33,454 bases of DNA, taken from NCBI GenBank assembly GCA_025964175.1, contig JAOPZL010000004.1, positions 1 through 33,454 of the forward strand, written 5' to 3'. This stretch comes from Solirubrobacterales bacterium (GTDB lineage: Bacteria > Actinomycetota > Thermoleophilia > Solirubrobacterales > Solirubrobacteraceae). This document shows positions 1 to 33,454 of the stretch, in pieces. Both the position numbers and the translations under genes were made by a program. The notes beneath the pieces are model-generated. The model was not told where the DNA came from. It saw nothing but the letters and a program-made list of their open reading frames with translations, and made no database searches. How positions within the stretch are numbered: position 1 is the stretch's first letter; every line of letters starts with the position of its first letter.

Positions 1-1205
1 TCGTCGCGCTGCTGTCGCTCCTGGTGGTGGCGATCGCCGCCTCGTCGGTCGCGCAGGTCGCCCGCCGCCGCGCCCACGACGCCGACCTGCGCCGCGACGA
101 GGCGGACATCGCGGCGGAGACCGCGCGACTGCTGCTCGGCGAGGGGAGGCTGGAGGACGGGCTCGCGCTGGTGGGACAGCGGCTCGGGACGGCGCTGGGG
201 CTGGGCTCGGCGGCGGTGGTGGTGGGGGACCTCAGCGGCGCTCGGGCGGCGGGCAGCGTGGGGGACCCCAGCGGCGCCGGCGAGCGCGACCCTCGCCATA
301 CCTGGCTCCCGCTCGGCGACCGCGCCTTCCTCGTCATCCCCGCGGACCTGCCGCCCTCCGTCGAGGAGCGGCTGGCGGAGCGGCTCGCGCCCGCGCTGGC
401 GCCCGTCGTCGCCGCGGCGCTGGAGCGGGCGCGGCTGCAGGGCGAGGTCGTCGAGACCGCCGCGCTGCGTCAGAGCGACGTCGCCAAGACCGCGGTCCTG
501 CGCGCCGTCTCCCACGACCTGCGCTCGCCCCTGACCGCGATCGTCACCGCCGGCGAGGCGCTGCGATCGGCGGGGCTGCGAGCCGGCGAGCGCGAGGAGC
601 TCGCCGCCGTGGTCGTCGAGGAGGGCACGCGGCTCTCGCGGCTGATCGAGAAGCTCCTGGACCTCTCGCGCCTGCAGGCCGGCGCGGGGCGCCCGCGCAC
701 GGGGCTGATCTCGCTGGAGGAGGTGCTGCGCGCAGCCGCCGAGGACGTCGCCGGCAGCGGCGGAACGATCTCGCTCTCGATCAACGACCTCCCGCCGCTG
801 CGCGCCGATGCCGCTCAGCTCGAGCGCGCGTTCGCCAACCTGCTGGAGAACGCGATCCGCCACGGTGGCGATCAGCCGATCTCCGTTCGCGCCCGCGCGC
901 TGCACAACCGCGTCGTCGTGCGGATCGTCGACCGCGGCCCCGGCATCGCGCGCGCCGAGCAGGAGCGCATCTTCGAGGCCTTCCACCGCGCCGAGGGAGC
1001 GGTCCCGGAGGGCGCGGGACTGGGCCTGGCCATCGTCCGCGGGCTCGTCGAGTCCAACGGGGGTACGGTCGCGGTCGAGTCGCTGCCCGGTCAGGGTGCG
1101 ACGTTCGTCGTGAAGCTGCCGCTGGAGGCGGTCGACCCCGGTGTCGACCCGGCCGCCGCGGCGGCCGGTCCCGCGGCGGGCGCGGCGCGCGGCGGGCGCG
1201 GATGA
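1..1205 (+). CDS. kdpD: KdpD-type sensor histidine kinase, C-terminal part (5' end outside window)
   Basis: The open frame runs to the left edge of the window, so the GTG at 24 in the ORF track is an internal valine and the gene is 5'-truncated. The first visible residues are hydrophobic and then turn basic (ARRRAHDAD), consistent with the end of a DUF4118-type membrane bundle. A GAF-like linker follows. The HisKA H-box is SHDLRSPLTA, and the ATP-binding domain shows an N-box (NLLENAIRHGG), G1 (DRGPGIA) and G2 (GAGLGLAIV). It overlaps the next gene by 4 bases (ATGA), so the two are translationally coupled. The partner regulator is KdpE-like, which is why I favour KdpD, the potassium/turgor sensor. 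Another DUF4118 kinase is possible because the diagnostic KdpD N-terminal domain is not in the window. Confidence 0.75.
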   Translation, partial: VALLSLLVVAIAASSVAQVARRRAHDADLRRDEADIAAETARLLLGEGRLEDGLALVGQRLGTALGLGSAAVVVGDLSGARAAGSVGDPSGAGERDPRHTWLPLGDRAFLVIPADLPPSVEERLAERLAPALAPVVAAALERARLQGEVVETAALRQSDVAKTAVLRAVSHDLRSPLTAIVTAGEALRSAGLRAGEREELAAVVVEEGTRLSRLIEKLLDLSRLQAGAGRPRTGLISLEEVLRAAAEDVAGSGGTISLSINDLPPLRADAAQLERAFANLLENAIRHGGDQPISVRARALHNRVVVRIVDRGPGIARAEQERIFEAFHRAEGAVPEGAGLGLAIVRGLVESNGGTVAVESLPGQGATFVVKLPLEAVDPGVDPAAAAAGPAAGAARGGRG

Positions 1206-1876
1206 GCAGCGGCGAGGCTCCGCGCGTCCTCGTCGTCGACGACGAGCAACAGATCCTGCGGGCGCTGCGGGTGATCCTGCGCGAAGCGGGCTTCGAGGTG
1301 ATCGCGGCGGCGACCGCCGAGGAGGCGCTGGATCGTGCGGCGGTCCGCCCGCCGCAGGCGGCGATCGTCGACCTCGTGCTGCCCGACGGCGACGGCATCG
1401 AGGTGACGCAGCGGCTGCGCGAGTGGTCGGAGATGCCGATCCTCGTGCTGTCGGCGATCGGCGACGAGGACCAGAAGGTCCGCGCGCTGGAGGCGGGCGC
1501 CGACGACTACGTGACCAAGCCGTTCGGCCCGCGCGAGCTCGTGGCGCGCCTGCAGGCCGCGCTGCGCCGCGCGGGCGGTGGGCCGGACGAGCCGGCGATC
1601 GCCGTCGGCGGCCTGGACGTCGACCTCGCCGCCCGTGTCGTGCGCGTCGACGGCGCCGAGATCCACCTCACGCCGATCGAGTTCGACCTGCTGCGCACGC
1701 TGATCCGCAACCGGGGGCGCCTGCTGACCCACCGCCGCCTGCTCACCGAGGTGTGGGGCAGCGGTTACGCCGACGACACCCAGGTGCTGCGCGCTCACAT
1801 CGCCAACCTCCGCCGCAAGATCGGCGACGGCTACGTGAAGACCGACCCGGGGGTCGGCTACCGCTTCGCGGCGTAG
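1202..1876 (+). CDS. kdpE: OmpR-family response regulator, KdpE type
   Basis: A 224-residue regulator with the usual two-domain length. The receiver domain covers about residues 8-120, with acidic pocket VVDDE, phospho-acceptor Asp57 in the motif IVDLVLPDGDG and the conserved lysine in DYVTKPF. The C-terminal winged-helix domain contains HLTPIEFDLLR and ends in HIANLRRKIGDGYVKTDPGVGYRFAA. The LLTHRRLLTEVWGSGY stretch is typical of KdpE. The start codon ATG overlaps the kinase stop. In characterised systems KdpE activates kdpFABC; those genes are not visible here and would be expected upstream of the window. A long hairpin follows the stop codon directly. Confidence 0.88.
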   Translation: MSSGEAPRVLVVDDEQQILRALRVILREAGFEVIAAATAEEALDRAAVRPPQAAIVDLVLPDGDGIEVTQRLREWSEMPILVLSAIGDEDQKVRALEAGADDYVTKPFGPRELVARLQAALRRAGGGPDEPAIAVGGLDVDLAARVVRVDGAEIHLTPIEFDLLRTLIRNRGRLLTHRRLLTEVWGSGYADDTQVLRAHIANLRRKIGDGYVKTDPGVGYRFAA

Positions 1877-1878
1877 CG

Positions 1879-1924
1879 GCCGACGGGCGGCGGCTCCGCG
1901 CCGCGGAGCACGCCGCCCGTCGGC
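1879..1924. terminator. Long inverted repeat between convergent genes
   Basis: The arm gccgacgggcggcg followed by gctccgcg pairs with cgcggagc and cgccgcccgtcggc, interrupted only by one bulged A at 1910. That gives about 22 paired positions with almost no loop. It starts two bases after the regulator stop codon and ends ten bases before the stop of the convergent acyl-CoA dehydrogenase gene, so it is placed to act in both directions. There is no T-run on either side, as is common in very GC-rich genomes. Confidence 0.7.
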
Positions 1925-1934
1925 ATCGAGTCGC

Positions 1935-3809
1935 TCAGTCGCCCGCCGACGGAACCGGCTCGGGCGCGGCCGACTTCGCCTCGACGGAGGGGTCGAGCAC
2001 GTCGGACTCGAACCAGGTGTAGCGGCCCTCGAGGACCTTCTGGGCCGCCTTGTACTGGGCCGCGTCGTCGTTGGCCCACAGCTCGTGGAAGAGCGCGTCG
2101 GCGCGTCGGCGGGCCTGGTGGGCGAACAGGTCGGCCAGCTCGTAGGCCTCGTCGGTGCCCAGCGTCGTCGCGTACACCGAGGCGCACGAGATCGCGTACA
2201 GCTCGGCCCCGATGTCGACGAGGCGACCGAGCAGGTGGCCCTTCTGCTCCAGGGACGCCTGGTGGCGGCCCATGAGGTAGAAGGTCGAGCGGGCGAGCTT
2301 GCGCGCCCCGCGCTCGACGTAGCGCATGTGGTCGGCGACCGGGCCGAACTCGGAGAACGAGCCGGGCTTCAGGCCGTCGCCGACCGTCAGCTTCGGGAAC
2401 CAGCCGGCGTAGAACCCGCCGGCCTTCAGCGCGCCCTTCGCCTTGTCGGCGATCGCCGTCTTGGGATCGAGGATGTCGCCCGCGACCGACAGGTGCTGGT
2501 CCAGCGCCTCACGCGCGATCAGCAGGTGCATGATCTCGGTGGAGCCCTCGAAGATGCGGTTGATGCGCATGTCGCGCAGCAGCTGCTCGGCGGGCACCGG
2601 CTTCTCGCCACGAGCGCGCAGCGAGTCGGCCGTCTCGTAGCCGCGGCCGCCGCGGATCTGGATCATCGTGTCGATGACCTGCCAGCCGAGCTCCGAGGCG
2701 TACAGCTTCGCCAGCGCGGCCTCGATGCGGATGTCGTTGCGCTTGTCGTCGGCCAGGCGGCTGGACACGTCGACCAGCGCCTCGATCCCGAACGCCGAGC
2801 CGGCGATGAACGCGAGGTTCTGGGCGACGGGGTCGTGCTTGCCGATCGGCTGGCCCCACTGCTTACGCTCCCCGGCGAACTCGCGGGCGATCTTCAGCGC
2901 GTACTTCGTCATCGCCGCGCAGATCGCCGGCAGCGAGAGGCGACCGGTGTTCAGTGTGGAGAGGGCGATCTTCAGGCCGGCACCCTCGCCGGCGATCAGG
3001 TTCTCCTTGGGCACGAAGACGTCGTCGAACGTCGTGACCGAGTTCTCGATGCCGCGCAGGCCCATGAACTGGTTGCGCGTCTGGACGGTGATGCCGTCGG
3101 TGTCGTAGGGCACGATGAAGGCCGAGATGCCGCCCTTGCGGCCCTCGCTCTTGGGCACCTTGGCCATGACGATGACGACGTCGGCGATCGCGCCGTTCGT
3201 CGCCCACAGCTTCACGCCGCTGATGCGGTAGCCGGTGCCGTCCTCGGTCGGGACCGCGGCGGTCGTCATGCGCGCCGGGTCGGAGCCGACGTCGGGCTCG
3301 GTCAGCAGGAACGCGGACACGTGCGTGCGCGCGACCTTCGGCAGCCATTCGCGCTTCTGCTCCTCCGAGCCGAACATGCGCAGCGGCTCGGGCAGGCCGA
3401 TCGACTGGTGGGCCGACAGCAGCGTCGAGATCGACGAGTGCCAGGTGCCGGCCAGCGCGAGCGCCTTGTTGTAGTAGACCTGGCTGAGGCCGAGCCCGCC
3501 GTACTCGGTGGGAATCTTGATCCCCATCGCGCCGATCTCCTTCAGGCCCTCGATGACCTCGTCGGGGATCTTCGCGTCGCGCTCGATGGCGAACGGATCG
3601 GCGGTCTCGATGAGGAACGCCTTCAGCTCGGCGAGGAACGCCTCGCCCTTCGCGGTCGCCTCGGGGGCTTCGACGGGCTGGGGGTGGATGAGGTCGGTGC
3701 GCAGCGAGCCGAGGAACAGCTCCTTCCCGAAGGAAGGCTGCTTCCACTCGGTCTCGCGGCTCGCCTCCGCGACCTGCTTGGACTCTTCGTAGGTGGGATT
3801 CGCGGCCAT
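1935..3809 (-). CDS. Acyl-CoA dehydrogenase, long/very-long-chain type
   Basis: A 624-residue flavoprotein oxidising acyl-CoA to trans-2-enoyl-CoA. The length fits the VLCAD/ACAD9-like group (about 600 residues) rather than the 380-residue short/medium-chain enzymes, because of a C-terminal helical extension after about residue 440. Visible signatures are the middle-domain motif LLTEPDVGSDPARM, the substrate/FAD segment KLWATNG, and the C-terminal motif LRDMRINRIFEGSTEIMHLL, in which Glu421 sits at the catalytic base position. The start MAANPTYEESK has no strong Shine-Dalgarno, so the exact start is less certain. It lies 71 bases from the monooxygenase gene on the same strand and could be co-transcribed with it, but nothing in the sequence ties its substrate to the heterocycle genes. 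Confidence 0.9.
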   Translation of the reverse strand: MAANPTYEESKQVAEASRETEWKQPSFGKELFLGSLRTDLIHPQPVEAPEATAKGEAFLAELKAFLIETADPFAIERDAKIPDEVIEGLKEIGAMGIKIPTEYGGLGLSQVYYNKALALAGTWHSSISTLLSAHQSIGLPEPLRMFGSEEQKREWLPKVARTHVSAFLLTEPDVGSDPARMTTAAVPTEDGTGYRISGVKLWATNGAIADVVIVMAKVPKSEGRKGGISAFIVPYDTDGITVQTRNQFMGLRGIENSVTTFDDVFVPKENLIAGEGAGLKIALSTLNTGRLSLPAICAAMTKYALKIAREFAGERKQWGQPIGKHDPVAQNLAFIAGSAFGIEALVDVSSRLADDKRNDIRIEAALAKLYASELGWQVIDTMIQIRGGRGYETADSLRARGEKPVPAEQLLRDMRINRIFEGSTEIMHLLIAREALDQHLSVAGDILDPKTAIADKAKGALKAGGFYAGWFPKLTVGDGLKPGSFSEFGPVADHMRYVERGARKLARSTFYLMGRHQASLEQKGHLLGRLVDIGAELYAISCASVYATTLGTDEAYELADLFAHQARRRADALFHELWANDDAAQYKAAQKVLEGRYTWFESDVLDPSVEAKSAAPEPVPSAGD

Positions 3810-3880
3810 ATCAGATGTGTACCCGATTCGGCAGTCAACGAGCGCGGCGGTTCGGCCGGCGGTGGCCCCGGGCCCAGCGG

Positions 3881-5191
3881 CTAGAACGCCAGCAGGTTCT
3901 CACGCAGAGTCGGCGCGGTGTATTCGGTGCGGACCAATCCCCGCCGCTGCAGCTCGGGCACCAGCCCCTCCGTGACCTCGATCACCTGGCGGCGGCTCAC
4001 CGCCTGGTTGTGCATGGTGATGAGGAACCCGTCGCCGCCGACCTCCTCCATGATCTCCTGCATCTGATCGGCGATCGTCACCGTCGTGCCGATCAGCGGG
4101 TACGACGACTCGAACTCGGCCGACTCGTAGACGAGCTGGCGCAGCGTCTTGCCGCTGCCCGTCTGCTGGAACTTGTCCAGCGACCCCTGCTCGCCGTTGG
4201 TGGTGAGGTGGGGCAGCTCGGCGTCCATCTCGAACGCGCTGAAGTCGATGTCGGTGATGGAGGACAGCAGCCCCAGGGTCTGCTCGGCGAAGACGTTCGA
4301 CGTGATGACGCGCTCACGACGTTCGTAGGCGTGCTCGACCGTCTCCCCCAACGTCGGGATGACCAGGAACAGCACCTTGATGTCGTCGGGATCGCGGTCG
4401 TGCGCCGCGGCGCGAGCCCGGATGTCGTCGCGGTACTCCTTCATCCCCTCGATGCCGTCGGCCAGCGTGATGATGGAGTCGGCGTGCTTGGCGGCGAAGT
4501 CCCGGCCCTTGGGCGAGCCGCCGGCCTGGACGAACACCGGCCGCCCCTGAGGCGACGGCGCGGTGTTCAGCGGCCCGCGCGACCGGAAGTAGGTGCCCCG
4601 GAAGTCGATCGGGCGCACCTTCTTGAAGTCCGCGTATACGCCGCGTTCGCGATCCATGACGATCGCGTCACGGTCCCAGGAGTCCCACAGCGCGTTGACC
4701 AGCTCCATGTACTCCTGGGCCATGTCGTAGCGCAGCTCGCGCGGCGGCAGCGCGTCCAGCCCGAAGTTCTGGGCCGCCGCGTCCTCCGCGCTGGTCACGA
4801 TGTTCCAGCCGAAGCGACCGCCCGCGATGTGGTCCAGCGTGGAGCACAGGCGCGCCAGCAGGAACGGTGGATAGCCGAGGGTCGACAGGGTGATGACGAC
4901 CCCCAACCGGGAGGTGCCGGCGCTCATCAGCGCCGCCAGCGGCGCGGGGTCGTGCTTGGGGGCCATGCCGACCGCGTGCGTGAGCACGTTCTCGGTCGTC
5001 CCGCCGTAGGCCTCCGAGACCGACAGCTTGTCCTCGACCATGACGTAGTCGAAGCACGCGCGTTCCAGCGCCTGGGCCATCTCGACGTAGAACCGGCCGT
5101 CCCATGGGGAGCCGCCGTTCTCATACGGTCCGTTCCACAGGTCCGCGGTGAAGTTCATGAACCATCCGAGGTGAAACCGCTTCGCTTCCAT
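3881..5191 (-). CDS. FMN-dependent monooxygenase, NtaA/SnaA/DszA (luciferase-like) family
   Basis: 436 residues from ATG 5191 (MEAKRFHLGWFMNF), preceded by AAGGAAG nine bases upstream. The longer 483-aa ORF in the track extends into the promoter region and is rejected as the start. The bacterial-luciferase-like TIM barrel is recognisable from RLGVVITLSTLGYPPFLLARLCSTLDHIAGGRFGWNIVTS, with the family motif ERYD-like segment ELRYDMAQEYMEL and the phosphate-binding loop VQAGGSPKGRDFAAKHAD. Relatives use reduced FMN from a separate reductase to oxidise nitrilotriacetate, sulfones or N-heterocycles. The flavin reductase at 7027 is a likely partner. It is transcribed divergently from the permease operon, with a palindromic operator-like site between them. 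The substrate is unknown; a role in N-heteroaromatic oxidation is inferred from context only. Confidence 0.85.
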   Translation of the reverse strand: MEAKRFHLGWFMNFTADLWNGPYENGGSPWDGRFYVEMAQALERACFDYVMVEDKLSVSEAYGGTTENVLTHAVGMAPKHDPAPLAALMSAGTSRLGVVITLSTLGYPPFLLARLCSTLDHIAGGRFGWNIVTSAEDAAAQNFGLDALPPRELRYDMAQEYMELVNALWDSWDRDAIVMDRERGVYADFKKVRPIDFRGTYFRSRGPLNTAPSPQGRPVFVQAGGSPKGRDFAAKHADSIITLADGIEGMKEYRDDIRARAAAHDRDPDDIKVLFLVIPTLGETVEHAYERRERVITSNVFAEQTLGLLSSITDIDFSAFEMDAELPHLTTNGEQGSLDKFQQTGSGKTLRQLVYESAEFESSYPLIGTTVTIADQMQEIMEEVGGDGFLITMHNQAVSRRQVIEVTEGLVPELQRRGLVRTEYTAPTLRENLLAF

Positions 5192-5243
5192 CGTGGCTCG
5201 CTTCCTTGGGGTCGAGTCCCCATGACGGCGCAGCGGACGGGCG

Positions 5244-5266
5244 TGTTTAGCCCGCCTTCCTAAACA
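5244..5266. promoter_or_regulatory. Palindromic operator-like site TGTTT-N13-AAACA
   Basis: TGTTTAG and CTAAACA form a perfect inverted repeat with a 9-base spacer, lying 53 bases from the monooxygenase start and 59 from the permease start. It is AT-rich in a very GC-rich setting. A second site with the same outer arms and the same total length of 23 bases lies at 24516-24538 beside the GntR gene. A separate small inverted repeat, ACGCGCG-CCC-CGCGCGT, lies at 5269-5285 in the presumed permease leader. The operator role is inferred. Confidence 0.6.
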
Positions 5267-5324
5267 AAACGCGCGCCCCGCGCGTCGATCCGCCGATCGG
5301 CATAGACGAAGAGGGGCACCTGGC

Positions 5325-6932
5325 ATGGCCACGACGCAGACGTCCGCTCCACGAGCGGCGGTTCACGACACAGGGCGTGATGGCGATGAGGACGCGCTGC
5401 ACTTCGTCCCCCAGCGCGCCCGCCTGGGCAGGGCGTCGATCCTGCCGGCGTACTGGGCGCTGGTCGGCTCCCTCGTCTTCCTGATCTTCGGCGCGCTGGT
5501 CGCGCTGACCATCGGAACGACGAACGCGCTGATCGCGATGGCGATCTCCGTCGTCTTCCAGGGTGGCATCTACTACGGCCTCGCCAAGTACTCGATCCGC
5601 TCCGGCGTCACGTCGTCGGTCTTCTCCCGCGTCATGTTCGGGACGACCGGCAGCGCGCTCGCCGCCCTGCTGCTGGGAGCCGTCGCCATCTTCTACGGCG
5701 CGCTGGAGTCATCGATCATCGCCATCGCGTTCCAGAACTACGTGGGCGTCTTCTCGCTCAACGTCTGGTACGCGATCGTCGCCGTCTACAGCGTGCTGTT
5801 CGTGATCGGCGGCATCCGCAACTGGCTGGATCGCGTCAACGGCGCGCTGCTGCCGCTCTACGCCATCGGCCTCATCCTCGCGGTCGTGTGGGCCGGCAGC
5901 AAGTACGGGTTCAACTCCGCGCACTGGACCTCCTACAAGCCGGAGCACATCACCGTGTCCGGGCCGCCGCTCCTGTTCGGGATCGTCACGTACATGGGCG
6001 TGATGATCCTCACGATGTTCGCCTGGGACTACAGCCGCATGGCTCGCGAGACCGACACGCAGTTCCATCGCGTCGTCACCTTCGGTCCCGTCTACTACTT
6101 CCTGACCTACTTCGTCAACGGCGTGATCGGCATCTTCCTGGTCCTGACCATCCCCAGCAAGCTGGCGCCGGGAGAGGTGTCGATCGTCTTCGACCTGCTC
6201 GGCCTGATGGGCTTCGTCGGGCTCGTCTTCATCTGGGTCAGCCAGACGCGCATCAACACGGCGAACTTCTACGTCGCCTCGTTGAGCCTCGAGAGCTTCC
6301 TCGTGCGCCTGCTGCGGGTGCGCGTGCCCCGACTGGCCGCGGCGGCGGTCTCCGGGGTGATCGTGCTCGCGCTGATGCTGACCGACGTCTTCAGCTTCCT
6401 CGGCCAGGCGCTGTCGTATCAGGCGATCTTCGTCGTCGCATGGGTGGGCATGGCCTGCGCGCACGTCCTCGAGTCCTTCCGCCGCACGAGCACGCCGCAG
6501 GAGGGGGTCATCGACGACTGGCGTCCCGGGCGGGTCCGCGCCTTCAACCCGGGCGGCCTGATCACGTGGTTCATCGCGGCCGGGTTGGGCGTGGTGCTGT
6601 ACGAGGCGGTCGGCGGGACGTGGGGCGCATGGTCCTCGCCGATCACCTTCGTGGTGTCCTTCGGCCTCTACTGGAGCTGGCTGCGGTCCCCGTGGGCGCT
6701 GCGGTCGTTCCTGCAACGCGCGAGCGACGTCCGCGACACGGTGCCCGACCAGTGGACGTCGGAGCTCGTCTGCTCCTACTGCAGCGGCACGTTCGTGGCC
6801 CACGAGATGGACACCGACCGCGACGCCCAGCTCATCTGCGCGGCGTGCGCGCTCGACGAGCGGGCCTTCTACCGGGATGCCGTGGCGGAGGACGCGCGCC
6901 TGCGCGGCGCCGCCGCGGCACGGCGTTCCTGA
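5325..6932 (+). CDS. NCS1-type permease (nucleobase:cation symporter family) with C-terminal zinc-ribbon-like tail
   Basis: A 535-residue integral membrane protein with about twelve hydrophobic segments between residues 40 and 460. The opening LPAYWALVGSLVFLIFGALVALTIG and the segment LAKYSIRSGVTSSVFSRVMFGTTGS resemble the NCS1 signature region (cytosine, allantoin, hydantoin and related carriers). ATG 5325 is preceded by GAGGGG. After the last membrane segment there is a hydrophilic tail with Cys483-x2-Cys486-x18-Cys505-x2-Cys508, a zinc-ribbon-like arrangement not normally part of this family. As first gene of the plus-strand catabolic operon it probably imports the N-heterocyclic growth substrate, which resembles the ring compounds NCS1 carriers take. 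Substrate identity is inferred, not visible. Confidence 0.82.
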   Translation: MATTQTSAPRAAVHDTGRDGDEDALHFVPQRARLGRASILPAYWALVGSLVFLIFGALVALTIGTTNALIAMAISVVFQGGIYYGLAKYSIRSGVTSSVFSRVMFGTTGSALAALLLGAVAIFYGALESSIIAIAFQNYVGVFSLNVWYAIVAVYSVLFVIGGIRNWLDRVNGALLPLYAIGLILAVVWAGSKYGFNSAHWTSYKPEHITVSGPPLLFGIVTYMGVMILTMFAWDYSRMARETDTQFHRVVTFGPVYYFLTYFVNGVIGIFLVLTIPSKLAPGEVSIVFDLLGLMGFVGLVFIWVSQTRINTANFYVASLSLESFLVRLLRVRVPRLAAAAVSGVIVLALMLTDVFSFLGQALSYQAIFVVAWVGMACAHVLESFRRTSTPQEGVIDDWRPGRVRAFNPGGLITWFIAAGLGVVLYEAVGGTWGAWSSPITFVVSFGLYWSWLRSPWALRSFLQRASDVRDTVPDQWTSELVCSYCSGTFVAHEMDTDRDAQLICAACALDERAFYRDAVAEDARLRGAAAARRS

Positions 6933-7026
6933 ATCGGCGCCCGGCGATAAAGAAACCGGCACCCCCTCCCGTCAGAGGGACATGCAGGACAACAGCAGAT
7001 CGAGCCGCGCGACGGAGGCGACGACC

Positions 7027-7677
7027 ATGGAGAAGGGCGCGGACCGCGCCGCGACGCTCATGGACGGCTTCCGCTCGGCCATGTCGCAGCTGGCCGCCGG
7101 GGTGGTGATGGTCACCTGCCACCTCGACGCAAAGGCGTGGGGGCTGACGGTGAGCGCCTGTTGCTCGGTCTCGATGGAGCCGCCGATGCTGCTCGTCTCG
7201 CTGGGCACGCCGACCGCGAGCGCCCGGGCGATCACCGAGAGCGGCCGCTTCGGGGTCAGCGTCCTCGGCGAGTCGCTCACCGAGGTCGCGCGCTTCGGCT
7301 CGTCCCGCGGCCAGCCCAAGTTCGTCGAGCACTTCTGCCCCGGCGACGGGGTCAGCGAGTCACCGGCGGTCGGCGGCGCGCTCGCCCACGTCGACTGCGT
7401 CGTGGAGCAGGCCATCACCGCGGGTGATCACACCCTCTTCATCGGCCGCGTTCGCGACGTGATCCTCAACGACGGGGACCGTCCGCTCGTCTACTTCGCG
7501 CAGACCTATCACCGCCTTGCCGAGTCCAACGACCTGCACGTCGGCCCGGTGGCCGGCGAGACGGTCGACTCGCTCCTCCACGACTACCCGATACCCCGCG
7601 AGTTCGCGCCCGTCCACTCGCTCGGCGTTCCGCCGTCCCGCGATCTCACCGCAGCCTCCACCGTCCATCACACGTAG
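7027..7677 (+). CDS. Flavin reductase, HpaC/RutF-like split-barrel family
   Basis: 216 residues from ATG 7027, chosen because GGAGG lies eight bases upstream; ATG 6982 is an alternative that adds 15 residues. The fold is recognised from SAMSQLAAGVVMVTCHLDAKAWGLTVSACCSVSMEPPMLLVSL and the later FCPGDGVSESPAVGGALAHVDC and GDHTLFIGRVRDV segments, the usual pattern of NAD(P)H:FMN/FAD reductases of two-component monooxygenases. A tail of about 50 residues after the barrel has no recognisable domain. It sits 13 bases before the HpaB-type hydroxylase, so the two most likely form one two-component monooxygenase. It could also feed the luciferase-like monooxygenase at 3881. Confidence 0.88.
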   Translation: MEKGADRAATLMDGFRSAMSQLAAGVVMVTCHLDAKAWGLTVSACCSVSMEPPMLLVSLGTPTASARAITESGRFGVSVLGESLTEVARFGSSRGQPKFVEHFCPGDGVSESPAVGGALAHVDCVVEQAITAGDHTLFIGRVRDVILNDGDRPLVYFAQTYHRLAESNDLHVGPVAGETVDSLLHDYPIPREFAPVHSLGVPPSRDLTAASTVHHT

Positions 7678-7690
7678 CCAGGGAGGATCC

Positions 7691-9280
7691 ATGGCCACCG
7701 TCGAGCAACCCGTCACCACCCCAGAGAGCACGAAGCACCTGAAGAACGCCGAGCAGTACGTCGACTCGCTGCGAGACGACCGCCAGGTCGTCTACAAGGG
7801 CGAGCTGATCAAGGACGTCACGACCCACGTCGCGACGGCCGGCGGCATCAGGAACATCGCCGCGATCTACGACCAGCAGTTCGATCCCGAGGTGCAGAAC
7901 CTGCTGACCTACGTGCGGGAGGACGGCGAGCGGGTCACCGCCTCGTATCTGATCCCTCGCACCAAGGCCGATCTCGCGTTCCGCCGCGAGGGCATCAAGC
8001 ACGTCGCCCGCCAGACCTTCGGCACCCACGGCCGCGGCATCGACATGATCTCGACGTTGCCGCTGGGGATGCTCGCGGAGCTTCCCTCCTTCCGGCGCGA
8101 GTGCCCCGACTACGCGGACAACATCGCCCGCTACATCACCTACGCGGAGGAGAACAACCTCCACCTCGGCGAGACGATCGTCGACCCGCAGGGCTTCCGC
8201 TCCCGCGCCTCGGGAACCGATCCCGAGGCGCTGCCGCCCGAGCGGGCGACCGCCCGCATCGTCAAGGAGGACGCGACCGGCATCTGGATCAGCGGGGTCA
8301 AGGGCGTCGGCACGGCCGTGCCGCAGTCCAACGAGATGATCATCGGCAGCTTCCATCCGCCGCTGGACGAGGAGAGCTTCTGGGTCATGGTGCCGATCGG
8401 CTCGCCCGGCCTGAAGATGTTCTGCCGCGAGATCGTCCACCGGCCGGAGGCCACCGCCTACGACCATCCCCTGACCTCGCGGGGCGAGGAGGTCGAGTCG
8501 ATCGTGGCGTTCGACAACCTGTTCGTCCCCAACGAGCGCGTCATCGCCAAGTCGAAGCGATCGCTGCACGGCGTGAACTTCTACAACGTCTGGGCGCGCC
8601 TGGAGCACTGGTACACGTTCGTGCGCATCACCGCCAAGGCGGAGATGTACGCGGGCCTGGCGCAGCTGATCGTCGACACGCTCGAGCTCGACGGGGTTCC
8701 GGTCGTCCGCCAGCGCGTGGCGGACGTGATCGAGTACTGCAACATCCTGCAGGGGATGTGCCTGGCCGCCGAGGACCTGGCGCAGCTCTCCGAGGGCGGC
8801 GTGATGGTCCCCGAGGTCAACATCATCACCGCCGGGCGCTCCTACGCGCTGGACAACCTGCCCCGGATCCTGCACATCCTCCAGGACCTCTGCGGCCAGG
8901 GCATGATCCTGCGCTGGACCGAGGACGACCTGAAGGTCCCGGCGGCGTTCGGCAAGGACCTGGCCTGGTTCCTGGACACGCGCAGCATGAGCGCGCGCGA
9001 CAAGAACCTGGTCATGAACCTGGTCTGGGACGTCGCCTCCAGCGAGCACGCGACCCGCTCGAAGATCTTCGAGGAGTCCAACGCGCTCAACGTCCCGTTC
9101 CTCAAGGAGCGGCTCTACGGCGAATACGACCGTTCGCGCTTCCTGCAGGAGTGCCGCCACTTCATCGGCCTCGGGCCCGCGCCCAACCGCGAGCACGAGG
9201 CGCACATCCAGGCGCCGTCGCTGTCGACCGTGGGTCACAGCACGGGTGACGACTCGTTCCGGGCGGCGGAGAAGGCGTGA
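7691..9280 (+). CDS. HpaB/PvcC-family flavin-dependent hydroxylase
   Basis: 529 residues from ATG 7691 with GGGAGG just upstream; the longer track ORF runs back into the reductase gene. It belongs to the 4-hydroxyphenylacetate 3-hydroxylase family, which has an acyl-CoA-dehydrogenase-like fold and uses reduced flavin and oxygen to hydroxylate phenol-like rings ortho to an OH. Recognisable parts are the N-terminal YVDSLRDDRQVVYKGE, the middle WISGVKGVGTAVPQSNEMIIGSF, FDNLFVPNERV before the flavin-binding region, and the C-terminal helical bundle with YCNILQGMCLAAEDLAQ. Between the reductase and nicF/nicX genes, its likely role is hydroxylation of a hydroxypyridine-type intermediate towards 2,5-dihydroxypyridine, in place of NicC. 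That substrate is inferred. Confidence 0.87.
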   Translation: MATVEQPVTTPESTKHLKNAEQYVDSLRDDRQVVYKGELIKDVTTHVATAGGIRNIAAIYDQQFDPEVQNLLTYVREDGERVTASYLIPRTKADLAFRREGIKHVARQTFGTHGRGIDMISTLPLGMLAELPSFRRECPDYADNIARYITYAEENNLHLGETIVDPQGFRSRASGTDPEALPPERATARIVKEDATGIWISGVKGVGTAVPQSNEMIIGSFHPPLDEESFWVMVPIGSPGLKMFCREIVHRPEATAYDHPLTSRGEEVESIVAFDNLFVPNERVIAKSKRSLHGVNFYNVWARLEHWYTFVRITAKAEMYAGLAQLIVDTLELDGVPVVRQRVADVIEYCNILQGMCLAAEDLAQLSEGGVMVPEVNIITAGRSYALDNLPRILHILQDLCGQGMILRWTEDDLKVPAAFGKDLAWFLDTRSMSARDKNLVMNLVWDVASSEHATRSKIFEESNALNVPFLKERLYGEYDRSRFLQECRHFIGLGPAPNREHEAHIQAPSLSTVGHSTGDDSFRAAEKA

Positions 9281-9314
9281 GCCTCCGGTGGCGTCGAGCA
9301 CGGGAGGCGACGGC

Positions 9315-9968
9315 ATGAGCGATGCCGACGCGCGGCGCGTCTACGACGCGGCGCGCCTGGGGCAGAGCCTGGTCTGGGGCTCCCGCCCGGCGGTCCTCGT
9401 CGTCGACTTCACCTGCGGCTTCACCGACCCCGCGTACGGCGCGGGGTCGGAGCTGACCGCCGAGGTCGAGGCGACGCGCCGGCTGCTCGACGTCGCTCGC
9501 GACGCCGCGACCCCGATCGTCTTCACGGCGATCGGGTTCGAGGCGAGCGGCATCGATGCGGGGATCTGGCTGCAGAAGTTCCCGGCTCTGACGGAGCTGA
9601 GGCTGGGCCAGCGGGCCGTGGAGATCGATCCGCGGCTCGGGCGGCGTGAAGGCGAGGTGATCGTGCACAAGAAGGGCGCGTCCGCGTTCTTCGGCACGAA
9701 CCTCTCCGCGATCCTCGTCGCCCAGGGCGTCGACACCGTCGTGCTCTGCGGGGCGACGACGAGCGGCTGCATCCGTGCCACCGCCGTCGACCTGCTGCAG
9801 CACGGCTTCCCGGCGCTCGTCCCGCGCGAATGCGTCGGTGACCGGGCGCGGTCACCGCACGACAGCAACCTCTTCGACATCCAGGCCAAGTACGCAGACG
9901 TGGTGACGCTCGACGCGGCGCTGGAGTACGTCGAGCGCAGCGGTACACGCGCCGGGGTCGTCGCATGA
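9315..9968 (+). CDS. nicF: Maleamate amidohydrolase, isochorismatase family (NicF-like)
   Basis: 217 residues from ATG 9315, preceded by GGGAGG. It is a cysteine hydrolase of the isochorismatase fold. The Asp-Lys-Cys triad can be placed at Asp31 (VLVVDFTCGF), Lys119 (HKKGASAFFGT) and Cys152 (TTSGCIRATAVD). NicF hydrolyses maleamate to maleate and ammonia; the related N-carbamoylsarcosine amidases have the same signature. I choose NicF because NicX is the next gene and NicD and NicE, the enzymes before and after it in the pathway, are in the same island. On its own the sequence would justify only 'isochorismatase-family amidase'. Confidence 0.8.
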   Translation: MSDADARRVYDAARLGQSLVWGSRPAVLVVDFTCGFTDPAYGAGSELTAEVEATRRLLDVARDAATPIVFTAIGFEASGIDAGIWLQKFPALTELRLGQRAVEIDPRLGRREGEVIVHKKGASAFFGTNLSAILVAQGVDTVVLCGATTSGCIRATAVDLLQHGFPALVPRECVGDRARSPHDSNLFDIQAKYADVVTLDAALEYVERSGTRAGVVA

Positions 9969-10002
9969 CCCTCGCGCTCCCCTCCGGAGAAAGGACCCGC
10001 CC

Positions 10003-11079
10003 ATGATCACCTCGACCACGTTCGTCGACCTGTGCGTCAAGGAGCTCGAGCTCTGCAAGGTGCGGGAGGGCGAGACGGTCGCCGTCCTGTCGCAGATGGA
10101 CGAGCGGCTCGACTACGCCGACGCCTTCCTGGCCGCCGCGCACAAGCTCGGCGCCACGCCGTTCCACGTGCGGCTGCCGGAGGCCTCCACCTCGCTGACC
10201 GGCGACGCGGGAGCGTGGACGGTCGGCAACACGCCGTTGGCCAGCAATCCCGCCGCGCTGGACGCGCTGAAGTCCGCCGACCTCGTCATCGACCTGATGT
10301 TCCTGCTCTTCTCCCGGGAGCAGCTGGCGATCCAGGCGGCAGGCGCGCGGATGCTCCTGTGCGTCGAGCCGGTCGACAACCTGTCGCGGCTCTTCCCGAC
10401 CGCCGATCAGCGCCGCCGGGTCGAGGTCAGCGAGGAGCTGCTGGGCAGGGCCAGGAGCCTGCGCATCACCAACACGGCGGGAACCGACGTCGTCTACCAG
10501 CTCGGAACGCTGCCGGTGATGACCGAGTACGGCTACACCGACCAGCCCGGCCGCTGGGATCACTGGCCGGCCGGCTTCCTGTTCACGGGGGCACCGGACG
10601 ACGGCGTCGACGGCACCGTCGTCGTCGACCGCGGCGACATCATCATCACGCCGTTCAAGAAGTTCGTCGAGGACCCGGTCGAGATCACGATCGAGGCGGG
10701 CCTGATCCAGGACATTCGCGGCGGCTTCGACGCGGAGCTGCTGCGCGACTACATCGCCGGCTTCGAGGACGAGAAGGCGTACGGCATCTCCCACATCGGC
10801 TGGGGCTGCAACGAGAAGGCACGCTGGTCGGGCCTGGCCAACGACCGCCGCAGCATCGGCATGGAGAGCCGCTGCTTCTACGGCAACACGCTCTTCTCGA
10901 CCGGGCCGAACGTCGAGCTCGGGGGCACCAACGACACCGAGTGCCACATCGACATCCCGATGCGCAACTGCAGCATGTTCCTCGACGACGAGCCGGTCCT
11001 CATCGACGGCGAGTTCGTCATCGAGGACCTCCGGGCGTCGCGTGCGCCGTTCGCGCCGCCTTCCGTCGCGCGCGCCTAG
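10003..11079 (+). CDS. nicX: 2,5-dihydroxypyridine 5,6-dioxygenase (NicX)
   Basis: 358 residues, the usual NicX length. This is an iron(II) ring-cleaving dioxygenase on an M29-aminopeptidase-like fold that converts 2,5-dihydroxypyridine to N-formylmaleamate. From memory, long stretches agree with the Pseudomonas putida enzyme: TEYGYTDQPGRWDHWPAGFLF, YGISHIGWG, FYGNTLFSTGPN and CHIDIPMRNC. The metal ligands expected for the family are present at His264, His315 and Asp317. Automatic annotation might label it a leucyl aminopeptidase. It starts 34 bases after nicF with an AAGGA-type ribosome site and is followed by the molybdenum hydroxylase genes. It is the strongest single clue to the island's function. 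Confidence 0.92.
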   Translation: MITSTTFVDLCVKELELCKVREGETVAVLSQMDERLDYADAFLAAAHKLGATPFHVRLPEASTSLTGDAGAWTVGNTPLASNPAALDALKSADLVIDLMFLLFSREQLAIQAAGARMLLCVEPVDNLSRLFPTADQRRRVEVSEELLGRARSLRITNTAGTDVVYQLGTLPVMTEYGYTDQPGRWDHWPAGFLFTGAPDDGVDGTVVVDRGDIIITPFKKFVEDPVEITIEAGLIQDIRGGFDAELLRDYIAGFEDEKAYGISHIGWGCNEKARWSGLANDRRSIGMESRCFYGNTLFSTGPNVELGGTNDTECHIDIPMRNCSMFLDDEPVLIDGEFVIEDLRASRAPFAPPSVARA

Positions 11080-11133
11080 CCGGACCGTCCCGATGACCAA
11101 CGACAGCCTGCCCATCGACCGAGGAGCGCGAGC

Positions 11134-12000
11134 GTGAAGCCTGCACCATTCAAATACGCCAAGGCGGAGACGGTGGCGGAGGCGACGGCCCTCCTGGACC
11201 AGCATGCCGACGACGTCAAGGTGCTGGCCGGTGGCCAGAGCCTGATCCCGCTCATGAACATGCGCCTCGCGCGGCCGGAGGTGCTGATCGACATCACCGG
11301 CATCGACGAGCTGTCGGGCATCGAGGTCAACGGCGCGCTCACGATCGGCGCGACGACCCGTCACGTCGAGGTGCTGCGGTCGAACGAGGTGCGCGCCTTC
11401 GCCCCGATCATCGCTGCCGCGATGCGCCACGTCGGCCATGTCGGCGTGCGCACCCGCGGCACGTTCGGCGGCTCGGTGGCCCATGCCGACCCGGCGTCGG
11501 AGATCCCGGCGATCGTGATCGCGCTGGACGGCGAGCTGACGGTCGCCGGACCGTCCAGCGAGCGGACGGTCGCGGCGGCGGACTACTTCGTCAGCACGTT
11601 CACGACCGACATGGAGGAGAACGAGATCCTCACCGCGGTGCGCTTCCCCTACCCGCTGGACCGGGCTCGCTGGTCGTTCCACGAGGTGGCGCGGCGCCAC
11701 GGCGACTTCGCGCTGGTCGGCGTCGCCGCGGTGGCCGAAGTCGACGACGCCGGCGTCTGCACCCGCGCCCGCATCGCGCTCAGCGGCGTGTCCGACGTCC
11801 CGGTGCGCGCCACGGCGGCCGAGGAGCTGGTCGTGGGCAGCACGATCGGCGAGGTCGCCGCCGAGGCGGGCCGTCTGGCGGAGCGGCAGATCGATCCGGG
11901 CAGCGACTTCCACGCGTCCGCCGAGTACCGCAAGGAGGTGGCGCGGGCCCTCGTGACCCGCGCGCTCAACGACATGGCCACCAAGGGAGAAGCGCGATGA
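11134..12000 (+). CDS. Molybdenum hydroxylase, FAD-binding medium subunit (CoxM-like)
   Basis: 288 residues from GTG 11134, preceded by GAGGAG eight bases upstream. It is the FAD-binding subunit of a xanthine-oxidase-family hydroxylase and passes electrons from the iron-sulfur subunit to the acceptor. FAD-binding motifs are seen as LAGGQSLIPLMNMRLARP near residue 30 and TRGTFGGSVAHADPASEIPA near residue 110. The C-terminal CO-dehydrogenase-flavoprotein domain follows (from about residue 175). The stop overlaps the start of the small subunit by 4 bases. The M-S-L gene order is that of coxMSL and other three-subunit aromatic hydroxylases. Confidence 0.9.
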   Translation: MKPAPFKYAKAETVAEATALLDQHADDVKVLAGGQSLIPLMNMRLARPEVLIDITGIDELSGIEVNGALTIGATTRHVEVLRSNEVRAFAPIIAAAMRHVGHVGVRTRGTFGGSVAHADPASEIPAIVIALDGELTVAGPSSERTVAAADYFVSTFTTDMEENEILTAVRFPYPLDRARWSFHEVARRHGDFALVGVAAVAEVDDAGVCTRARIALSGVSDVPVRATAAEELVVGSTIGEVAAEAGRLAERQIDPGSDFHASAEYRKEVARALVTRALNDMATKGEAR

Positions 12001-12509
12001 GCTCCACGATCGACGTGGGCACCCAGCCCACCGACGACCAGCGGATCCTCCGCATGACCATCAACGGGGTTCAGCGGCGGGGGATCGCCGAGCCGCGCAT
12101 GCTGCTCGTCGACTTCATCCGTCATGAGCTGCAGCTGACCGGCACCCACGTCGGCTGTGAGCACGGCGTCTGCGGCGCCTGCACCGTCCGGGTCGACGGC
12201 GAGGTGGTGCGCTCGTGCATCATGTTCGCCGTCCAGGCCGAAGGGGCGCAGATCGAGACCGTCGAGGGCCTGGCCAAGGACGGCGAGCTGAACGTCGTCC
12301 AGCAGGCGTTCCGCCAGGAGCACGGCCTGCAGTGCGGCTTCTGCACCCCGGGCATGCTGCTGGCCACCGAGAGCCTGCTGGCGGAGAACCCCGATCCCTC
12401 CGAGGAGGAGATCCGCGACTACCTGTCGGGCAACGTCTGTCGTTGCACCGGCTACGTGGGGATCGTCAAGTCCGTCCAAGCGGCCGCCAAGCAGCGGTCG
12501 CAGGCCTGA
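11997..12509 (+). CDS. Molybdenum hydroxylase, [2Fe-2S] small subunit (CoxS-like)
   Basis: 170 residues carrying two [2Fe-2S] clusters. The plant-ferredoxin-type cluster is marked by CEHGVCGACTVRVDGEVVRSC, and the second, helical cluster by CGFCTPG and CRCTGY. It relays electrons from the molybdenum centre to FAD. Its start overlaps the FAD subunit by ATGA, and it ends 8 bases before the large subunit. No twin-arginine signal is visible, so the enzyme should be cytoplasmic, as expected for the CoxMSL type. Confidence 0.95.
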   Translation: MSSTIDVGTQPTDDQRILRMTINGVQRRGIAEPRMLLVDFIRHELQLTGTHVGCEHGVCGACTVRVDGEVVRSCIMFAVQAEGAQIETVEGLAKDGELNVVQQAFRQEHGLQCGFCTPGMLLATESLLAENPDPSEEEIRDYLSGNVCRCTGYVGIVKSVQAAAKQRSQA

Positions 12510-12517
12510 GGAGCCAG

Positions 12518-15001
12518 ATGGCCATCCAAGAGACGCTCAACACCGGGCTGAACATCCAGCCCGAGGCCGAGGCCGACGCTGTCCTGCAGCGACGCAAGTA
12601 CATCGGCATGAACGTGCTGCGCACCGAGGATCCGGCGTTCCTGACCGGGCGCGGCAAGTACACCGACGACGTCCACCTGACGGGGATGCTGCACGCGGCG
12701 TTCCTGCGCAGCGCGCAGCCGCATGCGCGGATCGTCAGCATCGACAAGACGCGTGCGCTGGCGCTGGACGGCGTCATCGACGTGATCACCGGGGAGGACC
12801 TCGAGGACACGGTCGGGCCGTTCTCGACGACCGTCCACCGCCCCGAGGTCGAGACGGTGACGCGGGCGATCCTCAACTCGAAGGTCGCGCTCTACGTCGG
12901 GCAGCCGCTGGCCATCGTCGTCGCCGAGTCGCGGTACCTGGCCGAGGACGGCGTCGACGCGCTCGACGTGGAGTACGAGGTCCTGGAGCCCGTGATGGAC
13001 GCGGAGAAGGCCCTGGAGGAGGGCTCGCCGCTGCTGTACCCGGAGATGGGCACGAACAACTTCGCCCACATCGAGTTCCAGCGCGGCGACGTGGACGAGT
13101 GCTTCGAGCGGGCCGACCACGTGTTCAAGAAGCGCTTCCACGCCGGCCGCTTCATGGCGGCGCCGCTGGAGGCCCGCGGCGTGATCGCCGACTGGGACGC
13201 GTCGGGCGAGCTGACGGTGTGGAGCTCCAGCCAGGTCCCCAACCTGGTGCGCACCTACACCGCGGGCCCGCTCGGCATCGCCGAGAGCAAGATGCGCGTC
13301 ATCTCCGAGGGCGTGGGCGGCGGCTTCGGCATGAAGGCGCACATCTTCGACGAGGAGGTGCTGATCCCCGCTGCGTCGCAGCGCGTCGGTGCCCCGGTCA
13401 AGTGGATCGAGGACCGCTACGAGAACCTGGCCGCGTCGCTGCACTCCAAGGAGGTCATCGTCTACCTCGAGATGGCCGTCCAGGACGACGGCACGTTCCT
13501 CGCCTTCAAGGGCCACTACATCGGCGTCGGCGGCGCCTGGCCCGCGCACCCTTGGACGTCGCTGATCGACCCGCTGCCCGCCGCGTCGCTGCTGCCCAGC
13601 TTCTACGACATCGAGGCCGTCGGCTGGTCGATCGACGCGCCGATGACCAACCGCTGTCCGCTCGGCGCCTACCGCGGCGTCGGTTGGACGCCGGGGCACA
13701 GCGCCCGCGAGACGATGATCGACGACATCGCCCGCGAGCTGGGCATCGATCCGCTGGAGATCCGCCTGAAGAACATGATCCCCGACGGCGAGGAGTTCGT
13801 CACCGTCACCGGGATGAAGTACGACGGCGGCAGCTACAGCGCGTCGATGCTCAAGGTCAAGGAGATGATCGACTACGACGGGCTGCGCCAGAAGCAGGCC
13901 GAGCTGCGCAAGGAGGGCAGGTACATCGGCATCGGGTGGAGCCCGTGGGTCGAGCCCTGCGCGTGGGGTTCGGAGGTGGCCAAGGCCAACGGCTTCGCCG
14001 CCGAGTTCTTCGACGCCGCCAGCGTCACGATCGAACCCGACGGCTCGGTCACGGTGACCACCGGCTGCCACAACCACGGGCAGGCGCACTACACGACGCT
14101 GGCCCAGGTCACCGCCGACACGCTCGGCGTTCCGTTCGAGAGCATCAGGGTGATCGAGAACGACTCGGCCACCGCGGTCTACGGCACCGGCACGTACGCC
14201 AGCCGCACCGCAGTGGTCGCCGGCGGCGCGATCATGCGCGCCGGCAGCGAGGTGCGCGACAAGATCATCCGGCTCGCCGCCCACGCGATGGAGGTCAGCC
14301 CCGAGGACATCGACCTCGCCGAGGGCAAGGCCAGCGTCAAGGGCGTCCCGGACAAGGTCATGACCATGCAGGAGATCGGGATGCTCGCCTACTACGGCGG
14401 GCCCAACCGGATCCCCGACACGGAGCCGACGCTGACCGCGACGCGCTCCTACGACCCGCCGGAGACCTACAGCAACGGCACGATCGTCGCCATCGTCGAG
14501 GTCGACATCGAGACCGGCAAGGTCCACCTGCAGCACATCGCGGCATGCGAGGACTGCGGGACGATGCTCAACCCGATGGTCATCGACGGGCAGATGCACG
14601 GGGCGATCGCCCAGGGGATCGGCGGCGGGATGTACGAGGACCTGGCCTACGACGCGAGCGGTCAGTTCCTGGCCAGCAGCCTCATGGACTACCTGTACCC
14701 ATCCACGACGGAGGTCCCGAACATCGAGATCGCCCACATCGAGACGCCCTCGACGGTCACCGAGGGCGGCATCAAGGGCATGGGCGAGTCCGGCACGATC
14801 GCCTCTCCGGTCGCGTGCCTGAACGCGATCGCCGATGCGATCAGCCCGTTCGGCGACATCAAGATCATGAAGTCGCCGATCGGGCCAAACGACGTCCGGG
14901 AGATGCTGCGTGCGGCTGCGGCCGGCAGCAACGGCTCGGCGCCGGCGACACAGCCGGCAGACGTGGAGACGCGGTTGAGCCAGCAGGCGGAGGGGGCGTA
15001 G
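12518..15001 (+). CDS. Molybdenum hydroxylase, molybdopterin large subunit (CoxL-like, not CO dehydrogenase)
   Basis: 827 residues from ATG 12518 with AGGAG just upstream. The N-terminal hammerhead domain begins near TGRGKYTDDVHLTGMLHAAFLRS. Cofactor-binding motifs include GVGGGFGMKAHIFDEE near residue 265 and the catalytic-Glu region GGIKGMGESGTIASP near residue 750. The active-site loop near residue 380 reads AYRGVGW. Form I CO dehydrogenases carry AYRCSFR there, with the copper-binding cysteine, so this is not a CO dehydrogenase. It should hydroxylate a carbon next to a ring nitrogen using water, as nicotinate, picolinate and hydroxypyridine hydroxylases do. A strong hairpin follows ten bases after the stop. 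Confidence 0.93.
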   Translation: MAIQETLNTGLNIQPEAEADAVLQRRKYIGMNVLRTEDPAFLTGRGKYTDDVHLTGMLHAAFLRSAQPHARIVSIDKTRALALDGVIDVITGEDLEDTVGPFSTTVHRPEVETVTRAILNSKVALYVGQPLAIVVAESRYLAEDGVDALDVEYEVLEPVMDAEKALEEGSPLLYPEMGTNNFAHIEFQRGDVDECFERADHVFKKRFHAGRFMAAPLEARGVIADWDASGELTVWSSSQVPNLVRTYTAGPLGIAESKMRVISEGVGGGFGMKAHIFDEEVLIPAASQRVGAPVKWIEDRYENLAASLHSKEVIVYLEMAVQDDGTFLAFKGHYIGVGGAWPAHPWTSLIDPLPAASLLPSFYDIEAVGWSIDAPMTNRCPLGAYRGVGWTPGHSARETMIDDIARELGIDPLEIRLKNMIPDGEEFVTVTGMKYDGGSYSASMLKVKEMIDYDGLRQKQAELRKEGRYIGIGWSPWVEPCAWGSEVAKANGFAAEFFDAASVTIEPDGSVTVTTGCHNHGQAHYTTLAQVTADTLGVPFESIRVIENDSATAVYGTGTYASRTAVVAGGAIMRAGSEVRDKIIRLAAHAMEVSPEDIDLAEGKASVKGVPDKVMTMQEIGMLAYYGGPNRIPDTEPTLTATRSYDPPETYSNGTIVAIVEVDIETGKVHLQHIAACEDCGTMLNPMVIDGQMHGAIAQGIGGGMYEDLAYDASGQFLASSLMDYLYPSTTEVPNIEIAHIETPSTVTEGGIKGMGESGTIASPVACLNAIADAISPFGDIKIMKSPIGPNDVREMLRAAAAGSNGSAPATQPADVETRLSQQAEGA

Positions 15002-15010
15002 GAGCCCGCT

Positions 15011-15052
15011 CCGATCGGGTGTGGAGCCGGGGTCGGCTCCGCACCCGATCGG
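15011..15052 (+). terminator. Strong hairpin after the molybdenum hydroxylase operon
   Basis: ccgatcgggtgtggagcc pairs with ggctccgcacccgatcgg over 18 positions, with one G-U pair and a 6-base loop (ggggtc). It starts ten bases after the large-subunit stop. No T-run follows. It could terminate the upstream operon or protect its 3' end against decay. Confidence 0.72.
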
Positions 15053-15173
15053 CGTTGCCGCGTAGGTGAGGGCGGTCTTGCCCGAGACCGGCAGGAGGAG
15101 GCCCGTTCCCCGCGACACGCGCGTGGACGGAGACGAAGCCAACCATCGCCATGCGAGAGGAGTGCTGTTTCAG

Positions 15174-16592
15174 ATGTCCTTCTTCAAAGAGCAAGTCAGC
15201 GCGAGCTACTACACCCTCGACGTCTTCTATCTGTTGGCGTCCGTATGTCTACTGCTCGTCGTCACCGCAATCGGCCTGATCGACGCAGGCCTCGTTCGTC
15301 GGCGCAACATCCTGGAGACCTGGCTGGTGAAGCTGGCCTCCGCGATCCTCGCCGGAGGCGCGTTCCTGGTCGTCGGCTACGGCATCTGGAACTGGCAGTA
15401 CTTCCAGGCGCTGGGGATCCCCAATCCACTCGGGGAGGCGATCAAGGGGTGGTGGATCGGTGGTTCGAACATGACCACGTTCTCCCACAACCTCGATCCC
15501 GCGATCACACCTGAAGCCGATGTGTTCCAGATCTTCGCGGTGTTCTTCTTCGCGTACGCGGCCGTGATCGGCGCGCTTCTGCACTCGGCCGGGCTCGAGC
15601 GCATCAGGGCGGCGCCGATGTTGATCATCGCCGTCATCGCCGGCGGCATCGTGATGCCGTTCGAGGCGTACCTGACCTGGGGCTCGGCGAGCTTCCTGAC
15701 CAACAACGGCGCGCACGACTACCTGGGCCTGTTCTCCTGCTACGTCCTCGTGGGCGTGTGGGGCCTGATCATCGCCTGGAGGGTCGGGCCTCGGCTCGGC
15801 GCGTTCCGCCCGCATCCGCAGGCGGCCGGCGTCTTCCCGGGCAACCTCGGACTCACGGGGATCGGCATCGGCCTGCTGCTGTTCGCGGTGCCGTTCCTGG
15901 CCCTCGGCTGCGGCTTCATCGTCCCGGACGCCGGCTACTTCGGCATCTCGATGGCGACGAGCGGGTTCGGCCTGGTCGCGCTCAACGTCGTCGCCTCCTA
16001 CACCGGCGGCCTCCTGGGCGGCATGGCCATCTCCTACCGGACGCGCAACCCGCTGTTCGCGATGATCGGCCCGGTCGCCGGCTACCTGGGCTGCGCGGCG
16101 TGCCTGGACATCGTGGACCCGTGGGTCTGCTTCCTCGTGGCGCTCTTCTCGCCGTTCGCGTTCTGGCTCGTCTACACGATCCTCTACCGCCTGAAGATCG
16201 ACGAGAAGAAGGTCGTGCCGCTCGGTCTGGGCTGCGGCACGTACGGCGCCATCGTCGCCGGGTTCGTCGGATGGCACACGCCCACCGGCGGCTACTTCGG
16301 GCTCGAGGGCGCCTATGGCTTCCAGCACGCACAGGTGACGCCGTGGATGCAGCTCGCGGCGCTGGGCGTGACGGTCGCGGTCGCCGCGGTCTCGGGGCTG
16401 ATCGTCATCGTCGGACTCGAGAAGACCATCGGCCTGCGCGTCAAGCGGGAGGATGAGCTGCAGGGTCTGGACGACGCTCTGTGGGCCACGCCGCCCGAGC
16501 CGGTCGAGCAGGTCCTCGCCGACTACGGCAACGGGGCCGTGCCGGACCAGGAGCCGGCCCCCGTAGGGGTGCCGGTGTCGCCGGGCCTCTAG
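15174..16592 (+). CDS. Divergent Amt/Rh-family membrane transporter lacking the twin-histidine pair
   Basis: 472 residues from ATG 15174 (MSFFKEQVSASYYTLDVFYLLAS) with GAGAGGAG upstream; the track start at 15066 abuts the hairpin and is unlikely. There are about eleven hydrophobic segments. Amt-like stretches are IGLIDAGLVRRRNILETW, FQIFAVFFFAYAAVIGALLHSAGLERIRAAPMLI, and KIDEKKVVPLGLGCGTYGAIVAGF. Aligning these by eye with E. coli AmtB, Asp160 is kept (Asp182), but pore histidines His168 and His318 fall on Tyr190 and Gly351. The gene lies alone between two hairpins. The pathway releases ammonia at NicF, so ammonium or amine transport is plausible, but the missing histidines leave substrate and mechanism open. 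Confidence 0.7.
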   Translation: MSFFKEQVSASYYTLDVFYLLASVCLLLVVTAIGLIDAGLVRRRNILETWLVKLASAILAGGAFLVVGYGIWNWQYFQALGIPNPLGEAIKGWWIGGSNMTTFSHNLDPAITPEADVFQIFAVFFFAYAAVIGALLHSAGLERIRAAPMLIIAVIAGGIVMPFEAYLTWGSASFLTNNGAHDYLGLFSCYVLVGVWGLIIAWRVGPRLGAFRPHPQAAGVFPGNLGLTGIGIGLLLFAVPFLALGCGFIVPDAGYFGISMATSGFGLVALNVVASYTGGLLGGMAISYRTRNPLFAMIGPVAGYLGCAACLDIVDPWVCFLVALFSPFAFWLVYTILYRLKIDEKKVVPLGLGCGTYGAIVAGFVGWHTPTGGYFGLEGAYGFQHAQVTPWMQLAALGVTVAVAAVSGLIVIVGLEKTIGLRVKREDELQGLDDALWATPPEPVEQVLADYGNGAVPDQEPAPVGVPVSPGL

Positions 16593-16618
16593 CCGGCAGC
16601 ACCGACGACGCAGTTCCG

Positions 16619-16650
16619 CTGCGCCCCGTCGCCCCGGCGACGGGGCGCAG
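16619..16650 (+). terminator. Perfect GC-rich hairpin after the Amt-like gene
   Basis: ctgcgccccgtcgcc is followed, after two bases, by its exact reverse complement ggcgacggggcgcag: 15 perfect pairs. It lies 27 bases after the Amt-like stop codon and 31 bases before the next start. Together with the hairpin at 15011 it isolates the Amt-like gene as its own transcription unit. Confidence 0.75.
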
Positions 16651-16680
16651 CATTCCGTCATCCCGACCGAAGGACCTGAT

Positions 16681-17568
16681 GTGTCATCGCTGACGCCGGA
16701 GCTCACCCGCTTCGCCTCGATCGAAGACGTCGAGACCGCGCTCGAGCGGGAGCGCTACCTGCCCGACCGGGGGCTGGCCACCTCGATCTACCTCGCCACG
16801 ACGATGCGCCGGCCATTGCTGCTGGAGGGCGAGGCCGGTGTCGGCAAGACCGAGGTGGCCAAGACGCTGGCCCGGATCCTCGGCGTCGACCTGATCCGCC
16901 TCCAGTGCTACGAGGGCATCGACTCCGGTCAGGCGCTCTACGAGTGGGACTACTCGCGCCAGCTGCTGTACGCCCGTGCCGTCCAGGAGGGGGACTTCGG
17001 CGAGCGCGTCTCCGAGCTCTACGGACCCGAGTTCCTGCTCGAGCGCCCGCTGCTGCGGGCCGTCCGCTCCGGGGGCCAGGCGGTGCTGCTCATCGACGAG
17101 CTCGACCGCTCCGACGACGAGTTCGAGGCGTTCCTCCTGGAGATCCTCTCGGACTACTCCGTGACCATCCCCGAGATCGGCACGATCGAGTGCGCCATCC
17201 CGCCGATCGTCGTCCTGACCTCCAACCGCACCCGCGAGCTGCACGACGCGCTCAAGCGCCGCTGCCTCTTCCACTGGATCGACTTCCCGACGCCCGAGCG
17301 CGAAGCCGAGATCATCCGGCTGCGTGCCCCGGAAACCTCCCAGCGGCTCGCCGAGTCCGTGGCCGCGACGATCGCGCGCATCCGCGCGCTGGACCTCGTG
17401 AAGATCCCCGGAGCGGCCGAGGCGATCGACTGGGCCACCGCTCTGGCCCTCCTCGGAGCCGACGCCGTGACCTCGGAGGCGGCACGGGTGAGCCTCGGCT
17501 GGGCGATCAAGAACCGCGACGACCTGCTCGTGGTGCAACGGCTGCTCCCGGAGCTGCTGGATGAGTGA
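16681..17568 (+). CDS. MoxR-type AAA+ ATPase (CoxD-like)
   Basis: 295 residues from GTG 16681 with AAGGA seven bases upstream. Walker A is GEAGVGKT at residues 50-57, Walker B is VLLIDELDRSDDEFEAFLLEIL near residue 137, and the sensor-1 asparagine follows in IVVLTSNRTRELHDALKRRCLFHW. MoxR ATPases pair with VWA-domain proteins; in the cox operon CoxD and CoxE complete the active site of the molybdoenzyme. The next gene is such a VWA protein, overlapping by 8 bases. Here the pair most likely matures the molybdenum hydroxylase encoded at 11134-15001. Confidence 0.92.
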   Translation: MSSLTPELTRFASIEDVETALERERYLPDRGLATSIYLATTMRRPLLLEGEAGVGKTEVAKTLARILGVDLIRLQCYEGIDSGQALYEWDYSRQLLYARAVQEGDFGERVSELYGPEFLLERPLLRAVRSGGQAVLLIDELDRSDDEFEAFLLEILSDYSVTIPEIGTIECAIPPIVVLTSNRTRELHDALKRRCLFHWIDFPTPEREAEIIRLRAPETSQRLAESVAATIARIRALDLVKIPGAAEAIDWATALALLGADAVTSEAARVSLGWAIKNRDDLLVVQRLLPELLDE

Positions 17569-18646
17569 CGCGCTGCTCGACCACCTGCTCGGGTTCGGGC
17601 GGGCGCTGCGGCTGGAGGGCGTCACCGTCGGCACCGGCCAGATCCTCGAGTTCAGCCGGGCCGCCGCCTTGCTGGGACCGGCCGACTTCTACTGGGTCGG
17701 CCGCGCGACGCTGGTCAGCCGGCGCGGCGACATCAAGACCTACGACACCGTGTTCCGCCGCTACTGGAAGGGCGATCTCGGCCAGGAGCTGACGGCGACG
17801 GAGATCATCGAGCGCGTCCGCGGCGTCGCCGACGACGACGGGCTCGTGGGTGGCGACCGGGGCCGCGACGTGCAGCCCGACGCCGAGCGCGCCAGCCGGC
17901 TGGAGCTGTTGCGCTCCAAGAGCTTCTCCCGCATGAGCGAGCAGGAGCTGCGCGAGCTGGGCCGGCTGATCGCCCACCTGCGCCTCGCGGTGCCGCTGCG
18001 GCGCTCCCGTCGCCGGCGCCCGGCGCACCGCGGCGATCCCGACGTGCGCCGGACGCTGCGTCGCTCGCTGCGCACCGGCGGGGAGCCGCTGGAGCGCGCG
18101 TGGCGCGATCGCCGTCCGCGCCAGCGGCGCGTCATCTTCATCCTCGACGTCAGCGGGTCGATGGCCTCCTACTCGCGCGGCCTGCTGATCTTCGCCCACG
18201 CGGCGCTGCGCGCCGATGCCGGCTGGGAGACCTTCTGCTTCGGCACGCGGCTGACGCGCATCACCCGCAGCCTCGCCAAGTCCGATCCCGACACCGCGCT
18301 GACGCGCGCGGCCGAGCAGGTCCACGACTGGGACGGCGGAACGCGGATCGGCGACTCGCTCAAGCAGTTCCTCGACCGCTACGGCCACGGCGGCATGGCG
18401 CGCGGCGCGGTGGTGGTCATCTGCTCCGACGGGCTGGACATCGGCGACCCCGTCGTCCTCGACGCCCAGATGCAGCGCCTGGCCCGACTGGCGTATCGGG
18501 TGATCTGGCTCAACCCGCTGCAGGAGCAGGCGGGGTACCAGCCGATCGCCCGCGGCATGGCGGCCGCGCTGCCCCACGTCGATGCGTTTCGCAGCGGGCA
18601 CAACCTGGCCAGCCTCGAGGCGCTCGCGCAGGAGCTGGCGACCTAG
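17561..18646 (+). CDS. VWA-domain protein (CoxE-like) for molybdoenzyme maturation
   Basis: 361 residues. The N-terminal half is the CoxE-type helical region (LLGFGRALRLEGVTVGTGQILEF). The C-terminal half is a von Willebrand A domain with the MIDAS motif FILDVSGSMASYS near residue 192, the downstream threonine in GGTRIGDSL and the SDGLDIGD segment. Between them lies a very arginine-rich stretch (RRSRRRRPAHRGD). It is coupled to the MoxR gene by an 8-base overlap and directly abuts nicD, whose ATG follows the TAG stop without a gap. Metal-dependent binding to the MoxR partner or the apoenzyme is expected from the family. Confidence 0.9.
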   Translation: MSDALLDHLLGFGRALRLEGVTVGTGQILEFSRAAALLGPADFYWVGRATLVSRRGDIKTYDTVFRRYWKGDLGQELTATEIIERVRGVADDDGLVGGDRGRDVQPDAERASRLELLRSKSFSRMSEQELRELGRLIAHLRLAVPLRRSRRRRPAHRGDPDVRRTLRRSLRTGGEPLERAWRDRRPRQRRVIFILDVSGSMASYSRGLLIFAHAALRADAGWETFCFGTRLTRITRSLAKSDPDTALTRAAEQVHDWDGGTRIGDSLKQFLDRYGHGGMARGAVVVICSDGLDIGDPVVLDAQMQRLARLAYRVIWLNPLQEQAGYQPIARGMAAALPHVDAFRSGHNLASLEALAQELAT

Positions 18647-19462
18647 ATGGCCCTTGCACCCTCGGGCGCGAGCGGCTTCGTGCAGGCCAACGGCCTGCGG
18701 CTGCACTACCTGTCCTACGGCGCAGACGATCCCGATCGGCCCGCCATCCTCATCCTCCCCGGGATCACGAGCCCGGCGGTGACGTGGGACTTCGTGGCCC
18801 GCGAGCTGGCGGACCGGACACGGGTCATCGCGCTGGACATGCGGGGCCGCGGTGCGTCGGATCGGCCGCCCACCGGATACGCCCTGTCGGACTACGCCGC
18901 CGACGTTGTGGGGACGATCGCCGGACTGCGCCTGCGCCGGCCGCTGCTGCTGGGGCACTCGATGGGCGCCCGGGTGGCCGCCGCGGTCGGCGCCCTGCAC
19001 CCCGGTGTCGCCGGCCCGATGATCATCGCCGACCCGCCGCTGACCGGCCCGGGCCGCGCGCCGTACAACATCTCGGTGGAGGACTTCCGCCGGCAGCTGC
19101 ACGAGGCCTACGCGGGCACGACGGCCGACGCTGTGCGGCGTGACTACCCGCGGTGGAGCGACCGCGAGCTCGCGCTGCGCGCGGAGGTGCTGCCCACCTG
19201 CGCCGAGCACGCCGTGGTCCAGACGCACGAGCACTTCGACGTCGAGGACTTCTTCGCCCTGTGGCGCCTGCTCCCGCCGCCGCTGCTGTTCGTCTACGGC
19301 ATGGAGAGCCCGGTGATCGACGCGGCCGGGCTCGCCGAGGTGCGGGCGGCCAACCCGGCGGCGGAGGTCGCGGGGATCGCGGACGCCGGTCACATGATCC
19401 CGTGGGAGAACCTGCAGGACTTCGTCGCCGTCGTGCGCGACTTCGCCGCCGCTACGCGGTGA
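18647..19462 (+). CDS. nicD: N-formylmaleamate deformylase, alpha/beta hydrolase (NicD)
   Basis: 271 residues. The alpha/beta-hydrolase triad is visible as Ser105 in GHSMGAR, Asp129 in IADPPLTGPGR and His249 in DAGHMIPW. The oxyanion-side motif LPGITSPAVTWDFVA, the RGRGASD segment and DPPLTGPGR agree closely with my recollection of P. putida NicD, so this is more specific than a generic hydrolase call. NicD releases formate from N-formylmaleamate to give maleamate. It ends the CoxD-CoxE operon and converges on nicE, the two genes overlapping by 11 bases at their 3' ends. No formate dehydrogenase is in the window. Confidence 0.88.
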   Translation: MALAPSGASGFVQANGLRLHYLSYGADDPDRPAILILPGITSPAVTWDFVARELADRTRVIALDMRGRGASDRPPTGYALSDYAADVVGTIAGLRLRRPLLLGHSMGARVAAAVGALHPGVAGPMIIADPPLTGPGRAPYNISVEDFRRQLHEAYAGTTADAVRRDYPRWSDRELALRAEVLPTCAEHAVVQTHEHFDVEDFFALWRLLPPPLLFVYGMESPVIDAAGLAEVRAANPAAEVAGIADAGHMIPWENLQDFVAVVRDFAAATR

Positions 19463-20216
19463 GGGCCAGGCGGCCGTCCAGCAGCGAGCCGGCGCCCGGC
19501 GCGACCGGCGTGAGGCCGAGGCGGTTCAGGATCTCGAACGTCGTGGCCACCGAGGCCGACAGCACCGGCAGCCCGAGCTCCTGCTCGGCGATCTCGATCG
19601 CGGGCAGGCAGGGCATCTGCACGCAGGCCGACAGGACGACGGCCTGCGCGGAGCCGAGCCGCAGCCGGCCGGCGATGGCCGGCAGACGCAGGGGATCGTG
19701 GCGACCCACGTCCAGGTTGCGCGGGATCTCCAGGCTGATGGCGTCGGTGACCTCGATGCCGGCGTCCTCGAGGTAGTCGACCACGCGGGCGGTCAGCGGC
19801 TTCATGTACGGCGTGACGATCGCGACGCTGGTGAGCTGCAGGGCGGTGATCGCCCGCACCAGCGCACCGGCGCTGGAGACGATCGGGGCGGCGGAGCCCT
19901 GTTCGGCGGCGACGGCCGCCAGCCGCCGCTCGGAGGTCCGGTGGTAGCCGGGGCCCTGGGCCATGATCGCGACCAGGCACGCATAGGCGATGACGTCGAC
20001 CTCGGCGTCGGTCAGCTCGACGGCGCAGCGATCGCTGTCGCTGACCATCTGCGCCAGCTCTCGCTCCGTCACCTGGTTCATGCGCACGCGGCTGGAGTGG
20101 ATCGAGAAGCTCTCCGCCGCGAGCTCGCGCCGGCGGCGCAGGATCTCCCCGACCTCGATCTCCATGGTCGTGTTCGAGCTGGGGACGATCAGCCCGACCC
20201 GGTGGTGGGAGCCCAC
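19452..20216 (-). CDS. nicE: Maleate cis-trans isomerase, Asp/Glu racemase family (NicE)
   Basis: 254 residues, the usual length of maleate isomerase. The start MGSHHRVGLIVPSSNTTMEIEV and the segments HSSRVRMNQVT, SDRCAVELTDAEVDVIAYACLVAIMA and YMKPLT match my recollection of NicE closely. The two catalytic cysteines of the family are present at Cys80 (YACLVAIMA) and Cys198 (LSACVQMPCLPA). It isomerises maleate to fumarate, delivering the carbon to the TCA cycle. It is on the opposite strand to nicX/nicF/nicD, in an operon behind the DUF3891 and NTF2-like genes, so its expression may be set separately. Confidence 0.93.
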   Translation of the reverse strand: MGSHHRVGLIVPSSNTTMEIEVGEILRRRRELAAESFSIHSSRVRMNQVTERELAQMVSDSDRCAVELTDAEVDVIAYACLVAIMAQGPGYHRTSERRLAAVAAEQGSAAPIVSSAGALVRAITALQLTSVAIVTPYMKPLTARVVDYLEDAGIEVTDAISLEIPRNLDVGRHDPLRLPAIAGRLRLGSAQAVVLSACVQMPCLPAIEIAEQELGLPVLSASVATTFEILNRLGLTPVAPGAGSLLDGRLALTA

Positions 20217-20218
20217 GG

Positions 20219-20590
20219 TCAGCCCCCGCCGAACGGCGAGTCGATCACGTAGCGCCAGCCGCCGTCCGTGCGACGCAGGACGTCGGCGGTGCGACCGGTG
20301 ATGTCGACGGGCTCTCCGCCGGCGTCACGCCCGTGCAGTCGCCATTGGCCCGAGAGCAGAGCGAGATCGCCGCTGCGGGAGACGCGGGGCGGGTCGGCGT
20401 GGTAGGTGGCGTCGATGGCGAGGAAGTCGGCGAAGACGTCCCGGATCGCCTCGGTGCCGGCGACGACGTCGCCCTCGGCGGAGACCCACACCGCGTCGTC
20501 CTCGAACAGCCCCATCATCGCCTCGAGGTCACGGGCGGCGTAGGCGTCGCCCCAGGCCCGGGCGACGTCCTGTGGGGTGGCGGGCTGCAT
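20219..20590 (-). CDS. NTF2-like (SnoaL/DUF4440-type) small protein
   Basis: 123 residues from ATG 20590 (MQPATPQDVARAW); the 181-aa track ORF starts inside the upstream gene. The cone-shaped NTF2-like fold is recognised from WGDAYAARDLEAMMGLFEDDAVWVSAEGDVVAGTEAIRDVFADFL and the C-terminal TADVLRRTDGGWRYVIDSPFG. Such proteins may be enzymes (isomerases, hydrolases) or simple binding proteins, and no catalytic set can be assigned here. It lies 2 bases after the DUF3891 stop and 2 bases before the nicE start, so it is probably co-transcribed with them. Confidence 0.75.
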   Translation of the reverse strand: MQPATPQDVARAWGDAYAARDLEAMMGLFEDDAVWVSAEGDVVAGTEAIRDVFADFLAIDATYHADPPRVSRSGDLALLSGQWRLHGRDAGGEPVDITGRTADVLRRTDGGWRYVIDSPFGGG

Positions 20591-20592
20591 CG

Positions 20593-21399
20593 TCACGCCC
20601 GCGCCGGGCGGATGCGGATCGTCGTCGGGGTCGGTGTCGCCGCGAAGAAGTCGGCCCGGAACGCGTCGGTGTCCGGCCAGTCGCGCTTGGGCACCTCGCG
20701 CCGCAAGACGCTGAACTCCGTCGCGCCGTCGGCGAACGGGAACGGATCGAGCCGGACGGCCCACGGACCGTCCGGCTCGATGGTGATCGCCGTCGTGCCG
20801 CCGGCGTAGTCGACCGGCACGGGGTCGATCGCCGCGTCCTCACCCCCAGTGAGGTCACGCATGCAGAAGTGGAGCGAGAGGCGGTCGAACACCTGCAGCA
20901 GGCGGTAGTTGGTCCAGCGCTCCTGCTCCTCGATGCCGAGCTCGTCGATCAGCTGGGACTGGCGCTCGAGCTCCTCGTCGGCGAAGGCTGCGACGGCGCG
21001 GCGCTCCGCTTCGGCGAAGGACAGCACCAGCGCCGGGTCCGTGCCGTAGCGGCCGTTGTAGATCCCGCACCCGTGCATCGAGACGAGCAGGCCGGCGTAC
21101 GCGTCGTCCAGCAGCACTCCGGTGATCTGCGCGCGGTAGAAGGCGAGATGGGGGAGGACCTCGATGTCGAGGAAGTTGCGCGGCTGCGGTGGAGCGCCAT
21201 TGGCGGCCAGCAGCGAGGGAGCGCGCTCCCAGATCGCCCAGCCGTCGTCGTGGCGCGCCGTCGCGGTGAGCATGCTGCGGCGCGGGTGCAGTGGCTCGAA
21301 GCGGTCCCCGCCCCACGCGGCGGCGAACTGGCCGGCGAGATCGGCGTGGTCGGTCTGGAGCACGATCTGCCAGGCATGGCCGAGGTCGCGGACGATCAT
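20593..21399 (-). CDS. DUF3891 family protein, function unknown
   Basis: 268 residues from ATG 21399 (MIVRDLGHAWQIVLQTDHADLAGQF), the usual position of the family N-terminus; an in-frame ATG at 21435 would add 12 residues and has slightly better ribosome-site context. The His/Asp-rich motifs TDHADLAGQFA, ARHDDGWAIWE and LVSMHGCGIYNGRYG look like a metal-binding, HD-like helical core, but no activity is established to my knowledge. It heads the minus-strand operon DUF3891-NTF2-nicE and is divergent from the creatininase-like gene. A role in handling a pathway intermediate is possible but not shown. Confidence 0.72.
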   Translation of the reverse strand: MIVRDLGHAWQIVLQTDHADLAGQFAAAWGGDRFEPLHPRRSMLTATARHDDGWAIWERAPSLLAANGAPPQPRNFLDIEVLPHLAFYRAQITGVLLDDAYAGLLVSMHGCGIYNGRYGTDPALVLSFAEAERRAVAAFADEELERQSQLIDELGIEEQERWTNYRLLQVFDRLSLHFCMRDLTGGEDAAIDPVPVDYAGGTTAITIEPDGPWAVRLDPFPFADGATEFSVLRREVPKRDWPDTDAFRADFFAATPTPTTIRIRPARA

Positions 21400-21537
21400 C
21401 GGCTGAGCATCGCGACCGAGCCCGGCGCCCGCCATCGTCTCACCGGAGGATCCGCCCTGATGACCCGGCGCTGCCCGATGGAACGATCTCTCGCCGGCGA
21501 TGTCGGAATCCGGCCGAAGGTGCGGTAGAAGGGCCAC

Positions 21538-22347
21538 ATGACCGACGCTCTGCAGCTCGAACGCATGACGTGGACCGAGGTGGATCGGGCCCTGGCCGAC
21601 GGCGTCGATGCGGTGTTGGTGCCGTTCGGCTCCGTCGAGCAGCATGGGCCGCACATGCCGCTGGACACCGACTCGCTGATCGCACGGGAGCTCGCGCTGC
21701 GGGTCGCCGCCCGCGGCGCCCAGGAGGGGGTCCGGATGCTCGTCGCGCCGACGATCGGCGTGACCGTCTCCTGGTACCACATGCAGTACGCGGGCAGCAT
21801 GCGGTTGACGACCGACACGTTCCTGCGCGTGGTGCGCGACGTTCTCGACTCGCTCGTCACGCACGGGCTGGAGACGATCGTGATCGTCAACGGCCACGGG
21901 GGCAACGTCCCGGCGCTGACCGTGGCCATCAACCACTATCTGGAGACGACGGGCCGCCGGATCGTGGTGGCCAACTGGCTCGACCTGGCCAGCGACGTCG
22001 TCGGCGAGATCGACACGCCGGGGCTCCACGCGGAGGAGGCCGAGACCTCCCTGGCCTTGGCCCTGGGCCAGCGCGTGGATCTCGAGGCGGCGACCCGCGA
22101 CGCCTTCGACCGCGGTGCCGCCGTGCGCGCGGCCGGACTTCCATGGACCTCGTTCGGGCGCTACGACGCGTCCCACCGCGGCCCGTCGGTCACCGTGCCG
22201 ATGGACATGCTGCGGGACATCGCGCCGTCGGGGGTGGTCGGCGACGCGACGCGCGCGGCCCGGGCCACGGGCGAACGCATCGTGGAGGCCTTCGTCCCGC
22301 GGCTGGTCCAGGTCGTGCGCGAGCTCACCGGCGGGGCTGCCGCATGA
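21538..22347 (+). CDS. Creatininase-family amidohydrolase
   Basis: 269 residues. Metal-binding residues of the creatininase fold are recognisable: Glu34, His36 and Asp45 in VEQHGPHMPLDTDS, His120 in NGHGGN, and the later HAEEAETS segment. The family includes creatinine amidohydrolase and the archaeal deformylase ArfB, so cyclic or formyl amides are typical substrates. In this island it could hydrolyse a lactam or N-formyl intermediate as a bypass or partner of NicD/NicF; this is inference. The stop overlaps the RidA-like gene by ATGA. No creatine-pathway genes are nearby. Confidence 0.85.
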   Translation: MTDALQLERMTWTEVDRALADGVDAVLVPFGSVEQHGPHMPLDTDSLIARELALRVAARGAQEGVRMLVAPTIGVTVSWYHMQYAGSMRLTTDTFLRVVRDVLDSLVTHGLETIVIVNGHGGNVPALTVAINHYLETTGRRIVVANWLDLASDVVGEIDTPGLHAEEAETSLALALGQRVDLEAATRDAFDRGAAVRAAGLPWTSFGRYDASHRGPSVTVPMDMLRDIAPSGVVGDATRAARATGERIVEAFVPRLVQVVRELTGGAAA

Positions 22348-22760
22348 GGGTGCAGCGGCCGGGCACCCCGGGCGTGGCGACGCCCCAGGAGCCCTATGCG
22401 CAGGCGGTCCGGGCCGGAGACACGCTGTACCTGGCCGGCCAGGTCGCCTTCGACGAGGACAACGACGTCGTCGGCGTGGGCGATCCGCGCGCGCAGATCG
22501 AGCAGTGCTGGCACAACGTCCAGCGCATCCTCCAGGCCCAGGGCGCGAGCCTGCACGACGTCGTGAAGGTCGTCTGCTACTTCACCGACATCCGCCACTT
22601 CCCGCTGGAGCTGGAGATCCGCCGCCGGCTCTTGGGCACCGGGCCCTACCCCGTGGCCACGGTGATGCAGGTCGCCAACCTCGGGCTGGACTCGCTGCTC
22701 GTGGAGATCGATGCGACCGCCGTCCTCAGCCCGCCGTCCCCAACCCACCAGGAGTCATGA
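22344..22760 (+). CDS. RidA/YjgF-family protein lacking the usual catalytic arginine
   Basis: 138 residues from ATG 22344. The family pattern is clear: GDTLYLAGQVAFDEDNDVVG, QCWHNVQRILQAQGASLHDVVKVVCYFTD and GLDSLLVEIDATAV. RidA hydrolyses reactive enamines and imines, using an arginine in a PAR[ST] motif. Here that segment reads YPVATVMQV, with Ala105 at the arginine position, which places it among the Rid subgroups not expected to have classical imine deaminase activity. It is coupled by 4-base overlaps to the creatininase-like gene before it and the small gene after it, so the three are probably one functional unit. Confidence 0.85.
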   Translation: MRVQRPGTPGVATPQEPYAQAVRAGDTLYLAGQVAFDEDNDVVGVGDPRAQIEQCWHNVQRILQAQGASLHDVVKVVCYFTDIRHFPLELEIRRRLLGTGPYPVATVMQVANLGLDSLLVEIDATAVLSPPSPTHQES

Positions 22761-23005
22761 TGCAGGTCAACGTCCAGCTCAAGGTCGCCACCGGGACGGT
22801 GGCGGCGAGCCTCGGGTACGAGAGCGCGGTCGAGTCGACGCTCAAGCACGCCGGGTTGAAGATGTACCCCAAGAACCCGGGCACGCAGGACTCGATGGAG
22901 GCCTGCCTGTTCCGCGTGCCGGTCAAGGACCAGGACGAGGCCGATCGCGCCCTCGCGCTGCTGCGCGATCACGAGGGGGTCGAGCGCGTGGGCGTCGCCG
23001 CCTAG
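22757..23005 (+). CDS. Small protein of unknown function in the creatininase-RidA operon
   Basis: 82 residues from ATG 22757, with AGGAG four bases upstream and an ATGA overlap with the RidA-like gene. I do not recognise the family. The N-terminal half (MQVNVQLKVATGTVAASLGYESAVESTLKH) looks like a strand followed by a helix; the C-terminal half (EACLFRVPVKDQDEADRALALLRDHEGVERVGVA) has the strand-helix-strand rhythm of a ferredoxin-like fold. It is soluble, with one cysteine and no signal peptide. The coupling, ribosome site and fold-like pattern argue that it is real. Its stop codon shares the four bases CTAG with that of the convergent MFS gene. Confidence 0.7.
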   Translation: MMQVNVQLKVATGTVAASLGYESAVESTLKHAGLKMYPKNPGTQDSMEACLFRVPVKDQDEADRALALLRDHEGVERVGVAA

Positions 23006-24168
23006 ATCGGGCGCAGCCGCGACGTCGTCGCCGCCATCACGGCGCCGACCGCGGCCAGGACCGTGAACGCGCTTCCCAGGCTGCCGGTGACGTCGCGCAG
23101 CGCACCGGCGGCGATGGGCCCGACCGAGGCCAGCAGGTACCCGACGGAGAAGCCCATGGCCGTCAGCCGGCTGGACTCCTGCGGCGTCGCCGCGAAGTCG
23201 ACGAACAGCGTCAGCAGCAGGGGGAAGGCGCCGCCCATGCCCAGGCCCAGGCAGGCGGCCCACAGCCACGGGGCCGTCAGCGGCGCCACCCCGATCCCCA
23301 GCGCGCCGACGCTGAGCAACGCGACCGAGGCGCCGTAGGACCGCCGCAGCTCACCGGAGCGGTAGGCCAGCGCCGGCACGACCAGCCCGCCGGCGATCTG
23401 GGCGGCGGTGAACGCCGTCAGCACGAGGCCGGCGCGACCCTCGCTCCAGCCCAGGTCGTGGTAGCGCGGCGCCACCCAGGTCAGCACGACGATGAAGATC
23501 AGCGCCAGCCCCGCGAAGGCCAGCGTCAGTCGCCATGCGGGGCGGCTGCCCCACGGAAGCCGCGGGGGCACCACGACGGCTGCCGGGTCGGTGGGCGCAG
23601 ACCTGCGGGCGACGAGGACCCACGCCACGATCGCGGCCGGCGCCGCCAGCGCCCACACGGCGAGCGCGTCGGGCCAGGATCCGAGCGCCGCGGCGATCGG
23701 CTCGCTCACGCTGGCCGCCATCAGCGCTCCGAGGTTGATGGCCAGGGCATAGAGGCCGGTGACCAGCACGGCGCGGTCGGGGAAGCGCTGCTTGACGACG
23801 GCGGGCAGCAGAGCCTGGGCGATCGCGATCCCCACCCCGAGCAGCAGCGTGGCGCCGAACATCACGGCGACGCTGCGGCCGGCCCCGCGCAGCGCGGTCG
23901 CCAGGGCCGTCAGCGCCATCGCGGCGATGATCGTGCGCTCCAGGCCCCAGCGCCGGCCCAGCCGCGCGGCGCCCAGCGCGAAGCCGGCGAAGCACAGCGT
24001 CGGGATGGTGGTCAGCAGTCCGGCCGCGGCGCTGGACAGGCCGAGGTCGGCGCGGATCGACGGCAGCAGCGGCCCGATGCCCGCGAGCGCCGGTCGCAGG
24101 TTGAGCGCCGCGAGCGCCAGGGCGACGACGACGAGCGCCGCCTGGCGGGTCGGCGCGGTCGTGGCCAT
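23002..24168 (-). CDS. MFS transporter, CynX/NimT type
   Basis: 388 residues from ATG 24168 with about twelve membrane segments; the 495-aa track ORF begins upstream of the ABM gene and is not the start. The first helix and loop LALAALNLRPALAGIGPLLPSIRADLGLS closely follow the CynX (cyanate/2-nitroimidazole carrier) pattern, as does FAGFALGAARLGRRWG in the first cytoplasmic loop. It overlaps the ABM-domain gene by one base (TGATG), so the two are co-transcribed from the promoter next to the GntR gene. Import of a small aromatic acid or export of a toxic intermediate are both possible; the substrate is not visible. Confidence 0.85.
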   Translation of the reverse strand: MATTAPTRQAALVVVALALAALNLRPALAGIGPLLPSIRADLGLSSAAAGLLTTIPTLCFAGFALGAARLGRRWGLERTIIAAMALTALATALRGAGRSVAVMFGATLLLGVGIAIAQALLPAVVKQRFPDRAVLVTGLYALAINLGALMAASVSEPIAAALGSWPDALAVWALAAPAAIVAWVLVARRSAPTDPAAVVVPPRLPWGSRPAWRLTLAFAGLALIFIVVLTWVAPRYHDLGWSEGRAGLVLTAFTAAQIAGGLVVPALAYRSGELRRSYGASVALLSVGALGIGVAPLTAPWLWAACLGLGMGGAFPLLLTLFVDFAATPQESSRLTAMGFSVGYLLASVGPIAAGALRDVTGSLGSAFTVLAAVGAVMAATTSRLRPI

Positions 24169-24458
24169 CAGCCGTCGATCGAGGTGTAGGTCCGCACCTG
24201 GCGGTCGACCAGCAACGGGAACAGCTCCTGCTTCACGCGCTCGAACGCCGGCGTGGCGAGGTGGGCCTCGTAGGCCGCCGCGTCGACGTAGCTCTCGTAG
24301 ACCAGGAAGACGTCCTCCTCCTCCGAGGACTGGTGCGCCTGCCAGGCCACGCTTCCCGGCTCCGCCTGGCATGCGGGCGTGATGTCTGCGAGCACGCGGC
24401 GGAAGATTGGCGCCGCATCCGGACGGCAGCGCAGGGTGATCGCGAAGGCATGGGCCAT
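24168..24458 (-). CDS. Small antibiotic-biosynthesis-monooxygenase (ABM) domain protein
   Basis: 96 residues from ATG 24458 (MAHAFAITLRCRPDAAPIFRRVLADI), with AGGAG nine bases upstream; the longer ORF in the track crosses the operator site and is rejected. The dimeric alpha+beta-barrel ABM pattern is seen in SVAWQAHQSSEEEDVFLVYESYVDAAAYEAHLATPAFERV, the usual WxSxExP-like region followed by 'Y.d..A...H..t..f'. Members include cofactor-free oxygenases for quinones/hydroquinones and YgiN-like stress proteins. Located in the operon nearest to the GntR regulator, it may deal with quinone-like by-products of dihydroxypyridine; that is inference. Confidence 0.82.
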   Translation of the reverse strand: MAHAFAITLRCRPDAAPIFRRVLADITPACQAEPGSVAWQAHQSSEEEDVFLVYESYVDAAAYEAHLATPAFERVKQELFPLLVDRQVRTYTSIDG

Positions 24459-24483
24459 CTGAGGTCTCTCCTGAGGTCGTGGC

Positions 24484-24493
24484 TTGCATACCG
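24484..24493 (+). repeat. Direct repeat TTGCATACCG, copy 1
   Basis: Ten-base sequence identical to 24578-24587, 94 bases away, in the same divergent promoter region. The two copies flank the 23-bp palindrome. Function unknown; it may be a second protein-binding site. Confidence 0.45.
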
Positions 24494-24515
24494 ACGACGT
24501 CCCAGGAGCGTCCGC

Positions 24516-24538
24516 TGTTTGCCCGGACTCAACAAACA
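24516..24538. promoter_or_regulatory. Palindromic operator-like site TGTTT-N13-AAACA (copy by the GntR gene)
   Basis: TGTTTG and CAAACA form an inverted repeat around an 11-base spacer, in the 128-base divergent region between the ABM gene and the GntR gene. Outer arms and total length match the site at 5244-5266, and both contain GCCCG just inside the left arm. It lies 58 bases from the minus-strand start, close to the 53 bases at the other site. Autoregulation by the adjacent GntR protein is the simplest reading. Confidence 0.6.
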
Positions 24539-24577
24539 CGGCCTGCGGATCGTCTCCTGGATGAACCCCGACCGGAA

Positions 24578-24587
24578 TTGCATACCG
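24578..24587 (+). repeat. Direct repeat TTGCATACCG, copy 2
   Basis: Second copy; its last base is the first base of the GTG proposed as start of the GntR gene. A protein bound here would directly hinder transcription or translation of that gene. Confidence 0.45.
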
Positions 24588-25267
24588 TGAAACCACAGCT
24601 CGCGACGCCGGCGGCAGCCGCCGGCAGGAACGCGGCGCAGAGTGCGACCGCCTCGATCCGCGCCGCCATCCTCGAAGGGCAGTTCGTCCCCGGCCAGCGT
24701 CTCACCGAGGGCTCGCTGGCCCGCGAGCTGCGCACGAGCCGGACGCCGGTGCGCGAGGCGCTCGGCCGGTTGACGACCGAAGGGCTGGTCGTCGCGGCGC
24801 CCCATCGTGGCGTGACCGTCTGCTCCTACGGCGTCGAGGACCTGCGGGAGATCTCCAGCCTGCGCTCGCTGCTGGAGGGGCGGGCCGCCCGGCTCGCTGC
24901 CCGAGCGGCGAGCGCCCAGCAGCTGCGGCGGCTGGGCGCGAGCTGCGACCGCTTCTCGTGTCTGCTCGCCGAGGAGGCGCCGATGACGGAGCTCGTCAAG
25001 GAGAACCTGACCTTCCACGAAGCGATCCTCGCGGCGGCGGGGAGCCCGCGGCTGGCCGAGATGGCTCGAAGGGTGCGCGACCTGCCGTTGGTGTACCAGA
25101 CCTACTCGTGGTCGTCGCCGGACCGCTGCCGCGTGGCGATGTCGGAGCACCGGCGCCTGCTCGGCGCACTGGAAGGGCACGACGACGAGCGCGCCGAGCT
25201 GATCATGCGCCAGCACATCCTGGACGGCTCCGACCTGCTGCTCGCGCACTTCGGGACGGCCGCATGA
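24587..25267 (+). CDS. GntR-family transcriptional regulator (FadR/FCD subgroup)
   Basis: 226 residues from GTG 24587, chosen because it leaves about 20 residues before the winged helix, as is usual; GTG 24479 would add 36 residues and place the operator-like site inside the gene. No Shine-Dalgarno is visible, so start and leader are uncertain. The winged helix is IRAAILEGQFVPGQRLTEGSLARELRTSRTPVREALGRLTTEGLVV, typical GntR. The C-terminal helical FCD-like domain carries histidines expected for metal/ligand binding (FHEAIL, SEHRRLLGAL, QHILDGSDLL). It most likely represses the catabolic genes until a pathway compound binds. Confidence 0.9.
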   Translation: MKPQLATPAAAAGRNAAQSATASIRAAILEGQFVPGQRLTEGSLARELRTSRTPVREALGRLTTEGLVVAAPHRGVTVCSYGVEDLREISSLRSLLEGRAARLAARAASAQQLRRLGASCDRFSCLLAEEAPMTELVKENLTFHEAILAAAGSPRLAEMARRVRDLPLVYQTYSWSSPDRCRVAMSEHRRLLGALEGHDDERAELIMRQHILDGSDLLLAHFGTAA

Positions 25268-26475
25268 AGGCCGTCGACGGCCCCCTCGACGGCCTGCGGG
25301 TGATCGAGCTCGGCACGCTGCTGGCCGGTCCGTTCGCGGGCCGGCTGCTGGCCGACATGGGCGCCGAGGTCATCAAGGTGGAGGCGCCCGATCGTCCCGA
25401 TCCCATGCGCGGCTGGGGGCAGACGTCGTACCGCGGACGGTCGCTGTGGTGGCCGGTGCTCGCCCGCAACAAGAAGTGCGTCACGCTCGACCTGCGCAGC
25501 CCGGCCGGCCAGACGCTCCTGCTGGAGCTGGTGGCCAAGAGCGACGTCGTCATCGAGAACTTCCGCCCCGGCACCCTCGAGCGCTGGAACCTCGGCTACG
25601 AGCAGCTCGCGGCCGTCAACCCCGGCATCGTGCTCGCACGCGTCTCGGGCTACGGGCAGACCGGCCCCTACGCCGCGCGGGCGGGATACGCGGCGGCGGC
25701 CGAGGCGATGGGCGGCCTGCGCTTCATCAACGGCTATCCCGACGAGCCGCCACCGCGGGCGGGCATCTCGCTCGGCGACTCGCTCGCCGGCATGTTCGCC
25801 GCGCAGGGCGTGCTCGCGGCGCTCTACCGGCGCGACCACTCGCCGGACGGGCGGGGGCAGGTCGTCGACGTCTCGATCCTGGAAGCCTGCTTCGCCCTGT
25901 TGGAGGGCGCCGTGCCCGAGTACGACCTGCTCGGTCACATCCGGCGTCCGAGCGGCTCGCGCATGCCGGGCGTAGCACCGTCCAACGTCTTTGCGACCGC
26001 GGACGGCCGGAGCATCGTCATCGCGGCCAACCAGGACACGCTGTTCCGCCGCCTGTGCGGCGTCATGGACCGGCCCGAGCTCGCCGACGACCCGCGCTTC
26101 GCCGCCCACGCGGCGCGCTTCGAGAACCAGGACGAGCTCGAGGCGCACATCGCCGCCTGGGCCGTGGAGCGCACCGCCGAGCAGGTCGACGGGGTCCTCA
26201 ATGCCGCCGGCGTCGTCTGCGCCCCGATCATGAGCATCGCCGACATCTTCGCCGACGAGCACGTGCGCGCCCGCGAGATGCTGGTCGAGCACGTCGACCC
26301 GGAGCTCGGCTCGTTCACCGGGCCCGGGGTCGTGCCGAAGTTCTCCCGCACGCCCGGCGGGGTGCGCTGGACCGGCCCGTGGACGTCGGGCCAGGACAAC
26401 GCCGAGGTGCTGGGCCAGCTGGCCGACCTCGGCGACGAGGACCTCGCCGCGCTGGCCCGGGAGGGGACGATATGA
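25264..26475 (+). CDS. Class III CoA-transferase (CaiB/BaiF family)
   Basis: 403 residues from ATG 25264, overlapping the GntR stop by ATGA; the 505-aa track ORF extends upstream in error. Family features are LDGLRVIELGTLLAGPFAGRLLADMGAEVIKVE at the N-terminus, KKCVTLDLRSPAG, and Asp172 in SLGDSLAGMFAAQGVL at the position of the catalytic aspartate that forms the acyl anhydride. It moves CoA between carboxylic acids, typically dicarboxylates or aromatic acids. The HMG-CoA-lyase-like enzyme follows with an ATGA overlap, so the pair probably activates and then cleaves a hydroxy-dicarboxylic acid. The acid is not identifiable from sequence. Confidence 0.92.
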   Translation: MKAVDGPLDGLRVIELGTLLAGPFAGRLLADMGAEVIKVEAPDRPDPMRGWGQTSYRGRSLWWPVLARNKKCVTLDLRSPAGQTLLLELVAKSDVVIENFRPGTLERWNLGYEQLAAVNPGIVLARVSGYGQTGPYAARAGYAAAAEAMGGLRFINGYPDEPPPRAGISLGDSLAGMFAAQGVLAALYRRDHSPDGRGQVVDVSILEACFALLEGAVPEYDLLGHIRRPSGSRMPGVAPSNVFATADGRSIVIAANQDTLFRRLCGVMDRPELADDPRFAAHAARFENQDELEAHIAAWAVERTAEQVDGVLNAAGVVCAPIMSIADIFADEHVRAREMLVEHVDPELGSFTGPGVVPKFSRTPGGVRWTGPWTSGQDNAEVLGQLADLGDEDLAALAREGTI

Positions 26476-27386
26476 GCGTCACGATCTGCGAGGTCGGGCC
26501 GCGCGATGGCCTGCAGAACCATCCGCTGGTCGTGGCGGTGGCCGACCGCATCGAGCTCATCGAGCAGCTCTCGGCCAGCGGCCTGCCGTGCATCGAGGCG
26601 GTCAGCTTCGTCCATCCGGCGCGCGTCCCCGCCATGTCCGGCGCGGAGGCGGTGCTCGCGGGCGCCCGCCCGCACCCGCTCACCCGGCTGACCGGCCTGG
26701 TGCTCAACGCGCACGGTCTCACGCGCGCGTTCGCGGCCGGGCTGGCCGAGCTGCGCTACGCCTTCGCCGTCTCGGACGCGTTCAACCGGCGAAACGCGAA
26801 CAGGTCGGCGGCCGAGGGACGCGCCGGTGCCGTGGCGGCGGTGCGCATGGCCCAGGCACGCGGTGTCCGCATCGGCGTCGTCCTGGCGACGGCGTTCGGC
26901 TGCCCGTTCGAGGGCGAGGTCGACCCGGGCGCCGTCATCGACGCTGCGGCCGAGCTGGCCGCGGCAGGCGCCGACGAGCTCATCCTCGCGGACACGATCG
27001 GTGTCGCCGTCCCGCGCGACGTGCGCCGGCTCGTGCCCCGCGCGCTCCCGCTGGGGCCGACGATCGGCGTGCACATGCACAACACCCGCAACACCGGCTA
27101 CCTCACCACGTTCGCGGCCATCGAGGCGGGAGCCACGATCGTGGATGCGGCGGTGGGCGGTCTCGGCGGCTGTCCCTTCGCGCCCGGCGCGACCGGCAAC
27201 ATCGCCACGGAGGATCTCGTCTATGCGCTCGAGCGCGAGGGGATCACCACGGGCGTCGACCTCGACCGGCTGCTGAAGACCGCCGCCTGGCTGGAACGGC
27301 GGCTGGCGGTGCCGTTGTCCGGGCAGCTGCTGCGCGCCGGCCGCTTCCCGGCCGCGAGCGCCGGCCGACGGAGCGCGAAGCCATGA
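26472..27386 (+). CDS. HMG-CoA-lyase-like enzyme (HMGL/DRE-TIM family)
   Basis: 304 residues from ATG 26472. The DRE-TIM barrel signature starts at once with VTICEVGPRDGLQN, in which Arg and Asp are catalytic/metal residues. The metal-binding HMHNTRN and the family signature GLGGCPFAPGATGN with its conserved cysteine are both present, as is LADTIGVAVP. It should split a 3-hydroxy-3-methylacyl-CoA or related ester to acetyl-CoA and a keto acid. Coupling to the CoA-transferase suggests the substrate is made by that enzyme. True HMG-CoA lyase for leucine breakdown is possible, but no leucine-pathway gene is near. Confidence 0.88.
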   Translation: MSVTICEVGPRDGLQNHPLVVAVADRIELIEQLSASGLPCIEAVSFVHPARVPAMSGAEAVLAGARPHPLTRLTGLVLNAHGLTRAFAAGLAELRYAFAVSDAFNRRNANRSAAEGRAGAVAAVRMAQARGVRIGVVLATAFGCPFEGEVDPGAVIDAAAELAAAGADELILADTIGVAVPRDVRRLVPRALPLGPTIGVHMHNTRNTGYLTTFAAIEAGATIVDAAVGGLGGCPFAPGATGNIATEDLVYALEREGITTGVDLDRLLKTAAWLERRLAVPLSGQLLRAGRFPAASAGRRSAKP

Positions 27387-28282
27387 TCGTTCGGGAGCTG
27401 ACGGATGTCGGCGCACGACCCCGCCGGGTTGCGATCGGCAACTTCGACGGCGTCCATCTCGGTCACCAGGCCATCGTGCGCGGCTGCGACACGGTGCTGA
27501 CCTTCGCCCCTCACCCGTTGGCCATCCTGGCTCCAGGCCGCGCGCCGTTGCGGCTGGGCACGCTGGACGACCGCGCCGATCGCCTCGCCGCGCTCGGGGT
27601 TCGAGAGCTCGTGGTCGTGCCCTTCGATCCCGCCTTCGCGGCCCTCAGCTGCGGGGACTTCATGCGCCGCGTGCTGGTCGAGCGGCTCCGTGCGACGCAC
27701 GTGTCGGTGGGAGCGAACTTCCGCTTCGGCGCGGGCGCGGCGGGCGACGCCGGCACGCTCGCCGCCTGCACGCGCTTCACCGTCTGCGCCCATCCGCTGG
27801 TCCAGATCCGCGGCGTCTCCGTCTCCTCCAGCCGCGTCCGCGCATCCGTCCTCGACGGGGACGTCGAGTTGGCCGCGCAGCTGCTCGGACGGCCCCATCG
27901 CTTGCCGTGCGAGGCCGGCGAGACGGGGCGACACGACGAAGGTGTCGTGCTGCGCCCTGAAGTCGGGTTCGCTTTTCCGAGATCCGGCAGCTACAAATGT
28001 CGCGTGATCTCCGGCCGAACACGGCAGTTGAGGCGTTGCGCGTTCCTCCGCGTGTCCGCCCCGGCGCTGCCCGGCCAGGATCGGACGACCTCCACGTTGC
28101 AGCTGATCGACTGCGACCGCATCCGGCCAGGGGAGGAGCTTTCCGTCGAGCTGCTTTCCCGCGTCGCACGGTCACCGCAGGTCGTCACCTCGCACGAGGT
28201 CGGATCGCGGGAGGGTCTTCATGCGTTGGTCGAGTCCATGGCCTGCAGCCCTCCACCGCGGATGCGCACCGGCATCCGCTAG
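27383..28282 (+). CDS. RibF-like FAD synthetase domain protein with degenerate riboflavin-kinase half
   Basis: 299 residues from ATG 27383, overlapping the previous gene by ATGA. The N-terminal nucleotidyltransferase domain is clear: AIGNFDGVHLGHQAI (HxGH class), VGANFRFGAGAAGD and VSSSRVRASVLDGDVELAAQLLGRP, all as in the FMN adenylyltransferase half of RibF. The C-terminal half should contain the riboflavin-kinase motif G-F-P-T-A-N; here only GRHDEGVVLRPEVGFAFPRSGSYKCRV remains, so kinase activity is doubtful. It may be a pathway-dedicated FAD synthetase serving the FAD subunit and the flavin monooxygenases, or a regulatory remnant. A housekeeping bifunctional RibF would be expected elsewhere in the genome. 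Confidence 0.78.
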   Translation: MIVRELTDVGARPRRVAIGNFDGVHLGHQAIVRGCDTVLTFAPHPLAILAPGRAPLRLGTLDDRADRLAALGVRELVVVPFDPAFAALSCGDFMRRVLVERLRATHVSVGANFRFGAGAAGDAGTLAACTRFTVCAHPLVQIRGVSVSSSRVRASVLDGDVELAAQLLGRPHRLPCEAGETGRHDEGVVLRPEVGFAFPRSGSYKCRVISGRTRQLRRCAFLRVSAPALPGQDRTTSTLQLIDCDRIRPGEELSVELLSRVARSPQVVTSHEVGSREGLHALVESMACSPPPRMRTGIR

Positions 28283-28290
28283 ACCATCCG

Positions 28291-30237
28291 ATGACGGTCC
28301 GCTCGCGACACGAGTCGCTTCCCTGCAGCGACGACCTCGCCGCCCTCACCTTCTGGAGCGCCCCGATCGCCGGGATGGTCGTCTCCCTGCGCGCCGGCCA
28401 GGCGCCGACCTTCCGCGCCGCCAACGCGGCGCTGTGCGCGCTGACCGGGCGGCGGGCCGACGACTTCGAGCTGATCGCCCCGTCGGTCGTCGTGCCCGGG
28501 TTCGAGGAGCTCGTGGCCACGCTGGCGGCCGGCGAGGCCGATCGCGTCGAGACGAGCTGCGTCCACGCCAACGGCCGGTCGACCCCGGTCACGCTGCGCT
28601 TGGGGATGCTCCCCGGGACACCGCCGGCCGACGACCACGAGGCGCCCGCGACGCTGGCTTTCGTGCAGCTCTACGAGTCGGTCGGTCATCGCCAGATCGA
28701 GCGGGCGCTGCGGGAGAGCGAGCAGCGCGTGCAGGAGGTGGTCGACAACGTCAGCGCCCTCATCTACATCAAGCACTCCAACGGACGCTTCCTGCTCATC
28801 AACCGGTACTTCGAGGAGATGTTCGGCGTCAGTCGCGAGGATGCGCCCAAGCGCACGAACTACGACTTCTTCGAGCCGGCCATCGCCGCGCACTACAGCG
28901 CCAACGACCGGCGTGTGCTGGAGAGCGGCGTCGCGATGGAGTTCGAGGAGCCTCGCGCCGACGGTGGCGCGTGGCTGTCGCTGAAGTTCCCGCTGTTCGA
29001 CGAGGACGGCCGCCTCTACGCCGTCGGCGGCGTCTCCACCGACATCAGCAATCGCAGCCGCGCCGAGGCCGCGGTGCGCCAGGCCAAGGAGGAGGCGGAG
29101 CGAGCCAACCACGCCAAGAGCCAGTTCCTGTCGCGCATGAGCCATGAGCTGCGCACCCCGCTGAACGCCATCCTCGGCTTCGGCCAGCTGCTGCAGTTGG
29201 AGGAGCTCGGCGGCACCGCTGCCCCGAGCGTCGAGCGGATCGTCACCGCCGGTCGCCATCTGCTGTCGCTGATCAACGAGGTGCTGGACCTGTCGCGCAT
29301 CGAGTCCGGTGCTCCGACGACGTCGATCGAGCCCGTGCACGCGGTGGACCCGCTGATCGAGGCGCTCGAGCTGGTGGCCCCGCTGGCCCGGGAACGAGAC
29401 ATCGAGATCGTCAAGGACTTCCACGAAGGCCTCTACCGGGTGGTCCTGGCGGACCGTCAGCGGCTCAACCAGGTGCTCCTGAACGTGATCAGCAACGGGC
29501 TGAAGTACGGTCGCCCCGGTGGCCGGGTGCATGTCTCCTTCGCCGCGGTCGGCGCGCGGCGGTTGCGCTTCCGGATCTCCGACACGGGACCCGGGCTGCA
29601 CCCACACGACATCGAGCGGATCTTCGTCGCGTTCGAGCGCCTGGACGCGAGCAACACCGGCATCGAGGGCACGGGCCTGGGATTGAGCCTGTCCCGCAGC
29701 CTCGTCGAGGCGATGGGCGGGACCATCGGGGTCGAGAAGACCGTGCTCGGCGAGGGGACGACGTTCTTCGTGGAGCTGGAGTTGACCGACGAGCGCCCGG
29801 ACGTGACCCAGCTGGAGCTGAGCACCATCAACGCCGTCCGGACGCTGCCATCCGGGCTGGAGACGGGCACGATCGCCTACATCGAGGACAACCTCTCCAA
29901 CCTCGACCTCGTGCAGCAGCTGCTCGCCCACGTCGGCAACATCAAGCTGATCCCGGCGATGCAGGGCCGGCTGGGCATCGAGCTCGCCGTCCGCCACCGC
30001 CCGGATCTCATCCTCCTGGACCTGCATCTGCCCGACCTCGACGGGAGCGAGGTGCTCGAGTGGCTGAAGCGCGACCAGCGGACCCGCGAGATTCCCGTGA
30101 TCGTGCTGTCGGCCGATGCGACGGCCGCGCAGATCGACCGTCTGCTCCGGTCCGGCGCGAGCGCCTATCTGACCAAGCCACTTGATGTTCCTGCGTTCTT
30201 CGACGCCATCCGAGAAGCCTTGAAAGGGACGAAATGA
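28291..30237 (+). CDS. Hybrid sensor histidine kinase (PAS-HisKA-HATPase-receiver)
   Basis: 648 residues from ATG 28291; the longer track ORF reads back through the preceding gene. There is no obvious membrane segment, so a cytoplasmic sensor is likely. A weak PAS-like N-terminal region (about 20-130) is followed by a clear PAS domain (about 145-260; DNVSALIYIKHSNGRFLLINRYFEEMFG), HisKA with His285 in SHELRTPLNA, HATPase with DTGPGL and GTGLGLSLSRSLVE, and a C-terminal receiver with Asp577 in LLDLHLPDLDG and lysine in YLTKPLD. It overlaps the NarL-type regulator by ATGA, making them an obvious pair. Its signal may be a pathway metabolite or redox state, which the sequence does not show. Confidence 0.93.
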   Translation: MTVRSRHESLPCSDDLAALTFWSAPIAGMVVSLRAGQAPTFRAANAALCALTGRRADDFELIAPSVVVPGFEELVATLAAGEADRVETSCVHANGRSTPVTLRLGMLPGTPPADDHEAPATLAFVQLYESVGHRQIERALRESEQRVQEVVDNVSALIYIKHSNGRFLLINRYFEEMFGVSREDAPKRTNYDFFEPAIAAHYSANDRRVLESGVAMEFEEPRADGGAWLSLKFPLFDEDGRLYAVGGVSTDISNRSRAEAAVRQAKEEAERANHAKSQFLSRMSHELRTPLNAILGFGQLLQLEELGGTAAPSVERIVTAGRHLLSLINEVLDLSRIESGAPTTSIEPVHAVDPLIEALELVAPLARERDIEIVKDFHEGLYRVVLADRQRLNQVLLNVISNGLKYGRPGGRVHVSFAAVGARRLRFRISDTGPGLHPHDIERIFVAFERLDASNTGIEGTGLGLSLSRSLVEAMGGTIGVEKTVLGEGTTFFVELELTDERPDVTQLELSTINAVRTLPSGLETGTIAYIEDNLSNLDLVQQLLAHVGNIKLIPAMQGRLGIELAVRHRPDLILLDLHLPDLDGSEVLEWLKRDQRTREIPVIVLSADATAAQIDRLLRSGASAYLTKPLDVPAFFDAIREALKGTK

Positions 30238-30878
30238 CCAGCCAGCCGGTTCGCGTCCTCGTCGCCGACGACCACCCCGTGTATCGCGAGGGGCTGGCGC
30301 GCCTGATCTCCAGTCGCCCCGAGTTCGAGCTCGTAGGGGAGGTCGGCGGCGGCCGCGAGGCGTTGCACGAGATCCGACGGTTGAACCCCGACGTGGCCGT
30401 CGTCGACCTGCGGCTCCCCGACCTCGACGGCATCGACATCGTCGAGTCCGTCATCCGTGAGGGTGCGCTCGCGCGCGTGGTGATCCTGTCGGCCTACGAG
30501 GAGAGCGCCACCGTGTACCGCGCGATCGCCTCCGGGGCCCGGGCCTACCTCCTGAAGGTCTGCTCCGGGGACGTGCTGTGCGGGACCATCCTCGCGGTCG
30601 CTCGCGGGGAGACGGTGATCCCGTCCAGCCTGCAGAGCGGGCTGGCCAGCGAGATCCGCGCGCGCCGGGAGCATCGGGACGACGCGATGCTCACCACCCG
30701 TGAGCTGGAGATCCTCCGATTGGCCGCCGATGGGCTGTCGGCGCCGGAGATCGCGGCCCGTCTCGTCATCAGCGTCACGACCGTGAAGACCCATCTGCAG
30801 CACATCTACGCGAAGCTCGAGGTCTCCGACCGAGCGGCCGCGGTGGCGACGGCATTGCGGCGCGGCGTGCTGCTGTGA
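30234..30878 (+). CDS. NarL/LuxR-family response regulator
   Basis: 214 residues. The receiver domain holds the acidic pair in VADDHPVY, phospho-acceptor Asp58 in VAVVDLRLPDLDG and lysine in AYLLKVC. The LuxR-type helix-turn-helix occupies about residues 148-205: LTTRELEILRLAADGLSAPEIAARLVISVTTVKTHLQHIYAKLEVSDR. It is translationally coupled to the hybrid kinase. It probably regulates nearby genes, but no shared site could be pointed to. Confidence 0.95.
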   Translation: MTSQPVRVLVADDHPVYREGLARLISSRPEFELVGEVGGGREALHEIRRLNPDVAVVDLRLPDLDGIDIVESVIREGALARVVILSAYEESATVYRAIASGARAYLLKVCSGDVLCGTILAVARGETVIPSSLQSGLASEIRARREHRDDAMLTTRELEILRLAADGLSAPEIAARLVISVTTVKTHLQHIYAKLEVSDRAAAVATALRRGVLL

Positions 30879-30983
30879 CCGCTCGCGCACGGCCCATCAT
30901 CCGGTCGTGCATCCAGATGTCGTTCGATCGGATCCTCCGGGGGCACGATAGGCGCGGTAGCGGCAGCCCGAGAGGCTCCGCTC

Positions 30984-31556
30984 ATGACCGATGCAGGCCC
31001 GAACTCGACCATGCGCTCCGCCGAGCTGATGTCGGCGATCGAGGAGGCGTACACGACGCGCTTCCCCCAGTTCCTGCGAGTGGCCTCGGCCATCGTCGGT
31101 GACGCCGAGCGCGGTCGGGACGCGGTGCAGGACGCCTTCGCCCGCGCCATCAGCCGGCGGCTGGACTTCCGCGGAGACGGCCCGCTGGAGGCCTGGCTGT
31201 GGCGCACGGTCACCAACGTGGCCCGCGATCATCGCCGTACCGCGAGCATGACCGTGCTCTCCGCGGAGCCGCCTGAGCCGCGCTTCGGGGGCACGTCGAT
31301 GCCCACGCTGGACGCGGCCGACCCCACCATGCGCGAGCGCGTCGCACGGCTGCCCGAGCGGCAGCGGCTCGTGCTGTTCCTGCGCTACTACGTCGACCTC
31401 TCCTACACGGAGATCGGCGAGGCGCTGGAGATCCGCACGGGGACGGTCAGCGCGACGCTCAACGCCGCGCACAACGCGTTGCGCCGTGGTCTGGGCCCGG
31501 AGCTCGGGTCACCGGCGCTCTCCGCGCCGGTCCCGCCGCTGGCCGTCGCGGCCTGA
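30984..31556 (+). CDS. ECF-type RNA polymerase sigma factor
   Basis: 190 residues from ATG 30984; ATG 31011 is an alternative. Region 2 is FPQFLRVASAIVGDAERGRDAVQDAFARAISRRLDFRGDGPLEAWLWRTVTNVARDHRR, and region 4 is LPERQRLVLFLRYYVDLSYTEIGEALEIRTGTVSATLNAAHNALRRGL. There is no neighbouring anti-sigma gene. The 105 bases before it contain no gene and no clear terminator. Whether it belongs to the kinase/regulator unit or to the maturation genes after it is unclear. Confidence 0.88.
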   Translation: MTDAGPNSTMRSAELMSAIEEAYTTRFPQFLRVASAIVGDAERGRDAVQDAFARAISRRLDFRGDGPLEAWLWRTVTNVARDHRRTASMTVLSAEPPEPRFGGTSMPTLDAADPTMRERVARLPERQRLVLFLRYYVDLSYTEIGEALEIRTGTVSATLNAAHNALRRGLGPELGSPALSAPVPPLAVAA

Positions 31557-31597
31557 GGCGCACTAATGAAAATCCCGGTGTGCCTCGTCAGACGCGC

Positions 31598-32284
31598 ATG
31601 GAGCTGACCAACGAATTCCGCGTAGCGGCGCCCGTCGCCCAGGCCTGGCCCCTGCTGACGAACATCGAGCGGATCGCCCCGTGCGTGCCGGGCTTCAAGC
31701 TCAGCGGCGTCGAGGCGGACGCCTACCAGGGCGTGATGAAGATCAAGGTCGGTGCCGTCCAGATGAGCTACGACTGCGCGATCCGCTTCGTCGAGTGCGA
31801 CGACGCCGCCCACCGCGCGGTCATCTCGGCGACGGGCCGCGAGCTGCGCGGCCAGGGCGGCGTGACCGCGACCATCACCTCCAACCTGCGGGCCGATGGC
31901 GACGGGACGCATGTCTCGGTGCTCACCGAGCTCAACGTGACCGGCCGGGTCGCCCAGTTCGGCCGCAACATCCTGGCCGAGGTCAGCGACCGCCTGGTCC
32001 AGCAGTTCGTGCGCAAGCTCGAGACGCAGTTGCTGGCCCCGGCGACGGCGGACGCCGATGTGGCCGGCACAGCGGCCGGCACCGCGGCGCGAGGGCCCCA
32101 GCCCACGAGCACGGGCGCGGCGGTGACCGCGTCGGGCACGGCGTCCGAGGGCGACGATGACGAGCCGTTGAACCTCCTGTCCGTGGCTGCCGGTCCGCTG
32201 GCGCGCCGCGTCGCGCCGTTCGCGGCGACGGCGGTGCTGCTGGCGTTCGTCGTCGCGGTCGTGCGGATGCGGAGCGGTCGATGA
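31598..32284 (+). CDS. CoxG-like SRPBCC protein with C-terminal membrane anchor
   Basis: 228 residues from ATG 31598 (MELTNEFRVAAPVAQAWPLLTNIERIAPCVPGFKL), which matches the usual CoxG N-terminus; GTG 31580 would add six residues. Neither start has a strong ribosome site. The CoxG/SRPBCC fold covers about residues 1-150. A low-complexity Ala/Thr/Gly linker follows, then one hydrophobic helix (APFAATAVLLAFVVAVV) near the end, ideal for docking an enzyme to the membrane. In the cox system CoxG recruits the molybdoenzyme to the membrane; here it would serve the hydroxylase at 11134-15001. It overlaps the XdhC-like gene by ATGA. Confidence 0.9.
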   Translation: MELTNEFRVAAPVAQAWPLLTNIERIAPCVPGFKLSGVEADAYQGVMKIKVGAVQMSYDCAIRFVECDDAAHRAVISATGRELRGQGGVTATITSNLRADGDGTHVSVLTELNVTGRVAQFGRNILAEVSDRLVQQFVRKLETQLLAPATADADVAGTAAGTAARGPQPTSTGAAVTASGTASEGDDDEPLNLLSVAAGPLARRVAPFAATAVLLAFVVAVVRMRSGR

Positions 32285-33423
32285 AGGGCGGGCAGGAGGA
32301 CCCCATCGACGCCGCCGAAGCGTGGGCGCACGGCGGCCAGCGCGTCGCTCTGGCCACCGTCGCCGACGTGCGCAAGTCGGCACCGCGCCCGCCGGGCACG
32401 AAGATGGCGATCAGCGAGTCCGGGCGGATCGCCGGCGCGGTCTCCGGGGGCTGCGTCGAGGGCGCCGTCGTCGAGGCGGCCGAGGAGATCATGCGCACGG
32501 GGATCCCGCGGCTGGTGCACTACGGCATCACCGACGAGGAGGCGTGGGACGTCGGGCTGCAGTGCGGCGGCGAGATCGACGTCTGGATCGAGCGCTTCGA
32601 CGCATCGGGATCCGCCGGGCCCCAGTCCGGGAACGGCTCGCGAGCGATCACGGCGGAGTTCGGCGAGCTGTCGCGCACCGGCGGCCGCGCCGCCCTCGTC
32701 ACGATGATGCGCGGCCCGCGGCTCGGAGCGAAGATGCTGGTGCGCGCCGACGGCACCCACTCGGGAACGCTCGGCGATCCCGCGGCGGACGACCTCGCGG
32801 TCTCCCAGGCCGGAGAGCTGCTGCACAGCGAGCGCAGCGAGTTGCGCAACGCGGGCGAGCTGGCGCTGTTCATCGACGTGACGGCGCCCCCCTCGCGCCT
32901 GTTCATCTTCGGCGCCGTCGACTACGCCGCCGCGCTGTGCACCGTGGCCCGCGCCTTGCGGTGGCAGCCGTTCGTCGTCGACCCCCGCGCCCGCTTCGCG
33001 CAGGCCGAGCGCTTCCCCGACGCCGAGGAGGTCATCGCCGCATGGCCCGAGGAGGCGTTCGACCGGCTCGGTGGCATCGACCGGGCGACCGCGATCGTCG
33101 TGCTCACGCACGACCCCAAGCTCGACGACGCCGCGTTGGACTGCGCCCTGCGCTCCGATGCCGCCTACATCGGCGCGATGGGCAGCCGCGGCGCGCAGCG
33201 CGCCCGCCGCACGCGGTTGCTCGAGCGTGGGGTGGAGGAGTCGGCGCTGCTGCGGATCTCGGCTCCCGTGGGGCTGGACATCGGCGCGACGACGGCGCAG
33301 GAGACGGCGCTCTCGATCATGTCGGAGATCATCGCGATGCGCCGCGGGCGGCGCGGCGGGCGCCTGGCCGACAGCGGGAGCCGCATCCACGTGGCCGCGC
33401 CGCTGGAGCCAACGGTCACGTGA
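32281..33423 (+). CDS. XdhC/CoxI-family molybdoenzyme maturation protein
   Basis: 380 residues. The N-terminal XdhC_CoxI domain shows VALATVADVRKSAPRPPGTKMAIS, GAVSGGCVEGAVVEAA and the motif LQCGGEIDVWIE. The C-terminal Rossmann domain shows RLFIFGAVDYAAALCTVARAL, FVVDPRARFAQAERFP and YIGAMGSRGAQRARR. XdhC binds molybdenum cofactor, promotes its sulfuration and inserts it into xanthine-oxidase-family enzymes. Coupling to the CoxG-like gene, and the presence of CoxD/CoxE-like genes in the same island, point to the molybdenum hydroxylase as client. Confidence 0.93.
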   Translation: MKGGQEDPIDAAEAWAHGGQRVALATVADVRKSAPRPPGTKMAISESGRIAGAVSGGCVEGAVVEAAEEIMRTGIPRLVHYGITDEEAWDVGLQCGGEIDVWIERFDASGSAGPQSGNGSRAITAEFGELSRTGGRAALVTMMRGPRLGAKMLVRADGTHSGTLGDPAADDLAVSQAGELLHSERSELRNAGELALFIDVTAPPSRLFIFGAVDYAAALCTVARALRWQPFVVDPRARFAQAERFPDAEEVIAAWPEEAFDRLGGIDRATAIVVLTHDPKLDDAALDCALRSDAAYIGAMGSRGAQRARRTRLLERGVEESALLRISAPVGLDIGATTAQETALSIMSEIIAMRRGRRGGRLADSGSRIHVAAPLEPTVT

Positions 33424-33454
33424 CGTCGCTGGAGCCGCTGGTCGACGGCCACGG
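33420..33454 (+). CDS. Possible start of a further gene (truncated by window end)
   Basis: GTG 33420 overlaps the TGA of the XdhC-like gene in the same 4-base pattern (GTGA) used throughout the island, and the frame stays open to the window end (VTSLEPLVDGH). Eleven residues are too few to identify a family. A further molybdenum-cofactor gene would fit the context, but this is a guess. Confidence 0.3.
   Translation, partial: MTSLEPLVDGH

Follow-up and report, generated by a model that had tools for sequence, protein, structure and literature searches.

The locus considered here raises the question of whether three genes that are tightly packed in one bacterial genome also share one function. 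The window, by which we mean the whole stretch of 33,454 nucleotides analysed from a Solirubrobacterales bacterium, encodes in direct succession and on the + strand a creatininase-fold metal-dependent amidohydrolase of 269 aa (21538..22347; PF02633, E=3.5e-57), a Rid-family (YjgF/UK114) protein of 138 aa (22344..22760; PF01042, Ribonuc_L-PSP, E=2.2e-26) and a ferredoxin-like protein of 82 aa with GYE and PGTQD motifs (22757..23005; assigned by alignment, AlphaFold2 model and dN/dS), for which an alternative ATG at 22760 would give 81 aa. The original prediction had placed ATGA overlaps at both the hydrolase/Rid and the Rid/small ORF junctions, and both overlaps and their coordinates are correct. 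In a related genome (G357), GTGA is common to the hydrolase and Rid genes and ATGA to the Rid and small genes, while in another (G002) the GTGA overlap is followed by a 31-base gap before the small gene. A search around the trio revealed neither a sigma-70-like promoter nor a terminator, a result that is uninformative for a GC-rich host. The reading that we prefer, at a probability of about 0.5, is that the three proteins are separate accessory helpers of 2,5-dihydroxypyridine (2,5-DHP) catabolism, each with its own proposed role and not parts of a single complex, whose genes would have been packed together for joint transcription in a single family of the host class. A joint enzyme formed by the three is unlikely.

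Judged by its encoded enzymes, the window is a 2,5-DHP catabolic island. Three enzymes that together define a nic-type 2,5-DHP pathway are encoded on the + strand and recognized by PDB matches, namely 2,5-dihydroxypyridine 5,6-dioxygenase (NicX, 10003..11079; 7cn3, E=7.6e-96), N-formylmaleamate deformylase (a NicD-like alpha/beta hydrolase, 18647..19462; best match 4l0c, 'Deformylase', E=3.2e-45) and maleamate amidohydrolase (NicF-like, isochorismatase fold, PF00857, 9315..9968; best match 4l07, E=5.2e-55). A maleate-isomerase-like protein of the Asp/Glu racemase/arylmalonate decarboxylase fold (19452..20216, - strand; PF17645, E=5.9e-16) is also encoded, its specific activity being suggested by gene position. 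Upstream on the + strand lie a flavin reductase (6982..7677; PF01613, E=6e-37) and an HpaB-type flavin-dependent monooxygenase (7691..9280; PF11794/PF03241), presumed partners whose genes adjoin each other in all six islands. An ammonium-transporter-family gene (15162-16592, +; PF00909) lies inside the island and is kept in G002 and G007, and the window further holds a cytosine-permease-like transporter and a three-subunit Mo-hydroxylase-like set, labels that are our reading of the sequences. Because the whole island represents the 2,5-DHP pathway, the link of the trio to pyridine-ring opening that had been proposed is supported.

Comparison with known clusters sets the trio apart from the core of this pathway. 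The dioxygenase, deformylase, amidohydrolase and maleate-isomerase-like genes of the nic (Pseudomonas putida) and ndp (Sphingobium) clusters are all present in the window, where the hydrolase, Rid and 82-aa genes are extra; in Sphingobium, the gene adjoining NicX is annotated as maleamate amidohydrolase (ndpG). The clusters of Sphingobium and Mesorhizobium carry annotations for other monooxygenases, whereas hydroxylation in the window would depend on the HpaB-type two-component monooxygenase. Since the four-step core is found on plasmids of Sphingobium (ndp) and Mesorhizobium that carry no such trio, the trio is accessory; neither a homologue of the small protein nor a close relative of the hydrolase was found in plasmid records. 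These three genes form a conserved accessory set for a pathway of a known kind, and one of them represents an undescribed small protein family.

For the hydrolase, the roles of N-formylmaleamate deformylase and of maleamate amidase were considered, and neither is needed, as close homologues of solved enzymes for both steps stand at 18647-19462 and 9315-9968; with the deformylase slot already filled, nothing requires the hydrolase to be the enzyme for N-formylmaleamate. It shares the PF02633 profile with the creatininase family (creatininase, MftE, IolN, ArfB), along with E34, H36, D45 and H120, which do not vary across ten aligned sequences and which, from published creatininase structures, we take to be metal ligands; E167/E169, conserved across relatives, are further acidic ligand candidates. 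It differs from these enzymes in its equivalog scores, in a Gly at the position of creatininase Glu122 and in the HyuAB and cyclase neighbours of its close relatives. Creatinine amidohydrolase proper was rejected (97.3 bits against a cut-off of 235, with Gly at position 122), as were the mycofactocin peptidase MftE (114.6 against 172) and the ArfB deformylase (41.1 against 180); the IolN score is also under its cut-off, and no NCBIfam equivalog scores above cut-off for the hydrolase, the Rid protein or the small ORF.

The hydrolase's nearest relatives outside the trio (59-67% identity) have no Rid or small gene nearby, and at loci with covered flanks they adjoin PF04199 cyclase, HyuAB and isochorismatase genes; those at 65-67% identity (loci L005 and L006) are accompanied by HyuAB, cyclase, DUF3891 and a NicF-like amidase. 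Since these relatives keep such company, a cyclic-amide role is supported, and we propose that the protein is a binuclear-metal cyclic-amide/imide hydrolase, which would most likely return a cyclised side product to the open-chain amide for the NicF-like amidase; maleimide, a candidate by chemical analogy, may be such a substrate. These data link a creatininase clade to cyclic-amide gene neighbourhoods and to DUF3891. The DUF3891 gene of the window (20593..21399, -; PF13030, E=3.1e-55) is divergent from the hydrolase gene, as it is in all four 2,5-DHP islands with the hydrolase, and it lies one to two genes from the hydrolase relative in the hydantoinase clusters L005 and L006, the L005 copy being PF13030. 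The pairing of DUF3891 with this creatininase clade was seen in the window, L005, L006, L085, L086 and L091, and no mention of DUF3891 was found in the literature searched.

These neighbourhoods also bear on the alternative that the trio serves a different, peripheral substrate (hydantoin-, creatinine- or cyclic-imide-like) and merely shares the island and the GntR, CaiB-like and HMG-CoA-lyase-like genes downstream (24587-27386, +). It would account for the HyuAB, cyclase, DUF3891 and amidase genes beside the 65-67% relatives, and for the recurrence of GntR-CaiB in L005 and of the lyase-like gene in L006. However, HyuAB and the cyclase are absent from the window and from the orthologous islands, and the small gene tracks HpaB (see below), which makes a peripheral substrate for the whole trio unlikely. 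The company that GntR-CaiB or the lyase-like gene keeps with hydrolase relatives hints, as a separate observation, at a shared downstream route.

Alignments to solved Rid structures agree with the claim that the Rid protein carries Ala105 where RidA has arginine; the Ala is also found in the G357 and G002 orthologues, and the position is Cys in G007 and Asp or Ser in other near relatives, while Tyr18 and Glu121 are kept. The role of this arginine in Rid proteins has been described, and the Arg-less Rid4-Rid7 proteins form an established set whose function is described as unknown and of which Rid4 and Rid7 carry Trp at the arginine position (PMC4433059). With Ala105, the window protein lacks the Arg105-equivalent that marks the RidA/Rid1-Rid3 imine deaminases; it resembles Rid4-Rid7 in family, in the kept Tyr and Glu and in the missing arginine, and since the residue is Ala and not the Trp of Rid4/Rid7, the Arg-variable Rid5/Rid6 groups are the only candidates. 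The nearest published precedent that we found is the Rid6 gene of the Agrobacterium S33 nicotine cluster, which is likewise located in a pyridine-degradation pathway, is nicotine-induced and is predicted by its authors to clear enamines or imines (PMC7688666). The window Rid protein may act on a by-product without the carboxylate that Arg105 ordinarily binds, a candidate being a hydroxypyridine or a ring-opened amide in its imine or enamine tautomeric form. Family chemistry and gene neighbourhoods together suggest that the Rid protein and the hydrolase probably both clear side products. The window adds a genomic case for Arg-less Rid proteins.

Whether the three proteins belong to one unit can be judged from how they are distributed. 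The small gene was located by protein search in the family and the class, and the trio does occur together elsewhere, with the full hydrolase-Rid-small row in two of the three other islands of the trio lineage (G357 and G002). In the third, G007, the hydrolase and small genes are 12 bases apart and the Rid gene (53% identity, Cys105) lies at the opposite end of that island. In two genomes of a different family (G337 and G364), the order is SDR, small gene, mini-protein, flavin reductase, HpaB and amidase, which puts the small gene two genes upstream of the flavin reductase, followed by HpaB; NicX, the deformylase and the isomerase follow in G364, and the contig of G337 stops within the amidase gene. 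Neither of these two genomes has a close hydrolase, and their nearest Rid proteins (about 40%) are encoded elsewhere. As the hydrolase, Rid and small genes are each separable in relatives, the set is modular. In G007, two tandem 120-aa cupin-like ORFs, recognized by eye, follow the relocated Rid gene (L158:16454-17658, +); the one that was tested has no Pfam match.

The original prediction had reasoned that tight coupling suggests one function, and this step is not supported, with the small gene lacking both partners in G337 and G364, the hydrolase lacking both in hydantoinase clusters and the Rid gene moved in G007. That the three proteins form one functional unit hydrolysing or detoxifying a single reactive ring-opening intermediate is favoured by the double ATGA coupling in the window, by both overlaps in G357 and by the retention of the trio in G357 and G002, but each gene is found without one or both partners in related clusters and the island already has genes for the core hydrolytic steps, so that we regard a single unit as quite improbable. 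A tempting inference from operon to function is in this way corrected, and separate roles that can be tested are offered instead.

Among 399 genomes of the class, an HpaB orthologue with at least 73% identity occurs in G000, G002, G007, G357, G337 and G364, and clear matches to the small protein occur in exactly those genomes (6/6). The chance of two sets of six coinciding comes to 2e-13 for genomes and 9e-8 for genera, phylogeny being ignored in both figures; given that most genomes are drafts and that the islands come from no more than six genomes in two families, one or two ancestral events could account for the co-occurrence. Genome G297 combines NicX at 78% identity with an HpaB of only 60% and lacks the small gene, which indicates that the small gene follows the monooxygenase clade and not NicX, although this absence is weaker evidence because the genome is only 81% complete. 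Because of the exact co-occurrence and the near-adjacency in G337 and G364, we infer a role at the HpaB step, where the 82-aa protein probably assists the monooxygenase as a non-enzymatic accessory protein of the hydroxylation by HpaB and flavin reductase. Two further matches to the small protein, in G004 (46% over 41 residues, in an unrelated frame) and in G623 (38 profile positions, E=0.006, in an unrelated protein), were taken as chance.

The small ORF is conserved at the codon level, with dN/dS of 0.14-0.34 in the trio lineage (0.16 for window-G357, 0.34 for window-G002 and 0.14 for window-G007) and 0.20 for G337-G364; pairs at the greatest distance are saturated and give no information. 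Since the trio also recurs in G357 and G002, neither of the two refuting conditions set out with the original prediction, a trio confined to the window or a small ORF free of codon-level constraint, overturns it. Its six aligned sequences have GYE, GL, PGTQD, V.D and a late Gly in common. An AlphaFold2 model (mean pLDDT 88.8) with a beta-alpha-beta-alpha-beta arrangement and a short extra strand supports the predicted ferredoxin-like pattern, and a fold search returned only generic ferredoxin-like folds (S6, ACT, YciI/TftG-like), which do not discriminate. TftG is a YciI-fold enzyme that works after an HpaB-type monooxygenase; it was considered as an analogue, and no conserved His was found in the small protein. 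No Pfam or NCBIfam family covers the 82-aa protein, DUF2007 being rejected at 13.7 bits against a gathering threshold of 25.7 in one of six members, and SPOR and DUF1654 as weak matches that are inconsistent across members; a profile search of PDB sequences with the family gave nothing significant. The description of the protein as having no recognisable family thus stands for curated libraries and fails in profile comparison, which links it to stand-alone prodomain-like proteins beside S8 peptidases. The family is undescribed and missing from the curated libraries, and it marks one clade of putative pyridine-ring monooxygenases.

The S8 connection comes from two genomes. Profile searches found a 78-aa homologue in G008 (E=2.2e-9, reciprocal, with PGTQD shared) and a weaker one in G446 (E=2.5e-6; the value of 5.5e-28 in a later search was obtained with that sequence itself included in the profile). 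Both are encoded directly upstream of S8-like protease genes, of which the G008 protease is PF00082 and the G446 protease matches annotated S8 peptidases by tblastn, and both proteases start with an N-terminal domain of their own that is related to the stand-alone proteins. These gene pairs lie at L173:7341-9540 (-) and L179:4919-7958 (+). With hhalign, the island family matches the stand-alone S8-linked proteins (2 sequences) at a probability of 97.7%, and these match S8 prodomains (4 sequences) at 97.1% over 101 columns, whereas the direct comparison of the island family with S8 prodomains gives 1.5% and is not significant; the G008 stand-alone protein resembles the fervidolysin prodomain at E=0.0057, below cut-off. 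As the link is transitive and the direct comparison not significant, kinship is likely and not proven: by sequence, the 82-aa protein is likely a distant relative of S8 prodomain-like proteins. It has the ferredoxin-like fold in common with subtilase prodomains, inhibitor I9 and the fervidolysin prodomain. From the S8-linked stand-alone proteins it differs in that the window island has no S8 gene, that the G008 relative has no GYE motif and that the AYVxPP-like C-terminal tail is lost in island copies.

We therefore weighed whether the 82-aa protein is still an inhibitor or chaperone of an S8 peptidase encoded elsewhere, with no role in pyridine metabolism, which would fit the G008 and G446 homologues directly upstream of S8 genes and resembling their prodomains but is highly improbable, since none of the six genomes with the island small gene has the G008-type S8 peptidase, the tail is missing from the island copies and the linkage of the 82-aa gene to the island is kept across two families. 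The helper role at the HpaB step that we prefer would then have arisen in a protein derived from S8 prodomain-like proteins, its protease partner having been lost. In its fullest form, the recruitment of a stand-alone subtilase-prodomain-like protein to an HpaB-type two-component hydroxypyridine monooxygenase, which it would serve as a dedicated subunit with an accessory or regulatory function, is put forward tentatively, as a possibility with the odds against it; if true, both the protein family and this use of the fold in aromatic-ring catabolism would be new.

Other small genes occur near the 82-aa gene in related islands. A SnoaL-like ORF, recognized by eye and absent in the window, lies directly 3' of it in G357 (L091:5703-6113, +) and G002 (L085:10371-10775, +), overlapping it by ATGA in G002. 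A second short conserved protein with a W.DVLRR...GWGTRP motif, which was not found in the window, is encoded immediately 5' of the flavin reductase gene in G002, G357, G337 and G364 (L162:11350-11538, +; L163 upstream of 5504, -; L092:8500-8778, +; L093:1552-1827, +), and in two of these proteins the tail motif is repeated.
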